64,000 nucleotides of DNA from Halomonas alimentaria (GTDB lineage Bacteria; Pseudomonadota; Gammaproteobacteria; Pseudomonadales; Halomonadaceae): assembly GCF_009902005.1 (NCBI RefSeq), contig NZ_WUTT01000001.1, positions 1,888,227-1,952,226 of the forward strand. The letters are read 5' to 3'. Below, piece by piece: positions 1 through 64,000 of the stretch (position 1 is the stretch's first letter; every line of letters begins with the position of its first letter). Below the pieces are notes generated by a model. It did not search any database, was not told the origin of the DNA, and worked only from the letters and a program-made list of their open reading frames with translations. The position numbers and the translations under genes were made by a program.

Positions 1-2
1 AG

Positions 3-932
3 GCCTGCCTGCGTACCGGCGTGCCCTATCTGGACACCGCCAACTACGAGCATCCGGACGAGGCCAAGTTCGAGTACAAGGAGCAGTGGGCCTTCCAGGA
101 GCGCTACAAGGACGCGGGCAACATGGCCACCCTGGGCTGCGGCTTCGACCCGGGCATGACCAACATCTACTGCGCCTACGCCCAGAAGAACCTGTTCGAC
201 GAGATCCACCGCATCGACATCCTGGATGCCAACGGTGGCGACCACGGCTACCCCTTCGCCACCAACTTCAACCCGGAGATCAACATTCGCGAGATCACCG
301 CGAAGGGTCGCTACTGGGAGAAGGGCGAGTGGAAGGAGACCGACCCGCTGGCGGTGAAGCGCACCTTCGACTTCGACGGCATCGGCGAGAAGGACCTCTA
401 CCTGCTCTATCACGAGGAGCTCGAGTCCCTCAGTCAGAACATCAAGGGCCTGGAGCGCATCCGCTTCTGGATGACCTTCTCCGACAAGTACATCACCCAT
501 CTCAAGGTGCTCGAGAACGTCGGCATGACCAGCATCGAGCCGATCAAGGTGGGAGATACCGAGATCGCCCCGCTGGAGTTCCTCAAGGCGGTGCTGCCCG
601 ACCCGGCCTCGCTGGGCCCGCGCACCAAGGGCAAGACCAACATCGGCATCATCGCCGATGGCATCAAGGACGGTAAGCGGCGCAAGGTGCACATCTACAA
701 CATCTGCGACCATCAGGAGTGCTACGCCGAGGTGCAGTCCCAGGCCATCTCCTACACCACCGGCGTGCCGGCGGTGACCGGCGCCATGCTGATGCTGGAA
801 GGCATCTGGAAGGGTGACGGCGTGTTCAACGTCGAGCAGCTCGACCCCGACCCCTTCATGGAGCGCATCGGCGAGATGGGCCTGCCCTGGCAGGTGGTCG
901 AGCTCGACCCCGACCACGACCCCCTGGCCTGA
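3..932 (+). CDS. Carboxynorspermidine/carboxyspermidine dehydrogenase, C-terminal part (5' end outside window)
   Basis: This is a saccharopine-dehydrogenase-family protein. The reading frame is already open at the first bases, so the NAD(P)-binding N-terminus lies upstream of the window; an internal GTG at 21 is not the true start. Visible family features are the GCGFDPGMTN segment, which carries the conserved glycine-rich loop of this family, and a long C-terminal catalytic domain. In the alternative polyamine pathway the enzyme reductively condenses aspartate semialdehyde with a diamine (1,3-diaminopropane or putrescine) to give carboxynorspermidine or carboxyspermidine. The call rests mainly on the gene directly downstream, which is nspC, the next pathway enzyme, only 3 bp away and surely cotranscribed. 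Which diamine is used cannot be read from the sequence. Confidence 0.85.
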   Translation, partial: ACLRTGVPYLDTANYEHPDEAKFEYKEQWAFQERYKDAGNMATLGCGFDPGMTNIYCAYAQKNLFDEIHRIDILDANGGDHGYPFATNFNPEINIREITAKGRYWEKGEWKETDPLAVKRTFDFDGIGEKDLYLLYHEELESLSQNIKGLERIRFWMTFSDKYITHLKVLENVGMTSIEPIKVGDTEIAPLEFLKAVLPDPASLGPRTKGKTNIGIIADGIKDGKRRKVHIYNICDHQECYAEVQSQAISYTTGVPAVTGAMLMLEGIWKGDGVFNVEQLDPDPFMERIGEMGLPWQVVELDPDHDPLA

Positions 933-935
933 GCC

Positions 936-2114
<1,179 letters not shown>

Positions 2115-2142
2115 GCCTCCCTGCCCTGCCGCTGGCCTCGCG

Positions 2143-2165
2143 AAGCCCCCTCACGGGGGCTTTTT
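2143..2165 (+). terminator. Rho-independent terminator of the nspC operon
   Basis: The stem AAGCCCCC/GGGGGCTT with a TCAC loop runs directly into a T run at 2161-2165. It sits 29 bp after the nspC stop codon. Confidence 0.9.
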
Positions 2166-2261
2166 CGTGGTGGTTCAGGGTGGGCGCGGAACACCTGCCC
2201 CTTCACCACTCCCCCCGCGGGCTCTATGGTGAGGAAAAGCCACTGCCACAGGGAGCCCGTG

Positions 2262-3554
2262 ATGCCCGAGATCTACAAGTTCGGCGGCGCCTCGATAAAG
2301 GACGCCGAGGCCATCCGCCGCCTCGGCGAGCTGCTGTCCCGCCACGACCTGCACCCTCGCGCCCTGGTCGTCTCGGCGATGGGCAAGACCACCAACGCCC
2401 TGGAGGCCCTGCTCGACGCCGCCCGCGGCGATGAGCCCGGCCCCTATCGCGAACGCCTCGAGGCTCTGCGCGATGATCACCTGGCGGTGGCGAAGACGCT
2501 GTTCGACTCGGGCTCCGCGGCCGAGGCCGACCTGGAGCGGCTGCTGGAGGAGCTCGATGCCGCCCACCGGGCCCACTGCGATGCCCCCTACCCGATGCAC
2601 TATGACCAGACCGTGGGATTCGGCGAGCTGCTCTCCACCACCCTGGTAGCCGCCTGGCTCAACGAGATCGGCCTGCCCACCCGCTGGTGTGATGCCCGCG
2701 AGCTGATCGTCACCGACGACCACCACCAGGCCGCCGGGGTCGACTGGCGCGAGACCTGCAACCGCCTGCAAACGCTGGCCAACGAGGAGGAAGCCCTGCT
2801 GCTGACCCAGGGCTTTATCGGCGCCACCGCAGGCGGCACCATGACCACCCTGGGGCGCGAGGGCTCCGACTTCAGCGCCGCCATCCTCGCCCACTGCCTG
2901 GATGCGCCGGGCCTGACCATCTGGAAGGACGTCACCGGGGTCTTCAACGCCGACCCCGGGCGCTTCGACAACGCCCGCCAGCTCGAGCGCCTGAGCTACG
3001 CCGAGGCCGTGGAGCAGAGCTGGCACGGCGCCAAGGTGATCCACCCCCGCACCCTGGCCCCGCTGCAGCGCAAGGCGATCCCGCTCACCGTGCGCTCCTT
3101 CCTCGAGCCCGGGGCCACCCCCAGCCGCATCGGCCCGGAGCCCGGCGACGGCGACCGCCAGCCCGCCTGCATCCTGCGCGACGACCAGCGCCTGCTCGAC
3201 ATCAGCCCCGCGGACTTCCGCTTCATGGACGAGGCGTGCCTGGGGGAGGTGCTCGGCCTCCTGGCCCGCCATGGCCTGCACGCCAACTACCTCGCGTGCG
3301 AGGCGATGCGCCTGAGACTGGCCATCAATGACGATGCCGCCAAGTGCGCCGCGCTGCTGGCCGACCTGCGAGGAGACTACCGGGTCGAATGCCGGGAAGG
3401 GCTGACCCTGCTGACCGTGCGCCACCCCGGCGATGGTCTGCTGCAGCTGCTGAGCGGCGACATGCCGGTCGTCGCCGAGCAGTGCAGCGCCACCACCGCC
3501 CAGCGGCTCTTCCCCTCCGACGCCTGCCCGACTGCCTGGCACCTGCCGGACTAG
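2262..3554 (+). CDS. Aspartate kinase, divergent type
   Basis: This 430-aa amino-acid kinase phosphorylates aspartate, the entry step to lysine, threonine, methionine and ectoine. The N-terminal KFGGASIKD motif, the VVSAMGKTTN segment, the FGELLS substrate segment and the TLGREGSDFSA / KDVTGVFNADP signature are all present. The ATG at 2262 is preferred over the upstream GTG at 2226 because it has a GGGAG Shine-Dalgarno sequence and places KFGG at the N-terminus. The C-terminal third, where ACT regulatory domains are expected, is poorly conserved to my eye, so feedback control may differ from classical LysC. It stands alone between a terminator and convergent crcB genes. It may be an accessory isozyme; the main lysC would be elsewhere. 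Confidence 0.85.
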   Translation: MPEIYKFGGASIKDAEAIRRLGELLSRHDLHPRALVVSAMGKTTNALEALLDAARGDEPGPYRERLEALRDDHLAVAKTLFDSGSAAEADLERLLEELDAAHRAHCDAPYPMHYDQTVGFGELLSTTLVAAWLNEIGLPTRWCDARELIVTDDHHQAAGVDWRETCNRLQTLANEEEALLLTQGFIGATAGGTMTTLGREGSDFSAAILAHCLDAPGLTIWKDVTGVFNADPGRFDNARQLERLSYAEAVEQSWHGAKVIHPRTLAPLQRKAIPLTVRSFLEPGATPSRIGPEPGDGDRQPACILRDDQRLLDISPADFRFMDEACLGEVLGLLARHGLHANYLACEAMRLRLAINDDAAKCAALLADLRGDYRVECREGLTLLTVRHPGDGLLQLLSGDMPVVAEQCSATTAQRLFPSDACPTAWHLPD

Positions 3555-3943
3555 GCGCGCCGCGTGGCCAGTCTCTGCCCGGCATGATGGCCGGCCCAGG
3601 CAGCGCCGAGCCAGGCCACCAGGCTCAGTGCCACATAGCCCAGGGCCGTCACGAAGCGCCCCTGGCTGAGCATCACCAGGGTCTCGAGGCCGAACAGCGA
3701 GAAGGTGGTGAAGCCGCCACTGAAGCCGGCGACCAGGAAGGGCTGCCAGCGTGCCACCCGGCCATGGGCACGGCCCGCGGCGTAGGCGGCGAACAGCGCA
3801 ATCAGCCCGGAGCCTGCCAGGTTCACCACCAGGGTCGCCCAGGGAAAGTCGGGGGTCGCCAGCCAAGCGCCGAGCTGATAGCGCAGCACGCTGCCCAGCC
3901 CGCTGCCCAGGCCGACTGCGGCGTAGGCCCGCCAGGCACTCAT
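3551..3943 (-). CDS. crcB: Fluoride exporter CrcB/Fluc, second gene of pair
   Basis: This is a 130-aa membrane protein with four predicted helices, the normal Fluc size. Fluc proteins export fluoride as dual-topology dimers. Visible family features are the GSVLRY segment, the conserved N in VVNLAGS, and GFSGGFTTFS with the phenylalanine/threonine track. Its ATG overlaps the stop of the other crcB by 4 bp, so the two are translationally coupled. Paired crcB genes can encode heterodimeric channels in other bacteria. The 3' end overlaps the 3' end of the convergent aspartate kinase by 4 bp. Confidence 0.93.
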   Translation of the reverse strand: MSAWRAYAAVGLGSGLGSVLRYQLGAWLATPDFPWATLVVNLAGSGLIALFAAYAAGRAHGRVARWQPFLVAGFSGGFTTFSLFGLETLVMLSQGRFVTALGYVALSLVAWLGAAWAGHHAGQRLATRRA

Positions 3944-4320
3944 GCCAGGCCTCCCGTCAGCCAGGCACCCAGAGCCAGGGCGGCGAGCCCGGCGACCAGG
4001 GTCATCGCCATGTAGCCGATGGCCGCCGTCTCGCGGCCCTGCTGCCACAGCGTCACCGCCTGCAGGCTGAGCGACGACACCGTGGTGTAGCCGCCCAGCA
4101 GGCCGATGGCGAGCAGGGACCAGGCGGTGTTCGACACGCCCGGGGCGGGGAAGCCGAGCACACCGGCCAGCATCCCCATGGCCAAGGCGCCACTCAGGTT
4201 GACCGCCAGGGTACCCCAGGGCAGATGGGCTCCCAGCTGCCGGCCCACGGCGTTGCCGAGAGCCAGGCGCACCATGCCTCCCAGCGCCCCGCCGAGCAGT
4301 ACCGACAGCAGTTCCAGCAT
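3940..4320 (-). CDS. crcB: Fluoride exporter CrcB/Fluc, first gene of pair
   Basis: This 126-aa CrcB homologue has LGGMVRLALG, the VNLSGA asparagine motif and the GLLGGYTTVSS core. A longer reading to 4449 exists, but it would run through a terminator-like hairpin and adds non-conserved residues, so the ATG at 4320 is chosen. It is the promoter-proximal member of the two-gene crcB operon. The leader on its 5' side contains the hairpin at 4343-4364. I looked for a fluoride riboswitch there and did not find the conserved motif. Confidence 0.93.
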   Translation of the reverse strand: MLELLSVLLGGALGGMVRLALGNAVGRQLGAHLPWGTLAVNLSGALAMGMLAGVLGFPAPGVSNTAWSLLAIGLLGGYTTVSSLSLQAVTLWQQGRETAAIGYMAMTLVAGLAALALGAWLTGGLA

Positions 4321-4342
4321 GCCTGACCGTCTCCCTGAAACG

Positions 4343-4364
4343 AAAAACGCCACCCGAGGGTGGC
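4343..4364 (-). terminator. Terminator-like hairpin in the crcB leader
   Basis: Read on the minus strand, a GCCACC/GGTGGC stem with a CTCG loop is followed by GTTTTT. It lies 22 bp upstream of the first crcB start and in the crcB direction, so a crcB transcript would have to read through it. No minus-strand gene precedes it that it could terminate. It may be an attenuator, or the crcB promoter may be downstream of it. Confidence 0.6.
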
Positions 4365-4442
4365 GAAAGAGTATCGCATGCTTGCCGCGCCGACGGCAGG
4401 AGGCGCCGCCGACAGGACAAAGATGGCACAAACAGATCAGGA

Positions 4443-4459
4443 TGTACAATTAATGTACA
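4443..4459. promoter_or_regulatory. Inverted repeat TGTACA-N5-TGTACA between divergent genes
   Basis: Two perfect TGTACA half-sites are separated by ATTAA in an AT-rich patch between divergent crcB and the MscS-type channel. The symmetry and position suggest an operator, but I cannot name a regulator. Confidence 0.4.
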
Positions 4460-4564
4460 TGTATGTGCCGTGACAGGCCCCGGGGTCGTGGCCTCACGGC
4501 AAAGCCCGTATCATGTCGACCTGACACCTCATCGCCCCACACGCCAAGAGACGGAGGTCACCGC

Positions 4565-6880
4565 GTGAACCCCAAGCGAGTCCTACCCCTGATGCTCGGC
4601 TGGCTGCTGCTTGTCCTGCTGGCGCTGGCGGGTCCTGCCCAGGCGCAGCAAGAGAGCGGCGGCGGAGAACCGCCAGCCTACTCCACCCTGGCCGACCTGC
4701 TCGAGAACGAACAGACCCGCCAGGAGCTGATCGACCAGCTGCGCGGCATGGCCGGCGACGTGGCCGAATCGGCCCCCGCCGAGGAAGCCGCCGCCGAGCC
4801 CTCGCTGCCGCGACAGCTGGCCCAGGTCACCAGCCGCGTCGCCGGCGACGTCGGCGCCCAGTTCGACGCCATCGCCTCCGCCATCGGCGGCATGTTCGCC
4901 AGTGACCTGGAGAGCACCTTCGACATGGCGGCCTTCACCAGCGCCGCCATCAACCTGGGCCTGGTCATCCTGGCGACCTTCGTGGTGTTCGCTGTCGTCC
5001 GTCGCCTGGCTCGGCCGCTGTTCACCGGCATCAGCCAGTGGTCGCTCAACGGCAGCGGGCTGACCCCGATCCTGCGCCTGATCATCTGCGTGGCCCTGGC
5101 CGCCGTGGTGGACGTCCTGATCGTGGCCTTCGCCTATCTGGGTGGCAACCTGATCGCCACCTTCGCCATCGGCGAGACCGGTGAGCTCTCCACTCGCGCC
5201 TCGCTGTTCCTCAACGCCTTCCTGGTGATCGAGCTGCTCAAGGCCGGGGTGCGCATGCTGTTTGCCTCCCGCTACGAGGGGCTGCGCCTGCTGCCCATCG
5301 GCTCCGACGAGGCCTCCTACTGGAACCGCTGGATCGCTCGGCTGATCGGCCTGGTGGGCTACGGGCTGATGGTGGTGGTGCCTCTGGTCAACGCCTACGT
5401 GTCACCGGCAGTGGGTCAGGGCCTGGGCACCCTGATCATGATCGGCGCCTTCCTCTATGCCGTGGTGGTGGTGCTCAGGAACCGCAAGCGCCTGCGCGAC
5501 GCCATCAACGCCAAGGCCAGCCAGGCCACCATGGCGGCGAGCCGCGTCACCCTGCAGCTGTTCGCGCGCACCTGGCACCTGTTCGCCCTGGCCTACTTCG
5601 TCATGGTCCTGGTCTTGACCCTGACGCGCCCCGCCGATGCCCTGCCCTACGTGCTCTTCGCCACCCTCAAGACCATCGCCGCAGTGGTGGTGGGCCTGCT
5701 GGCCTCCAGCTTCCTGACCCAGACCATCGGCCGGCGCATCCGCCTGTCCGATGACCTGCGGCGCAAGCTGCCGCTCCTCGAGCCGCGCCTCAACAGCTAC
5801 GTGCCCAACGCCCTGCGGGTCATCCGCACGGTGATCGTGGTGCTGGTGGTGATGGTGGTGCTCAACGCCTGGGGCGCCTTCGACCTCGCCGCCTGGTACG
5901 CCTCCGAGGCGGGCCGGGGCCTGGTCGGCAAGCTGGTCAGCGTGGCGATGATCCTGGCCATCGCGGTCATGGTATGGCTGGCGCTGGCCAGCCTGATCGA
6001 GCACAAGCTCAACCCCGAGACCGGCGGCGGCGTGCCCTCGGCGCGTGCCCAGACCCTGCTCTCGCTGTTCCGCAACGCCCTGGCCATCGCCCTGATCACC
6101 ATGACGGCGATGATCGTGCTAGCCGAGATCGGCATCAATATCGGGCCGCTGATCGCCGGTGCCGGTGTGCTGGGCCTGGCCATCGGTTTCGGCGCCCAGA
6201 AGCTGGTGCAGGACATCATCACCGGCATCTTCATCCAGGTGGAGAACGCCATGAACACCGGCGACGTGGTCACCGTGGGCGGCGTCACCGGTACCGCCGA
6301 GAAGCTCAGCATCCGCTCGGTGGGCATCCGCGACCTCTCCGGCACCTACCACGTGGTGCCCTTCTCCAGCGTGGACACCGTCTCCAACTACATGCGCGAG
6401 TTCGGCAACCACGTGGGCGAGTACGGCATCGCCTACCGCGAGAATATCGACGAAGCGATCGAGCAGCTCAAGGTGGCCTTCGAGGACCTCAAGGCCAGCG
6501 ACGAGCATGGCCACAAGCTGCTGGCGCCGCTCGATGTGGCCGGCGTCATCGCCCTGGCCGACAGCTCGGTGAATATTCGGGTGATCATCAAGACCACCCC
6601 CGGCGACCAGTGGGCGGTGGGGCGTGCCTACAACCGCCTGGTCAAGCTGCGCTTCGACGAGGCCGGCATCGAGATCCCCTTCCCGCACACCACCCTCTAC
6701 TTCGGCGAGGACAAGCAGGGGGACTCCCCGGCCGCCAATGTGCGGGTGCTGGAATCTCGCAGCAGGGCCCGGCAGGCCGAACCTGCCTCCGCTGCCGCAC
6801 ACCGCGACGCTCAGGAGATCAGCAACCCGGAGCACGAGAAGCCCAGCGGTGACGACGTGGACGAGCCCGACGAGCCCTGA
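4565..6880 (+). CDS. Large MscS-family mechanosensitive channel (YbiO-like)
   Basis: This is a 771-aa inner-membrane channel expected to release solutes on hypo-osmotic shock. A GTG start at 4565 is chosen: it has a GGAGG Shine-Dalgarno sequence and begins directly with a signal peptide (hydrophobic residues about 8-24, cleavage near AQAQ). The order is a periplasmic acidic region, many transmembrane helices, the pore helix (GLAIGFGAQKLVQDIITG), the beta domain (GDVVTVGGVTG) and a cytoplasmic cage ending at FPHTTLYF. A charged low-complexity tail of about 60 residues follows. Size and architecture match the YbiO group better than small MscS. It fits a halophile that must dump ectoine on dilution. 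A strong terminator follows at 6902-6939. Confidence 0.88.
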   Translation: MNPKRVLPLMLGWLLLVLLALAGPAQAQQESGGGEPPAYSTLADLLENEQTRQELIDQLRGMAGDVAESAPAEEAAAEPSLPRQLAQVTSRVAGDVGAQFDAIASAIGGMFASDLESTFDMAAFTSAAINLGLVILATFVVFAVVRRLARPLFTGISQWSLNGSGLTPILRLIICVALAAVVDVLIVAFAYLGGNLIATFAIGETGELSTRASLFLNAFLVIELLKAGVRMLFASRYEGLRLLPIGSDEASYWNRWIARLIGLVGYGLMVVVPLVNAYVSPAVGQGLGTLIMIGAFLYAVVVVLRNRKRLRDAINAKASQATMAASRVTLQLFARTWHLFALAYFVMVLVLTLTRPADALPYVLFATLKTIAAVVVGLLASSFLTQTIGRRIRLSDDLRRKLPLLEPRLNSYVPNALRVIRTVIVVLVVMVVLNAWGAFDLAAWYASEAGRGLVGKLVSVAMILAIAVMVWLALASLIEHKLNPETGGGVPSARAQTLLSLFRNALAIALITMTAMIVLAEIGINIGPLIAGAGVLGLAIGFGAQKLVQDIITGIFIQVENAMNTGDVVTVGGVTGTAEKLSIRSVGIRDLSGTYHVVPFSSVDTVSNYMREFGNHVGEYGIAYRENIDEAIEQLKVAFEDLKASDEHGHKLLAPLDVAGVIALADSSVNIRVIIKTTPGDQWAVGRAYNRLVKLRFDEAGIEIPFPHTTLYFGEDKQGDSPAANVRVLESRSRARQAEPASAAAHRDAQEISNPEHEKPSGDDVDEPDEP

Positions 6881-6901
6881 GCCCGACGACTCGGCCACAC
6901 C

Positions 6902-6939
6902 AAACAGCGGGGCCGCCTTCGGGCGGCCTCGCTGTTTTT
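6902..6939 (+). terminator. Strong rho-independent terminator after the MscS-type gene
   Basis: A roughly 16-bp stem (AAACAGCG and GGCCGCC with their complements) closes on a TTCG loop and ends in TTTTT. The AAA on the other side could give weak function for the convergent hem operon. Confidence 0.9.
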
Positions 6940-6960
6940 GTTTCTGCCCCGGATACACGA

Positions 6961-6982
6961 AGGGGGCGCCGAAGCGCCCCCT
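6961..6982 (-). terminator. Hairpin after hemY
   Basis: A perfect AGGGGGCGC/GCGCCCCCT stem has a TTCG loop on the minus strand, 46 bp after the hemY stop. There is no clear T run, so it may act as a 3' stabiliser or a weak terminator for the hem operon. Confidence 0.5.
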
Positions 6983-7028
6983 GGAGTGGTGTGGGTGAGG
7001 TGGAGTGTTGGAAAGAATCAGGCTGCCT

Positions 7029-8288
7029 TCAGGAAGCCTTCTTCGCCTCCTTGCCCTCTCCAAGCACGTCCTTGTCCTCGCTGGGCTGCGGCAGGGAGGG
7101 TAGTGACTTGTCGAGCAGCTCCACGCTCTGGCGGTAGTAGAGCTGGCTCTTCTGGTGCTCGCCCAGGTTGGCGAAGAGCCGCGCCAGCTCGGCACACACC
7201 ACGCCACTCGGCCGCTGGCGCTGGCTCGCCTCGAAGTACTCCTGAGCCTTGCCCCAGTAGGCGTTGCGCAGCGCCAGGCGACCCAGGGTGAGCAGCAGGT
7301 CGGGATCGTTGGGCCGCTCCTGCAGCCACTTCTCGGCGGTGACCAGCTGACGCGAGGCATCCACGTCGAGCAGGCCATAGCGCAGCACCAGGCGGCTATC
7401 CCAGCTCTCCTTGAGGGAGTGGCGCAGCAGCCGCTCGGCGATGGGCTCCTGGCCGCCGCGCACCAGCGCCTCGGCGTAGAGCACGATCAGCTCGACGTCG
7501 CCACGCAGGTGGTCGGGCATGTCCGCCCACAGGCTGCGCACCGTCTCGATGTCGCTGCCCTCGCGGGCCTCGCGCACGATCAGCTCGCGGTAGGCACGCC
7601 GCTCGAGCTGGTCGCGCTCCTCGCGGGAGATCAGCTGCTGGGCGCCCAGGCGCGGCATCAGGCGGCGCAGGCCATCCCAGTCGCTGACGCTGAGGTAGGC
7701 CTGCTTGAGCTGCTTGAGCACCTGGGGGTGGTTGGGCAGCTGGCGGTCGAGGCGGGTCAGGATGGCCAGCGCCTCCTCGTACTGCTGACGGTCGAGCATC
7801 AGCTGGGCCTGCATCATGCCCACCGCGGTATCGGCGCCCTCGGTGCTTAGATGGGCCCGCTTGAGCAGGGTATCGGCCTGGTCGAAGCGACCCTGGTAGT
7901 GAGCCGCCAGCGCCGCTGAGAGGTAGTTGACCAGCGGGGTGCTGGAGTCGTCCGCCGCCTTGACCAGCGACTTCTCGGCCTTCTTCCAGCGCCCCTCGGC
8001 CAGCGCCACCAGGCCGCGCACGGTGCGCTTCATGGCAGTGCGGTTGCGCGAGCGGCTGTTCCACACCTTGAAGCGCGACACCGGGCGCGACAGGCGCATC
8101 AGCAGGCGCAGCGCGAAGTGCAGCACCAGGAAGGCCGCCAGCAGCAGCACCAGGCCGAACCAGAAGGAGGTCTGGAATGAGGTGTCACCCACCCGCACCA
8201 GCCAGTAGCCGGGCACCGACATCATCAGCTGCCCGAACAGCGCACCGATGGCCAGGCCCAGGACGATGATCAGTATCAGCTTTCTCAT
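7029..8288 (-). CDS. hemY: HemY, TPR protein of the haem biosynthesis operon
   Basis: This is a 419-aa inner-membrane protein with two N-terminal transmembrane helices (about 2-24 and 42-65), followed by tetratricopeptide-like helical repeats through about residue 390. Proteobacterial HemY is not the Bacillus protoporphyrinogen oxidase of the same name; its role in tetrapyrrole synthesis is not settled, and a scaffold role has been proposed. It is the last gene of hemC-hemD-hemX-hemY and its start overlaps the hemX stop by 4 bp. The length and the N-terminal GLAIGALFGQLMM segment suit the family. Confidence 0.9.
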   Translation of the reverse strand: MRKLILIIVLGLAIGALFGQLMMSVPGYWLVRVGDTSFQTSFWFGLVLLLAAFLVLHFALRLLMRLSRPVSRFKVWNSRSRNRTAMKRTVRGLVALAEGRWKKAEKSLVKAADDSSTPLVNYLSAALAAHYQGRFDQADTLLKRAHLSTEGADTAVGMMQAQLMLDRQQYEEALAILTRLDRQLPNHPQVLKQLKQAYLSVSDWDGLRRLMPRLGAQQLISREERDQLERRAYRELIVREAREGSDIETVRSLWADMPDHLRGDVELIVLYAEALVRGGQEPIAERLLRHSLKESWDSRLVLRYGLLDVDASRQLVTAEKWLQERPNDPDLLLTLGRLALRNAYWGKAQEYFEASQRQRPSGVVCAELARLFANLGEHQKSQLYYRQSVELLDKSLPSLPQPSEDKDVLGEGKEAKKAS

Positions 8289-9712
8289 GCCTCATCTCCC
8301 TGGCGCGACTCGAAGCGCCGCTCGATGAAGGTGGCCAGGGCCTGCTGCGAGCCGCTGATGTCGGGCAGCTCGGGACGCACCGCCTCACCCTTCAGCTCAC
8401 CCAGCCGCGCGAGGACCGACTGCACGCCGCTGTCATCGGTGTCGTAGTAGCCTTCGATCAGGGTGATCGCCTTGTCGAGGCTGGCCTCGTAGAGCTCCTC
8501 CTCTTCCTTGAGCAGGGCCAGCTGGGCCTGCTCGATCACCAGGCGCACACTCTGGCGCAGGTAGGACTCCTGCTCCGGCGAGATCAGCGCCTCCAGGGCC
8601 TCGTCGTGCTGGCGCACGGTGACCAGGTCCTTGAGCTCCTGACCGAAGCTCGACAGCTGCTGCTGCCAGGAGCCGCTGGGCGCCTCCTGCATGCCGGAGC
8701 TGGCGGTGATCTCATCGATATCCTGGGAGAGCGGACGCCCGGCGATCTGCTCCTGCTGGGCGTTGAGCGCCAGCCACAGGCCGGTGCGATCCACTTGCGG
8801 CACCGCCTCCAGGGCGGAGAGCTCGCTGGCGATCTCGCGGCGCACCGGTACCAGCGCCGGGTTGTCGGCCTCCTTCAGGCGGGCGTCGGCGGTGCGCAGC
8901 AGCGCCGCGGCACCCTGAACATCACGCTCCAGCTGCAGGCGCTGGTTGGCCAGGCGCAAGAGGTAAGCGGCCTCGGCGTGCAGCCAGTCGCGCTCGTCGG
9001 TCTCCTGCTCGCTTGCAAGCTCGGCCAGCACCCGGTCGAGGGTCTCGTCGACCTCGCCACGGTAGTCGCTGAAGTCGCTCTCGAGGGAGGCCACGGCCTC
9101 CTCGAGAGCCGCCTGGCGCTCGCCCTCGGCCTCCTCGAAGCGTGACTGCAGCTGGTTCAGGTCGCTGGCGGTGGCGGACTGGCTGGTCTGGGACTCCAGT
9201 TCGGCGATGCGCGCCTGCTGGGCGTCGAGCTTCTGCCACGCCTGCCAGCCGAACAGGCCGGCGGCGATGGCCAGCAGGACGACCAGCACGATCGCCACCA
9301 TGCCGGCCTTGCCCCCCTTGCCATCGCCGCCACCACCGGCAGGCGTGCCGGGCTTGCCACCACTCCCGCCCGGCTGCGACTTGCCGGCCTGGGACGGGGC
9401 CGCTTCGGCCTTGTCGGCGGCGGGTTTCGATGACGACGCCCGTGTGTCAGTGGCCTTCTGGTCGGCCGGCTTGTCGGCCTCCTGCTTGCCGCCCGAGGAC
9501 TGGCCGGCCGCCGACGACTCGGCGGATGCCTGGCTCTGAGCGGGCCTGGTGGCCTCGCTCCTGCCGGTGCCGCCGCCCTGGTTGGGCTTGTCATGCCGAC
9601 GCGAACGACGTCTGCCGGAGGCGTTGCCTCTGCTTGCCTCGTCTCCCGAGGTCGCCGACTGTGCGCCGTCAGACGCCTTCTGTTCTTCCTGCTCGTGTGG
9701 TTGCTTGCTCAT
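8285..9712 (-). CDS. hemX: HemX, membrane-anchored protein of the haem operon
   Basis: This 475-aa protein is often labelled uroporphyrinogen-III C-methyltransferase but has no methyltransferase motif. Residues 1-135 are a low-complexity, charged and Gly/Ser/Ala-rich cytoplasmic tail. One transmembrane helix covers about 137-157, then a coiled-coil segment (about 160-240) and the helical HemX domain, which would be periplasmic. I chose the ATG at 9712, 7 bp after the hemD stop with GAAAAGGG upstream; in-frame ATGs further up would overlap hemD. The unusually long N-terminal tail is typical of this gene in Halomonas and Pseudomonas relatives. Its exact function is unknown. Confidence 0.85.
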   Translation of the reverse strand: MSKQPHEQEEQKASDGAQSATSGDEASRGNASGRRRSRRHDKPNQGGGTGRSEATRPAQSQASAESSAAGQSSGGKQEADKPADQKATDTRASSSKPAADKAEAAPSQAGKSQPGGSGGKPGTPAGGGGDGKGGKAGMVAIVLVVLLAIAAGLFGWQAWQKLDAQQARIAELESQTSQSATASDLNQLQSRFEEAEGERQAALEEAVASLESDFSDYRGEVDETLDRVLAELASEQETDERDWLHAEAAYLLRLANQRLQLERDVQGAAALLRTADARLKEADNPALVPVRREIASELSALEAVPQVDRTGLWLALNAQQEQIAGRPLSQDIDEITASSGMQEAPSGSWQQQLSSFGQELKDLVTVRQHDEALEALISPEQESYLRQSVRLVIEQAQLALLKEEEELYEASLDKAITLIEGYYDTDDSGVQSVLARLGELKGEAVRPELPDISGSQQALATFIERRFESRQGDEA

Positions 9713-9719
9713 CTTGTCG

Positions 9720-10517
9720 CTAGCCCTTTTCGAGATCGTCTTGATCGACATCGGCTTCCTGCGGGTCACAGGCATCGGCCACGGCCGCCGCCAGCGCCGT
9801 CGGGGTGGCGCCACGCGCCACCACGGAGTCGCGAAACCCCAGCTTGCCGGCCAGTGTAGCCAACCGGGCGCTGGAAACGATTAGCGGTTGGTTCAAGGCG
9901 GCGCCTGAACACCATCTTGCCAGATATTCGAGGATTTCTCCGCTACTGACCACCAGCGCACGGAAGTCGCCCGCCGCGAGGCAGTCGGCCATGGCCGGCT
10001 CGGGGGGCTGGAGGGTGCGTCGGTAGACGGCCAGGCGGGTCACCCGGGCACCGCGCTCGGTGAGCGTCTCGGCCAGCAGGGTGCGCCCGCCTTCGCCGGC
10101 CACCAGCAGGATCTTCTCGTCGTGAAGTGTGCGCAGGGAGCCCAGGGTCAGCAGGGCCTCGCTGGTATCCTCGCCGGCAGTCGACGGCGGCACATGGACG
10201 CGCACCCCGAGCCGCTCATGCAGGACGGCGGCGGTGGCCGCTCCCACGGCGTAGTAGTCGATGCCCAGTGGCAGTTGGGGCCAGTAGCGGTCCAGCGCCT
10301 CGGCGAGGCACACCGCGGCGAAGGGGCTCACCACCACCACGCGCCGGAAGTGGTCGAAGTCGAGCCAGGCGGCGCGCTGCTCGGGAGTCTCGGGCAATGC
10401 CTCGACGCGCATCGCCTCGAGGCGCGCCACCGGTAGCCCGCGCGCCTCGATGGCCGCGGCGAGCACGGCACCGCGCTCACCGGGACGGGTGATCACCACC
10501 GGCGGCTGAATATCCAT
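9720..10517 (-). CDS. hemD: Uroporphyrinogen-III synthase
   Basis: This 265-aa enzyme closes and inverts ring D of hydroxymethylbilane to form uroporphyrinogen III. HemD is poorly conserved. Recognisable parts are the N-terminal VVITRPGE, the VVVSPFAAV segment, the YAVGAATA segment and the late FRALVVSSGE. The position directly after hemC, with stop and start sharing one base, makes the call secure. Confidence 0.92.
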   Translation of the reverse strand: MDIQPPVVITRPGERGAVLAAAIEARGLPVARLEAMRVEALPETPEQRAAWLDFDHFRRVVVVSPFAAVCLAEALDRYWPQLPLGIDYYAVGAATAAVLHERLGVRVHVPPSTAGEDTSEALLTLGSLRTLHDEKILLVAGEGGRTLLAETLTERGARVTRLAVYRRTLQPPEPAMADCLAAGDFRALVVSSGEILEYLARWCSGAALNQPLIVSSARLATLAGKLGFRDSVVARGATPTALAAAVADACDPQEADVDQDDLEKG

Positions 10518-11458
10518 CAGCCGGCGCCGTAGACCTCGGCGAGAATCTCCCCGGCGCCCATCTCCAGCAGCTCCTCGGCGACGCGAATACCCAGCGCCTC
10601 GGGCTCATGGATCGAGCCGCGCCCCTCGGCGCGCAGCACCCTGGCACCATCAGGGGTGCCCACCAGGGCGCGCAGCCACAGGGTCTGGCCATCGTTCTCG
10701 AATACCGCATGGCCACCGATGGGCACCTGGCAGCCCCCCTCGAGGCGGGTGTTCATGGCGCGCTCGGCGCGCACCCGGGTGGCGGTATCGGGATCATCCA
10801 GCGGCGCCAGCAGGTTGATCAGCTCGGGATCGTGGAGGCGACACTCGATGCCCAGGGCGCCCTGGCCACAGGCCGGCAGGCACACCTCGGGCGGCAGCTC
10901 CTGGGCGATGCGTGCGTCCAGCTCCAGGCGACGCAGGCCGGAGGTGGCCAGGATGATGGCATCGAACTCACCGTCATCGAGCTTGCCCAGCCGGGTCTGG
11001 ACATTGCCGCGCAGGCTGAGGATCTCCAGGTCCGGGCGCGCCTCCTTGACCTGCAGGCCGCGGCGCAGGCTGGAGGTGCCCACCCGAGCCCCCTCGGGCA
11101 GCTCATCGAAGCTGGCGTAGTGGTTGGAGACGAAGGCGTCGGTGGCCTCGGCGCCGGCCAGGATCACCGAGAGGCCAAGCCCCTCGGGGAAGTGCATGGG
11201 CACATCCTTCATGGAGTGCACGGCGATATCGGCGCGGCCGTCGAGCATCGACTCCTCGAGCTCCTTCACGAAGAGCCCCTTGCCGCCCACCTTGGCCAGC
11301 GGGGTATCGAGGATCTTGTCACCGCGGGTGGACATGGCCACCAGCTCCACCTCGAGGCCGGGATGGAGGGCCAGCAGACGATCGCGGACATGTTCGGCCT
11401 GCCACATGGCCAGTTGACTCTTGCGCGTGGCGATACGCAGCTTGGTGATGGCTTGCAC
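10517..11458 (-). CDS. hemC: Porphobilinogen deaminase (hydroxymethylbilane synthase)
   Basis: This 313-aa enzyme polymerises four porphobilinogen molecules into hydroxymethylbilane. I chose the GTG at 11458, which follows an AGGGAGAA Shine-Dalgarno sequence and yields the classic N-terminus with [10 protein letters not shown]. Catalytic Asp lies in HSMKDVP (Asp85), the arginine-rich SSLRR cofactor site is present, and the dipyrromethane-cofactor cysteine is Cys243 in EGGCQVPIG. It is the first gene of hemCDXY and is divergent from argH. The 266-bp gap between hemC and argH holds promoters that I cannot place precisely. Confidence 0.96.
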
Positions 11459-11724
11459 GAAGTTCTCCCTGTACCGGTTTCCTCGCTGGCGGCGAGCCAG
11501 CGCCGACACCCGGTGAAGTTGGCATGCGTGACGCACGGTTACCCTCATCATAAAGCACGCGGCCAAGGAGGAAAAATCCACGCCCCGGGCGGCCAGGCGC
11601 CCCTCGCCTGCCTCGGCGACTCTGGTACACTCCTGCCATGTCGCGCCTGCCGCCGCGAGACCGGCGGCCGCGGGGGGCCCTCGCCCCCAGCCAACCGCAA
11701 CCCGTCATGCAGGATCCCAAGCCG

Positions 11725-13143
11725 ATGACCTCGAACTCTTCCAGCCCCGGCACCAACCAGTCCTGGGGGGGCCGCTTCAGCGAGCCCACCGACGCCTTCG
11801 TCGCCCGCTTCACCGCCTCGGAGGCCTTCGACCGCCGCCTGGCCTTCCACGACATCCAGGGCTCCATCGCCCACGCCACCATGCTGGCCCGGGTCGGCGT
11901 GCTCGAGGAGGCCGAGCGCGACGCCATCATCGCGGGGCTCGACGAGGTGCGCGGCGAGATCGAGCGCGGCGAGTTCCCGTGGTCCGTGGAGCTCGAGGAC
12001 GTGCACATGAACATCGAGGCACGCCTGACCGCGAAGATCGGCATCACCGGCAAGAAGCTGCATACCGGTCGCTCGCGCAACGACCAGGTGGCCACCGATA
12101 TCCGCCTCTTCCTGCGTGACGAGATCGACCAGGTGGCCATGGAGCTGGCCCGCCTGCGCGAAGGGCTGATCGAGCTCGCCGACCGCGAGGCCGACACCAT
12201 CATGCCGGGCTTCACCCACCTGCAGACCGCCCAGCCGGTGACCTTCGGCCACCATCTGCTGGCCTGGCAGGAGATGCTGGCCCGGGATCACGAGCGGCTT
12301 CTCGACTGCCGCAAGCGGGTCAACGTGATGCCGCTGGGCGCCGCCGCGCTGGCCGGCACCACCTACCCCATCGACCGGCATGTCACCGCCGAGCTGCTGG
12401 GCTTCGAGCGCCCCGCCGAGAACAGCCTCGACGCGGTCAGCGATCGCGACTTCGCCATCGAGTTCACCGCCTTCGCCAGCCTGCTGCTGATGCACATGTC
12501 GCGCATGAGCGAGGAGCTGGTGCTGTGGACCAGCGCCCAGTTCGACTTCATCGACCTGCCCGACCGCTTCTGCACCGGCTCCTCCATCATGCCGCAGAAG
12601 AAGAACCCCGACGTGCCCGAGCTGGTGCGCGGCAAGTCCGGCCGGGTCTACGGCCACCTGATGGGCCTGCTGACCCTGATGAAGTCCCAGCCGCTGGCCT
12701 ACAACAAGGACAACCAGGAGGACAAGGAGCCGCTGTTCGACGCCGTGGACACGGTCAAGGACTGCCTCAAGGCCTTCGCCGACATGATCCCCGCCATCGA
12801 GCCGAAGAAGGCCAGCATGGCCGAGGCAGCCCGCCGCGGCTTCTCCACCGCCACCGACCTGGCCGACTACCTGGTGCGCAAGGGGGTGGCCTTCCGTGAC
12901 GCCCACGAGATCGTCGGCGAGTCAGTGGCCTTCGGCATCCGCGAAGGCAAGGACCTCTCCGAGATGACCCTCGACGAGCTCCGGCAGTTCTCCGACACCA
13001 TCGAGCAGGACGTCTTCGAGGTGCTGACCCTGGAGGGCTCGGTAGCCGCCCGCAACCATATCGGCGGCACCGCCCCCGACCAGGTGCGCGCCGCCGCCCA
13101 GCGGGCCCGCGAGGCCCTCGCTGCCCTGACAGGAGGTGCCTGA
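11725..13143 (+). CDS. argH: Argininosuccinate lyase
   Basis: This enzyme splits argininosuccinate into arginine and fumarate, the last step of arginine synthesis. The fumarase-superfamily signature [12 protein letters not shown] is intact, as are WGGRF near the N-terminus and [10 protein letters not shown]. The start is uncertain: ATG 11725 (472 aa) is favoured, with ATG 11707 and ATG 11638 as longer options. The upstream extension is Pro/Arg-rich and not conserved. The stop overlaps the lptM start by one base. argH divergent from hemC is a conserved gammaproteobacterial arrangement. Confidence 0.95.
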
Positions 13144-13349
13144 TGGCCCGACTTGCCGTCCCGGCGCTCGGCCTGGCACTGATCCTGGGGCTCGCCGGCT
13201 GTGGCCAGAAGGGGCCGCTCTACCTGCCCGATGACGAGCAGGCCGCCGAGCAGTATGGTCCCCGTGAGGCCGCGCAGAGCGAAGAGGAAAGCCCCGCGGG
13301 CGACGACGCCGAGCGCGAGGGCAGCGAACCCCGGGAGGACGAGGAGTAG
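13143..13349 (+). CDS. lptM: Small outer-membrane lipoprotein LptM (YifL)
   Basis: This is a 68-aa lipoprotein. A signal peptide ends in the lipobox LAGC, and the mature protein begins CGQKGPLYLP, the hallmark of LptM, followed by a Glu/Asp-rich disordered tail. In E. coli LptM assists maturation of the LptD/LptE lipopolysaccharide translocon. It sits between argH and lysA, sharing a base with the argH stop and ending 2 bp before lysA, as in many gammaproteobacteria. Confidence 0.9.
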   Translation: MARLAVPALGLALILGLAGCGQKGPLYLPDDEQAAEQYGPREAAQSEEESPAGDDAEREGSEPREDEE

Positions 13350-13351
13350 CC

Positions 13352-14638
13352 ATGGACCACTTCAACTACCGCGACGGCGTGCTCTACGGCGAGGAGGTCC
13401 CGCTGACCCGCATCGCCGAGGAGTTCGGCACGCCCTGCTACGTCTACTCCAAGGCCACCCTGGCGCGCCACTTCCGTGCTTACACCGAGGCGCTGGGCAG
13501 CCATCCGCACCTGATCTGCTATGCGGTCAAGGCCAACTCCAATCTGGCGGTGCTGGGGCTGCTGGCCCGCCTGGGCGCCGGCTTCGACATCGTCTCGATG
13601 GGCGAGCTGGAGCGGGTGCTGGCCGCCGGCGGCGACCCGGCCAGGGTGGTCTTCTCCGGCGTGGCCAAGCAGGAGGCCGAGATGGCCCGGGCGCTGGAGG
13701 TGGGCATCAAGTGCTTCAACGTGGAGTCGCGCCCCGAGCTCGAGCGCCTCGACGCCGTGGCCGGGCGGCTCGGCAAGGTCGCCCCGGTGTCGCTGCGGGT
13801 CAACCCGGATGTCGACGCCGGCACCCACCCCTATATCTCCACCGGGCTCAAGGACAACAAGTTCGGCATCCCGGTGGACGAGGCGCTGGCGGTCTACGAA
13901 CTGGCCGCCACGCTTCCCAACGTGCGCATCACCGGCCTGGACTGCCATATCGGCTCCCAGCTCACCGAGCTCTCGCCCTTCCTGGACGCCCTGGACCGCC
14001 TGCTGGTGCTGCTCGAGACCCTGCGCGAGCGCGGCATCGAGGTGGAGCACCTGGACCTGGGCGGCGGCCTCGGCGTGCCCTACCGTGACGAGCATCCGCC
14101 GGCGCCCTTCGACTACGCCACCGCCCTGCTCGAGCGGCTCTCGAGCTGGCCCGGCAGCGAGCGCCTGACCCTGCTCTTCGAGCCGGGCCGCTCCATCGCC
14201 GCCAATGCCGGGGTGCTGCTGACCCGGGTGGAGTTCCTCAAGCCCGGCGAGACCAAGAACTTCGCCATCGTCGACGCCGCCATGAACGACCTGATCCGTC
14301 CCGCGCTCTACCAGGCATGGCAGGCGATCCTGCCGGTAGACACGCGCCGTGCGCGGCAGAGCGCCACCTACGACGTGGTGGGCCCGGTCTGCGAGACCGG
14401 TGACTTCCTGGGCAAGGAGCGTGAGCTTGCCATCGCCCCCGGCGACCTGCTGGCGGTGCGCTCCGCCGGGGCCTATGGCTTCGTGATGGCCTCCAACTAC
14501 AACAGCCGCCCGCGCCCCGCCGAGGTGATGGTGGATGGCGACCAGGCCCACCTGGTGCGTCGTCGCGAACGCCTCGAAGAGCTGTGGGCAGGCGAGTCCC
14601 TGCTGCCGGAAGAGCCGCTGCCGGAGGGAGCGCGCTGA
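13352..14638 (+). CDS. lysA: Diaminopimelate decarboxylase
   Basis: This PLP enzyme of 428 aa converts meso-diaminopimelate to lysine. The PLP lysine is Lys60 in CYAVKANSN. The GGGLG phosphate-binding segment, EPGRSI and the active-site cysteine in GPVCETGDF are all present. It lies in the lptM-lysA-dapF run and its stop shares one base with the dapF start. With dapF next to it, the last two steps of lysine synthesis are co-expressed. Confidence 0.97.
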
Positions 14639-15486
14639 TGCTGCTGCACTTCACCAAGATGCATGGCCTCGGCAACGACTTCATGATGGTCGACCTGGTG
14701 ACCCAGCGCGCCCACTTCACCGACGCCCAGGTGCGCCGCCTGGCCGACCGTCGCTTCGGTGTCGGCTTCGACCAGCTGCTGGTGGTCGAGCCGCCCCGGG
14801 ACCCGGACATGGACTTCCGCTATCGCATCTACAACGCCGACGGCAGCGAGGTGGAGAACTGCGGCAATGGCGCGCGCTGCTTCGCCCGCTTCGTGCGCGA
14901 CCAGCGCCTGACCCACAAGCGCGAGATCCACGTGGAGACCGCCGGCGGCCCGCTGGTGCTGAAGGTGGAGGACGACGGCCGTATCCGGGTCGACATGGGC
15001 GAGCCGCGCTTCGCCCCCGAGGCCCTGCCCTTCACCCCCGAGCCCTTCGAGGCGACCGAGGACCGCGTACTGCACGCCCTGGACGTCGACGGCGAGCGCC
15101 TCGAGGTGGGTGTGGTCTCCATGGGCAACCCCCATGCGGTGCTGCGGGTCGACGACGTCGACACGGCTCCCGTCGAGCGTCTGGGGCCGGCCATCGAGGC
15201 CCACCCGCGCTTCCCGAGACGCGTCAACGCCGGCTTCATGCAGGTCGTGTCGGCGCACGAGATCCGCCTGCGTGTCTACGAGCGGGGCAGCGGCGAAACC
15301 CTGGCCTGCGGCACCGGCGCCTGCGCCGCGGTGGCCAGCGGCATCCGCCAGGGAGTGCTGGAGAGCCCGGTCAACGTGCATCTGCCGGGGGGCGAGCTGA
15401 CCATCGAGTGGGCCGGCCCCGGCCACCCCCTGTTCATGACCGGCCCCGCCGAGCGCGTCTTCGATGGCCGCCTGGTGCTTTACTGA
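14638..15486 (+). CDS. dapF: Diaminopimelate epimerase
   Basis: This 282-aa cofactor-independent epimerase interconverts LL- and meso-diaminopimelate for lysine and peptidoglycan. The two catalytic cysteines are visible: Cys75 in ENCGNGARC and Cys224 in LACGTGACA. The N-terminal [11 protein letters not shown] is typical. The start is the ATG overlapping the lysA stop; an upstream in-frame ATG would lie well inside lysA. Confidence 0.97.
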
Positions 15487-15525
15487 GAGAGCTAACCCGA
15501 TTTCGCGACCCCGCGAGGAGATGGC

Positions 15526-16242
15526 ATGTCACGAGCCGCCCCAGAACCGCGCAAGACCCTCGACCCGGACCGGGTCGCCGAATGGCTGGCCACCCATCCC
15601 GACTTCTTCGTCGGCCGCGAAGGCCTGCTGCAGCAGCTCAAGGTGCCCCACCCCGAGGCGCGCGGCGCCACCTCGCTGCTCGAGCGCCTGGTCCACGACC
15701 TGAGAACACGCGCCGAGCAGGCCGAGTGGCGCCTGGAGCAGCTGCTGGAGTCGGCGCGCCACAACGAGGCCCAGTACCGGCGCACCCGCGAGCTGGTGCT
15801 GGCGCTGGTGGAGGCCCAGGACCGCGACGCCCTGGGGCAGGCGCTGGCCACCCACCTCGCCGAGCACTTCGCCACGCCCGCGGTGGCGCTGTGGTGCCCG
15901 TCCAGCCTCTCCGATGCCGAGCCGCACCCGCCCCAGGCCCCGCGCCAGGTGCTCGACGAGCATGCCGGGTCACGCCTGGCGGCGCTGCTCGACGGCCGCA
16001 CCAGCCGCTGTACCCGACTGACACCTACCGACTGGAAGCGCCTGCTGCCCCACACCAGCGCACCGCGTCGCTCGGGCTCCTGCGCCATCACCCGGCTGAG
16101 CCTGGGCGAGCCGCTGGGGTACCTGGTGCTGGCCAGCCCCGATCCCGATCACTTCCGGGCCAGCATGGACACCCTGTTCACCGAATATGTGGGCGACGTG
16201 GTGGCACGGCTGCTGATACGCCTCGGCCCCGAGCATGCCTAG
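15526..16242 (+). CDS. DUF484 family protein
   Basis: This 238-aa cytoplasmic protein of unknown function has a GAF-like fold in the family. The N-terminus has the family pattern of AEWLATHPDFF followed by a helical, coiled-coil-prone segment (about 55-95). It occurs almost always between dapF and xerC in gammaproteobacteria, as here, and overlaps xerC by 8 bp. The link to xerC suggests a shared transcript but does not show a shared function. Confidence 0.88.
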   Translation: MSRAAPEPRKTLDPDRVAEWLATHPDFFVGREGLLQQLKVPHPEARGATSLLERLVHDLRTRAEQAEWRLEQLLESARHNEAQYRRTRELVLALVEAQDRDALGQALATHLAEHFATPAVALWCPSSLSDAEPHPPQAPRQVLDEHAGSRLAALLDGRTSRCTRLTPTDWKRLLPHTSAPRRSGSCAITRLSLGEPLGYLVLASPDPDHFRASMDTLFTEYVGDVVARLLIRLGPEHA

Positions 16243-17152
16243 CCCCGGACCGCTCGCCGCCGAGGTGGAGGCCTTCCTGGCCAGGCTCGCGCGCACCGCC
16301 AGTCTCGCCACCCTGGACGCCTACCGGCGCGACCTGACCCGCCTGCTCGACTTCCTGGAGGAGCAGGAGGTGACGGCATGGCGCCAGCTGGATGCCGGCC
16401 TGATGCGCCGCTTCCTGGGCGGCGAGCGGGCCCGGGGCCTGGCGCCACGCAGCCTGGCCCGGCGTCGCTCGGCCTGCTCGCGCCTGGCCGACCACCTGCT
16501 CGCCGCGGGCCACCTCGACCACAACCCGGTGGCACTGGTGCGCAGCCCGCGTCAGCCCCGCCACCTGCCACGCCCGGTGGACGTGGATCGCCTGGCGAAC
16601 TTCCTGGATACGCCCCACGACGGCTCCCCCCTGGCGGTGCGCGACCAGGCGATGCTCGAACTCTTCTACTCCAGCGGCCTGCGCCTGGCGGAGCTGGCGG
16701 GGCTCGACCTCGACGACCTGCGCGACGAGCGGGTACGGGTGCTGGGCAAGGGCGGCAAGCCGCGCCAGGTTCCGGTGGGATCGCGTGCCCGCCAGGCGCT
16801 GCAGGCCTGGACCGGTGTGCGCGCGGCCATGGCCGCCCCCGGCGAGACCGCCCTGTTCGTGGGCAAGCGCGGTACCCGGCTGGGTCATCGCGCCATCCAG
16901 CAGCGCCTGGCGCTGATCGCCCGGCGCCGCGGGCTCGACGAACACCTCCACCCCCACCGCCTGCGCCACTCCTTCGCCAGTCACCTGCTGGAGTCGAGCC
17001 AGGACCTGCGCGCCGTCCAGGAGCTGCTGGGCCACGCCAACCTCTCCACCACCCAGGTCTATACCCACCTCGACTGGCAGCACCTGGCGGCCAGCTACGA
17101 TGCCGCCCACCCCCGGGCGCGGCGTCGACACAACGACGAGACCCCGACATGA
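16235..17152 (+). CDS. xerC: Tyrosine recombinase XerC
   Basis: This 305-aa site-specific recombinase resolves chromosome dimers at dif together with XerD. An N-terminal SAM-like core-binding domain (about 1-95) is followed by the catalytic domain. All six catalytic residues can be read: Arg150, Lys172, His241, Arg244, His267 and Tyr276. The gene order dapF-DUF484-xerC-HAD identifies it as XerC rather than XerD or an integron or phage integrase. It overlaps both neighbours. Confidence 0.95.
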   Translation: MPSPGPLAAEVEAFLARLARTASLATLDAYRRDLTRLLDFLEEQEVTAWRQLDAGLMRRFLGGERARGLAPRSLARRRSACSRLADHLLAAGHLDHNPVALVRSPRQPRHLPRPVDVDRLANFLDTPHDGSPLAVRDQAMLELFYSSGLRLAELAGLDLDDLRDERVRVLGKGGKPRQVPVGSRARQALQAWTGVRAAMAAPGETALFVGKRGTRLGHRAIQQRLALIARRRGLDEHLHPHRLRHSFASHLLESSQDLRAVQELLGHANLSTTQVYTHLDWQHLAASYDAAHPRARRRHNDETPT

Positions 17153-17874
17153 GCCTCGAGGCGATCACCTTCGACCTGGACGACACCCTGTGGGACAACG
17201 GCGGCGTGATGACGCGCACCGAGCAGGGCCACTACGCCTGGCTCGACGCGGCGCTGGCCGAGCAGGCGGCCGAGGCCTCCAGCGGCCGCTTCGCCGCGCG
17301 CTTCCCGCTGGAGGCCTTCGTGGCGCGCCGCCAGGCCCTGGCCACCGCCCATCCGCCACGCCGCGGCGACTTCACCTGGCTGCGCCGACGGGCGCTGGCC
17401 GAGCTGCTGGGGGAGTACGGGCTGACGAATGAACACGCCGAACACTGGGCGGACCGGGCCATGGAGCGCTTCATGGCGCTCAGGCACGAGGTGGAACCGC
17501 ACCCTGAGGTGGAGACGCTGCTCGAGGCGCTGGGACGACGTTACCGGCTGGCCAGCATCACCAACGGCAACGTCGAGGTCACGCGCCTGCCGCTGGGCCG
17601 CCACTTCCCGGTGGCCGTCGCCGCCGGTGAGCTGCTCGCCCCCAAGCCCGACCCGCGCCCCTTCCTGCTGGCGATGTCACGCCTGGGCGTACACCCCGCG
17701 CGAGCACTCCACGTGGGCGACTCCTGGGAGGAGGATGCCCTGCCCGCCCGTCGCCTGGGCATGCGCGCGGCGTGGATCGGCCCCGACGACCGCCCGATGC
17801 CCCAGGGCATCCACCGCCTGGCCCATGTGCGCGAGCTGCCGGAGCTGATTCGCTGGCTGGAAGCACGGAGCTGA
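17149..17874 (+). CDS. HAD-family phosphatase (YigB-like)
   Basis: This is a 241-aa haloacid-dehalogenase-type hydrolase. Motif I is FDLDDTLWD with nucleophile Asp9, motif II lies in ITNGN, motif III is the lysine in LAPKPDP and motif IV is HVGDSWEED. The position after xerC matches E. coli yigB, whose product dephosphorylates the riboflavin precursor 5-amino-6-(5-phosphoribitylamino)uracil and other phosphates. Substrate assignment here is by synteny only. Its ATG overlaps the xerC stop by 4 bp. Confidence 0.85.
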   Translation: MSLEAITFDLDDTLWDNGGVMTRTEQGHYAWLDAALAEQAAEASSGRFAARFPLEAFVARRQALATAHPPRRGDFTWLRRRALAELLGEYGLTNEHAEHWADRAMERFMALRHEVEPHPEVETLLEALGRRYRLASITNGNVEVTRLPLGRHFPVAVAAGELLAPKPDPRPFLLAMSRLGVHPARALHVGDSWEEDALPARRLGMRAAWIGPDDRPMPQGIHRLAHVRELPELIRWLEARS

Positions 17875-17875
17875 C

Positions 17876-17919
17876 CCCCGGCAAGGAGCGCCGTGGACCC
17901 CGGCAAGGAGCGCCGTGGA
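17876..17919. repeat. Perfect 22-bp tandem duplication
   Basis: A 22-bp unit that begins CCCCGGCAAGGAG and ends CGTGGA occurs twice without a mismatch at 17876-17897 and 17898-17919, just after the HAD gene stop. Confidence 0.9.
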
Positions 17920-17943
17920 CAAGCCGAAGAAGGCCGTCCACGG
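17913..17943 (-). terminator. Hairpin between convergent HAD gene and yihA
   Basis: Arms CCGTGGAC and GTCCACGG (8 bp) enclose a 15-base loop. The left arm is the end of the second 22-bp repeat. No T run follows on either strand, so its strength as a terminator is doubtful. Confidence 0.4.
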
Positions 17944-17961
17944 GAAAGCTCCGACCGAAAG

Positions 17962-18591
17962 TTACGCTTCTGTGGGCCCCAGCAGCCAGGCATCCAGGCG
18001 CGCCTCGAGCTCCTCGATACCCTGCCCCTTGAGTGACGAGAAGAGCTGGATACTCACCAGGTCCTCCCACTCGCGCAGCCGCGAACGCACCTGCTGCAGG
18101 GCGCTCGCCGCGGGGCCGCGCTTGAGCTTGTCGGCCTTGGTCAACAGGATATGCACCGGCATCTCCTGGGCATCGGCCCAGCCGAGCATGGTCTGGTCGA
18201 ACTCGGACAGCGGGTGGCGCACATCCATCACCAGCACCAGGCCCTTGAGCGAGGCGCGGCGCTGAAGGTAGTCGGAGAGGTGGCGCTGCCACTCCAGCTT
18301 GACCGACTCGGGCACCTTGGCGTATCCATAGCCGGGCAGGTCCACCAGGCGCCGGTCGAGGTTGTCACCCAGCGAGAAGAAGTTGATCAGCTGAGTCCGC
18401 CCAGGCGTCTTGGAGATCCGCGCCAGCGCATTCTGCCGGGTCAAGGTATTGATTGCGCTTGATTTTCCCGCATTCGAGCGGCCGGCGAAGGCCACCTCGG
18501 CACCGTCGTCCGCCGGGCACTTGGCCAGGGTCGGAGCGCTGATAAGGAAGCGGGCGGTCTGGTAGTTGAGACGAGAGTTGAGTCGCGCCAT
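17962..18591 (-). CDS. yihA: Ribosome biogenesis GTPase YihA/EngB
   Basis: This 209-aa TRAFAC-class GTPase is needed for large-subunit assembly and cell division. G1 GRSNAGKS is at residues 37-44, G3 is DLPGYGYA and G4 is TKADKL. The start at 18591 is chosen because it gives the expected MARLN-type N-terminus; the longer frame to 18852 would run through the cytochrome c4 promoter. It is divergent from the cytochrome c4 gene, as in Pseudomonas relatives. Confidence 0.95.
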
Positions 18592-18634
18592 GGGCAAGAA
18601 TTCCTGACATTGATCAAGGGCCTGGCGGCTTGCA

Positions 18635-18663
18635 TTCCCGCCGGCGGGGTGATTCGGTATAAT
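18635..18663 (+). promoter_or_regulatory. Candidate sigma-70 promoter for cytochrome c4
   Basis: A perfect TATAAT is at 18658-18663; the -35 region (about 18635-18640) is poor. Transcription from here would leave a 5' untranslated leader of about 150 bases before the cytochrome gene, in which I see no recognisable RNA element. Confidence 0.5.
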
Positions 18664-18824
18664 ACAGTGTCTTTTGTCTGCGACCCGGGGCACGCTAGTG
18701 TACCACCGCGCCCACGACGTCCGCGATTGGCCCGCTCGATAACCCATAGGCTGGCCGGCGTCGCGATCCGGGCGACACCCAGGGTACGTACCGGTCAACA
18801 ACGTAACGGCATAGTGGATTAGCG

Positions 18825-19445
18825 ATGAGAAAGTTACTGGCAAGCCTGGCAATCACCATGGGCGCCGTCGGCGCCGCCCACGCAGACCTCGAGGCCGATG
18901 CCGATGCGGCAGCCGGTCGCGACAAGGCCGCCGCCTGTGCGGCATGTCACGGCCAGGAGGGCATCAGTCCCACCGGCGCCTTCCCCAACCTGGCGGGTCA
19001 GCAGGCCTCCTACCTGGCCAAGCAGATCATGGACATCCGCGACGGCAATCGCGTGGTGCCGCAGATGGCCGGCCAGGTCGACAACTTCTCCGACCAGGAC
19101 GCCTGGGACGTAGCCAAGTTCTATGCCGACAAGGACGCGGCCCTGGGCCAGGCCGACCCGGACGAGGCGCTGGTCGCCCGCGGCCGCGAACTGTATCGCG
19201 CCGGCGACATGGCCAAGGGCATCCCGGCCTGCGCCGCCTGCCACACCCCCACCGGCCAGGGCATCGGCACCGCCGTCTACCCGGCGCTCTCCGGCCAGCA
19301 TCCCGAGTACACCCTGGCCACCCTACAGGCCTTCGCCTCCGGCGAGCGGGCCAATGATCCGGCCAACATCATGCGCGACATCGCCAGCAAGATGAGCGAT
19401 GCCGACATGGAGGCCGTGGCCAACTACGTGCTGGGCCTGCACTGA
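18825..19445 (+). CDS. Cytochrome c4 (di-haem)
   Basis: This is a 206-aa periplasmic di-haem electron carrier that donates to terminal oxidases. A signal peptide (about 1-20) is followed by two similar c-type domains, each with CAACH (first at Cys38-His42) and distal methionines ([14 protein letters not shown]). Domain lengths of about 90 residues are typical of cytochrome c4. It is followed by dsbA, which is useful for cytochrome maturation, but a hairpin lies between them, so cotranscription is uncertain. The yihA / cytochrome c4 / dsbA order is common in Pseudomonas-like genomes. Confidence 0.92.
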
Positions 19446-19477
19446 GACCGTCTCGGTCAGCGCATCTGCACACAGTC

Positions 19478-19499
19478 GGGGCGGCCTTCGGGCCGCCCC
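19478..19499 (+). terminator. Hairpin after cytochrome c4
   Basis: A 9-bp perfect stem GGGGCGGCC/GGCCGCCCC with a TTCG loop lies 32 bp after the stop. Only a short, interrupted T stretch follows. Confidence 0.6.
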
Positions 19500-19601
19500 T
19501 GGCATATTTGCCGTAGCGTGCGTGGGGAACCCGAGCCCGACGACGCGCTCAAAGGCAGCGACACCCGGCCCGCCGGGACGCGATTCATCCCAAGGAGAGA
19601 G

Positions 19602-20240
19602 ATGCCCATGTTGAAACCCCTGATGCTCGTGCTCGCCGGCCTCGCCCTGCCGGGCCTGGCCTCGGCCCAGAACCTGGTCGAGGGTGAGCACTACGAGGTG
19701 CTGCCCGAGCCGGTGGAGACCCGCGTGGACGAGGGCCAGATCGAGGTCACCGAGGCCTTCTGGTACGGCTGCCCCCACTGCGACAACCTCGAGGAGCCGC
19801 TCAACGCCTGGGTCGCCGAGCTTCCCGACGACGTCAGCTTCCAGCGTATGCCGGCCACCATGGGCGGCGACTGGAACCAGCACGCCCTGGCCTTCTACGC
19901 CGCCGAGGAGCTGGGCATCCTCGACGCCATCCATGACGACTTCTTCCACGCCATTCACGAGGAGGGCCGCAGCCTGACCGGGAATGCCGAGATCGCCGAG
20001 TTCTTCAGCGACTACGGCGTGAGCGAGGAGGAGGCACAGCAGGCGCTGGGCTCCTTCGCGGTGAAGAGCCAGGTCAACCAGGCCAATTCCCGCATGCGCA
20101 AGATGCGCCTGATGGGCGTCCCGGCACTGATCGTCGACGGCCGCTACCTGGTCAGCCCGAGCAGCGCCGGCAGCCTGGCCAACATGCCACAGATCGCCGA
20201 GGCCCTGGTCGGGAAGGTCCGCGAGGAGCGTGAAGACTGA
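19602..20240 (+). CDS. dsbA: Thiol:disulfide interchange protein DsbA
   Basis: This is a 212-aa periplasmic oxidase that introduces disulfides into secreted proteins. It has a signal peptide (about 1-22), a thioredoxin fold with the redox motif CPHC at Cys57-Cys60 preceded by EAFWYG, and a cis-proline in GVPALIVDGRY. The start at 19602 has a strong AAGGAGAGA Shine-Dalgarno sequence; ATG 19608 is an alternative. It ends one base before the next gene. Confidence 0.95.
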   Translation: MPMLKPLMLVLAGLALPGLASAQNLVEGEHYEVLPEPVETRVDEGQIEVTEAFWYGCPHCDNLEEPLNAWVAELPDDVSFQRMPATMGGDWNQHALAFYAAEELGILDAIHDDFFHAIHEEGRSLTGNAEIAEFFSDYGVSEEEAQQALGSFAVKSQVNQANSRMRKMRLMGVPALIVDGRYLVSPSSAGSLANMPQIAEALVGKVREERED

Positions 20241-20241
20241 G

Positions 20242-21066
20242 ATGTCTCACCTGGCCGAGGCAAGGATGCCGCCCCTTGAGGGCGGCCACCTCAAGCTGCT
20301 CACCTTCAACCTGCAGGTGGGCATCCAGACCTCGGCCTATCATCACTACCTGACCCGCAGCTGGCAGCACCTGCTGCCTCATCCCCGGCGACAGCACCGC
20401 CTGGACATGGTTAGCGAGGTGCTGGGGCGCTTCGACATCGTCGGTCTTCAGGAGGCCGACGGTGGCAGTTTCCGCTCCAGCCACGTCAACCAGGTGGAGT
20501 ACCTCGCCACCCATGGCGGCTTCCCCCATCACTTCCAGCAGCTCAATCGCAATCTGGGCCGCATCGCCCAGCACAGCAACGGCCTGCTGTCACGACTCCC
20601 TCCCGCCCGCATCGAGGAGCACCAGCTCCCCGGCACGCTACCCGGACGCGGCGCCATCCACGCCCGCTTCGGCGAGGGCCCCGACGCGCTACACCTGTTC
20701 GTCGCCCACCTGGCGCTGAGCCACCGAGGCCGGGTACGCCAGCTCGACTACCTCTCCGAGATCATCCAGCCGTTGCGCCATGTGGTGGTGATGGGCGACC
20801 TCAACTGTACCCCCGAGCAGCTCCACGGCCACCAGCGCTTCAGCGCCGCGCTGCCGCTGCACCCGGTACGGCCGCCACTCAGCTATCCCTCCTGGCAGCC
20901 ACGCCGTGCCCTGGACCATATCCTTCTCTCCAATTCCCTGGAGGCCGACGAGGTCCGCGTGCTCGACCACCTGTTCTCCGACCACCTGCCGATTGCCGTG
21001 GATATTCGCCTGCCGGCGGCTTGCCTGAAGGCCCTCACCCCACGCCTCAAGGACCACCAGGACTGA
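20242..21066 (+). CDS. Endonuclease/exonuclease/phosphatase (EEP) family protein
   Basis: This is a 274-aa cytoplasmic protein with the EEP fold. Motifs are LTFNLQVG near the N-terminus, GLQEADGG (metal-binding Glu), HLALSHRGR, MGDLNCTP (Asp/Asn pair), and RALDHILLS and SDHLPIAVDI at the C-terminus, so all catalytic positions appear present. Members hydrolyse phosphodiesters in nucleic acids, lipids or inositol phosphates; which one cannot be told. Synteny with dsbA is seen in Pseudomonas and Halomonas. ATG 20242 is favoured because GAGGAGCG is too close to the GTG at 20230. Confidence 0.8.
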   Translation: MSHLAEARMPPLEGGHLKLLTFNLQVGIQTSAYHHYLTRSWQHLLPHPRRQHRLDMVSEVLGRFDIVGLQEADGGSFRSSHVNQVEYLATHGGFPHHFQQLNRNLGRIAQHSNGLLSRLPPARIEEHQLPGTLPGRGAIHARFGEGPDALHLFVAHLALSHRGRVRQLDYLSEIIQPLRHVVVMGDLNCTPEQLHGHQRFSAALPLHPVRPPLSYPSWQPRRALDHILLSNSLEADEVRVLDHLFSDHLPIAVDIRLPAACLKALTPRLKDHQD

Positions 21067-21146
21067 CCGCGTTGGCCGCGGATAGGTGACGCTGGCCGGG
21101 GAATCGGCGAAGATGCGCCTCCGGATCAACTGGCAGCGGAGGAGAC

Positions 21147-21692
21147 ATGCCCCACCCTCGCCACCTGGGCCTGCTGAGGGGCCTCGACGCCGTGACCGAC
21201 CTTGTCGGCCGCGCCACCGCCTGGCTGGTACTCGCCATGATGGCGGTGCAGTTCGCCATCGTGGTGATGCGCTACATCTTCGGCGTCCACAGCATCGCCC
21301 TGCAGGAGTCGGTGATGTACATGCACGCCATGGTATTCATGCTCGGGGCCGCCTGGACCCTGCGCCATGACGCCCATGTGCGCGTCGATATCTTCTATCG
21401 CAAGCGCTCGCCTCGGGGTCGCGCCGCCACCGACCTGTTCGGCACCCTCTTCCTGCTGCTTCCGGTGACCCTGTATATCCTGCTCGGCAGCTTCGGCTAT
21501 GTCGGCAGCAGCTGGGCCATCCTCGAGCGCTCCCCGGATGGGGGCATCCCCGCGGTGTTCCTGCTCAAGAGCCTGATCCTGGTGATGGCGGCCCTGCTGC
21601 TGCTGCAGGGCATCGCCCAGCTGATCCGCCAGACGCTGATCCTCAAGGGTCGCCTCTCCTCCGATACGCCGACCCACGAGGAGAAGCTGTAA
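21147..21692 (+). CDS. TRAP transporter small permease (DctQ-type)
   Basis: This 181-aa membrane protein has four predicted helices. The segment with HAMVFMLGAAWTL and HVRVDIFYRK is characteristic of the DctQ family. It pairs with the large permease directly downstream (one-base overlap) to form a sodium-driven secondary transporter. A GGAGGAGA Shine-Dalgarno sequence precedes the ATG. No substrate-binding protein gene is adjacent, so the substrate cannot be inferred; it clearly differs from TeaB. Confidence 0.9.
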   Translation: MPHPRHLGLLRGLDAVTDLVGRATAWLVLAMMAVQFAIVVMRYIFGVHSIALQESVMYMHAMVFMLGAAWTLRHDAHVRVDIFYRKRSPRGRAATDLFGTLFLLLPVTLYILLGSFGYVGSSWAILERSPDGGIPAVFLLKSLILVMAALLLLQGIAQLIRQTLILKGRLSSDTPTHEEKL

Positions 21693-23107
21693 TGCTCGCA
21701 ACGCTGCTCGAACTGATGCCCCTGGTGCTGTTTGCCACCATCTGCGGCGTGCTGATGCTGGGTTATCCGGTGGCACTGTCGCTGGCGGGCACCGCCCTGA
21801 TCTTCGCCGGTCTGGGCTTCGCGCTTACCCACCTGGGGGTTCCCGTCCCCTTCGAGGCGGGCTACCTCAGCGCCATGCCCAACCGCCTCTACGGCATCAT
21901 GACCAACCAGACCCTGCTGGCGGTGCCGCTGTTCGTGCTGATGGGGGTGCTGCTGGAGAAGTCGCGGGTCGCCGAGACCCTGCTCGACGCCATGGCCCTG
22001 GCCTTCGGCTCGCTGCGCGGCGGGCTGGGCATCGCCGTGGTGATGGTCGGCATGCTGCTCGCGGCCTCCACCGGCATCGTCGGCGCCACCGTGGTGACCA
22101 TGGGTCTGCTGTCGCTGCCCACCATGCTCAAACGCGGCTACTCCGCCTCGCTGGCCACCGGCACCATCTGCGCCACTGGTACCCTGGGCCAGATCATCCC
22201 GCCCTCCATCGCCCTGGTACTGCTCGGCGACGTGCTCTCCAACGCCTACCAGCAGGCCCAGCTGGCGATGGGCGTATGGAGCCCCAGGACCCTCTCGGTG
22301 GGCGACCTCTTCATCGGTGCGCTCGTCCCGGGCGTGCTGCTGGTGGCCGCCTATATCGTCTACGTGATCCTGACTGCCTGGCTGCGCCCCAGCGTGGCCC
22401 CGCCGGTGGACCGACAGGCACTGATGGAGGAGCTCGGCCACAGCGGCAGCCTCTGGCCACTGCTGCTCAAGGGGCTGCTGCCGCCGGTGCTGCTGATCGT
22501 GGCCGTGCTGGGCTCGATCCTCGGCGGCTTCGCCACGCCTACCGAGGCCTCGGCGGTGGGCGCCGCCGGCGCCTTCCTGCTGGCCCTGACCAATCGCCGT
22601 CTGAACCTTCGCATGCTGCGCGAGGTGGTCCACTCCACCGCCCAGGTCACCAGCATGGTGTTCCTGATCCTGATCGGCGCCGCGCTCTTCTCGCTGGTGT
22701 TCCGCGCCTTCGGTGGCGAGGAGCTGGTCATCGAACTGTTCGAGGCGCTGCCCGGCGGCGTGGTGGGCGTCACCCTGGTGGTGATGCTGGTGATCTTCCT
22801 GCTCGGCTTCATCCTCGACTTCATCGAGATCACCTTCGTGGTGGTGCCCATCGTCGGGCCGGTGCTGCTGGCCATGGGGCTCGACCCCATCTGGCTGGGG
22901 ATCATGATCGCTGTGAACCTGCAGACCTCGTTCCTGACACCGCCCTTCGGCTTCGCGCTCTTCTACCTGCGTGGGGTGACGCCAGAATCGGTACCCACCT
23001 CGGCGATCTACCGCGGGGTGCTGCCCTTCATCCTGATCCAGCTCGGCATGCTGGGGGCGCTGGCGCTGTTCCCGGGACTGGCCACCTGGCTGCCCGGGGT
23101 GCTCTAG
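21692..23107 (+). CDS. TRAP transporter large permease (DctM-type)
   Basis: This is a 471-aa membrane transporter with about 12 helices. Family features include GYPVALSLAG, the long GIVGATVVTMGLLSLPTML segment, IIPPSIALVLLGD and the late DFIEITFVVVPIVGPVL. It is translationally coupled to the small permease. The DFIEI segment and length are typical of the subgroup that carries organic and dicarboxylic acids, but the missing binding protein prevents a substrate call. Confidence 0.9.
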   Translation: MLATLLELMPLVLFATICGVLMLGYPVALSLAGTALIFAGLGFALTHLGVPVPFEAGYLSAMPNRLYGIMTNQTLLAVPLFVLMGVLLEKSRVAETLLDAMALAFGSLRGGLGIAVVMVGMLLAASTGIVGATVVTMGLLSLPTMLKRGYSASLATGTICATGTLGQIIPPSIALVLLGDVLSNAYQQAQLAMGVWSPRTLSVGDLFIGALVPGVLLVAAYIVYVILTAWLRPSVAPPVDRQALMEELGHSGSLWPLLLKGLLPPVLLIVAVLGSILGGFATPTEASAVGAAGAFLLALTNRRLNLRMLREVVHSTAQVTSMVFLILIGAALFSLVFRAFGGEELVIELFEALPGGVVGVTLVVMLVIFLLGFILDFIEITFVVVPIVGPVLLAMGLDPIWLGIMIAVNLQTSFLTPPFGFALFYLRGVTPESVPTSAIYRGVLPFILIQLGMLGALALFPGLATWLPGVL

Positions 23108-23121
23108 CCACGCGCGGCGAG

Positions 23122-23553
23122 CTACTGGCAGAGCGGCGCCAGCCACGCCTCGGCGAGCCACAGCACCAGCGCATAGCGCGCCGCCTTGGCCACGCCGATC
23201 AGCAGGATGGCCCGCCACCACGGAAGCCGGAAGAGGCCGGCCAGCACGGTGAGCGGGTCGCCCACCACCGGCACCCAGGAGGCCAGCAGGCTCCACTCGC
23301 CGAAGCGGAGGTACCAGCGCTCGGCCCGCGCCAGGCTCGCCGGCGAGGCGGGAAACCAGCGACGCCCCTGGAAATGGCGCGCATAGCGGCCCAGGGCCAC
23401 GTTGACCAGGCTGCCCAGGGTGTTGCCGGCGGTGGCCACCGCCCACAGGGCGAGGGCGGGCTGCTCCAGGCACCACAGCCGTGCCAGCCATGCCTCGGAG
23501 CCACCGGGCAGCAGGGTGGCACTGGCCAGGGCCACCAGGAAGAGGCTCAGCAT
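23122..23553 (-). CDS. YqaA-family membrane protein (DedA-related)
   Basis: This 143-aa inner-membrane protein has about four helices. The [15 protein letters not shown] and [17 protein letters not shown] segments are typical of YqaA / SNARE-associated (DedA-like) proteins, thought to act in lipid or membrane homeostasis. The specific function is unknown. It converges on the TRAP genes and is divergent from thiD. Confidence 0.8.
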
Positions 23554-23610
23554 GGCCTACCCCCCACTCCTTGCAGTAGGCTGGAAACCTTCCAATGACC
23601 CTGTGATGAC

Positions 23611-24432
23611 ATGACGATGACGCCCCTCTCAGACCGGATTCCCAATGCCCTGACCATCGCCGGCTCCGACCCCAGCGGCGGCGCCGGCATCCAGGCCGAC
23701 CTCAAGACCTTCTCGGCGCTCGGCGCCTATGCTACCAGCGTCATTACCGCCCTGACCGCCCAGAACACGCGTGGCGTCAGCGGGGTTCACCCGGTGCCCG
23801 CCGACTTTATCGCCGCTCAGCTCGCGACCCTGCTCGACGACGTGCGCATCGATGCGGCGAAGATCGGCATGGTGGCCAGCCGCGAAGTGGCCGAGGTGAT
23901 CCGCGACGCCCTGGCGCGACGCCGGCCGCGCTGGGTGGTGCTTGACCCGGTGATGGTGGCCAAGAGCGGCGACATCCTGGTCGACGACGCCGGCATCCGC
24001 GCGGTACGCGAGGTGCTGGTGCCGCTGGCCGACCTGGTGACCCCCAACCTGCCCGAGGCGGCGGTGCTGCTGGACACCCCGGCGCCGACCGACCGCGCCG
24101 GCATGCTGGCGATGGCCCCGGCGCTGCGTGAGCTGGGCGCCGGGGCCACCCTGCTCAAGGGCGGCCACCTGCACGGCGAGGAGTGCCCCGACCTGCTGGT
24201 CACCGCCGAGGCGGCCACCTGGATCGAGGGGGCGCGGGTCGACACCGCCAACCTCCACGGTACCGGCTGCACCCTCTCCTCGGCGATCGCCGCACGCCTC
24301 GCCCGGGGCGATGCCCTCGAGGAGGCGGTGGCCGCGGCCAAGCACTGGCTTGGAGCAGCGCTGGCCGCCAGCCGGCGGCTGGATGTGGGGCACGGCCACG
24401 GGCCGGTACACCACTTCCACGCCTGGTGGTAG
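23611..24432 (+). CDS. thiD: Hydroxymethylpyrimidine/phosphomethylpyrimidine kinase
   Basis: This 273-aa ribokinase-like kinase phosphorylates HMP and HMP-P for thiamine synthesis. It shows the [22 protein letters not shown] start, [12 protein letters not shown] and the catalytic [14 protein letters not shown]. It is a single-domain ThiD with no fused ThiE or regulator. I see no TPP riboswitch in the 57-bp upstream gap. ATG 23611 is used; ATG 23617 is equally possible. Confidence 0.95.
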
Positions 24433-24522
24433 TGGCCTTTCGCGCATCTCGCCTTGCAGGCCCGGCCGGCGCCTCCCATGCTGAAGGTCTACACCGCCGT
24501 GGCGCCACGCCAAGGAGCCGTC

Positions 24523-25368
24523 ATGACCCCGACCCTGCTGTTTGCCTGCGACCTCTCGGCCGAGAACCGCGCCGCCTTCGCCAGGGCGGTGCGCCTGGCC
24601 GGTGAACAGGGCGCGCGTCTCGACGTCATCCATGTCCTCGACCCCTACCTGCCACGCCGCGTGCTCCACGATCTGGAGGAGGCCGTGGTGGCCGACATGC
24701 AGGCCACCCTCACCGATATCCGCGAGGACTACGCCCTGCCCGAGCCGCGGGTGCTGATGCAGACGGTCACCGGCTCCCCCTATGCCGAGATCATCCGCGA
24801 GGCCCACGAACGCGAGGTGGACATGATCGTGCTGGGGGCTCACCGCAAGCGGGGCCAGCCCGATCTGGTGGCCGGCACCACCCTGGCCCGGGTGCTGCGC
24901 AGTGCTCCCTGCCCGGTGCTCTCGGTGAGCCACACCGCCAGCCAGGGCTGGGAAGAGATCCTGCTGCCCATGGACTTCTCGCTCACCTCCCGCCACACCC
25001 TGCGCGAGACCCTCCGCCGCTTTCCCGACACCCGCCTGACCCTGCTCCACGCCTGGGATATCCCCGGTGAGCGCGAGCTCGGCTCCCGCGGCGACTTCGC
25101 CCGCTGGCGCGACCGCGAGGTGGCACGCCTGCAGAGCCAGCTGGAGACCGAGGTGGAACGCCTGATGGCCGAGCTCGACGACGTGCCCGAGGTGGAACTG
25201 GTGCTGGAGCAGGGCGCGCCCCTGGAGGTGCTGATGAACCGCCTGCGTCGCCAGCCGCCCGACCTGCTGGCGCTGGGCAGCCGCGGCCAGCTGGGTCGCC
25301 ACAGCCAGATCACCGAGTCGCTGCTGGCCGAGCCCCACTGCGACATCATGCTGTGTCGTGCCTGGTAG
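24523..25368 (+). CDS. Tandem-domain universal stress protein (UspE-like)
   Basis: This 281-aa cytoplasmic protein has two Usp domains (about 1-140 and 148-281). Domain 1 has VLGAHRKRG and ARVLRSAPCPVLSV; domain 2 has ALGSRGQLGRHSQ, in which the canonical G-2x-G-9x-G(S/T) ATP loop is degenerate. Such UspE-type proteins often do not hydrolyse ATP. The start at 24523 has an AAGGAG Shine-Dalgarno sequence. It seems to be a single-gene unit after thiD. Confidence 0.88.
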   Translation: MTPTLLFACDLSAENRAAFARAVRLAGEQGARLDVIHVLDPYLPRRVLHDLEEAVVADMQATLTDIREDYALPEPRVLMQTVTGSPYAEIIREAHEREVDMIVLGAHRKRGQPDLVAGTTLARVLRSAPCPVLSVSHTASQGWEEILLPMDFSLTSRHTLRETLRRFPDTRLTLLHAWDIPGERELGSRGDFARWRDREVARLQSQLETEVERLMAELDDVPEVELVLEQGAPLEVLMNRLRRQPPDLLALGSRGQLGRHSQITESLLAEPHCDIMLCRAW

Positions 25369-25446
25369 CGAGCAAATAAATAGACAGAACTTGTACATGG
25401 TGGCATTGTCTGCACAGGAAGATCCCCTTCTCCTGGAGGCACTGCC

Positions 25447-26016
25447 ATGCATCTGTTTCCCCTTATCTCCCTGCTGGCGCTCCTGCTGCTTGCCCCCACG
25501 GCCAGCGCCCAGGCCAGCGAGCGCGTGGAGGTCAACGGCGCCCGCTTCACCACCCAGCTCGAGGTCGACGGCCAGCCCTTCCATCTGGTCGGCCACGGCC
25601 TGTTCCGTTACATGATCTGGGACGCCTATGCCGGGGCCTACTACCAGGCGCCGGAGAGCCGGACGCCCGCCCCCCTGGACGAGATCCCGCGGCGCCTGGA
25701 GCTGGAGTACTTCCACGCCATCGAGGCCGACGACTTCGCCGGCGTCACCCGCGACCGGGTCCGCGAGAACCTCGGCGAGGCCGGCTACCGCGAGCTGCTG
25801 GCGGGGCTCAACGCCTTCACCCGCGCCTACCGCAGCGTCGAGCCCGGTGACCGCTATGCCCTGACCTGGAGTGACGAGGAACTCAGCCTGGCACTGAACG
25901 ACGAGGAGCTCTACCGGGGCGGAGACACGGCCCTGGCCGAGGCACTCTTCGCCATCTGGCTGGGTGCGTCGCCGCTCAAGGAGAACTTCCGTGACTCCCT
26001 GCTGGGGCGCGGCTGA
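25447..26016 (+). CDS. Periplasmic chalcone-isomerase-like protein
   Basis: This is a 189-aa secreted protein with a clear signal peptide (about 1-22, cleavage near ASAQA). The mature part has the bacterial chalcone-isomerase-like pattern: VNGARFTTQLEVDG, LVGHGLFRYMIWDAYAGAYY and a late WLGASPLKENFRDSLLG. Bacterial members are not flavonoid enzymes; their role is unknown. The GGAGG at about -10 supports the ATG. It is followed by dtd after about 50 bp. Confidence 0.8.
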   Translation: MHLFPLISLLALLLLAPTASAQASERVEVNGARFTTQLEVDGQPFHLVGHGLFRYMIWDAYAGAYYQAPESRTPAPLDEIPRRLELEYFHAIEADDFAGVTRDRVRENLGEAGYRELLAGLNAFTRAYRSVEPGDRYALTWSDEELSLALNDEELYRGGDTALAEALFAIWLGASPLKENFRDSLLGRG

Positions 26017-26067
26017 GCCTCGCCGCGTGCTACCCTGCGCGCGTTCGAGATCGTCGGGAGACTCAGG

Positions 26068-26501
26068 ATGAAGGCGTTGATCCAGCGCGTGACCCGCGCC
26101 AGCGTGGAGGTAGAGGGACGCACCGTGGGCGCCATCGACCACGGCCTGCTGGCCCTGGTCGGGGTAGAGAAGGGCGACGACGAGGCCGCCGTGGAGCGCC
26201 TGCTGCACAAGCTGCTGCACTACCGCGTGTTCAGCGATGCCGATGGCAAGATGAACCTCAACCTGCAGCAGGTCGATGGCGGCCTGCTGCTGGTCTCCCA
26301 GTTCACCCTGGCCGCGGATACCCGCAAGGGGCTGCGGCCCAGCTTCTCAAGCGCCGCCCCGCCCGCCGAGGGCGACCGCCTCTTCCACCTGCTGCTGGCG
26401 CGCGCCGAGGCGGCCTGGCCGAAGGTCGCCAGCGGCGAGTTCGCCGCCGACATGCAGGTCACGCTGGTCAACGACGGTCCGGTGACCTTCCTGCTCGAAA
26501 G

Positions 26502-26505
<4 letters not shown>
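26068..26505 (+). CDS. dtd: D-aminoacyl-tRNA deacylase
   Basis: This 145-aa homodimeric enzyme removes D-amino acids and glycine mischarged onto tRNA. The two signature motifs are seen: [17 protein letters not shown] (containing SQFTL) and the C-terminal [10 protein letters not shown] (Gly-cisPro). The length is exactly the family norm. The last 4 bp overlap the end of the convergent yheS. Confidence 0.96.
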
Positions 26506-28445
<1,940 letters not shown>

Positions 28446-28495
28446 GCGAGCTCCACGAGGATGCGGCCGCCGCTCGACGCGGCGACGAAAAAACC

Positions 28496-29032
28496 ATGAC
28501 CGACGATTCTACCGAAATGCTGGCCGCCTTGCGGTGCCGACTCGCCGAGTCGCCACTCTGGCCCTTCGCCCTGGCGCTCTATGCACGCCCGGGCGTCGAG
28601 GCCGCCTGCCTGCAACTGCAGGATGAGGCCGGCGTCGACGTCTGCGAGCTGCTGTGGCGCTGCTGGCTGCTTCACCATGGTGCCATCCCGGAGCCGGGCA
28701 GCGAGACGGCCCTCGCGAAGGTGCGCCGCTGGCAGCGCGAGGTCACCACCCCGCTGCGGCGACTGCGCCGCGAACTCAAGGCCGCCGCCGCCGAGCACCA
28801 TGGCGTGGCCCAGCTGCGCGAGACCCTCAAGCGGGCCGAGCTGCAGGCCGAGCGCGAGACGCTCGCACGCCTGCAAGCCGTGGCGATGACCGGGCCGCTG
28901 CGCCGACGCGCTGCGGGCGACCCGGCGCCGCAGGAACTTCTTTCGAATGTCCTGCAACTGAAGAAAAAAGCCCATCTTTCAACGCTCAATAGCCTGGTGA
29001 TGCGCCTTGACCCTCCCCGGGGCCCACGCTAG
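28496..29032 (+). CDS. TIGR02444 family protein
   Basis: This is a 178-aa cytoplasmic, helix-rich protein of unknown function. The N-terminus has LWPFALALYARPGVEAACL and the early Cys/Leu/Trp-rich segment CELLWRCWLL typical of TIGR02444. The middle is a charged amphipathic helix. It is conserved beside yheS in Pseudomonas and Halomonas. ATG 28496 is chosen; the longer frame would start inside yheS. The tea promoter candidate overlaps its 3' end. Confidence 0.75.
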   Translation: MTDDSTEMLAALRCRLAESPLWPFALALYARPGVEAACLQLQDEAGVDVCELLWRCWLLHHGAIPEPGSETALAKVRRWQREVTTPLRRLRRELKAAAAEHHGVAQLRETLKRAELQAERETLARLQAVAMTGPLRRRAAGDPAPQELLSNVLQLKKKAHLSTLNSLVMRLDPPRGPR

Positions 29033-29064
29033 CCTGAAAATCAGCCGTGTGAATGTGAATTCAC
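29007..29064 (+). promoter_or_regulatory. Candidate teaABCD promoter region
   Basis: TTGACC (29007-29012) and TAGCCT (29030-29035) are 17 bp apart. About 20 bp downstream is a perfect 10-bp palindrome, GTGAATTCAC (29055-29064). The G/C-rich spacer and poor -10 would suit an osmotically activated promoter, but this is inference. Confidence 0.4.
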
Positions 29065-29125
29065 CAGATGCCGCGTGGCGAGCGCTTGCGCCGCCCCGGG
29101 CAAAACCTGCAGAGGGACCACAAGA

Positions 29126-30148
29126 ATGAAGTCACACAAGCTGTTGACCACCGCCGGTATCGGCGCACTGATGTTCGGCATGACCTCCGCCGCCATGGCA
29201 GACAACTGGCGCTACGCCCACGAGGAGTACGAAGGCGACGTGCAGGACGTCTTCGCCGTGGCCTTCAAGGAGTATGTCGAGGAGAACTCCGACCACAGCG
29301 TCCAGATCTACCGCTTCGGCGAGCTGGGCGAGTCCGACGACATCATGGAGCAGACCCAGAACGGCATCCTGCAGTTCGTCAACCAGTCGCCGGGCTTCAC
29401 CGGCTCGCTGATCCCGTCGGCACAGATCTTCTTCATCCCCTATCTGCTGCCCACCGAGATGGAGACGGTGCTCGAGTTCTTCGACGAGAGCAAGGCCATC
29501 AACGAGATGTTCCCGGAGCTCTACGCCGAGCAGGGCCTGGAGCTGCTCAAGATGTACCCCGAGGGCGAGATGGTGATCACCACCGACGAGCCCATCGAAT
29601 CCGTGGATGACTTCCAGAACAAGAAGATCCGCGTGATGACCAACCCGCTGCTCTCCGAGACCTACAACGCCTTCGGCGCGACGCCCACGCCGCTGCCCTG
29701 GGGTGAGGTCTACGGCGGCCTGCAGACCGGCATCCTCGACGGCCAGGAGAACCCGATCTTCTGGATCGAGTCCGGTGGCCTCTATGAGGTCTCCCCGCAC
29801 CTGACCTTTACCGGCCACGGCTGGTTCACCACCGCCATGATGGCCAACCAGGACTTCTTCGAGGGTCTCTCCGACGAAGACAAGGAACTCGTACGCGAAG
29901 CCTCCGGTGCGGCCTACGACCACACCATCGAGCATATCCAGGGCCTGGCCGAGGAGTCGCTCAACAAGATCACGGAAGCCTGCGACAACTGCACCGTCAC
30001 CCGCCTGGATGACGAGCAGATCGCCAAGCTCAAGGAGCAGGCACCGCAGGTCGAGGAGAAGTTCGTCGAGATGGCCGGCGAGCAGGGCCAGGAGCTGCTC
30101 GAGCAGTTCAAGGCTGACCTCGAGGCCGTGACCTCCGACGAGGAGTAA
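29126..30148 (+). CDS. teaA: Ectoine/hydroxyectoine TRAP transporter, periplasmic binding protein TeaA
   Basis: This is a 340-aa DctP-type binding protein with a signal peptide (about 1-25, ending AAMA). Long stretches match H. elongata TeaA as I recall it, such as WRYAHEEYEGDVQDVFA, FGELGESDDIMEQTQNG and GWFTTAMMANQDF. TeaA binds ectoine and hydroxyectoine with high affinity and hands them to TeaBC. The strong acidic bias of the mature protein fits a periplasmic protein of a salt-tolerant bacterium. It is followed by teaB, teaC and teaD in the known order. A hairpin between teaA and teaB could give more binding protein than permease. Confidence 0.95.
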   Translation: MKSHKLLTTAGIGALMFGMTSAAMADNWRYAHEEYEGDVQDVFAVAFKEYVEENSDHSVQIYRFGELGESDDIMEQTQNGILQFVNQSPGFTGSLIPSAQIFFIPYLLPTEMETVLEFFDESKAINEMFPELYAEQGLELLKMYPEGEMVITTDEPIESVDDFQNKKIRVMTNPLLSETYNAFGATPTPLPWGEVYGGLQTGILDGQENPIFWIESGGLYEVSPHLTFTGHGWFTTAMMANQDFFEGLSDEDKELVREASGAAYDHTIEHIQGLAEESLNKITEACDNCTVTRLDDEQIAKLKEQAPQVEEKFVEMAGEQGQELLEQFKADLEAVTSDEE

Positions 30149-30169
30149 TTCGCTTCCCGTCGCCATGAC

Positions 30170-30198
30170 AGGGGGTGGCCCATAGCGGGTCACCCCCT
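30170..30198 (+). terminator. Hairpin between teaA and teaB
   Basis: AGGGGGTG pairs with CACCCCCT, and the stem extends inward by a G-T pair and CCC/GGG, closing on a 5-base loop. TTGTT follows. It lies 22 bp after teaA and 130 bp before teaB. Confidence 0.7.
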
Positions 30199-30327
30199 TG
30201 TTCGTTGCGTGCATCCAGCGTTGACCCCGGGACCACACCTCGCCTCTACGCGGCGTATCCTGACAGTCGAGAAGCCGTTGCTTGATACACGGCCAACAAC
30301 CAACTGCATGCTGAAGGGAGTGCAGCC

Positions 30328-30906
30328 ATGACAGATGAAGAAGCCGAAAACGCCTATCGCTCGGGCCTGCCCGGCCCGCTGGGCGTCATCGATACCCTGA
30401 TCAGCAAGCTGGAGGCGGTGCTGCTGGCCATGGGCGTGCTGCTGATGGCTATCAACACCATCGCCAACGTCATCGCCCGCTTCGTGCTCGGCGACAGCAT
30501 CTTCTTTACCGGCGAGATCAACCGCATCCTGATCATCATGATCACCTTCGCCGGCATCGGCTATGCGGCGCGCCACGGCCGCCACATCCGCATGTCGGCC
30601 ATCTACGATGCGCTGCCGGTGGGCGGCCGCCGTGCCCTGATGATCTTCATCGCCCTGTTCACCTCGCTGGTGATGTTCTTCCTGCTCTACTACTCGCTCA
30701 TCTATATCCTCGACCTCCAGTCCAAGGGTCGGGTACTGCCGGCACTGGGCTTTCCGATCTGGCTGATCTATGTCTGGGCGCCACTGGGCTTTTTGATCAC
30801 CGGCATCCAGTACCTGCTCACCGCCATCAAGAACATGACCTCAAGGGATGTCTACCTGTCGACCGGCGTGGTCGATGGCTACAAGGACACGGAAACGGAA
30901 GTCTGA
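30328..30906 (+). CDS. teaB: Ectoine TRAP transporter small permease TeaB
   Basis: This 192-aa protein has four transmembrane helices of the DctQ family, with the ITFAGIGYAARHGRHIRMSA segment conserved in this family. With TeaC it forms the sodium-coupled membrane part of the ectoine transporter. The ATG follows AAGGGAG. A 179-bp gap with a hairpin separates it from teaA, so the start of teaB translation may be set by a processed or read-through transcript. Confidence 0.93.
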   Translation: MTDEEAENAYRSGLPGPLGVIDTLISKLEAVLLAMGVLLMAINTIANVIARFVLGDSIFFTGEINRILIIMITFAGIGYAARHGRHIRMSAIYDALPVGGRRALMIFIALFTSLVMFFLLYYSLIYILDLQSKGRVLPALGFPIWLIYVWAPLGFLITGIQYLLTAIKNMTSRDVYLSTGVVDGYKDTETEV

Positions 30907-30936
30907 CGCAGGGCGCTACGCTCGGGGGAACGCACT

Positions 30937-32220
30937 ATGACCACAATAATGGTTTGCACCATGATCGCCCTGCTGTTGCTGGGCTTTCCGATGATGATCC
31001 CGCTGATCACCGCCGCGGTGATCGGCTTCTTCATGATGTTCAACGGCCTGGGGCAGATGGATACCCTGATCCAGCAGATGATGGCCGGTATCCGGCCCGC
31101 GTCGCTGATCGCGGTGCCGATGTTCATCCTCGCCGCCGACATCATGACCCGCGGCCAGTCGGCCGACCGCCTGATCGCCATGGTGATGTCCTTCATCGGC
31201 CATATAAAGGGTGGCCTGGCGGTCTCCACCGCCACCTCCTGCACCCTGTTCGGCGCCGTCTCGGGCTCTACCCAGGCCACCGTGGTAGCAGTGGGCTCCC
31301 CGCTGCGTCCCAAGATGCTCAAGGCCGGATACTCCGACTCCTTTACCCTCGCGCTGATCATCAACGCCAGTGATATCGCCTTCTTGATCCCGCCGAGCAT
31401 CGGCATGATCATCTACGGGGTCATCTCCGAGACCTCCATCGCCGAGCTCTTTATCGCCGGCATCGGCCCGGGCCTGATGATCCTGGCGATGTTCTCCGCC
31501 TACTGCGTCGCCTACGCCATCATCCGCGATGTGCCCACCGAAGCCAGGGCCAACTGGAGCCAACGCCTTACCGCCGTTCGTCAGGCACTGTGGCCCCTGG
31601 GCTTCCCGGTGATCATCGTCGGCGGCATCTACGGCGGCGTCTTCAGCCCCACCGAGGCCGCGGCGGCCTGCGTGCTCTACGCGGTCTTCCTGGAATTCGT
31701 CATCTTCCGTTCGCTGAAAATGCAGCATATCTACGCCATCGCCAAGTCCACCGGCCTGATCACCGCGGTGGTGTTCATCCTGGTAGCGGCGGGCAACGGC
31801 TTCTCCTGGATCATCTCCTTCGCGCAGATTCCCCAGGCGATCCTGGAGGCCGTGGGCATCAACGAGGCCGGACCTACCGGCGTGCTGATCGCGATCTGCA
31901 TCTCCTTCTTCGTGGCCTGCATGTTCGTCGATCCCATCGTGGTGATCCTGGTGCTGACGCCGATCTTCGCCCCGGCGATCGCCGCTACCGGCCTCGATCC
32001 GGTGCTGGTGGGTATCCTGATCACCCTGCAGGTCGCCATCGGCTCGGCCACGCCACCCTTCGGCTGTGACATCTTCACCGCCATCGCGATCTTCAAGCGC
32101 CCCTACCTGGACGTGATCAAGGGCACGCCACCCTTCATCTTCATGCTGGTACTGGCCGCGGCGCTGCTGATCATGTTCCCGCAGATCGCCCTGTTCCTGC
32201 GCGACGTGGCGTTCAACTGA
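30937..32220 (+). CDS. teaC: Ectoine TRAP transporter large permease TeaC
   Basis: This is a 427-aa DctM-family transporter with about 12 helices. LLLLGFPMMIPL, IKGGLAVSTATSCTLFGAVSGS and IPPSIGMIIYG are visible family segments. It is the transport subunit for ectoine and hydroxyectoine, driven by the sodium gradient. The acidic-bias and length fit H. elongata TeaC. teaD begins 17 bp after it. Confidence 0.94.
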   Translation: MTTIMVCTMIALLLLGFPMMIPLITAAVIGFFMMFNGLGQMDTLIQQMMAGIRPASLIAVPMFILAADIMTRGQSADRLIAMVMSFIGHIKGGLAVSTATSCTLFGAVSGSTQATVVAVGSPLRPKMLKAGYSDSFTLALIINASDIAFLIPPSIGMIIYGVISETSIAELFIAGIGPGLMILAMFSAYCVAYAIIRDVPTEARANWSQRLTAVRQALWPLGFPVIIVGGIYGGVFSPTEAAAACVLYAVFLEFVIFRSLKMQHIYAIAKSTGLITAVVFILVAAGNGFSWIISFAQIPQAILEAVGINEAGPTGVLIAICISFFVACMFVDPIVVILVLTPIFAPAIAATGLDPVLVGILITLQVAIGSATPPFGCDIFTAIAIFKRPYLDVIKGTPPFIFMLVLAAALLIMFPQIALFLRDVAFN

Positions 32221-32237
32221 TCCAAGGAGAGTGAACC

Positions 32238-32681
32238 ATGTTCAATCGGATCCTGGTCCCGGTGGATGGCTCCAAGGGCGCGCTCAAGGCACTCGAGAAG
32301 GGCGTGGGGCTGCAGCTGCTGACCGGAGCGGAGCTCTACCTGCTGTGCGTCTTCAAGCACCACAGCCTGCTCGAGGCATCGCTCTCCATGGTGCGCCCCG
32401 ACAAGCTGGAGATACCCGACGACGCCCTCAAGGAGTACGCCACCGAGATCGCCGTGCATGCCAAGAACCAGGCCATCGAGATGGGAGTGCCGGCCGACAA
32501 GCTGCGCGCCTTCGTCAAGGGCGGGCGTCCCTCGCGTACCATCGTGCGCTTCGCCCGCAAGCGCGAGTGCGACCTGATCGTGATCGGCGCCCAGGGCACC
32601 AACGGCGACAAGAGCCTGCTGCTGGGCAGCGTCTCCCAGCGCGTGGCGGGCTCTGCCCACTGCCCCACCCTGGTGGTCTGA
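32238..32681 (+). CDS. teaD: TeaD, ATP-binding universal stress protein regulating ectoine uptake
   Basis: This is a 147-aa UspA-domain protein. The ATP loop G-2x-G-9x-GS is complete in [15 protein letters not shown], unlike the degenerate tandem Usp at 24.5 kb. In H. elongata TeaD binds ATP and acts negatively on TeaABC transport. The AAGGAGAG Shine-Dalgarno sequence and the 17-bp gap place it in the tea operon. The Usp fold is clear; the regulatory role is taken from the H. elongata work. Confidence 0.93.
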
Positions 32682-32722
32682 CCCCGCCCCCGGCCCGTGC
32701 CACCACAGTTAGCTCGGTCTCG

Positions 32723-32847
32723 GTAGCGAAAGGCGCCGGGGACAGGTCGTAGAGGGGGTCCTATGCCAGGGATGGCATCGGTAGCGCCCAGGGACGGGTT
32801 TACAGCGCCCCCTCGCAGGCCTGTCTCCGGAAAAGCCTTGAGCGATG
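32723..32847 (+). repeat. Structured dispersed repeat, copy A
   Basis: This is one of three full copies of a roughly 125-bp element (others at 49.3 and 53.9 kb). The outer arms CCGGGGACAGG and CCTGTCTCCGG pair over 11 bp; GAGGGGG pairs with CCCCCTC inside them; a small TGCCA/TGGCA hairpin lies in the centre. It fills much of the 292-bp gap between teaD and the FKBP gene. The rest of this gap holds only the presumed FKBP promoter region. Confidence 0.85.
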
Positions 32848-32973
32848 TTGCCATCCATCTACGACTCCCCCGGCCCGGTTTCGCGCTGCTGCGGAACCGG
32901 GCCGGCCCTGTTAGAGTCCCAAGGTTCGCATTCACCCAGGCGCCCGACGGCGCCGGAACCACAAGGGACTTCC

Positions 32974-33693
32974 ATGAAACGACTGCTGACCACCGCCTCT
33001 CTCGCCGCCCTGCTGGGTGCCGCCCCCCTGGCATTCGGCGCCATGGAAAGTGACGACGAGAAACTCGGCTACAGCCTGGGCGTGACCCTGGGCCAGAGCA
33101 TCCAGCAGGACGTCGAGGACCTCGATGTCGACGCCTTCACCCAGGCGATCCAGGATGTCTTCGCCGGCGAGGATCTCGCGCTGAGCGACGAGGAGATGGC
33201 CGAGGCGCTGATGAATTTCCAGCAGCAGGCCGCCGCCGCTCGCCAGGCGGAGGCCGAAGCCGCCGCCGAGGCCAACCGCGCCGAGGGCGAGGCCTACCTG
33301 GCCGAGAACGCCGAACGCGATGGCGTCGAGACCACCGACTCCGGCCTGCAGTACCGCGAACTGGAATCCGGTGATGGCGCCACCCCCGGCGCTCAGGACA
33401 GCGTCGAGGTGCACTACGAGGGTACCCTGATCGACGGCACCGTCTTCGACAGCTCCTATGAGCGCGGCGAGCCGGTCAGCTTTCGTGTCGACCAGGTGAT
33501 CGAGGGCTGGCAGGAGGCCCTGCAGCTGATGAGCGTGGGCGACACCTGGGAGATCGTGATCCCCGCCGAGCTGGCCTATGGCGCCCAGGGCCAGGGCCCC
33601 ATCGGCCCCAACGAGACGCTGACCTTCAAGGTCGAGTTGCTCGGTATCGACGACGCGGAAGCCTCCTCCGGCGACAGCCAGGACAATGAGTAA
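32974..33693 (+). CDS. FKBP-type peptidyl-prolyl isomerase (FkpA/Mip-like)
   Basis: This 239-aa secreted isomerase and chaperone has a signal peptide (about 1-22), an N-terminal dimerisation helix domain starting with DDEKLGYSLGVTLGQS, and an acidic Ala/Glu-rich helix. The FKBP domain follows (about 130-228) with VHYEGTLIDGTVFDSSYERG, VIEGWQEAL and IPAELAYGAQG. The architecture is that of Mip/FkpA, so it probably helps fold outer-membrane and periplasmic proteins. The ATG at 32974 gives a clean signal peptide. Its stop overlaps the next gene by 8 bp. Confidence 0.92.
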   Translation: MKRLLTTASLAALLGAAPLAFGAMESDDEKLGYSLGVTLGQSIQQDVEDLDVDAFTQAIQDVFAGEDLALSDEEMAEALMNFQQQAAAARQAEAEAAAEANRAEGEAYLAENAERDGVETTDSGLQYRELESGDGATPGAQDSVEVHYEGTLIDGTVFDSSYERGEPVSFRVDQVIEGWQEALQLMSVGDTWEIVIPAELAYGAQGQGPIGPNETLTFKVELLGIDDAEASSGDSQDNE

Positions 33694-34762
33694 GTCGCAG
33701 CGAGGCGCCTGGGTAGCCGTCGCGCTGCTCGCGGCACTCCCCTCGACTGCGCTGCTTGCCGAAACCTCACCGCCTGCCGATACCCCACCACAACGGCTCC
33801 CCGCGCTGGGCGCAAGCAGCGCGGGCGCCAGCGTGCTCGGCGTCTCCTCGGGAGGCTATATGGCCACCCAGCTGGCGGTGGCCTGGCCCGAACGTTTCGC
33901 GGGACTCGGCGTGCTGGCCGCCGGCCCCTGGTCGTGTGCCCAGGGCTCGCTGGGGCTGGCGCTGGGCCAGTGCATGACCACCCGGCGCGGCATGCCCGAC
34001 CTGCAGGCGCTGGAGCAGCGCCTGGCCGACTACCGCGAGCGCGAACTGGTGGGCGAGGCCGAGGCGCTGGAGGCACTCAGGGTCTATGTCTGGCACGGCG
34101 ACGCCGATACGGTGGTCGAGCCACGCCTGGGCGCGGCGCTGGCCGAGCAGTTCCAGGGCTGGCTCGGCGATCCGTCACAGCTGCAGCTACGCCAGGACGC
34201 GGAAGTGGGTCACGGCTGGCCCGTGGATGCGGCGGTGATCCCGTCCGACGCCGGCGAGCTTGCCGACTGCCGTGAGGGGGGTGCCCCCCACCTGCTGGCC
34301 TGCGATCTGGATATCGCCGGCGATGCCCTGGCCTGGCTCCACGGCGAGCAGGCACCTCCCGCCAGCGATGGGCTGGACGGTGAGCTGCTGCGCTTCGATC
34401 AGGGCGACTTCGAGGCCAAGGGACTGGCCGATACCGGCTACCTGTTCGTGCCGGAGGGGTGCGAGGCGGGTGACTGTGCGGTCAGCCTGGCACTGCACGG
34501 CTGCAGCATGGGCGCCGAGCAGATCGGTGAGACCTTCGTGCGCCACACCGGGCTCAACGCCTGGGCGGCGGAGAACCGGCGCATCGTGCTCTATCCCCAG
34601 GCCGAGACCCGCCTGGGCAACCCCCAAGGCTGCTGGGACTGGTGGGGCTATGCGGAGAGCACCTGGCAGCTCGACCCCCTGCACGACAGCCGCCAAGGCA
34701 GCCAGACACGCGCACTGATGGCGATGCTGGAGCGCCTGCAGGAAGACCCCTCGCCACGCTGA
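33686..34762 (+). CDS. Secreted PHB-depolymerase-like esterase
   Basis: This is a 358-aa exported alpha/beta hydrolase with a signal peptide (about 1-25). The lipase box is GVSSG with nucleophile Ser54. A catalytic Asp in HGDADTVV and a His in VGHGWPVD fit the triad. The second half has the LHGCSMGAEQIG segment and CWDWWGY, typical of the extracellular poly(3-hydroxybutyrate) depolymerase group. Several cysteines suggest disulfides in the periplasm. The natural substrate is not certain and could be short polyesters. It overlaps the FKBP gene by 8 bp, suggesting co-expression with a folding factor. Confidence 0.75.
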   Translation: MSKSQRGAWVAVALLAALPSTALLAETSPPADTPPQRLPALGASSAGASVLGVSSGGYMATQLAVAWPERFAGLGVLAAGPWSCAQGSLGLALGQCMTTRRGMPDLQALEQRLADYRERELVGEAEALEALRVYVWHGDADTVVEPRLGAALAEQFQGWLGDPSQLQLRQDAEVGHGWPVDAAVIPSDAGELADCREGGAPHLLACDLDIAGDALAWLHGEQAPPASDGLDGELLRFDQGDFEAKGLADTGYLFVPEGCEAGDCAVSLALHGCSMGAEQIGETFVRHTGLNAWAAENRRIVLYPQAETRLGNPQGCWDWWGYAESTWQLDPLHDSRQGSQTRALMAMLERLQEDPSPR

Positions 34763-34788
34763 TCGCCCGGTGGTGAGGGCAAGGGTGC

Positions 34789-35379
34789 CTAGAGCGTCTC
34801 GTGCAGTGCGGCGAGCAGTCCCTGGTGGGAGGGGGAGTAGAGCACCCGCCGCTGGATCTGCCCCTCACGATCGACCAGGTAGAGCGACGAGCTATGGTCG
34901 ATGGTGTAGCCCATGGCCGAATCCGGCGCCTCGACCTTGCGCCACACCACGCCGTAGCGCTCGGCCAGCTCCTCGAGCTGGGCCTGGCTGCCGGTGGCAC
35001 CGATGAAGCGCTCGCCGAAGAAGGCCAGATACTCCTCCAGCCGCTCGAGGCTGTCGCGCTCCGGATCCACCGAGACCATCAGCGGCACCACGCGCTGGCG
35101 CTGGGCGGGCTCGAGCTCGGCCAGCGCCTGACGCACCACCGCCAGGCTCATCGGGCAGACGTCGGGGCAGTAGGTATAGCCGAAGAAGAGTACCGCCAGC
35201 TGGTCCTCCTCGAGCTGAGTCAGCGAGAAGTCACCCTGGGTCGAGGGGAGCTCCACCGGCCCTCCGACCGGGCCGCCATCGCCCCCGGAGGCCAGCAGCT
35301 GCTGGTACCAGCCGACGCCACCCACCGCCAGCAGCAGCACGATCAGGACAACACCGGCCCAGACTCCCTTGCGTTTCAT
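34789..35379 (-). CDS. SCO1/SenC/PrrC family copper chaperone
   Basis: This is a 196-aa membrane-anchored thioredoxin-fold protein. One N-terminal helix (about 8-24) is followed by the copper-binding CPDVC (Cys71, Cys75) and the distal His162 in DHSSSLYLVD. Family members deliver copper to the CuA centre of cytochrome oxidases or act as thiol reductants. In this window NosZ also has a CuA centre, though a link is only a guess. The start overlaps the end of the upstream FixH-like gene by 4 bp. Confidence 0.92.
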   Translation of the reverse strand: MKRKGVWAGVVLIVLLLAVGGVGWYQQLLASGGDGGPVGGPVELPSTQGDFSLTQLEEDQLAVLFFGYTYCPDVCPMSLAVVRQALAELEPAQRQRVVPLMVSVDPERDSLERLEEYLAFFGERFIGATGSQAQLEELAERYGVVWRKVEAPDSAMGYTIDHSSSLYLVDREGQIQRRVLYSPSHQGLLAALHETL

Positions 35380-35897
35380 GGCGCGTCTCTCTCCACATCG
35401 AAATCGAACCCGCTGCCCAGCTTACCATCGGCCGTCTCGACGATGACACGCGCCCGCCACGGCATCACCACATCGGTACAGATCGGGATCTGCCCCTCGC
35501 CGTGGTAGCGGCCATCCTCACCCAGGGTCAGGGGGTAGCGGTGCAACCCCATGTCCATGTCGCGGCCCACGAAGTCCACCACCACGCGCTGGGCATCCAC
35601 CCCATCGAGGTCGACCTCCAGGGGCAGGCGCTGCAGGGCGCGGATCTCGCCACGCACGCCGAGGTCGAGGGCCAGCCGGCGCTCATTGCCCAGCTCGGCC
35701 AGGCAGGGCCCAGCACTCAGCTCGCAGCCGGGCGCCTCGGGGTACCAGTGCACCTGCCCCGCATCGCGCAGCAGGTGACTGGCCAGGAACCACAGCGCCA
35801 CAGCCACCGTGCCCAAGGTAAACAGCACCAACAGGCGCAGCAGCGGAGGACGGGTAATGATCGCTTCGTGGCTGGAAGAGTCGGGCATGGAGGACAT
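35376..35897 (-). CDS. Membrane-anchored FixH/YtkA-like protein, partner of SCO1
   Basis: This is a roughly 173-aa protein with one N-terminal transmembrane helix (about 18-38) and an exported beta-rich domain. The segment DMGLHRYPLTLGEDGRYHGEGQ followed by IPICT resembles the FixH/YtkA immunoglobulin-like fold that handles copper in oxidase assembly. I do not recognise a named family with certainty. Translational coupling to SCO1 supports a role in copper delivery. Start choice is uncertain among GTG 35906, ATG 35897 and ATG 35888. Confidence 0.6.
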   Translation of the reverse strand: MSSMPDSSSHEAIITRPPLLRLLVLFTLGTVAVALWFLASHLLRDAGQVHWYPEAPGCELSAGPCLAELGNERRLALDLGVRGEIRALQRLPLEVDLDGVDAQRVVVDFVGRDMDMGLHRYPLTLGEDGRYHGEGQIPICTDVVMPWRARVIVETADGKLGSGFDFDVERDAP

Positions 35898-35995
35898 GAT
35901 CCCCACGGTAAGAGGCTATGCCGGCAAGCTTATCAGCATTCGTCTGTGGCAGACTGCGGAGCGATGTCGCAGGCAACGAGACCAAGGAGACCGAC

Positions 35996-36913
35996 ATGGC
36001 GGATATCGCGGGGGCCCTGGGGCCCCTGTTCCTGCTGATCCTGCTGGGCTGTGTGCTGGATTGGCTGCGTCAGCCGGGGGGTGACTTCTGGCCACGGCTT
36101 GAACGGCTGATCTACTTCCTGCTGTTCCCCGCCATGCTGGTCTCGACCCTGGCCACCGCCGACGTCAGCCAGGTACCGGTGACCCGGGTGGCGGTGGCGC
36201 TGCTCGGTGCCATGGGGGTGTTCGCCGCCCTGCTGTGGGCGCTACGCGGCTGGCTGGGCATGGAGCCCGCGGCCTTCACCTCGGCTTTCCAGGGCGCACT
36301 GCGCTTCAACACCTACGTGGGGGTAGCCGGCGCCGCGGCACTGCACGGTGCGCCGGGGGCCACCGTGGCCGCGGTGGCCGTGGCGCTGATGGTCCCGGTG
36401 GTCAACGTGCTCTGCGTGACCAGCTTCATCGCCGCGGGAACGTTGGGCAGCGGCAGCCTGGGCAAGAGCCTGGCCGCCCTGGGTCGCAACCCGCTGATCC
36501 TCGCCTGCCTGGTCGGTATCGGCCTGAACGTCAGCGGCATCGGCCTGCCGGGCTGGAGTGCGGCGACGGTGGAACTGCTGGGACGTGCCGCCCTGCCCCT
36601 GGGCCTGGTGGCGGTGGGCGTGGCGCTGCGCCCCGCGGCCCTGGTGCGCCGCGATCGCGGCATCTGGGCCAGCCATCTGGTGAAGCTGGGGCTGATGCCG
36701 GCCCTGGCCCTGGCCCTGGCGCTGCTGCTGGGTCTCGATCCGGTGAGCCGCGACGTAGTGCTGCTGTTCGCCGCCCTTCCCACCGCCACCTCGGCCTATA
36801 TCCTGGCCCGCCAGCTGGGCGGCGATGCCGAGATGATGGCGGCGCTGATCACCGGCCAGACCCTGCTGGCCATGGTGACCCTGCCGCTGTGGCTGCGCCT
36901 GGCGGGCGCCTGA
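35996..36913 (+). CDS. AEC-family transporter (auxin efflux carrier-like)
   Basis: This 305-aa membrane protein has about ten helices in two repeats. The N-terminal PLFLLILLGCVLDW, the FNTYVGVAGA segment and ALPTATSAYILARQLGGDAE near the C-terminus are typical of bacterial AEC proteins, which move organic anions such as malate. The substrate is not inferable. ATG 35996 follows CAAGGAGA. A candidate small RNA gene begins about 70 bp downstream. Confidence 0.85.
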   Translation: MADIAGALGPLFLLILLGCVLDWLRQPGGDFWPRLERLIYFLLFPAMLVSTLATADVSQVPVTRVAVALLGAMGVFAALLWALRGWLGMEPAAFTSAFQGALRFNTYVGVAGAAALHGAPGATVAAVAVALMVPVVNVLCVTSFIAAGTLGSGSLGKSLAALGRNPLILACLVGIGLNVSGIGLPGWSAATVELLGRAALPLGLVAVGVALRPAALVRRDRGIWASHLVKLGLMPALALALALLLGLDPVSRDVVLLFAALPTATSAYILARQLGGDAEMMAALITGQTLLAMVTLPLWLRLAGA

Positions 36914-36947
36914 TTCGCACTGCAAATAAAAAACGCTCGCATTTGTG

Positions 36948-36977
36948 TTGACAAGGCAAACGAGAACGATTACTCTT
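36948..36977 (+). promoter_or_regulatory. Promoter with overlapping Fur-box-like sequence
   Basis: TTGACA (36948-36953) and TACTCT (36971-36976) are 17 bp apart. The 19-mer at 36959-36977 matches the Fur consensus at 13 of 18 informative positions and covers the -10 element, the usual place for repression. No open reading frame with a Shine-Dalgarno sequence follows; a terminator lies about 115 bp downstream. Confidence 0.6.
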
Positions 36978-36983
36978 CAGTTG

Positions 36984-37097
36984 TCGGCGTTGATGAGGCG
37001 CCGTCACCAGCCAGGGCCCGCCAGTCTCCTGGCCTGGTTTCTCCCTCCTCATTGCTAGTCACGGTCTTGCGCCACCCTCACCGAGGGTGGCCTTTTT
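36984..37097 (+). ncRNA. Candidate Fur-regulated small RNA (RyhB/PrrF-like)
   Basis: The stretch of about 114 nt runs from the predicted start after the promoter at 36948-36976 to a rho-independent terminator ending at 37097. It can form a 9-bp hairpin with a single bulge at 37007-37037 (CCAG-CCAGG with CCTGG-C-CTGG). Then comes a pyrimidine-rich unpaired stretch with CATTGCT at 37050-37056, and then the terminator. This layout, including a free CATTGCT-type core, resembles RyhB. The region lies between the ends of convergent genes. It is identified from sequence only, so its existence and targets are inferred. Confidence 0.55.
37071..37097 (+). terminator. Rho-independent terminator of the candidate small RNA
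   Basis: A 9-bp perfect stem GCCACCCTC/GAGGGTGGC with an ACC loop is followed by CTTTTT. The T run is on the plus strand, so it does not serve hemN. Confidence 0.88.
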
Positions 37098-37101
37098 CGT
37101 T

Positions 37102-38487
37102 CTACACCGTGCGCGAATAGCGCCCCTTGCTGTGGGCCAGGTAGGCGTCGAAGGCCATGGCGGCGTTGCGCATCATCAGCCGACCGGCGGGCAGCACCTC
37201 GATCTCGGCATCGCGGATCGCCAGCAGGCCGTCGTCGGCCATCTCCTGAAGCTCCTCCAGGGCATCGGCGAAGTAGTCACGGAAGACGATGCCATGCTCC
37301 GCCTCGATGACGGCGAAGTCGATGCGGTTATGGCACATCAGGGCGTTGATCACGTCGCGACGCAGGCGATCGTCGTCGCTGAGCCGGTAGCCACGGAACA
37401 CCCCTAGGCGGCCCTCCTGCAGGCGATGCTGGTACTGGGCGGTCTCCTTGACGTTCTGGCTGTAGGTGTCGCCTACCTTGCCGATGGAGGTGATGCCCAG
37501 GCCGATCATGTCGCAGTCGGCATGGGTGGAGTAGCCCTGGAAGTTGCGCTGCAGGGTGCCATTCTCGCGGGCCAGGGTCAGCTCGTCCTCGGGCAGGGCG
37601 AAGTGGTCCATGCCGATGTACACGTAGCCGGCCTCGGTGAGGCGGCGAATGGTCAGCTCCAGCAGTTCCAGCTTGCGCTCGGGGGGCGGCATGTCCTCGG
37701 GGCGGATCAGGCGCTGGGCCTTGAACAGTTCCGGCAGGTGGGCATAGCTGTAGGTGGCGATGCGGTCCGGGCGCAGGGCGATGATCTTGTCCAGGGTGGT
37801 GTCGAAGCTGGCCACCGTCTGCAGCGGCAGGCCGTAGATGAGATCGACGCTCACCGACTCGAAGCCCGCGTCGCGGGCGGCGTGGACGAGGGAGATGACA
37901 TCCTCCTCGCTCTGCACGCGGTTGACCGCCTTCTGCACGTCGGGGTCGAAGTCCTGCACCCCGAAGCTCAGGCGGTTGAAGCCCAGCGCATGCAGCTCAT
38001 GGATCTGCTCGGGGGTCACGGTGCGCGGGTCCACCTCCAGCGAGAACTCGCGCTCCTCGGGCGGCGCGAAGTGGAAGGCGTCATCGAGGCTCGCCATCAG
38101 CTCGCCGAGCTGGGTATTGCTCAGGTAGGTCGGGGTGCCGCCGCCCAGGTGCAGCTGGGTCATGCGCCGGGTCTCGTCGAACAGCGCCCCCTGCACACGG
38201 ATCTCCTGCTGGAGCCAGGCCAGGTACTCCGCGGCACGCTCGGTGTTGTGGGTAATGATCTTGTTGCAGGCGCAGTAGTAGCAGAGGCTCTTGCAGAAGG
38301 GGATATGCACATAGACCGACAGCGGCTTGGGCGTCTCGGCGCGGTTGCTGCGCTCGGCCGCCGCACGGTAGTCATCCTCGGCGAAGGCCGCATGGAACTG
38401 GGGCGCCGTGGGATAGGAGGTGTAGCGCGGCCCGGGGCGGTCGTACTTCTCGACCAGCGGGCGATTGAAGAGCAGATGGTCTTGCAT
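37102..38487 (-). CDS. hemN: Oxygen-independent coproporphyrinogen III dehydrogenase
   Basis: This 461-aa radical SAM enzyme makes protoporphyrinogen IX when oxygen is absent. The 4Fe-4S cluster motif CKSLCYYCAC (Cys65, Cys69, Cys72, plus Cys74) is that of true HemN rather than HemW. The N-terminal RYTSYPTAPQF segment is also HemN-specific. The start at 38487 gives this N-terminus; a longer frame to 38604 adds unconserved residues. An ANR/FNR-like box lies about 110 bp upstream. It complements hemCDXY at 7-11 kb and provides haem for the anaerobic cytochromes nearby. Confidence 0.96.
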   Translation of the reverse strand: MQDHLLFNRPLVEKYDRPGPRYTSYPTAPQFHAAFAEDDYRAAAERSNRAETPKPLSVYVHIPFCKSLCYYCACNKIITHNTERAAEYLAWLQQEIRVQGALFDETRRMTQLHLGGGTPTYLSNTQLGELMASLDDAFHFAPPEEREFSLEVDPRTVTPEQIHELHALGFNRLSFGVQDFDPDVQKAVNRVQSEEDVISLVHAARDAGFESVSVDLIYGLPLQTVASFDTTLDKIIALRPDRIATYSYAHLPELFKAQRLIRPEDMPPPERKLELLELTIRRLTEAGYVYIGMDHFALPEDELTLARENGTLQRNFQGYSTHADCDMIGLGITSIGKVGDTYSQNVKETAQYQHRLQEGRLGVFRGYRLSDDDRLRRDVINALMCHNRIDFAVIEAEHGIVFRDYFADALEELQEMADDGLLAIRDAEIEVLPAGRLMMRNAAMAFDAYLAHSKGRYSRTV

Positions 38488-38590
38488 GATCAAACGGCCT
38501 CGTTGAAAGCTCTGGCAGCGCCACGGCGCTGCCGAATGCTGGGCAGTATGCCAGCCTGGGGCCGGCGCGTCGGTACCCTTGTGGTGGTAG

Positions 38591-38604
38591 TTGACGCCGG
38601 TCAA
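38591..38604. promoter_or_regulatory. ANR/FNR-like box upstream of hemN
   Basis: TTGAC-GCCG-GTCAA is a perfect 5-4-5 inverted repeat matching the ANR/FNR/DNR consensus. A CATACT -10-like element on the minus strand (38545-38550) would place the box about 60 bp upstream of the transcription start, the usual class I distance. It overlaps the last codons of nnrS. Confidence 0.6.
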
Positions 38605-39743
38605 ATCCTAGTGCGACTCGGCACGCGTCGTGACCAGCCAAGCAGTCGCCAGGCGGTGAGCAGCCAGGCCAGGCTCCAGGCCAGGGCGGAAGCCCACAGC
38701 AGGGGCAGCCAGGCGGCGCCGGCCGGATAGGCCACCAGGCGCAGCACGGCGGCCACGGTGAAGAGCAGTGCCAGCGGCAACAGCAGCGGCTCTCGCTCGG
38801 GCCGCCCCTTGGCCCGGAGAATGGCCTGACGCAGCATGATGCCGCTGGCCAGGGTGCCCAGTGCCCCCACGGTAAAGGCGTGCAGCACACCACCCAGCGG
38901 CTGGCCCAGCCACAGGACACGCGCCGCCAGCAGCGGCCCGACCCCCAGCCAGGCATAGCCCAGCATCAGGCCGAGCAGGTCGGGGCGCTGCCGGCAGGCC
39001 CAGGGGCGCCAGCGCCAGAGCCGCCACAGCACCAGCAGCCCCGCCATCGCCGTCAGGGGCGCTGCCAGGCTTGCCGTGGCTGACCAGGGGGCGAGCAGCG
39101 GAGTCACGCCCAGCAGCACGATCAGCGCCGCCTCCAGGCGCGGCTGGACTCCGGCCCCGGCCTGGCGCCGGCTGGCCATCAGATGGCCGTTGATGGCCGG
39201 CGCCAGCACGCGCCCCCCCATGAAGGTCATCAGCAGCACCAGCCAGAGCACGGCGTGGCGTATCAGTGCAGGAGTCAGCATGCCGTGCTGCACCAGGCGC
39301 CCGGCCAGGCTGGCAATGGCGAGCAGGCAGAGCAGGCCCAGCAGCGGCGACAGCATCCGATTGCGCCACTTCTTGGCGGCCTGGAAGCGCGGCACCAGCC
39401 GCCAGGCGAGCAGCGCGGCGAACAGGGCATCGGCCAGCAGCACGGGGAGCGCCTCGGGACCAACCAGCCCGCCGATCCGGGCAACGAGCCACAGCGCCGC
39501 CAGCCCCAGCAGCCCGCGGCGCGACAACGGTCCCAGCAGATAGCCGGCGATCACCGCCAGGGCGAAACCGAACAGCAGTTCGCGACCGTGTGCCGCAGGG
39601 GAAGCGATGAGCCCCAGAGGCAGGCCGTGATAGAATACGGCCAGCGTCAGCGGCACCGTAATCGCGGCATGCAGGGCCGCCAGGGGAAAGAACAGCCGCC
39701 AGGCCGGCAGCGTGGGGCGAGAGATGTCGGCTTTCGTTGACAT
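38601..39743 (-). CDS. nnrS: NnrS family membrane protein
   Basis: This 380-aa protein has about twelve transmembrane helices. NnrS is a haem- and copper-containing protein that protects against nitrosative stress and is typically part of NO-responsive regulons. Visible features are the N-terminal WRLFFPLAALHAA, the FGFALAVIAGYLL segment and the HAFTVGALGTLASGIMLR segment with a conserved His. A NsrR-like operator lies at 39774-39796, just upstream, and nsrR itself is close by. Start 39743 has a GGGAG Shine-Dalgarno sequence. Confidence 0.88.
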   Translation of the reverse strand: MSTKADISRPTLPAWRLFFPLAALHAAITVPLTLAVFYHGLPLGLIASPAAHGRELLFGFALAVIAGYLLGPLSRRGLLGLAALWLVARIGGLVGPEALPVLLADALFAALLAWRLVPRFQAAKKWRNRMLSPLLGLLCLLAIASLAGRLVQHGMLTPALIRHAVLWLVLLMTFMGGRVLAPAINGHLMASRRQAGAGVQPRLEAALIVLLGVTPLLAPWSATASLAAPLTAMAGLLVLWRLWRWRPWACRQRPDLLGLMLGYAWLGVGPLLAARVLWLGQPLGGVLHAFTVGALGTLASGIMLRQAILRAKGRPEREPLLLPLALLFTVAAVLRLVAYPAGAAWLPLLWASALAWSLAWLLTAWRLLGWSRRVPSRTRI

Positions 39744-39773
39744 GGCGCAAACTCCCACCTTCCCCGCAGTGCT

Positions 39774-39796
39774 AAGATGCATATAAATTGCTACTT
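39774..39796. promoter_or_regulatory. NsrR-like operator between nnrS and the DUF454 gene
   Basis: The 23-bp site starts AAGATGCAT and ends GCTACTT, matching the known AAGATGYATTTNAAATRCATCTT pattern at about 17 positions, with the left half-site perfect. It sits in the 88-bp divergent promoter region, so it could control both nnrS and the DUF454 gene. Confidence 0.6.
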
Positions 39797-39831
39797 AACA
39801 GTCTACGCCCTCGAGCACGGGAGGTCACCAC

Positions 39832-40245
39832 ATGTCAGGATCCGCCTCGCGGCTCGCCTGGTGCGGGCTTACCTATGGCTGCATCGGGCTCGGTACCGCC
39901 GGCATGGTGCTGCCACTGCTGCCGACCACCCCCTTCCTGCTGCTGGCGGCCTGGTCGGCCCCCAAGGGGTCACCGCGGCTGGCGCGCTGGCTGCATGACC
40001 ATCCACGCTTCGGCCCCTCCCTGCAGGCCTGGCGCGAAGAACGTGCCATACCGCGACGCGCCAAGGTCCTGGCACCGCTGCTGCTGGCCGCCAGCTGGAT
40101 GATGCTGTGGGCCAGCGGCGTGCCGCTCCCGGGACTGGTGGCATCGGGGCTGTTATTCGTTGCGGTGGCCGGCTATGTGCTGAGCCGCCCTGCCAGCGTG
40201 GCAGCGCCTTCCTTTGAGGCACCCCGAAGCTGGGCCCGACGCTGA
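39832..40245 (+). CDS. YbaN-like DUF454 inner-membrane protein
   Basis: This is a 137-aa protein with four predicted helices. The family pattern GCIGLGTAGMVLPLLPTTPFLLLAAW near the N-terminus (here spread over residues 14-42) and LHDHPRFGPSLQAWRE are clear. DUF454/YbaN function is unknown, but it is often found in haem or NO-related neighbourhoods. GGGAGG precedes the ATG. It is followed 36 bp later by nsrR, probably on the same transcript. Confidence 0.85.
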   Translation: MSGSASRLAWCGLTYGCIGLGTAGMVLPLLPTTPFLLLAAWSAPKGSPRLARWLHDHPRFGPSLQAWREERAIPRRAKVLAPLLLAASWMMLWASGVPLPGLVASGLLFVAVAGYVLSRPASVAAPSFEAPRSWARR

Positions 40246-40281
40246 TTCGATCCACGACGCCAGGAGGCGACGCTTTCTCTC

Positions 40282-40731
40282 ATGCACCTGACTCGCTTTA
40301 CCGACTATTCGCTGCGTGTGCTGCTCTATCTGGCGGTGAAGGGCGAGCGTCGCTCCACCATCACCGAGATCGCCGAGCGCTTCGACATCTCGCGCAACCA
40401 CCTGATGAAGGTGGTCCAGGACCTCAGTCACCACGGCTATATCACCTCCATTCGCGGCAAGAACGGCGGACTGCTGCTCCGGCAGGAGCCACACAGCATC
40501 GTGCTTGGCGAGCTGGTGCGCCGCACCGAACGTGACCTTACTCTGGTGGAGTGCTTCGGCGACGACAATGAGTGCGTGATCACCCCTGCATGCCGGCTCA
40601 AGCATATCCTGAAGGAGGCACTCGAGGCCTTCCTCGCGGTGCTCGACGGCTACACCCTGGAGGACCTGCTGGGCCCACGCCGCCAGCCACTGATCCGCCT
40701 GCTGCAGCTGGACGACACTCCCGCCGCCTGA
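40282..40731 (+). CDS. nsrR: Rrf2-family NO-sensing repressor NsrR
   Basis: This 149-aa winged-helix regulator has the N-terminal MHLTRFTDYSLRVLLYLA, shared by NsrR, and the helix-turn-helix around residues 25-50. Three cysteines that ligate the NO-sensitive Fe-S cluster are Cys91, Cys98 and Cys104. It is most similar by eye to NsrR among Rrf2 proteins (IscR has a different cysteine spacing). NsrR represses NO-detoxification genes such as nnrS until NO destroys the cluster. The operator at 39774-39796 suggests control of its own operon. Confidence 0.92.
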   Translation: MHLTRFTDYSLRVLLYLAVKGERRSTITEIAERFDISRNHLMKVVQDLSHHGYITSIRGKNGGLLLRQEPHSIVLGELVRRTERDLTLVECFGDDNECVITPACRLKHILKEALEAFLAVLDGYTLEDLLGPRRQPLIRLLQLDDTPAA

Positions 40732-40888
40732 AGCGGCCACCCTCCCACGCTCGCGGCCCATGCCGGGCCCGCTGCTCCGGCGACTCCCGGGCGACCTCAT
40801 CGCCGGGTCGCGGCGGCCCTGCCGACACCTCCCCCATGCTTTATTAGGCATTTCTTTTGCTTTTTTGCCTCATGGGTCTAGGCTGTAG

Positions 40889-40902
40889 ATGACCCACGTC
40901 AA
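40889..40902. promoter_or_regulatory. ANR/FNR-like box upstream of the small cytochrome c
   Basis: ATGAC-CCAC-GTCAA differs from the TTGAC-N4-GTCAA consensus by one base. Its centre is about 113 bp before the cytochrome start. It lies in the 277-bp gap after nsrR, which also has an AT-rich patch (about 40848-40870), a hairpin at 40941-40974 and, near 40982-40999, a partial NsrR-like half-site (AAATGCATTCT). Confidence 0.5.
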
Positions 40903-40940
40903 GCTGAGCAGTCACGTTGCCTGGCAAGATGGCAATAGCT

Positions 40941-40974
40941 GCCCGGTGAGGTCGATTGTCGCAACCGGGCTTTT
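40941..40974 (+). terminator. Terminator-like hairpin in the cytochrome c leader
   Basis: GCCCGGT and ACCGGGC pair over 7 bp with a 16-base loop, followed by TTTTCT. It is 35 bp before the cytochrome c start, so it would either attenuate that gene or end a short transcript begun near 40900. Confidence 0.5.
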
Positions 40975-41008
40975 CTAGGCAATTGAAAATGCATTCTGGA
41001 GGTTCCTT

Positions 41009-41323
41009 ATGAAACTGATCCTCGCGGCCACCATGCTGGGCGGAGCCCTACTGGCCATGGACGCCCAGGCCGCCGGCGACGCCGAGGCCGGGGCTGACAA
41101 GATCGGCACCTGCGTGGCCTGCCACGGCACCGACGGCAAGGGCCTGGCCCCCATCTACCCGAACCTCAACGGCCAATCGGCCACCTACCTCGAAAGCAGC
41201 CTCAAGGCCTATCGCGACAGCCAGCGCCAGGGTGGCAACGCCATGCTGATGACGCCCATGGCCCAGGGCCTCTCCGATGAGGATATCGCCGACATCGCCG
41301 CCTACTATTCAAGCCAGGAATGA
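41009..41323 (+). CDS. Small periplasmic cytochrome c
   Basis: This is a 104-aa mono-haem class I cytochrome with a signal peptide (about 1-22), CVACH (about residues 35-39) and a distal Met in MTPMAQGLS. It resembles cytochrome c553/c-type carriers. Placement before nosR and behind an ANR-like box suggests that it carries electrons to NosZ or another terminal reductase. The C-terminal domain of the di-domain cytochrome at 60.5 kb is closely similar (GADKIGTCVACHG...DEDI.DIA.YY). GGAGG precedes the ATG. Confidence 0.88.
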   Translation: MKLILAATMLGGALLAMDAQAAGDAEAGADKIGTCVACHGTDGKGLAPIYPNLNGQSATYLESSLKAYRDSQRQGGNAMLMTPMAQGLSDEDIADIAAYYSSQE

Positions 41324-41346
41324 CCGCCAGTCAGTAATGACGGTCC

Positions 41347-41367
41347 GGGCCGGCACAGCGCCGGCCC
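41347..41367 (+). terminator. Hairpin between cytochrome c and nosR
   Basis: An 8-bp perfect GGGCCGGC/GCCGGCCC stem with a 5-base loop lies 23 bp after the cytochrome stop. No T run follows, so partial read-through into nosR is likely. Confidence 0.5.
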
Positions 41368-41435
41368 TGCTGCATATGGGTGGCGGCCGGGATGCCGCCC
41401 GTGCCGCCTAGGCTCACGCCCCCAAGGACCTCCCC

Positions 41436-43565
41436 ATGCCCGAATCATCCCTTCGGCCGGCCGGACTTGTCGGCCTGCTGCTGACGCTTATTTTCCTGCT
41501 GGTTTCCCTGCCGCTGCACGCCATGGAGCTGGCGCAGGTGCGCGAAGGCTTCCCCGCGGCGGACCGCCTAGAGCCTGCCGACTCCCAGTGGCCGGTCAGC
41601 CGGGTCATGGCCGGTAACGAGACGCTCGGTTACGCCTTCGAGAGCGTCGAGATGGCGCCGATTCCCGCCTACTCCGGCAAGCCGGTCAATATGCTGGTGG
41701 CCTTCGACCTCGATGGGAATATCGTCCAGGCCGACGTGATCAGCCACGAGGAGCCCATCATGCTGGTGGGCATTCCCGAGCAGAAGCTCGAGGATTTCGC
41801 CGACGACCACGTCGGCGCCCACGTCAACGACCGCATGAAGGTAGGTGGGAACCTCGACGCCATCTCCGGTGCCACCGTGACCGTCATCGTGGTCAGCGAC
41901 ACCGTGATGCGCGCCGCCCGCCTGGTCGCCGCCGAGCAGGGGCTGATCGCCGACCCCTCCGCCGCCCCGGCGGCAACGGTGCGCGAGGATGTCTTCGAGG
42001 CGGCGGACTGGTCGACGCTCACCGGCGACGGCACCATCCGCCGCCTGCACCTGACCCATGGCGAGGTGGACGACTCCTTCGTGGGCACCCCGGCCGAGGA
42101 TTACATGCATACGCCGCAGCCGGCGGAGCGCACCTTCATCGAGCTCTTCTACACCTACCTGAACCCGCCCACCGCCGGGCGCAACCTGCTCGGCGACACC
42201 GGCTACGAGCAGCTGATGGAGCGGCTCGACGAGGGCGAGCATGCCATCGCGGTGATGGGACGCGGCGACTACTCCTTCAAGGGCTCCGGCTACGTGCGCG
42301 GGGGCATCTTCGATCGCATCGAGCTCTCCCAGAACGGCAACACCGTGAGCTTCCATGACCGCGACCATATCCGCCTGGGCAACCTCGGCATCGAGGGCGC
42401 CCCGGCCTTCGACGAGCGCGATATCTTCATCATTCGCGATGCGGCCGCCTTCGACCCCGGCCAGCCGTGGCAGCTGGAGCTACTGGTGCGCCGCGCCTCC
42501 GGCCCCCTGGACACCGAGTTCAGCCGCTTCAGCGCCGACTACAGCGTGCCCGAGGCGTATATCGAGCGTCCCGAGCCGCCCAAGGAGGTGCCGATCTGGG
42601 TCGAGGTGTGGAAGGACAAGGCCTTCCAGATCGCCGTGCTCGCCGCCGGCCTGATCGTGCTCACCGGCATCATGCTGTTCCAGGACGTGCTGGTGAAGCA
42701 TCCGCGCATCCTGCGCCCGCTGCGCCTGGGCTTTCTGGTCTACACCCTGGTGTTCATCGGCTGGTACTCCCTGGCCCAGCTCTCGGTGGTCAATATCCTG
42801 ACCTTCACCAACGCCCTGATCACCGACTTCAGCTGGGGCTCCTTTTTGATCGACCCGATGATGTTCATCCTCTGGTCCTTCGTGGCGGTGAGCCTTCTGC
42901 TGTGGGGCCGCGGCGTGTTCTGCGGCTGGCTGTGCCCCTTCGGCGCCCTCCAGGACCTGGTCAACAAGGCTGCCCGCAAGCTCGGCGTGAAGCAGTACGA
43001 GCCGCCCTTCGGTCTCCACGAGCGGCTCTGGGCGCTGAAGTACATCATCCTGCTGGGGCTGTTCGCGGTCTCGCTGCACTCGCTGGGCACCGCCGAGCGC
43101 TATGCCGAGGTGGAGCCCTTCAAGACCGCCATCACCCTGCGCTTCCAGCGCGAGTGGGGCTTCCTGCTCTACGCCCTGGTGCTGGTGGCGATCTCCGCCG
43201 TCAACCACAAGTTCTACTGCCGCTACGTCTGCCCGCTGGGCGCCGGCCTGGCGATCCCCGCCCGCCTGCGCCTGTTCGACTGGCTGAAGCGGCACCGCGG
43301 TGACTGCGGCACCCCGTGCCAGATCTGCGCCAACGAATGCGAAGTGGCCGCCATCCACCCGGATGGTCGCATCAATGCCAACGAGTGCCACTACTGTCTC
43401 GACTGCCAGATCACCTACCACGACGACAAGCGCTGTCCGCCGATGATCAAGCGGCGCAAGCGCTATGAGAAGGCGTCGCGCCTCTCCCGTGGCAAGGGAG
43501 GCGTCGAGAGCCATGACCCCGCCAGCGCACGGCTGCAGCGGATTCCGACCTATCAGGAGGAGTGA
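41436..43565 (+). CDS. nosR: N2O reductase regulatory/electron-donating protein NosR
   Basis: This is a 709-aa membrane flavoprotein required for NosZ activity and nos expression. It has a signal anchor, then a periplasmic FMN-binding domain with DAISGATVTV (the covalent flavin threonine motif), about six transmembrane helices from about 395 to 610, and two CxxxCP motifs (CGWLCPFGA and CRYVCPLGA). A C-terminal ferredoxin-like domain has eight cysteines (CGTPCQICANEC and CHYCLDCQ). All expected parts are intact. It is the first gene of nosRZDFYL and ends 3 bp before nosZ. No nosX/apbE lies in the cluster. Confidence 0.97.
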   Translation: MPESSLRPAGLVGLLLTLIFLLVSLPLHAMELAQVREGFPAADRLEPADSQWPVSRVMAGNETLGYAFESVEMAPIPAYSGKPVNMLVAFDLDGNIVQADVISHEEPIMLVGIPEQKLEDFADDHVGAHVNDRMKVGGNLDAISGATVTVIVVSDTVMRAARLVAAEQGLIADPSAAPAATVREDVFEAADWSTLTGDGTIRRLHLTHGEVDDSFVGTPAEDYMHTPQPAERTFIELFYTYLNPPTAGRNLLGDTGYEQLMERLDEGEHAIAVMGRGDYSFKGSGYVRGGIFDRIELSQNGNTVSFHDRDHIRLGNLGIEGAPAFDERDIFIIRDAAAFDPGQPWQLELLVRRASGPLDTEFSRFSADYSVPEAYIERPEPPKEVPIWVEVWKDKAFQIAVLAAGLIVLTGIMLFQDVLVKHPRILRPLRLGFLVYTLVFIGWYSLAQLSVVNILTFTNALITDFSWGSFLIDPMMFILWSFVAVSLLLWGRGVFCGWLCPFGALQDLVNKAARKLGVKQYEPPFGLHERLWALKYIILLGLFAVSLHSLGTAERYAEVEPFKTAITLRFQREWGFLLYALVLVAISAVNHKFYCRYVCPLGAGLAIPARLRLFDWLKRHRGDCGTPCQICANECEVAAIHPDGRINANECHYCLDCQITYHDDKRCPPMIKRRKRYEKASRLSRGKGGVESHDPASARLQRIPTYQEE

Positions 43566-43568
43566 ACC

Positions 43569-45461
43569 ATGAGTGACAAGAAGAAGACGATCGAGAATCT
43601 CGGGCGCCGCCACTTCCTGCGCAATAGCGCGGTGACCGGCGTGGCCGGGGCGGGCCTGGCCGGCGGCTTCGGCGCCGGCACCCTGCTCGGCGGCAGCGAA
43701 AAGGCCCGCGCCGCCGAAGGCAGCATCGAGGTCGCCCCGGGCGAGCTCGATCAGTACTACGGTTTCTGGAGCGGCGGCCAGTCCGGCGAGGTCCGGGTGG
43801 TCGGCATCCCCTCCATGCGCGAGCTGATGCGCATCCCGGTGTTCAACCAGGAGGGGGCCACGGGCTGGGGGATCACCAACGAGTCCAGGCGAGTGCTGGG
43901 CGACTCGGTCAAGTTCCTCAACGGTGACTCCCACCACCCGCACATCTCCATGACCGATGGCAGCTACGACGGCAAGTACCTGTTCATCAACGACAAGGCC
44001 AACACCCGGGTGGCCCGTATCCGTCTCGACATCATGAAGACGGACAAGATCACCACCATCCCCAACGTCCAGGCGATCCACGGCCTGCGCCTGCAGAAGG
44101 TGCCGCACACCAAGTACGTGTTCGCCAACGCCGAGTTCCCCATCCCCCATCACGACGACGACATCGTCAATGACGGCCGCGGCATGGAGAACCCGGAGGG
44201 CTACTACACCATGTTCAACGGCATCGACGCCGAGAGCATGGAGGTGGCCTGGCAGGTGATCGTCGACGGCAACCTCGACAACACCGATGCCGACTACACC
44301 GGACGCTTCGTGGCCTCGACCTGCTACAACTCCGAGAAGGGCATGACCCTGGCCGACACCATGCGCGCCGAGCGCGACTGGGTGGTGGTATTCGACGTCG
44401 AGGCGATCGAGGCCGCCGTGGAAGCCGGCGAGTTCAAGACCCTGGGCGACAGCGAGGTGCCGGTGGTCGATGGCCGCAAGGGCTCCAAGCTGACCCGCTA
44501 CATCCCGGTGCCCAAGAACCCCCACGGCCTCAACACCTCGCCGGACGGCAAGTACTTCATCGCCAACGGCAAGCTCTCCCCGACCTGCTCGATCATCGCC
44601 ATCGACAAGCTGCCCGAGGTGTTCGACGATTCCATCGAGCCGCGTGACGCCGTGGTCGGCGAACCGGAGCTGGGCCTGGGGCCGCTGCACACCACCTTCG
44701 ACGGCCGCGGCAACGCCTACACCACGCTGTTCATCGATAGCCAGATCGCCAAGTGGAACATCGAGGACGCCATCCGCGCCTACAACGGTGAGGAGGTGAA
44801 CTACCTGCGTCAGAAGCTGGATGTCCACTACCAGCCGGGGCACAACCACGCCAGCCTTACCGAGACCAAGGATGCCGACGGCAAGTGGCTGGTGGTGCTC
44901 TCCAAGTTCTCCAAGGACCGCTTCCTGCCGGTGGGCCCGCTGCGCCCGGAGAACGACCAGCTGATCGATATCTCCGGCGAGGAGATGAAGCTGGTCCACG
45001 ACGGCCCCGCCTTCGCCGAGCCCCACGACTGCATCCTGGTGCGCGCCGACCAGATCAACCCCAAGAAGGTCTGGGACCGCGATGACCCCTTCTTCGCCGA
45101 GACCGTGGCCATGGCCAAGGAGGACGGCGTCACCCTGGAGACCGACAACAAGATCGTGCGCGACGGTAACCAGGTACGCGTCTACATGACCTCGGTGGCA
45201 CCGCAGTTCGGGATCACCGAGTTCAAGGTCAAGCAGGGCAATGAGGTCACGGTGGTGATCACCAACCTCGACCAGGTCGAGGACGTCACCCACGGCTTTA
45301 CCATGACCAATCACGGCGCCGTCATGGAGATCAGCCCCCAGCAGACCGCCAGTGTCACCTTTACCGCCGACCGGCCCGGGGTGCACTGGTACTACTGCCA
45401 GTGGTTCTGTCACGCCATGCATATGGAGATGACCGGCCGCATGCTGGTCGAGAAGGCCTGA
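43569..45461 (+). CDS. nosZ: Nitrous-oxide reductase NosZ
   Basis: This 630-aa periplasmic copper enzyme reduces N2O to N2, the last step of denitrification. A Tat signal is present (RRHFLR at about 13-18), so it is the clade I type exported folded. The propeller domain carries the histidines for the CuZ centre (for example [14 protein letters not shown] and PGHNHA). The C-terminal cupredoxin has the CuA motif [12 protein letters not shown]. The length is normal and no key motif is missing. It follows nosR directly and is probably the most strongly expressed gene of the operon. Confidence 0.98.
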
Positions 45462-45517
45462 TAGCACCCAGAGGGGCCGGGCAGACGCCCGGCCCCGCTT
45501 CTTTACTGGAGAGACGC

Positions 45518-46879
45518 ATGACCCGACGACAGCCCCGCGTCGTCCCCCGACTGTTTCTTGCCGCCTGGCTGCTCGTGTGGCTGCCGGGCGGCCTGCTGGC
45601 CGCCGACCTGACGGCCACTCCCGGCGAACCGCTGCAACCGCTGATCGAGCGCGCCGAGCGCGGCGACCGCCTGCTGCTTCCCGCGGGCCGCTACCCCGGG
45701 CCGCTGGTCATCGACCGCACCCTGACCCTCTCGGGCGCAACGGGCGCGGTGATCGATGGCGGCGGAGAGGGCCACGCCGTGGTACTCGACGCCCCGGACA
45801 TCGTGATCGAGGGCGTGACCATCGAGAACTGGGGCGCCAACCTCACCGAGATGGACGCCGGCATCTTCATCGAGGAGAGCGCCGGCGGCAGCGTGATTCG
45901 CGACTCGCGGCTCGAAGGCCCCGGCTTCGGCCTGTGGCTCGACGCCGTCAGCGACGTCCAGGTGCTCGACAACGTGATCCGCGGCGACGCTACCGTGCGC
46001 TCCCAGGATCGCGGCAACGGCGTGCACCTGTTCAACTCACGCAACGTCCGGGTGGAGGGCAACGATATCCGCCATACCCGCGACGGCATCTATATCGACA
46101 CCAGCAGCCAGTGTCTGCTGCGCGGCAACCATATGCAGGAACTGCGCTATGGCGTGCACTACATGTATGCCTACGACAACCGCGTGGAGGAGAACACCAC
46201 CCGGGATACCCGCACCGGCTACGCGCTGATGCAGTCCAAGCGCCTCAGGGTGGTCGGCAACCGCTCGGAGGGGGATCGCAACTACGGCATCCTGATGAAC
46301 AACATCACCGACTCCCTGCTGCGCGACAACCGGATCACCCGCGCCCACCAGCGCCGCGACGCCCAGGGCAAGGGGCTGGTCAGCGGCGCCGATGGCAAGG
46401 CGCTGTTCGTCTACAACTCCCAGTACAATCGCTTCGAGGCCAACCGCCTGGCCGAGAGCGATATCGGCATCCATCTCACCGCCGGCTCCGAGGACAACGA
46501 GCTGGTGGGCAACGCCTTCGTCGACAACCGCCAGCAGGTGATGTACGTGGCCACCCGGGCCCAGGAGTGGTCCGAGGCGGGACACGGCAACTACTGGAGC
46601 GACTACCTGGGTTGGGATCTGGATGGCGATGGGGTGGGCGACACCCCCTACGAGCCCAACGATGCCATGGATCGCCTGCTGTGGCGCTACCCGGTGGCGC
46701 GGCTGCTGATGCACAGCCCCGCGGTGCTGGCGCTGCGCTGGGTACAGCGTCAGTTCCCGGTATTCCGCCCCCAGGGGGTCAAGGACAGCCACCCGCTGAT
46801 GAATGAACCCGACCTGGATGCATCCGACTCGAATGGATCCGCCTTCCATACACCCGAAAGGGGAGACGCCAGCGCATGA
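45518..46879 (+). CDS. nosD: NosD, copper-centre assembly protein
   Basis: This 453-aa periplasmic protein is needed for making the CuZ centre of NosZ. A signal peptide (about 1-28) is followed by a right-handed beta-helix built from PbH1/CASH repeats with many N-V-I and G-x-x-L turns (about 60-390). It works with the NosFY ABC transporter, which is thought to supply sulfur. The ATG at 45518 follows GGAGAG. Its last 4 bp overlap nosF. Confidence 0.95.
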   Translation: MTRRQPRVVPRLFLAAWLLVWLPGGLLAADLTATPGEPLQPLIERAERGDRLLLPAGRYPGPLVIDRTLTLSGATGAVIDGGGEGHAVVLDAPDIVIEGVTIENWGANLTEMDAGIFIEESAGGSVIRDSRLEGPGFGLWLDAVSDVQVLDNVIRGDATVRSQDRGNGVHLFNSRNVRVEGNDIRHTRDGIYIDTSSQCLLRGNHMQELRYGVHYMYAYDNRVEENTTRDTRTGYALMQSKRLRVVGNRSEGDRNYGILMNNITDSLLRDNRITRAHQRRDAQGKGLVSGADGKALFVYNSQYNRFEANRLAESDIGIHLTAGSEDNELVGNAFVDNRQQVMYVATRAQEWSEAGHGNYWSDYLGWDLDGDGVGDTPYEPNDAMDRLLWRYPVARLLMHSPAVLALRWVQRQFPVFRPQGVKDSHPLMNEPDLDASDSNGSAFHTPERGDASA

Positions 46880-47820
46880 CCGCGGTAATCGATTTCCAGG
46901 GCGTCACCCGCCGCGACGGCGGCCTGGTGCGCCTCGACGCCCTCGACCTGCAGGTGGACGAGGGCGAGGTGCTGGCTCTGCTGGGCCACAACGGTGCCGG
47001 CAAGACCACCACCATGCACCTGATCCTGGGGCTGCTCTCGCCCAGCGAAGGGCAGGTGGCGGTCCTCGGCGGCGCCCCCGACGGCGCCCACGCCGAGACC
47101 CTGCGCCGCCGCCTGGGCTACCTGCCCGAGAATGTCAGCTTCTACGAGCAGTTGAGCGGCCGGGAGGTACTCGACTACTTCGCCCGCCTGAAACGGGTCG
47201 ATCGCGGCCAGGTGGGTGAACTGCTGGATCGGGTCGGCCTCGGCCACGCCGCCCACCGCCGGGTGAAGACCTACTCCAAGGGCATGCGCCAGCGCCTGGG
47301 GCTGGCCCAGGCGCTGCTCGGCGATCCGCGCCTGCTGCTGCTCGACGAGCCCACCACCGGCCTCGACCCGGCCGCCACCCGCGACTTCTACGACACGGTG
47401 CGCGGCCTGCGCGAGCGCGGCTGCACGGTGCTGCTCTCCTCCCACGTGCTGCCGGGGGTGGAGCCCTATATCGACCGTGCGCTGATCCTCGGTGGCGGCA
47501 AGCGCCTGGCGCTGGGCAGCCTGACGGAGCTGCGCGAGGAAGCGGCCCTGCCGATCACCGTGCGCGCCCGGGGCCACGGCGGCGCAGGCGACCTCGCCCA
47601 GCGCCTGGCCGGCTGGGATGACCCGCGTATCACGGTCACCCCCCACGACGCCCACGAGGTGGCGCTGACGGTGCCGCCGGACGCCAAGCTCGCCGTGCTG
47701 CGCCGACTCACCGACACCGCCGGCGTCGAGGATATCGAGCTGCTGCCGCCGACCCTGGAGCATCTCTACACCCACTTCTCCGCCGAACTCTCGCCCGCGC
47801 AACGAGGAGACGCCGAATGA
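46876..47820 (+). CDS. nosF: NosF, ABC transporter ATPase for CuZ assembly
   Basis: This is a 314-aa ATP-binding protein. Walker A is GHNGAGKTT, the signature is [12 protein letters not shown] and Walker B is [13 protein letters not shown]. The C-terminal extra domain (about 225-310) is usual for NosF. It drives the NosY permease and interacts with NosD. Starts and stops overlap with nosD and nosY by 4 bp, showing tight coupling. Confidence 0.95.
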
Positions 47821-48641
47821 ACGCCATCCTGACCATCGCCGGCAAGGAGTTCCGCGACGGCCTGCGCAACCGCTGGGTGCTGGCCATCGCCCTGGTGCTG
47901 GCCTTCCTCGCCGTGGGCATCGCCTGGTTCGGTGCCGCCGCCAGCGGCGGCCTGGGCTTTACCTCCCTGGCCACCACCGTGGTCAGCCTGGCCACCCTCG
48001 CGGTATTCCTGATCCCGCTGATCGCCCTGCTGCTGGCCTACGATGCCGTGGTCGGCGAGCAGGAGGCAGGCACCCTGCTGCTGCTGCTCACCTACCCCAT
48101 CAGCCGCACCCAGCTGCTGCTCGGCAAGTTCCTCGGCCACAGCCTGATCCTGGCCGCCGCCACGGCGCTGGGCTTCGGCATTGCCGGGGCGGTGATCGCC
48201 GTGGGCGCCGAAGGCGTGGCGCTGACCGAGCTGGCCGCCGGCATGGGCCTGCTGATCGGCAGCAGCATCCTGCTCGGCTGGGTATTCATCGCCTTCGCCT
48301 ACCTGATCAGCGTATGGGTCACCGAGAAGGCGCGTGCCGCCGGCCTGGCCCTGGTGGTGTGGTTCCTGTTCGTGCTGGTCTTCGACCTGGGGCTGCTGGC
48401 GCTGCTGGTCAGCGTCGAGCGGGGCGGCGACTGGCTGCCCTGGCTGCTGCTGCTCAACCCCACCGAATGCTTCCGGCTGATCAACCTGACCGGCTTCGAG
48501 GCCGCCCGCAGCTATACCGGCCTGACCTCCATCGCCGAGGGCAGTGCCTTCCGCCCGGCCATGGTCACCGCCATCCTGGTGGCCTGGATCCTGGTGCCCC
48601 TGGGTCTGGCACTGTTGCGCTTCCGACGCCGCGCCGCCTGA
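47817..48641 (+). CDS. nosY: NosY, ABC transporter permease for CuZ assembly
   Basis: This is a 274-aa inner-membrane protein with six predicted helices and the family N-terminus ILTIAGKEFRDGLRNRWVL. The segment LTYPISRTQLLLGKFLG is typical of ABC-2-type permeases. It pairs with NosF, forming the NosDFY complex. Confidence 0.95.
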   Translation: MNAILTIAGKEFRDGLRNRWVLAIALVLAFLAVGIAWFGAAASGGLGFTSLATTVVSLATLAVFLIPLIALLLAYDAVVGEQEAGTLLLLLTYPISRTQLLLGKFLGHSLILAAATALGFGIAGAVIAVGAEGVALTELAAGMGLLIGSSILLGWVFIAFAYLISVWVTEKARAAGLALVVWFLFVLVFDLGLLALLVSVERGGDWLPWLLLLNPTECFRLINLTGFEAARSYTGLTSIAEGSAFRPAMVTAILVAWILVPLGLALLRFRRRAA

Positions 48642-48681
48642 CCCTCTCCGATTTCCCTAGCCACTCCCGTAGAGAGACCCC

Positions 48682-49257
48682 ATGAAGAAACTGCTTCTGC
48701 CGCTGCTGCTGATGTCCGCCCTGCTGCTCGCCGCCTGCGGCGAGTCAGAACCCGAGGCGCTGGCCGCCGCCCAGCCCATCGAGGCGGGCGATAGCTGCCA
48801 TGTCTGCGGGATGCTGATCACCGAGCACCCCGGGCCCAAGGGCGAGGCCTTCATGGAGAAGCAGAGCGAGCCGCTGAAGTTCTGCTCCACCATGGACCTG
48901 TTCGCCTTCCTCAAGCAGCCCGAGAACGAGACCCAAGTCTCCCACGCCTATGTACATGACGTGGCCGCCGCCAGCTGGGCCACCCCCGACGACGAGGCCT
49001 TCGTGCCGGCCAGCGAAGCGATCTACGTGGTGGGTCACGACCAGCGCGGCGCCATGGGCCACACCCTGGCCTCCTTCGCCGACGAGGCCGATGCCGAGGC
49101 GTTCCGCGAGGAGCATGGCGGGGAGCTGGTCACCTTCGCCGAGATCGACATCGACCTGCTGGGTCGCCTGGGCCGCGGCGAGCTGGGTGGCGATATCGGT
49201 GGGGGCATGCCCATGGAGATGGGCGACGACATGGAAGGTATGCAGCATTCCCAATAG
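48682..49257 (+). CDS. nosL: NosL, outer-membrane copper lipoprotein
   Basis: This is a 191-aa lipoprotein with lipobox LAAC and cleavage before Cys19. It carries the Cu(I)-binding motif CHVCGMLI and a further Met-Glu-Lys segment, and delivers copper to NosZ. The C-terminal tail is Met/His-rich (MPMEMGDDMEGMQH), which could add copper sites. It is the last nos gene; the structured repeat copy B begins 3 bp after its stop. Confidence 0.94.
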   Translation: MKKLLLPLLLMSALLLAACGESEPEALAAAQPIEAGDSCHVCGMLITEHPGPKGEAFMEKQSEPLKFCSTMDLFAFLKQPENETQVSHAYVHDVAAASWATPDDEAFVPASEAIYVVGHDQRGAMGHTLASFADEADAEAFREEHGGELVTFAEIDIDLLGRLGRGELGGDIGGGMPMEMGDDMEGMQHSQ

Positions 49258-49260
49258 CAC

Positions 49261-49431
49261 GGCTATCGCAGTCAGGCATGCGACGGTCGCGAAAGGCGCC
49301 GGGGACAGGGCGAAGAGGGGGTCCTATGCCAGGGATGGCATCGGTAGCGCCCACGGAAGGGTTCACAGCGCCCCCTCGAAGCCCTGTCGCCGGAGAAGCC
49401 TTGAGCGGTCTTTCTTCTGTTTCCAGTAGCC
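49261..49431 (+). repeat. Structured dispersed repeat, copy B
   Basis: The core at 49285-49409 aligns with copy A almost base for base (CCGGGGACAGGG paired with CCCTGTCGCCGG, GAGGGGG with CCCCCTC, central TGCCA/TGGCA hairpin). To the left it carries GGCTATCGCAGT, the same end as the short copy at 50036; to the right a weaker reverse match (CCAGTAGCC). It fills most of the gap between nosL and the next gene. Confidence 0.85.
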
Positions 49432-49495
49432 TCCCGGCTGCGCGTCGGGGGGCGGCATGCTAGCCTCGGGCGCATCGTCCCCCGAGGAGCCCAGG

Positions 49496-50050
49496 ATGCC
49501 GTCTCGCCTTCCCCATCTCGTTGCCGTTCTGGTCGGCCTGGCCCTGGCCTGGCCGGTTGCCGCGGTACAGTTCAACGTCGCCGAGGTCGAGCGCCACGGC
49601 GCCTGGCAGTCGATGACCCTGAACCTCGGCGAGCAGCGCCTCTACCGCGCCCTGGAGGGCAACACCTACACCGACGCCCACTTCAGCGTCACCTTCACCC
49701 CCGGTGCCTGCGAGGCACCCTGGCTGGAGATGCGGGTCGACCTCGGCGAACGCCAGGCCGAGAGTCGCCTGGCCAACCGCGTGCCCGCCGACCTCCGGGT
49801 CGACGAGCAGACCATCCATTCGGGCCAGGCCGAGTTTCGTACCGAACGTGGCGACAGCGGCTTCTATGTGCAGTTCGACCTGCCGGAACAGCCGCTGCTG
49901 CTCGACGAGATGCGCCAGGGCGAGCTGCTGCGGCTGCGCCTGATGCGCGGCCCCGACGATCCCTGGTTCATGGTCTTCGCCCTCGACGGTGCCGATGAGG
50001 CGATGGCACGCGCCCGCACGGCCTGCCGGGACCAAGGCTATCGCAGTTAG
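49496..50050 (+). CDS. Small secreted protein of unknown function
   Basis: This is a 184-aa protein with a signal peptide (about 1-24, ending VAAV). The mature part is beta-rich by eye, with two cysteines (in FTPGACEAPW and ARTACRDQG) that may form a disulfide. I do not recognise the family. The ATG at 49496 follows GAGGAGCC. The last codons and stop are formed by the left end of repeat copy D (GGCTATCGCAGTTAG), so insertion of that element may have reset the C-terminus. Confidence 0.7.
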   Translation: MPSRLPHLVAVLVGLALAWPVAAVQFNVAEVERHGAWQSMTLNLGEQRLYRALEGNTYTDAHFSVTFTPGACEAPWLEMRVDLGERQAESRLANRVPADLRVDEQTIHSGQAEFRTERGDSGFYVQFDLPEQPLLLDEMRQGELLRLRLMRGPDDPWFMVFALDGADEAMARARTACRDQGYRS

Positions 50051-50112
50051 CCTGCGGTGATAGCGAAAGACGCCGGGGAAAGCCTTGAGCGGTGCTTCTA
50101 CTGCGATAACCC
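50036..50112 (+). repeat. Internally deleted copy D of the dispersed repeat
   Basis: This 77-bp sequence keeps the left (AGCGAAAGACGCCGGGGA) and right (AAGCCTTGAGCGG) edges of the 125-bp element but lacks about 85-90 bp of the interior. It is bounded by terminal inverted repeats, GGCTATCGCAGTTA at 50036 and ACTGCGATAACC at 50100-50111. It occupies most of the space between the secreted protein gene and the cyclophilin. Confidence 0.75.
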
Positions 50113-50199
50113 TGCTGCCGGGACGACGAGCGCTGACAGCCGCCGCCCGGCGCCGTATGCTGGGCGCTGACTCCACTGACCTGCCCGGAAGGACTGCCC

Positions 50200-50796
50200 A
50201 TGCGACGTCTCGCCCTTGCCCTGCTCACCGCCACCCCGCTGATCGCCACCCTGGCAAGCCCCACCTGGGCCCAGTCCACCGCCGAGCCCGACGTGGTGCT
50301 GCACACCAGCGAGGGCGCCATCGGCATCGAGCTGTTCGAGGAGCAGGCCCCTCTGAGCGTCGAGAACTTCCTCGCCTACGCCGAGTCCGGCCACTACGAC
50401 GGCACCCTCTTCCACCGGGTGATCGACGACTTCATGATCCAGGGCGGCGGCTTCGATAGCGACTTCAACCAGAAATCCACCCGCGAGCCGATCCAGAACG
50501 AGGCCGACAATGGCCTCAAGAACCGCCGCGGCACCCTGGCCATGGCGCGTACCGGCGCCCCCCACTCGGCCACCGCCCAGTTCTTCATCAACGTCGCCGA
50601 CAACGGCTTCCTTGACCACGTCAGCAAGCAGTCGGGCCAGACCTGGGGCTATGCGGTGTTCGGCCAGGTCGTCGAGGGCATGGAGGTGGTGGACGCCATC
50701 AAGCGCGTGCCCACCGGCAATCGCGGCCCGATGCAGAACGTGCCCGAGAGCGCAGTGGTGATCGAGCGGGTCGAGGTGCTGGACGCCGCCCCCTGA
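50200..50796 (+). CDS. ppiA: Periplasmic cyclophilin-type peptidyl-prolyl isomerase
   Basis: This is a 198-aa PpiA-like protein with a signal peptide (about 1-24). The cyclophilin core shows [15 protein letters not shown], the [21 protein letters not shown] segment and [15 protein letters not shown]. Like E. coli PpiA it lacks the tryptophan usual for cyclosporin binding. It accelerates proline isomerisation in exported proteins. A strong hairpin follows. Confidence 0.93.
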
Positions 50797-50821
50797 ACAC
50801 GCTCTTCAGGCCCGAACGACA

Positions 50822-50854
50822 AGCGCCCCCGCCGGTCTTCCCGGCGGGGGCGCT
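50822..50854. terminator. Long hairpin between convergent ppiA and ahpF
   Basis: A perfect 14-bp stem AGCGCCCCCGCCGG/CCGGCGGGGGCGCT with loop TCTTC. There is no long T run on either side; it may serve both genes as a bidirectional, weak terminator. Confidence 0.65.
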
Positions 50855-50897
50855 GTCGGTAGGGGCGCCTCGGCGCCCCAGGATCACCCGAGCATGA

Positions 50898-52451
50898 TCA
50901 GCTGCGGATCAGGTGGTCGAAGGCGCCCAGGGCGGCCTTGGAGCCCTCGCCCATGGCGATGACGATCTGCTTGTAGGGCACGGTGGTCACGTCGCCGGCG
51001 GCGAAGATGCCCGGCACGCTGGTCATGCCGCGGGCATCGACGACGATCTCGCCGCGCTCGGAGAGCTCGATGGGCGACTCCTTGAGCCACTCGGTGTTGG
51101 GCACCAGGCCTATCTGCACGAAGACGCCCTGCAGGTCGATCTGGCGGATCTCGCCGCTGGCACGCTCCTCATAGGTGAGGCCGGTGACGCGCTTGCCGTC
51201 GCCGTTCACCTCGGTGGTACGGGCACCGAGGACGATATCGACATTGGGCAGGCTGCGCAGCTTCTTCTGCAGCACGGCGTCGGCGCGCATCTCGTCCATG
51301 AACTCGATCAGGGTCACATGGCCGACGATGCCGGCCAGGTCGATGGCCGCCTCGACGCCGGAGTTGCCGCCGCCGATCACCGCCACGTGCTTGCCCTTGA
51401 ACAGCGGACCATCGCAGTGGGGGCAATAGGCCACGCCCTTGTTGCGGTAGTCGGCCTCGCCGGGCACGCCCATCTCGCGCCAGCGGGCGCCGGTAGCCAG
51501 CACCAGGGTCTTCGCCTTGAGGCTGGCGCCGGACTCGAACTGCACCTCATGCTCCTCGCCGGGACGGCCGGGCAGCAGCTTGACCGCCCGCTGCAGGTTC
51601 ATGATGTCGACCTCGTACTCCTTGACGTGCTCCTCCAGCGCCGCGGCCAGCTTGGGGCCTTCGGTGTGGGGCACGGAGATGAGGTTCTCGATGGCCATGG
51701 TGTCGAGTACCTGGCCGCCGAAGCGCTCGGCGGCAACGCCCGTGCGGATGCCCTTGCGTGCGGCATAGACCGCCGCCGCGGCGCCGGCGGGACCACCACC
51801 GATCATCAGGGTGTCGAAGGTCGGCTTCTCACCGAGCTTGGCGGCCTCGCGCTCGGCGGCCCCGGTATCCACCTTGGCCAGGATCTGCTCCAGGCTCATG
51901 CGGCCCTGGTCGAAGGGCTCGCCGTTGAGGTAGATGCTGGGCACCGACATCACCTGGCGCTCCTCCACCTCGTCCTTGAACAGCGCGCCATCGATGGCGA
52001 CGTGGTGGACATCGGGGTTGAGGATCGCCATCAGGTTGAGTGCCTGGACCACGTCCGGGCAGTTCTGGCAAGAGAGCGAGAAGTAGGTCTCGAAGTGGAG
52101 CTCGCCCTCGAGGCCCTTGATCTGCTCGATCACCTCATCGGAGGCCTTGGGCGGATGGCCACCCACCTGCAGCAGCGCCAGCACCAGGGAGGTGAACTCG
52201 TGGCCCATGGGCAGGCCGGCGAACACCACGCCGGTCTCCTCGCCGGGACGGTTGATCGCGAAGGAGGGGCGGCGCGCATCCTGGCCATCGAGCTTGAGGG
52301 TAATCTTGTCGGTCAGGCCGACGATATCGGTCAGCAGGCCGTGCAGTTCCTTCGACTTGGCGCCGTCATCGAGGGACGCAACGATCTCGAAGGGCTGGGT
52401 GACCTTGGCCAGGTAGGCCTTGAGCTGAGTTTTCAGATTGTCGTCCAACAT
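50898..52451 (-). CDS. ahpF: Alkyl hydroperoxide reductase subunit F
   Basis: This 517-aa flavoprotein passes electrons from NADH to AhpC. The N-terminal tandem thioredoxin-fold domain has CQNC (Cys128, Cys131). The C-terminal thioredoxin-reductase-like part has [10 protein letters not shown] for FAD, the redox CPHC and the [13 protein letters not shown]-binding motif. The ATG at 52451 is favoured (AAGGAAC upstream). It follows ahpC at a 169-bp distance with a hairpin between them. Confidence 0.97.
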
Positions 52452-52582
52452 GACAGCGTGTTCCTTCATGTTCGGGAGTCGGTATCACGAGGCAGCCGCG
52501 CCCTGCCGGTCAGGCAGCGCGGGAGGGGCTCGTGAGTCGGAATAGGGGCCCCGGGCGGGGGAAGGTGCCCGGGGCAGGGGCG

Positions 52583-52607
52583 GCGAGGCCCGGGGGCGGG
52601 GCCTCGC
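52583..52607 (-). terminator. Hairpin between ahpC and ahpF
   Basis: A 9-bp stem GCGAGGCCC/GGGCCTCGC with a 7-base loop sits 14 bp after the ahpC stop, without a T run. It could reduce read-through into ahpF, in line with the need for more AhpC than AhpF. Confidence 0.45.
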
Positions 52608-52620
52608 GGCAGGGACCGGC

Positions 52621-53184
52621 TTAGATCTTGCCGACCAGGTCCAGGGACGGAGACAGGGTCTCTTCGCCTTCTTCCCACTTGGCCGGGCAGACCTCGTTGG
52701 GGTTGGCACGCACGTACTGGGCGGCCTTGACCTTGCGCAGCAGCTCCTCGGCATTACGGCCGATGTTGCCGGCGTTCAGCTCGACGATCTGGATCTTGCC
52801 GTCGGGGTCGACCACGAAGGTGCCACGCTCGGCGATACCGTCTTCCTCGATCAGCACCTCGAAGTTGCGCGAGATGGTGTGGGTCGGGTCAGCCAGCATC
52901 GGGTAGGTCAGCTTGCCGATGGTCTCGGAGCTGTCGTGCCACGCCTTGTGGGTGAAGTGGGTGTCGGTGGAGACGCTGTAGATCTCGACGCCCAGCTTCT
53001 TGAACTCTTCGTAGTTGTCCTGCAGGTCGCCCAGCTCGGTGGGGCAGACGAAGGTGAAGTCGGCCGGGTAGAAGAAGAAGATGCTCCACTGGCCCTTCAG
53101 CTGCTCTTCGTTCAGCTCGACGAACTCGCCGTTGTGGTATGCGGTGGCCTTGAACGGCTTGACTTCGGTGTTCAGCAGGGACAT
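52621..53184 (-). CDS. ahpC: Alkyl hydroperoxide reductase subunit C (peroxiredoxin)
   Basis: This is a 187-aa typical 2-Cys peroxiredoxin. Peroxidatic Cys47 lies in DFTFVCPTE and resolving Cys166 in NEVCPAKW. It reduces H2O2 and organic peroxides, being recycled by AhpF. AAGGAG precedes the ATG at 53184, and a TATACT -10-like sequence lies about 30 bp upstream with no good -35, which suggests activator dependence. I did not find a convincing OxyR site. Confidence 0.97.
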
Positions 53185-53319
53185 TCGGTAATGCTCCTTT
53201 AGACTTAAGTATAGGGATGTCTCGAATACGGAGGCATGGTAGCCCGCATCGACTGATAGCGACAATTAAATGGTGTCATCACCCTAATAATTCAACCCTA
53301 TGGCGATGACGCTTCCATG

Positions 53320-53724
53320 TCAGCCGATGCGCACCGCCTCGCCCTGGCGGTCCAGTGCCAGGAACTGGTCGACATTACCCATCTTCAGCGACTCCACCAT
53401 GCGCTCGAGCTGCGCCTCGGCCTGCTCGGAAGCCGGCGCCTCGCTGCCGCGACCGGAGAGGGCGCCGACGAAGACGATGTCCCACTCGACGCCGGTGTTG
53501 CGCGACTCCGCCACCAGGGCGGCCATGTCGCTGAGCTCCTCGGGAGTCTTGTCGACGCACAGCACCGGGGTGAGCACACCGCCCTCGCCCTGCTCGAAGC
53601 GAGCACGCTGCTCGCTGGAGGGGTTGTCCGGCAGTTCGGCGCGGGTGAAGACGAACAGCAGGCGCTGGGCATCGGGCTGCAGGCGCGCCTCGCTGAGCAG
53701 GTCGGAAAAGTTGGTAATGGCCAC
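53320..53724 (-). CDS. Conserved small protein of unknown function
   Basis: This is a 134-aa soluble acidic protein. Related proteins in Pseudomonas and Halomonas, recognised by AITNFSDLL, LLFVFTRAELP and CVDKTPEELSD, are often labelled ribonucleotide reductase subunit alpha. That label is not supported: the protein is far too short and has no radical or nucleotide-binding motif. It lies alone between ahpC and repeat copy C. No function can be inferred. Confidence 0.75.
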   Translation of the reverse strand: MAITNFSDLLSEARLQPDAQRLLFVFTRAELPDNPSSEQRARFEQGEGGVLTPVLCVDKTPEELSDMAALVAESRNTGVEWDIVFVGALSGRGSEAPASEQAEAQLERMVESLKMGNVDQFLALDRQGEAVRIG

Positions 53725-53876
53725 GGTTAGCCTCCAGGGTCGGTCGAAAGAGGGACAGTCGAAGAAGAATGAGCGCCAGCCTGCCCCCTTTGGCGGCGAC
53801 GCTCAAGGGGCAGGCGGGCGAATCGTGTTGGTCAAGATGGCGGGGGGCAAGGATTCAGGCACACCGCCTTTAGCAG

Positions 53877-54000
53877 GTCGCTCGAGGCTACTCCGGCGGC
53901 TGGCCTTCGAGGGGGCGCTGTGAACCCTTTCGTGGGCGCTACCGATGCCATCCCTGGCATAGGCCCCCCTCTACGACCAGCCCCCGGCGCCTCTCGCTAT
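53877..54000 (-). repeat. Structured dispersed repeat, copy C (minus orientation)
   Basis: Read on the minus strand it aligns with copies A and B. The outer stem here is CCGGGGGCTGG with CCAGCCGCCGG and the AAGGC/GCCTT pair is replaced by GAGGC/GCCTC, so changes on one arm are matched on the other. It lies in the 308-bp gap between the small protein gene and the proline-racemase gene; I see nothing else in that gap except the presumed promoter side of the 53320-53724 gene. Confidence 0.85.
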
Positions 54001-54032
54001 GAGTAGCCGCGGCATGGACATTCTGTGCGCCA

Positions 54033-55073
54033 TCAGCCTTGGCGGGCGCTGAGGATATGGTGCAGGCCGCCGCACTCCACCAGGGGGTCATCGCAGTTGA
54101 CCACCACCTCGGTGTGGCCCAGCACGTAGGCCTTGCCGGTGATGGTGTTCTCCACCACCGTGTGGGGCCCCTCCGCGTGGGTGCCGGTAAAGGTGCCGAT
54201 GAAACCGGTCTCGCGCAGGGAGATGGTTTCCAGCCTGTCGCCAGGCTTGATGGTGCCCTCGTGGCGCATCAGCGCCAGGCGCGCCGAGGTACCGGTGCCG
54301 GTAGTGCTGCGGCAGATCACCCCGGGATGCACATAGGTGGCCGAACGCGAGCGGTAGAAGTCGTCGGCGACCTGCTCCACCGGCCCCATGAAGTGCAGGA
54401 AGGGCAGCGGGCCCACGTCGCCCAGGGTGTAGTGGGAGAAGCCGCGCTCGGCCTGGATCGCCTCGACGATGCGGTGGGCGCACTCGGCGAGCTCGCGCTC
54501 CTCGTCTCGGTTGAGGTGGAAGCCGAGTTCGGTGGCGTCCACCAGAGCGTAGAAGCCGCCGCTGTAGGCCACGCTGTAGGTCACCTCGCCCAGCCCCGGC
54601 ACATGGATCGTCGCGCGGTAGGTGTCGATGTAGCTGGGCAGCCCCTCGCAGGTGATCGCCTCCACCACGCCGTTCTCCACCCGCGCCTCGATGTTGACCC
54701 GGCCCGCCGGGGCCTCGAGCGTGAAGCGCTGGACGCCCTCCTGCTTGGGCACGATGCCCGCCTCGAGCACCGCGGTGGCGGTGCAGATGGTGTTGGAGCC
54801 GGAGTAGATGGGGTAGCCCATCACCTCCATGATGATGTAGCCGGCCGCCGCCTCGGGGTCGGTGGCGGGCACGATGAGGTCCACCGACATCTCCGGCACG
54901 CCGTAGGGCTCGAACAGCAGCAGTTTGCGCAGGCCGTCGGCGTCATCGCGCAGGTAGTGCATCTGGTCGCGCACCGTGGCGCCGGGCAGGACGTCGATGC
55001 CACCGAGCACGATGCGGCTGACGTCGCCGCCGGCGTGGGTATCCATCATCCTGAAGGTCAGCGGATGGCTCAT
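54033..55073 (-). CDS. Proline racemase-superfamily protein with Ser/Thr at the catalytic positions
   Basis: This is a 346-aa protein with the proline racemase / hydroxyproline epimerase / trans-3-hydroxyproline dehydratase fold. Typical parts are MDTHAGGDVSRIVLGG near the N-terminus and GTGTSARLALM. In racemases two cysteines act as bases; here the first site reads SGSNTIC with Ser91 in place of Cys, and the second reads RSTTGTGTSA with Thr258 in place of Cys. A Cys/Thr pair is known in trans-3-hydroxy-L-proline dehydratases; a Ser/Thr pair suggests another reaction or a non-racemase. It overlaps the dehydrogenase gene by 4 bp, so the pair likely acts in one pathway. Confidence 0.8.
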   Translation of the reverse strand: MSHPLTFRMMDTHAGGDVSRIVLGGIDVLPGATVRDQMHYLRDDADGLRKLLLFEPYGVPEMSVDLIVPATDPEAAAGYIIMEVMGYPIYSGSNTICTATAVLEAGIVPKQEGVQRFTLEAPAGRVNIEARVENGVVEAITCEGLPSYIDTYRATIHVPGLGEVTYSVAYSGGFYALVDATELGFHLNRDEERELAECAHRIVEAIQAERGFSHYTLGDVGPLPFLHFMGPVEQVADDFYRSRSATYVHPGVICRSTTGTGTSARLALMRHEGTIKPGDRLETISLRETGFIGTFTGTHAEGPHTVVENTITGKAYVLGHTEVVVNCDDPLVECGGLHHILSARQG

Positions 55074-56275
55074 GGGCGCGGCTCCTGGTTGGCGGAGGAC
55101 TGGCTGGAGGGGGAAGAGGCCAGGGCGAAGGGGGCGCCGTGCTCATTCCACTGGCTGTCGGGCACGATCACGACCTTGCCCAGGAAGTTGCTGCCGCGAC
55201 TGACGAAGTAGCGTTCGGCGGCGTGCAGCTCGGAGAGCGGGAAGGCGGCATGCAGCACCGGCCTCAGCTCGCCGGAACGGATCCAGGCGATCAGCTGCTC
55301 GGCCTCCTCCCGGGTGCCGTGGGAGACGCCGAAGATCTGCACCTGGTAGAGGTAGATGCGCGTCCACAGGATCTCCGAGATGTTGCCGCCGCTGGCGCCG
55401 GCGATGGAGAGTCGCGGGTAGCTGGTGCGCGCCTTCATGTCCTGGATCATGGTGTCGATGAAGCAGTCGGTCATCTCGCCACCGACCAGGTCCATCACCG
55501 CGTCGATGGGCGCGCCGCCGGTGGCCGCGAGCACCCGCTCGGCGAAGCCGTCGAGGTCGCCACGGTCGATCACCGCCTCGGCGCCCAGTGCCTTCAACGC
55601 CGCGGCCTTCTCCGGCTGGCTCACCGCGTAGGGAATCGCACCGACGATGCGACACAGCTGGATCAGCGCGGTGCCCACGCCGCCACTGGCGCCGCTGACG
55701 AGGACGCGCTCCCCCGCGCTGACGCGGGCGGAGGTCATCATATGGTAGGCGGTCTGGTAGGAACACATGCCCAGGGCGGCGAGCTCGGCATCGCTGAGCT
55801 CGGGGTTGGGCACGTGGTGGAACTGATCGGAGGGCACGGCGACGTACTCGGCGAAGCCGCCGTCGGCGCCGTGGCCGTAGTAGTCCGGGGTCAGGTTGAT
55901 GTCGCGGCGAGCGTCCGGGTAGAGGTTGAAGTCGAGCAGGCCGCGCTCGCCGAGGCGGGCCGGGTCGACCCCCTCGCCCACCGCCACCACCCGACCGGCG
56001 ATATCGGCGCCTTGGATGCGCGGGAAGGTCAGGGTCGGCTCGCCGCCCATGGCGAAGGAGGTCACCTCGCCCTTCTTCACCGGGTAGAGCCCCTCGCGGG
56101 CCTTGCGGTCGGTGTTGTTCTTGGCCGTGGCCGTGACCCGCACCAGCACCTCGCCGGGCCCCGGTTGCGGGGTCGGCACGTCGTCACGATAGACCAGCTT
56201 GTCGACGTCGCCATGGCCGGTCAGCAGCATGGCCGACATGGTGGCGGGAACGGTCGCGTCTGGGGGATTCGCCAT
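55070..56275 (-). CDS. Zinc-independent MDR-family dehydrogenase/quinone reductase
   Basis: This is a 401-aa medium-chain dehydrogenase/reductase. The Rossmann motif is GASGGVGTALIQL, and the N-terminal GroES-like domain has PGPGEVLVRVTATAKNNTD, where the catalytic zinc Cys is replaced, as in the quinone oxidoreductase group. GGADIAGRVV-like sequence (GADIAGRVVAVGEG) is typical. The C-terminal 30 residues are Ser/Pro-rich and unconserved. The substrate is unknown. It has AGGAGG upstream and is coupled to the proline-racemase-like gene, so it may oxidise or reduce the product of that enzyme. Confidence 0.82.
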   Translation of the reverse strand: MANPPDATVPATMSAMLLTGHGDVDKLVYRDDVPTPQPGPGEVLVRVTATAKNNTDRKAREGLYPVKKGEVTSFAMGGEPTLTFPRIQGADIAGRVVAVGEGVDPARLGERGLLDFNLYPDARRDINLTPDYYGHGADGGFAEYVAVPSDQFHHVPNPELSDAELAALGMCSYQTAYHMMTSARVSAGERVLVSGASGGVGTALIQLCRIVGAIPYAVSQPEKAAALKALGAEAVIDRGDLDGFAERVLAATGGAPIDAVMDLVGGEMTDCFIDTMIQDMKARTSYPRLSIAGASGGNISEILWTRIYLYQVQIFGVSHGTREEAEQLIAWIRSGELRPVLHAAFPLSELHAAERYFVSRGSNFLGKVVIVPDSQWNEHGAPFALASSPSSQSSANQEPRP

Positions 56276-56462
56276 CTGCTGCCTCCTGTGTGGGGCCGCC
56301 GGCAGCGTACCGACGGCGTGGATTGTGCACGAGACAATAGCAGAAGCCTCCCGGCGCCACCGAGCCCCTGCGGGGCCTGAGGAGGGAGAAATCCTTTCCG
56401 TTTTCGCAGGGGGAAAGTTGTGGTTTTTCCTGCTTCTCTTTCCTGCCCCCTTTCCTGATCCC

Positions 56463-56990
56463 CTACCAGTGCAGCGGATAGCGACGATGGCGGGCCAGGT
56501 TGTTCACCAGTACGGCCACCACCAGCATGATGGCGCAGCCGATGCCGATGGGCATCAGCGGGTACCACCAGCCCAGTCCGGTGATCTCCGGGCCGCCGAT
56601 CACCGCCACCAGGGCCGCCGCCGCACCAGGCGGATGCACGCTATGGGTAAGCTGCATCAGCAGGATGGAGAGCGATACCGCCAGGGTCACCGCGAGCGGC
56701 GTGGCGCCCAGCAGCTGGAAGCAGGCGACCCCCGCCACCGCCGAGAGCAGGCTGCCCAGCAGCACGTTGCGCGGTTGGGCGAAGGGGCTCTCCGGCGCCG
56801 CATAGAGCAGCACCGAGGTGGCGCCGAAGGAGGCCACGATCAGCAGATGCTGGGAGAGCCAGTGGGCACTGAGCCAGCAGATCGCCCCCATACCGACCAC
56901 GGCCCCCAGCCATGACCAGAGGGCATCACCGAGATCGGGGGTCTCGCGTTGCAGGCGCTCGCCGCGCATCTTTCCCAGATAGGTCTTCAT
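56463..56990 (-). CDS. HPP family integral membrane protein
   Basis: This is a 175-aa protein with four or five helices and the namesake motif HSVHPPGAAAALVAV, preceded by FGATSVLLYAAPESPFAQPRN. HPP proteins have been linked to nitrite transport in plants and cyanobacteria. In this denitrifier, a role in nitrogen-oxide movement is possible but unproven. An ANR-like box lies about 98 bp upstream in an AT-rich promoter region. The start at 56990 is chosen; longer in-frame readings cross the promoter. Confidence 0.85.
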   Translation of the reverse strand: MKTYLGKMRGERLQRETPDLGDALWSWLGAVVGMGAICWLSAHWLSQHLLIVASFGATSVLLYAAPESPFAQPRNVLLGSLLSAVAGVACFQLLGATPLAVTLAVSLSILLMQLTHSVHPPGAAAALVAVIGGPEITGLGWWYPLMPIGIGCAIMLVVAVLVNNLARHRRYPLHW

Positions 56991-57081
56991 CGTCCCTGAA
57001 TCGTGGAGAGTGAGCGGGGAAGTCTGCCAAGACATAAGAAGATATAAAAGACAATATTTTTTATAACAACATGGATAAAAC

Positions 57082-57095
57082 TTGACCGGGATCAG
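57082..57095. promoter_or_regulatory. ANR/FNR-like box upstream of the HPP gene
   Basis: TTGAC-CGGG-ATCAG differs from the consensus TTGAC-N4-ATCAA by one base. On the minus strand, a TATTGT -10-like element at 57051-57056 puts the box about 44 bp upstream of the expected start, near the class II distance. The surrounding 57030-57080 is strongly AT-rich compared with the window. Confidence 0.45.
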
Positions 57096-57207
57096 CTCCC
57101 CATCTACTCCAATGGCTTCCACACAAGACATGATCTCCATCAAGCAACAGGATCGAACAGGACGTGCCTCCGGGACGGAGGGGGCGACCTCGCGGTCGAT
57201 TGGGCGC

Positions 57208-60012
57208 CTACTCCCTGCGCTCCTCGAGGAAGGCGAGCAGCTCCTCCAACGGCATCGGTCGAGCGAAGTAGTAGCCCTGGAAGGTCTCGCAGTGATGGTC
57301 GCCAAGGTAACGGAACTGCTCCTCGGTCTCGATGCCCTCGACGACCACGTCCAGTTCCAGCTCCCCGGCCATGGAGACAATGCCCCGGACGATGGCGGCG
57401 TCACGAGGATCGCTGACCACATCCTGGATGAAGGCACGATCGATCTTGATCTTGCTGATCGGCAGATACTTCAGGTAGCCGAGGCTTGAGAAGCCGGTAC
57501 CGAAGTCATCGATGGCGATGCGAATCCCCTGCTCACGCAGCAGGCACAGGGTCTCGATCACCCGTTCGGTGCTGTCCATCAGCACCCCTTCGGTGAGCTC
57601 CAGCTCGAGGAGGGCCGGCGCCAGTCCGCTTTCCACTACCGTCTGCATGACGCCCCTCACGAACCCCGGCCGCTGGAACTGCATGGGCGAGATGTTCACG
57701 GCCATGGTGAGGTCATCCATGCCGATGGCATTGAGGTCCCGGGCGTCGCGGCAGGCGGTGGCCAGTACCCAGTCGCTGATCGGGATGATCTGACCGGTAT
57801 CCTCGGCCAGGCCGATGAAGGCAGCCGGCGAGATGAAGCCACGCTCGGGATGATGCCAGCGCACCAGCGCCTCCACGCCCACGACCTTGCCACTGGGTCC
57901 GTGGATCTGGGGCTGGTAGTAGAGCTCGAACTGCTGCTCCTCGATGGCTCGCTGCAGGGCATTGCGCAACGAGACCCGCTCGCTCACCTTCTGGTTGAGT
58001 TCGCGGGTGTACCACTGGAAGGTGTTGCGCCCTTGACGCTTGGCCTTGTACATGGCCAGGTCGGCCTGTTGGATCAGCTCCATGGGCCGCTCGACTCCGC
58101 CGTCGCACAGGGTGATACCGATGCTCGCCGTGATGCGCAGCTCGTTGCCATCGATATGGTAGGGGGCTGCAACCTGGGCCAGCAGGCGCTCCACGACCGG
58201 CAGTACATCATCCTCGTGGGCCAGGTCGGGGAGCAGGATCACGAACTCGTCGCCGCCGAAGCGGGCCACGCTGTCGCCGGGGCGCAGCTGCTGCTCGAGT
58301 CGACCTGCAACCTCCTGCAGGATGCGGTCGCCGGTCTAGTGGCCCAGGGTGTCATTGATTGGCTTGAAGCCGTCCAGGTCGAGGAAAAGCACCGCCAGGA
58401 ACCGCCGGTAGCGGCGCGCGATCTGGCACCCCTGGGCGAGGCGATCCTCCAGCAGGGTGCGGTTGGGGAGCCCGGTCAGTGCATCGTGACTGGCGTTGTA
58501 GGCGAGCTGTGACTGGTACTCCTTCTGGGTAGAGATGTCGTTCTGCACCCCGATGAAGTGGGTGACATCGCCCGTCTCATCACGCACCGGGGAGATATAG
58601 AGGTCGTTCCAGAAGGTGGTGCCGTCACGACGATAGTTGCGGATGACAATGTGCACGTCGCGACGGTTGGCGATGCCCTCCCGCAACGCCAGGGTGGCAC
58701 GCGGCTCGGTGTTCTCGCCCTGCAGGAAGCGGCAGTTGCGCCCGACCGCCTCCTCCCTGGCATAGCCGGTGATGCGCTCGAAGGCCGGGTTGACGTAGAC
58801 AATGGGCAGGTCGGGCTTGCGCGCATCGCAGATCACAACGCCGTTGATGCTCGAGGCCACGCTGCTCTCGAGGATACGCAGCTGGCGCTCCGACTCCTTG
58901 CGCTGATTGATGTCACGGAAGTAGACCGCCAGCCCCTCATCGGAAGGATAGGCGTGTACCTCGACCCACAGTTCAAGGCGGGGGTTGCAGGCCTCGAAGT
59001 GGGCGGCGACTCCCGTATCGATCGCACGTCGGTATTCGATATCGAAACGAGAGCCCCAGGCTTCCGGGAAGGCCTCCCAGATATTGCAGCCCAGCAGCGA
59101 GCCGGGAGCACTCTGCAGCAGCCGCTCGGCCTCGCGGTTGACGTAGGTGAAGCACCAGTCGGCATCCAGGGTGAAGAAGCCGTCGGTGATGCTCTCCAGG
59201 GTGGTGGTGAGACGCTCCGCCAGCCGCGAGACCTCGGCGCGCAGCCGGCGCTGCTCGGTGATGTCCTGGGTCGAGCCCTGCGCCCTCAGGATGCACCCCA
59301 CCTCGTCGTGGACCGCCTGGCCGATCACCCGCACCCAGATGTGGCGCCCGCGCGCGGTAACCACCTCGAACTCCTCGTCGAAGGCGGTGCCATCGCGACA
59401 GCACGCCGCGAAGCGCTCGCTCAGCCGCTGGCGGTCATGCGGAGCGTAGTAGGCGATGGCCTGATCCACCGTAGGCTGGAAGCCGGCGGGCTCGTCGTGG
59501 ATGGCACAGACCTCGTCGGACCAGATCGGTGAGCCTCCGGGAAGCTCCACGTACCAGGCACCGATCAGGGCCGTCTCTCCCACGATCGTCGAGAAGTGTT
59601 CATGCCGGCTCATGGCCGTCTCGCTCTGCCGGCGAGCCGAGATATCCCGAGCCACCACGTAGATCACCCGCTCCTCACCGATGGCGGCATTGATCTCCAC
59701 CCAGTGCAGGCGGCCCTCGTGGTCGTGGACCCTTGCCTCGAGCCCCCTGACGGCGCCACCGGACGCCAGCCGCTCTATCGCCTCGGCGATGCGGGCATGG
59801 TCCTGCTGGTCCACCAGGCGGGTGTAGGGTTGATGGAGGAGCTCGACCTCGTCATAGCCAAGCTGGTGCTGAAAGGCGGGGTTGACCTGCAGGAATCGGC
59901 CCTCAAGGCTGACGCGGCAGAACAGGTCGGTCGAGAGGGTAAAGAACTGATCCTGCCGACCGGTAGCCGGCAGCAGCAGGGAACGCAATCGAGCAAGCAG
60001 CGGGCGGATCAT
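57208..60012 (-). pseudogene. PAS/LOV-GGDEF-EAL cyclic-di-GMP protein interrupted by an in-frame amber codon
   Basis: The gene reads as one continuous frame of 935 codons, including the stop, with a single TAG at 58336-58338 (codon 559). The N-terminal part has three PAS-like domains, then a LOV-type domain with GRNCRFLQG, which holds the flavin-adduct cysteine of blue-light receptors. The GGDEF domain starts ALTGLPNR and is cut at NDTLGH-stop-TGDRIL. After the stop the frame continues with RFGGDEF intact and a full EAL domain (VGVEALVRWHHPERG, DDFGTGFSSLGYL). The remaining 350 codons show no other damage. The stop occupies a variable position, where CAG (Gln) would be natural. It may be a recent pseudogene, a suppressed gene, a sequencing error, or two polypeptides with EAL restarted at GTG 58269. 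Confidence 0.85.
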
Positions 60013-60177
60013 GGACGTCCTGTGACTGTTGTTATGGGCGACCAGGCCTGGCCAGACAATGGCCACCCGATCCGGAAGGGGAGTCACAAACAGCGTTCGA
60101 AAATCGGCGAAAGCATAGTCGCACGATGCCTTTCCAGGCTCAAATCAGGTACAGGCGTGGGAAGGCGGACAGCAGGC

Positions 60178-60215
60178 AAAAAAAAGCGAAGGGCCCACAG
60201 CGATGCTGTGGGCCC
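60178..60215 (-). terminator. Rho-independent terminator after tRNA-Arg
   Basis: On the minus strand, a perfect 11-bp stem GGGCCCACAGC/GCTGTGGGCCC with an ATC loop is followed by TTCGC and eight T residues. It lies 10 bp after the tRNA 3' end. Confidence 0.93.
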
Positions 60216-60225
60216 TCGAAATTCG

Positions 60226-60302
60226 TGGCGCGCCCGGCAGGATTCGAACCTGCGACCCTCGGCTTCGGAGGCCGATACTCTATCCAACTGAGCTACGGGC
60301 GC
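60226..60302 (-). tRNA. tRNA-Arg (anticodon CCG)
   Basis: The 77-nt gene folds as a cloverleaf: acceptor GCGCCCG/CGGGCGC, a D-arm with AGCTCAGTTGGATAGAG, an anticodon stem TCGGC/GCCGA with loop CTCCGAA (anticodon CCG), T-arm GCAGG-TTCGAAT-CCTGC, discriminator G and an encoded CCA end. It decodes CGG arginine codons. It is a single tRNA unit with its own promoter and terminator. Confidence 0.98.
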
Positions 60303-60331
60303 ATCACCCGGCATGGCGCCGAGCGGACGAC

Positions 60332-60360
60332 ATCCTAACTGCCAGGCCTGCCACTGTCCA
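60332..60360 (-). promoter_or_regulatory. Promoter of tRNA-Arg
   Basis: On the minus strand, TGGACA and TAGGAT are separated by 17 bp, placing transcription start about 20 bases before the tRNA. Confidence 0.6.
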
Positions 60361-60377
60361 GCATGGGGCACAGTGAA

Positions 60378-60407
60378 GGCCCCCGCCTCATCCCAACGGC
60401 GGGGGCC
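60378..60407. other. GC-rich hairpin upstream of the di-domain cytochrome gene
   Basis: GGCCCCCGCC and GGCGGGGGCC form a perfect 10-bp stem with a 10-base loop. It separates the divergent tRNA-Arg and cytochrome promoters. A TATACT -10-like element for the cytochrome lies downstream at 60438-60443, so the hairpin is not in that transcript. Confidence 0.55.
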
Positions 60408-60551
60408 ACGCCATTTTCCTGGCGACAGGGTTGCCGGTATACTGTCCGCAACGACTGCAAGATGGCATCTCCCTCGGCTGCGTTGCCGACACCGTTTCCG
60501 CCGGGCGCTGCCGCGAACAACTTCCTAAAGGACCGTGAAGAGGTGGTGAGA

Positions 60552-61478
60552 GTGAAATCCAGCAAGCTGATCATGGGGTGCCTGGCCACCCTGGGCCTGA
60601 CCGCCAGCGCCGGTATCGCCCTGGCCCAGGACGATGCCGAGCGCGAAGCCATCGCCGAGCGCCTGAAGCCGGTGGGCGAGCTCTGCGTCCAAGGCGAGGA
60701 TTGCGGCACCATGGCTGCCGCCAGCGGTGGTGGCAGCAGCGCCTCCAGCGGTGGCGGTGACGATATCGACGGCGCCGGCATCTACAACAATGTGTGCATG
60801 GCCTGTCACGAGACCGGCGCCGCCGGCGCCCCGATCCGCGGCGATGAGGCCGCCTGGGCCGACCGCGTGGAGCAAGGCTTCGCCACTCTGCTGGATCACT
60901 CGATCAACGGCTTCAACGCCATGCCGGCCCGAGGCGGCAACCCCAACCTCTCCGATGCCGAGATGGAGGCCGTCACCGCCTATATGGTCGAGCCGGTGAT
61001 GGACGTGCCGGAGCTGGGCGGAGGTGCGGATGAAGCGTCGGCCGAAGATACCGCTGCCGCCGAAGACGCCGCCGCTGCCGAAGAGACCGCTGCCGCCGAA
61101 GACGCCGCCGCTGCCGAAGAGACCGCTGCCGCCGATAACGCCGATAACGCCGATAACGCCGCTGGCGAAGATACCGGTGCTGCCGAAGACGCCGCTGCCG
61201 CCGATAACGCCGCTACCGAAGTCGCCGCCGCCGATCTGCCCGGCGCCGACAAGATCGGTACCTGTGTGGCATGCCATGGTCAGGATGGTCACGGTACCGC
61301 GCCGATGTATCCGAACCTCGCGGGCCAGAATGTCGCCTATATGGAAGGTGCTCTTAAGGCCTATCGCGATGGTCAGCGCCAGGGCGGCATGTCGGCGATC
61401 ATGACCCCGATGGCAGCTTCCCTGTCCGATGAAGATATCACGGACATCGCCAACTACTACCATCAGCAGCCGCGCTAA
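60552..61478 (+). CDS. Di-domain periplasmic cytochrome c with repetitive acidic linker
   Basis: This is a 308-aa protein with two c-type haem domains. The GTG at 60552 gives a signal peptide (about 1-27, ending LAQ); GTG codons at 60543 and 60546 are alternatives. Domain 1 (about 65-140) has CMACH and resembles cytochrome c5. A linker of about 75 residues rich in Ala, Glu, Asp and Asn follows, including two exact 12-residue repeats (EDAAAAEETAAA) and three DNA triplets. Domain 2 (about 230-306) has CVACH and is closely related to the free-standing cytochrome at 41.0 kb. An additional Cys pair (LCVQGEDC) lies before domain 1. Probably an electron carrier to terminal oxidases. Confidence 0.87.
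   Translation: MKSSKLIMGCLATLGLTASAGIALAQDDAEREAIAERLKPVGELCVQGEDCGTMAAASGGGSSASSGGGDDIDGAGIYNNVCMACHETGAAGAPIRGDEAAWADRVEQGFATLLDHSINGFNAMPARGGNPNLSDAEMEAVTAYMVEPVMDVPELGGGADEASAEDTAAAEDAAAAEETAAAEDAAAAEETAAADNADNADNAAGEDTGAAEDAAAADNAATEVAAADLPGADKIGTCVACHGQDGHGTAPMYPNLAGQNVAYMEGALKAYRDGQRQGGMSAIMTPMAASLSDEDITDIANYYHQQPR
61062..61160 (+). repeat. In-gene tandem repeats coding the cytochrome linker
   Basis: A 36-bp unit is perfectly duplicated (61062-61097, 61098-61133), followed by three copies of GATAACGCC (61134-61160). The perfect identity suggests recent slippage and a linker that varies in length between strains. Confidence 0.92.
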
Positions 61479-61499
61479 GTCCCTGCCTAAGCCCCTTTG

Positions 61500-61543
61500 C
61501 CGACACCCCCGGAGGTGATCACGCCAGTCCGGAGTGGTGTCGG
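61500..61543. terminator. Imperfect hairpin between convergent cytochrome c and rep
   Basis: Outer stem CCGACACC/GGTGTCGG and inner stem CCGGA/TCCGG form a long hairpin with no T run. It lies 21 bp after the cytochrome stop and may serve as a weak bidirectional terminator. Confidence 0.55.
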
Positions 61544-61576
61544 CCAGCAGGGACTTTCCGGTTACGAACTTCAAGA

Positions 61577-63655
61577 CTAGTCAAGTAACGAGCGCAACCC
61601 GGCGATGGCACTCTGACCCCGTGCCTGCTTCTTCTCCGGATCCTCGCGGTCCGGCCTCCCCTCCCACTCCAGGTCGGCCTCGGGCAGCTCGTCCAGGAAG
61701 CGGCTCGGGGCACAGTCCATCAACTCACCATAGGTCTTGCGCTGGCGGGCCAGGGTCAGGGTCAGGGTGCGCCGCGCCCGGGTGATTCCCACGTAGGCCA
61801 GGCGTCGCTCCTCCTCCACCGTCCCCGCCTCGATGGCGTTGCGGTGGGGCAGCAGCTCCTCCTCCAGCCCCATCAGGTAGACGTGCGGGAACTCCAGCCC
61901 CTTGGAGGCGTGCATGGTCAGCAGCTGGACCCGGTCGGAGTCGTCCTCCTCGGCCTGCTGCTCGAGGATATCGCGCAGCACCAGTCGCGAGATGGCCGCC
62001 TCCACGCTGTCGGTCTCGGTCTCCTCGGAGGCGGTGCTTTCGTCCGGCCCCTCATCCTCGGGTGAGGCCTGCATCGACTTCTCCAGCTGGTCGATCAGGA
62101 TCCAGACATTGGCCATGCGCCGCTCGGCGATGGTCGGGGCACTGGCGTTCTGGTATAGCCAGGCCTCGTAGTCCATCTCGCGCAACATGTCGCGGATGGC
62201 GGCGATGGCATCGCCGCTATCCATGCGCCGTCGCACCGCGTCGATGAAGTGGGTGAAGCGCCCCAGCCGCTCCACCGCCCTGACCGGCAGCTGCTCGGCC
62301 AGGCCCAGCTCGTGGCAGGCGGCGAACAGCGCGATGCTCCGCTCGTTGGCATAGTTGGCCAGCTTCTCCAGGGTGCCGGGGCCGATCTCCCGGCGCGGCA
62401 CGTTGACGATGCGCAGGAAGGCGTTGTCGTCGGCCGGATTGATCAGCAGCCGCAGGTAGGCCATGGCGTCCTTGATCTCGTTGCGCGAGAAGAAGGAGGT
62501 ACCCCCGGAGAGCTTGTAGGGAATCTGGTAGTGCTGCAGCTTGAGCTCCAGCAGCCGGGCCTGGAAGTTGCCGCGATAGAGCACCGCGAAGTCGCGCCAC
62601 TCGGCGCGCTCCTTGATGCGCCGGGTGAGGATCTCGCTGGCCACGCGATCCGCCTCGGCCTCCTCGTGGCGGTTGACCACCACACGGATCGGCGCCCCCT
62701 CGCCCATGTCCGACCACAGGGTCTTCTCGTAGACGTGGGGGTTGTTGCTGATCAGGGTATTGGCGGCTCGCAGGATGGTGCCGGTGGAGCGGTAGTTCTG
62801 CTCCAGCTTGATGACGTCCAGGCGCGGAAAGTCCTCGCCCAGGGTCACCAGGTTCTCGGGGCGCGCCCCGCGCCAGGCGTAGATCGACTGGTCATCGTCA
62901 CCCACCACGGTGAAGGTCTTGCGCTCCCCCATCAGCAGCTTGACCAGCTGGTACTGGCTGACGTTGGTGTCCTGGTACTCGTCCACCAGCATGTAGTGGA
63001 TGCGCTTGCGCCAGCGCGCCAGGGCCTCGGGGTCGTCGCGCAGCAGTACCACCGGCAGCAGGATGAGGTCGTCGAAGTCCACCGCGTTGTAGGCCTTCAG
63101 GTGGCGGTTGTAGGCCTCGTAGACCCGGGCGGCGAACAGCTCGTCCTCGTCCGCAGCGTGGGACATCGCCTGACCCGGCAGCACCAGGTCGTTCTTCCAC
63201 TCGGAGATGCGGTGCTGCACGGCATTGATCTGGTCGGCATCGACCTGGGCATCCTTGTGCATCAGGTCGCGCAGCAGCGCCTTGGCGTCCTCGGGGTCGA
63301 ACAGCGAGAAGCCGGAACGATAGCCCAGCGCCTTGAGCTCGCGGCGGATGATGTTGAGCCCCAGGGTGTGGAAGGTGGAGACGGTCAGGCCATGCCCCTC
63401 CTTGCCCTTGAGCATGCTGCCCACGCGCTCCTTCATCTCCCGGGCGGCCTTGTTGGTGAAGGTCACCGCGGCGATCCGGCGGGCGCTCATGCCGCACACC
63501 TGCACCAGGTAGGCGATCTTGGTGGTGATCACGCTGGTCTTGCCGGAACCGGCGCCGGCCAGCACCAGGCAGGGGCCGTCGATATAGCGCACCGCCTCCT
63601 GCTGGCGGGGGTTCAAGCCGGCGAGTCGCTGCTGGATGGAGGGGGGCGAGTTCAT
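61577..63655 (-). CDS. rep: ATP-dependent DNA helicase Rep
   Basis: This 692-aa UvrD/Rep-family 3'-5' helicase helps forks pass protein roadblocks. Walker A is AGAGSGKT (33-40), motif Ia is FTNKAAREMKER, motif II is DEYQDTN, motif III is GDDDQSIYAWRGA, motif IV is LEQNYRSTGTI and motifs V-VI are TMHASKGLEF and VGITRARRTL. Length and the LNPRQQEAVRYIDGPCLVLAG start fit Rep rather than UvrD. It overlaps trmL by 4 bp, so it is second in that transcript. Confidence 0.95.
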   Translation of the reverse strand: MNSPPSIQQRLAGLNPRQQEAVRYIDGPCLVLAGAGSGKTSVITTKIAYLVQVCGMSARRIAAVTFTNKAAREMKERVGSMLKGKEGHGLTVSTFHTLGLNIIRRELKALGYRSGFSLFDPEDAKALLRDLMHKDAQVDADQINAVQHRISEWKNDLVLPGQAMSHAADEDELFAARVYEAYNRHLKAYNAVDFDDLILLPVVLLRDDPEALARWRKRIHYMLVDEYQDTNVSQYQLVKLLMGERKTFTVVGDDDQSIYAWRGARPENLVTLGEDFPRLDVIKLEQNYRSTGTILRAANTLISNNPHVYEKTLWSDMGEGAPIRVVVNRHEEAEADRVASEILTRRIKERAEWRDFAVLYRGNFQARLLELKLQHYQIPYKLSGGTSFFSRNEIKDAMAYLRLLINPADDNAFLRIVNVPRREIGPGTLEKLANYANERSIALFAACHELGLAEQLPVRAVERLGRFTHFIDAVRRRMDSGDAIAAIRDMLREMDYEAWLYQNASAPTIAERRMANVWILIDQLEKSMQASPEDEGPDESTASEETETDSVEAAISRLVLRDILEQQAEEDDSDRVQLLTMHASKGLEFPHVYLMGLEEELLPHRNAIEAGTVEEERRLAYVGITRARRTLTLTLARQRKTYGELMDCAPSRFLDELPEADLEWEGRPDREDPEKKQARGQSAIAGLRSLLD

Positions 63656-64000
63656 CGGCTGTCGACTCCGGCGGCACCGGCGAAGTCCAGCTGTCGCCAG
63701 GCTTCATAGACCAGCACCGCACAGGCGTTGGAGAGATTGAGGCTGCGACTGTCCTCGCGCATGGGAATGCGCAGTCGCTGCGCCTCGGGCAGGGCCTCGA
63801 GCATCGCCCCGGGCAGGCCACGGGTCTCGGGGCCGAACACCAGAGCATCGCCGGCACGGTAGCTCGGCTCATGGTAGCCCGTCCGCCCGCGGGTCGATAC
63901 CGCGAAGACCCGCCGAGGGCTGGCCGCCTCGAGGTAGGCCGGCCAGTCGCGGTGCACGCGCACTGCCGCCCACTCGTGATAGTCGAGGCCGGCACGGCGC
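63652..64000 (-). CDS. trmL: tRNA (cytidine/uridine-2'-O-)-methyltransferase TrmL, C-terminal part (5' end outside window)
   Basis: This is a SPOUT-class methyltransferase that modifies the wobble base of tRNA-Leu. The frame is open to the window end, where GLDYHEWAAV is readable upstream of an internal GTG, so the N-terminus lies beyond. The trefoil-knot motifs GPETRGLP and RIPMREDSRSLNLSNA are intact. Its stop overlaps the rep start by 4 bp. Confidence 0.93.
   Translation of the reverse strand, partial: RRAGLDYHEWAAVRVHRDWPAYLEAASPRRVFAVSTRGRTGYHEPSYRAGDALVFGPETRGLPGAMLEALPEAQRLRIPMREDSRSLNLSNACAVLVYEAWRQLDFAGAAGVDSR

Follow-up and report, generated by a model that had tools for sequence, protein, structure and literature searches.

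The window, that is, the whole stretch of 64,000 nucleotides that was analysed, very probably encodes a trans-acting small RNA that is homologous to, though diverged from, Pseudomonas PrrF, is controlled by Fur and pairs with mRNAs of iron proteins. Pseudomonas PrrF shuts off iron-consuming enzymes, such as succinate dehydrogenase, under iron scarcity. The RNA described here has a seed and a loop peculiar to its lineage; its homology to PrrF and its status as an RNA gene are well supported. An earlier note on this DNA had proposed a Fur-controlled iron-sparing RNA of RyhB/PrrF type for positions 36948–37097. The observation on this interval was confirmed as a whole and the interpretation was largely right: the kinship is with PrrF (end-to-end match to the Rfam model; recovery of Pseudomonas-type loci by a covariance model, R1) and not with RyhB. 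Features of the locus are collected in Table 1.

Table 1. Features of the small RNA locus and its flanking genes, in window positions.
Feature	Position	Strand	Evidence and remarks
AEC-type membrane transporter gene, flanking, outside RNA	35996–36913	+	Mem_trans PF03547
Upstream Fur-like element AATAAAAAACGCTCGCATT, just 5′ of −35	36925–36943	+	11/18 match; putative role
−35 TTGACA	36948–36953	+	TTGAC conserved across copies
Main Fur-like box AACGAGAACGATTACTCTT, overlaps −10	36959–36977	+	12/18 match
−10 TACTCT, weak	36971–36976	+	spacer to −35 of 17 bases
Small RNA, ∼115 nt	36983–37097	+	PrrF alignment, R1 match 36973–37111, conservation
5′ hairpin, 7 bp, loop 36990–36998 UUGAUGAGG	36983–37005	+	covariation
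Second, bulged hairpin	37006–37038	+	minimum-energy fold
Pyrimidine-rich conserved core TTTCTCCCTCCTCATTGCTAGTCACGGTC	37038–37066	+	near-invariant
Pairing region CATTGCTAGTCACGG	37050–37064	+	complementary to sdhC start and HiPIP leader
Rho-independent terminator, 9 bp stem and T run (CTTTTT)	37071–37097	+	
hemN-type gene, flanking, convergent, outside RNA	37102–38604	−	Radical_SAM and HemN_C

The TTGACA-17-TACTCT promoter reported earlier was located, and its arrangement is conserved in copies of the RNA: TTGAC followed after 17–21 bases by TNNNNT was found in 39 of 40 copies from the genus and in 27 of 38 from other genera (37/40 and 1/38, respectively, with the same test on a shorter stretch). 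The −10 hexamer is poor (3/6 to TATAAT), so the promoter was not returned by a consensus promoter scan; the 5′ end of the RNA was placed from the position of this hexamer. The claimed lack of a credible open reading frame was borne out, as the sole plus-strand ORF of at least 20 codons over most of the RNA has 37 codons and starts upstream of the promoter. The strong terminator likewise held up (z −4.41; 0/200 shuffles as stable). Two PrrF traits, a Rho-independent terminator and a free-standing intergenic position, are both present at the window locus.

Homology to PrrF was assessed with the Rfam model RF00444. In a permissive scan of 601 bases, positions 36948–37099 were aligned end to end with the model (positions 1–150 of 150; 35.9 bits, E 2.1e-4); TCACGGT and the terminator fall at the corresponding model positions. 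The gathering cut-off of RF00444 (90 bits) was reached neither in the window nor in any of 151 genomes of the family, so the window RNA is not a member of RF00444 as curated and homology is claimed instead; a scan of the whole window at Rfam gathering thresholds returned only a tRNA. Without its promoter, the transcript scored 15.3 bits (E 1.5), and two unrelated families gave smaller E values there. Because this transcript-only score is insignificant, direct homology to Pseudomonas leans partly on the Fur/promoter region and on intermediates. The window sequence by itself would be too little for the claim, which is carried by the relatives. At E≤1e-3, RF00444 matched 117 of the 151 family genomes, from 23 of 24 genera (best 75.1 bits), and 46 of 293 genomes in the order. 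Twelve of these 46 pass the cut-off (127–162 bits); all belong to family f21, presumed to be the Pseudomonas family since no other family passes. The other 34 lie below the cut-off and come from the window's own family, f1, and eight further families.

Covariance model R1 was built from alignment A2, whose 61 rows were picked by hand from 79 stretches of family f1 among 93 listed; the pattern used to draw copies misses L071. The R1 match in the window starts at 36973, at the −10, which leaves out most of the Fur-like box, and rows of other genera hold part of it. Conservation between promoter and terminator, named earlier as a test of the proposal, was found by DNA search in 35 of 37 genus genomes (the two misses being genomes of 79 % and 85 % completeness) and by R1 in 150 of 151 family genomes; 34 of the latter supplied model rows, so 116 of the 117 others match. 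The DNA search of 21 more distant genomes gave one 30-base match, confined to promoter-side positions of the query. Loci of other families were matched by R1 in 29 of 32 cases at E≤0.01, weakly at L118 (E 0.003) and L119 (E 0.0065); L116, L120 and L121 gave no match. A class-wide draw of 369 genomes yielded four R1 matches, all inside the order and including an f21 genome at its PrrF locus (E 8e-9), and nothing outside the order; these whole-genome searches of family and class were run with stricter filters, by which weak matches are lost.

Convergence was weighed as an alternative, in which an independently evolved Fur-controlled RNA would resemble PrrF only because the conserved sdhC start must be paired by both, much as RyhB, NrrF and BrrF have unrelated sequences and common targets. 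The best-shared block, GCTARTCACGG, is exactly the sdhC-complementary part, and the insignificant transcript-only score also fits. We nevertheless regard convergence as improbable, since graded intermediate cores lie at the same place before the terminator (f21 has CATCAGGCTAATCACGG, most other genera of the family have CATCAAGCTAGTCACGG, and the window's genus, like locus L080 of genus g32, has CATTGCTAGTCACGG), RF00444 scores of up to 75.1 bits occur in other genera of the family, and R1, although it starts at the −10 in the window, finds Pseudomonas-type loci.

The Fur-like 19-mer AATGATAATNATTATCATT over the −10 was present as described at 36959–36977, but its reported score of 13/18 was corrected to 12/18 on recounting. 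Five 19-mers tie at 12/18 in the 64 kb window, and none scores higher, when the Fur consensus is used for scanning; the box in the window sequence alone is therefore only suggestive, and conservation makes the case. A best upstream 19-mer of at least 12/18 was found in 39/40 genus copies (vs 5.1 % of shuffled stretches), 34/38 copies from other genera (vs 6.1 %) and 93/98 copies from named genomes (vs 8.7 %). Among the 40 genus copies, this score is attained by 35 at the main position over the −10 and by 33 at the position of the upstream element; in some relatives that element has the sequence ATTCTCGTTTGC, which is GCAAACGAGAAT, one form of the main box, in reverse complement. The PrrF trait of a Fur box over the promoter is hence present as sequence, at 12/18 in the window and conserved across copies, and Fur control of the RNA gene is very likely. 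The canonical Fur 19-mer GATAATGATAATCATTATC was discarded as evidence: the window box matches it at 11/19, but 72 such sites occur in the window.

The window box carries two T-to-C changes relative to the genus form AAATGAGAATGATT, and three other copies (L031, L036 and L037) have a degenerate main box (7–9/18), as would be expected if a PrrF-like RNA had been freed from Fur here, its box decayed and its expression constitutive or under another regulator. Such a loss has a low probability, because 12/18 positions remain together with an upstream element at 11/18, the three degenerate copies keep 12–13/18 upstream, and the motif with two mismatches is also found close to genes of the kind that Fur typically controls. 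When up to two mismatches are allowed, AAATGAGAATGATT occurs six times in the genome and its reversed pattern not at all. Apart from the RNA gene, one occurrence is close to a ferritin-domain gene, one is flanked by genes for a TonB-dependent receptor and an ABC ATPase, and three have no evident iron gene near them. The copies with a degenerate main box are candidates for altered or shifted iron control. L036 and L037 are second copies in G022 and G026, L031 is the only DNA match in G024, and the conserved core is kept in all three.

The exact 19-base core CTCATTGCTAGTCACGGTC was found in at least 118 stretches of the GTDB collection; the names among the 80 loci listed are Halomonas, Vreelandella, Billgrantia and, once, Halovibrio. 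Copies are tandem or dispersed, and each has a terminator-like end. In 34 of 37 genus loci an AEC gene precedes the RNA in the same direction, and 13 of 30 loci of other genera have an AEC match; hemN was matched in 4 of 37 genus loci. The haem and Fe–S cytochrome neighbourhood invoked earlier is consequently not conserved, and haem genes nearby were rejected as functional evidence, being local to close relatives. A cis-acting role, whether as the 3′ end (UTR and terminator) of the AEC message or as hemN antisense, is highly improbable despite the frequent AEC gene upstream, given the RNA's own conserved promoter and Fur-like boxes, the occurrence of copies both in tandem (as many as five, at L109) and dispersed, the lack of an AEC match in 3/37 genus and 17/30 other-genus loci, and the rarity of hemN. 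Head-to-tail arrays comprise five copies at L109, three each at L263 and L315, and two each at L019, L022 and L028; they resemble prrF1-prrF2 of P. aeruginosa, and longer read-through RNAs could exist.

The fold of positions 36984–37099 is more stable than most shuffles (z −2.74; 3/200 as stable) and becomes ordinary without the terminator (z −0.80; 42/200). As the stability is mostly that of the terminator, the single-sequence fold proves little. The bulged hairpin noted earlier was located in the minimum-energy fold at about 37006–37038. The pyrimidine-rich stretch with CATTGCT is real; its description as unpaired is doubtful, since in the same fold CCUCAUUGC is base-paired to the region of the 5′ loop. 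For the 5′ hairpin, covariation was measured in alignment A1 (36 rows; the four divergent copies L034–L037 of 40 were excluded). Here 95.6 % of cells are paired, 43 cells are changed on both sides (11.3 in shuffles), and the covariation score is 0.471 (0.175 in shuffles; at most 0.139 for slid versions). Change on both sides was seen in five of seven pairs (3.6 in shuffles; reached by 15/500), and the number of pair types was not beyond that of shuffles (12 vs 11.0; 168/500). On balance, these figures give good support to a structured RNA.

The order of parts is that of the Rfam model of PrrF1/PrrF2: TTGAC, Fur-like box, 5′ hairpin, second hairpin, a pyrimidine-rich core ending in GCUARUCACGGU, and terminator. 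Complementarity to the sdhC start and sibling copies, tandem or dispersed, are further points of likeness. The window RNA differs from PrrF in its seed, which is CAUUGCUAG where PrrF has CAUCAGGCUAA; in a loop, UUGAUGAG, that is complementary to the start of the seed; in its synteny with the AEC gene within the genus; and in its 35.9 bits, compared with the cut-off of 90. The PrrF pairing core (...GCUAAUCACGGU) is present as GCTAGTCACGGT, one base different in the block, and the preceding half is changed from CAUCAG to CAUU. In Halomonas and Vreelandella copies the seed is shortened and the hairpin loop is complementary to it. The loop motif TGATGAG/TAATGAG precedes the core in 35/40 genus copies and 86/95 copies from named genomes (overlapping sets), in 1/38 copies from other genera and in 0/34 from other families. 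It is complementary, with G–U pairs, to the seed start CUCAU(U), and both regions are paired in the minimum-energy fold; because the columns are nearly invariant, covariation is no test of this pairing. CATTGCT is best read as a late change inside the PrrF lineage, not as kinship with RyhB. Rather doubtful, though conceivable, is a further step in which Halomonas and Vreelandella exchanged the seed CAUCAAGC for CAUUGC, which extends the sdhC match by two bases, and gained the loop UUGAUGAG, which would close over the seed until a target or Hfq opens it; the outcome would be an iron RNA that sequesters its own seed and has a re-tuned set of targets.

A likely target is sdhC. Its start, CCGUGAAUAGCAA, is complementary to UUGCUAGUCACGG with one mismatch; the gene begins with ...GCCGTGAATAGCAAACGACC, of which 12 of 13 positions are paired with UUGCUAGUCACGG, the GTG start codon lying inside. 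CCGTGANTAGCAA occurs exactly twice per genome in five of five genus genomes, once within the RNA gene and once at the start of sdhC, the latter representing one inherited site and not five independent events. Exact CCGTGAATAGC was found in 23 of 30 sdhC genes of the family and in 14 of 25 from other families. The second codon of the family sdhC genes, where it encodes Asn, is AAT in 24/24 cases, compared with 8/25 for a nearby Asn of these genes and 55/301 in window ORFs (five of the 30 genes were excluded as misfits to the codon parser); in other families the contrast is weaker (18/22 vs 11/25). This bias points to selection on RNA, though start regions are often A/T-rich.

Pairing energies were compared with background windows and shuffled cores. 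For sdhC and the 29 nt core, 1213/3182 windows and 457/1000 shuffled cores were as good; with shorter seeds the figures were 42/3194 windows (15 nt) and 123/3194 windows (17 nt). Pairing energy with the wide core was rejected as a guide to targets, since it does not single out sdhC and the pyrimidine-rich part pairs with many purine-rich stretches. As the pairing energy is not exceptional, the case for sdhC rests on position, conservation and family precedent, and its repression by the RNA is likely. Both sdhC and sodB are given as confirmed targets of RyhB and PrrF in the accessible part of PMC7377471. For sodB, which the earlier note had listed, no convincing site was found here (−11.9 kcal mol−1), and it was rejected as a target because its pairing is no better than background (3052/3182 windows and 786/1000 shuffled cores as good or better). 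The RNA is missing from a single family genome of 151, G075 (genus g40), and of 31 genomes examined for an Sdh_cyt gene this one alone lacks it; regulator and main target may have been lost together, as one case in the expected direction. At L161 (G059, genus g24) the sdhC start is CCGTGAAAGACAAA, in which the pairing site is partly lost, and the RNA match there is among the weaker ones (E 2e-7).

When the 17-base complement CCGTGACTAGCAATGAG was searched with up to three mismatches, three genome sites were found besides the RNA gene. One of them, CCGTGACTGGCAACGAG (two mismatches), lies 33 bases before the ATG of a gene for a high-potential iron–sulphur protein (HiPIP, PF01355; L123:1173–1484, minus strand), a type of product that the hypothesis predicts among the targets. 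No background window (0/3194) and no shuffled core (0/300) pairs as strongly, which makes it the strongest partner among the candidates tested. The site could be luck, because the reversed control gave seven sites against four with the RNA gene included, and no such site with at most one mismatch is listed in four relatives. The HiPIP mRNA is a strong new lead as a predicted target, and it may be a young or a fortuitous one.

The search with TAGCAATGAGG (up to one mismatch) gave 18 sites including the RNA gene (vs 11 for the reversed control). One of them, TAGCAAGGAGG, ends eight bases before the ATG of a gene (L055:377–1492, minus strand) for a cytochrome oxidase subunit II that carries a cytochrome c domain; most of its ribosome-binding region, ACTAGCAAGGAGG, can pair with the wide RNA core. 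The pairing is good with the wide core (31/3182 windows and 14/1000 shuffled cores do as well) but not with the 15 nt seed (476/3194 windows). The subunit II mRNA is a possible target, put forward as a lead only. In some of five genomes, sites of CCGTGANTAGCAA with up to one mismatch also lie at the starts of an ATP-synthase b gene and of an ATE_N-domain gene; these too are leads only, because such sites number 37 overall against 52 in controls.

Homology, conservation, RNA structure, the conserved promoter with its Fur-like boxes, and complementary sites, of which that at sdhC is conserved, were seen directly; the iron response, Fur binding, the use of Hfq and the direction of regulation are inferred. 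With sufficient iron, Fur–iron would occupy the box over the −10, perhaps together with the upstream box, and the gene would be off. Under iron scarcity the ∼115 nt RNA would be made, ending at the terminator, and its core CUCAUUGCUAGUCACGG would pair over the GTG start codon of sdhC, with the leader of the HiPIP mRNA and, possibly, over the ribosome-binding site of the cytochrome-c-carrying oxidase subunit II. Translation would be lowered by the pairing, and Hfq and RNase E would presumably take part, as they do for PrrF and RyhB.

The proposed job is the same as that of RyhB, and CAUUGCU is common to both RNAs. The RyhB model of Rfam gave no match in the window and locus scans (the latter up to E 10), and R1, at odds with RyhB kinship, finds nothing outside the order. 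PrrF itself is described, in the accessible part of PMC4211561, as a Pseudomonas RNA without sequence homology to RyhB, with siblings in tandem in P. aeruginosa and distant from each other in other species; ArrF of Azotobacter, named in a title cited there, is counted with PrrF as the closest known system, and another cited title names sdhC among the genes regulated through NrrF of Neisseria. The accessible part of PMC7377471 places sdhC among the genes regulated through BrrF of Burkholderia and states that BrrF lacks a Fur box immediately upstream and does not resemble known Fur-regulated RNAs. NrrF, BrrF and IsrR of Staphylococcus are, like the RNA proposed here, iron-sparing RNAs, and the locus matched no such family in the Rfam scans. 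The literature searched, which is thin in subscription journals, yielded no paper on a PrrF-type RNA native to Halomonas or to related bacteria. The PrrF1 scaffold of P. aeruginosa serves as a synthetic tool in H. bluephagenesis, according to the accessible parts of PMC13101641 and PMC13414033.

Halomonas is an industrial chassis, and a native PrrF relative could interact with constructs on the PrrF1 scaffold. More broadly, one homologous family of iron-sparing RNAs would extend across parts of the surrounding order, hidden by the high cut-off of Rfam and offering many natural variants for comparison; one branch, in which seed and loop changed together, would amount to a natural experiment in the rewiring of small-RNA targets.

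Two further genes were observed near the RNA locus. Window positions 40282–40731 hold a gene for a regulator of the Rrf2 family, and positions 41436–43565 hold one for a membrane protein with FMN-binding and 4Fe-4S domains, the product of which is presumably NosR-like.
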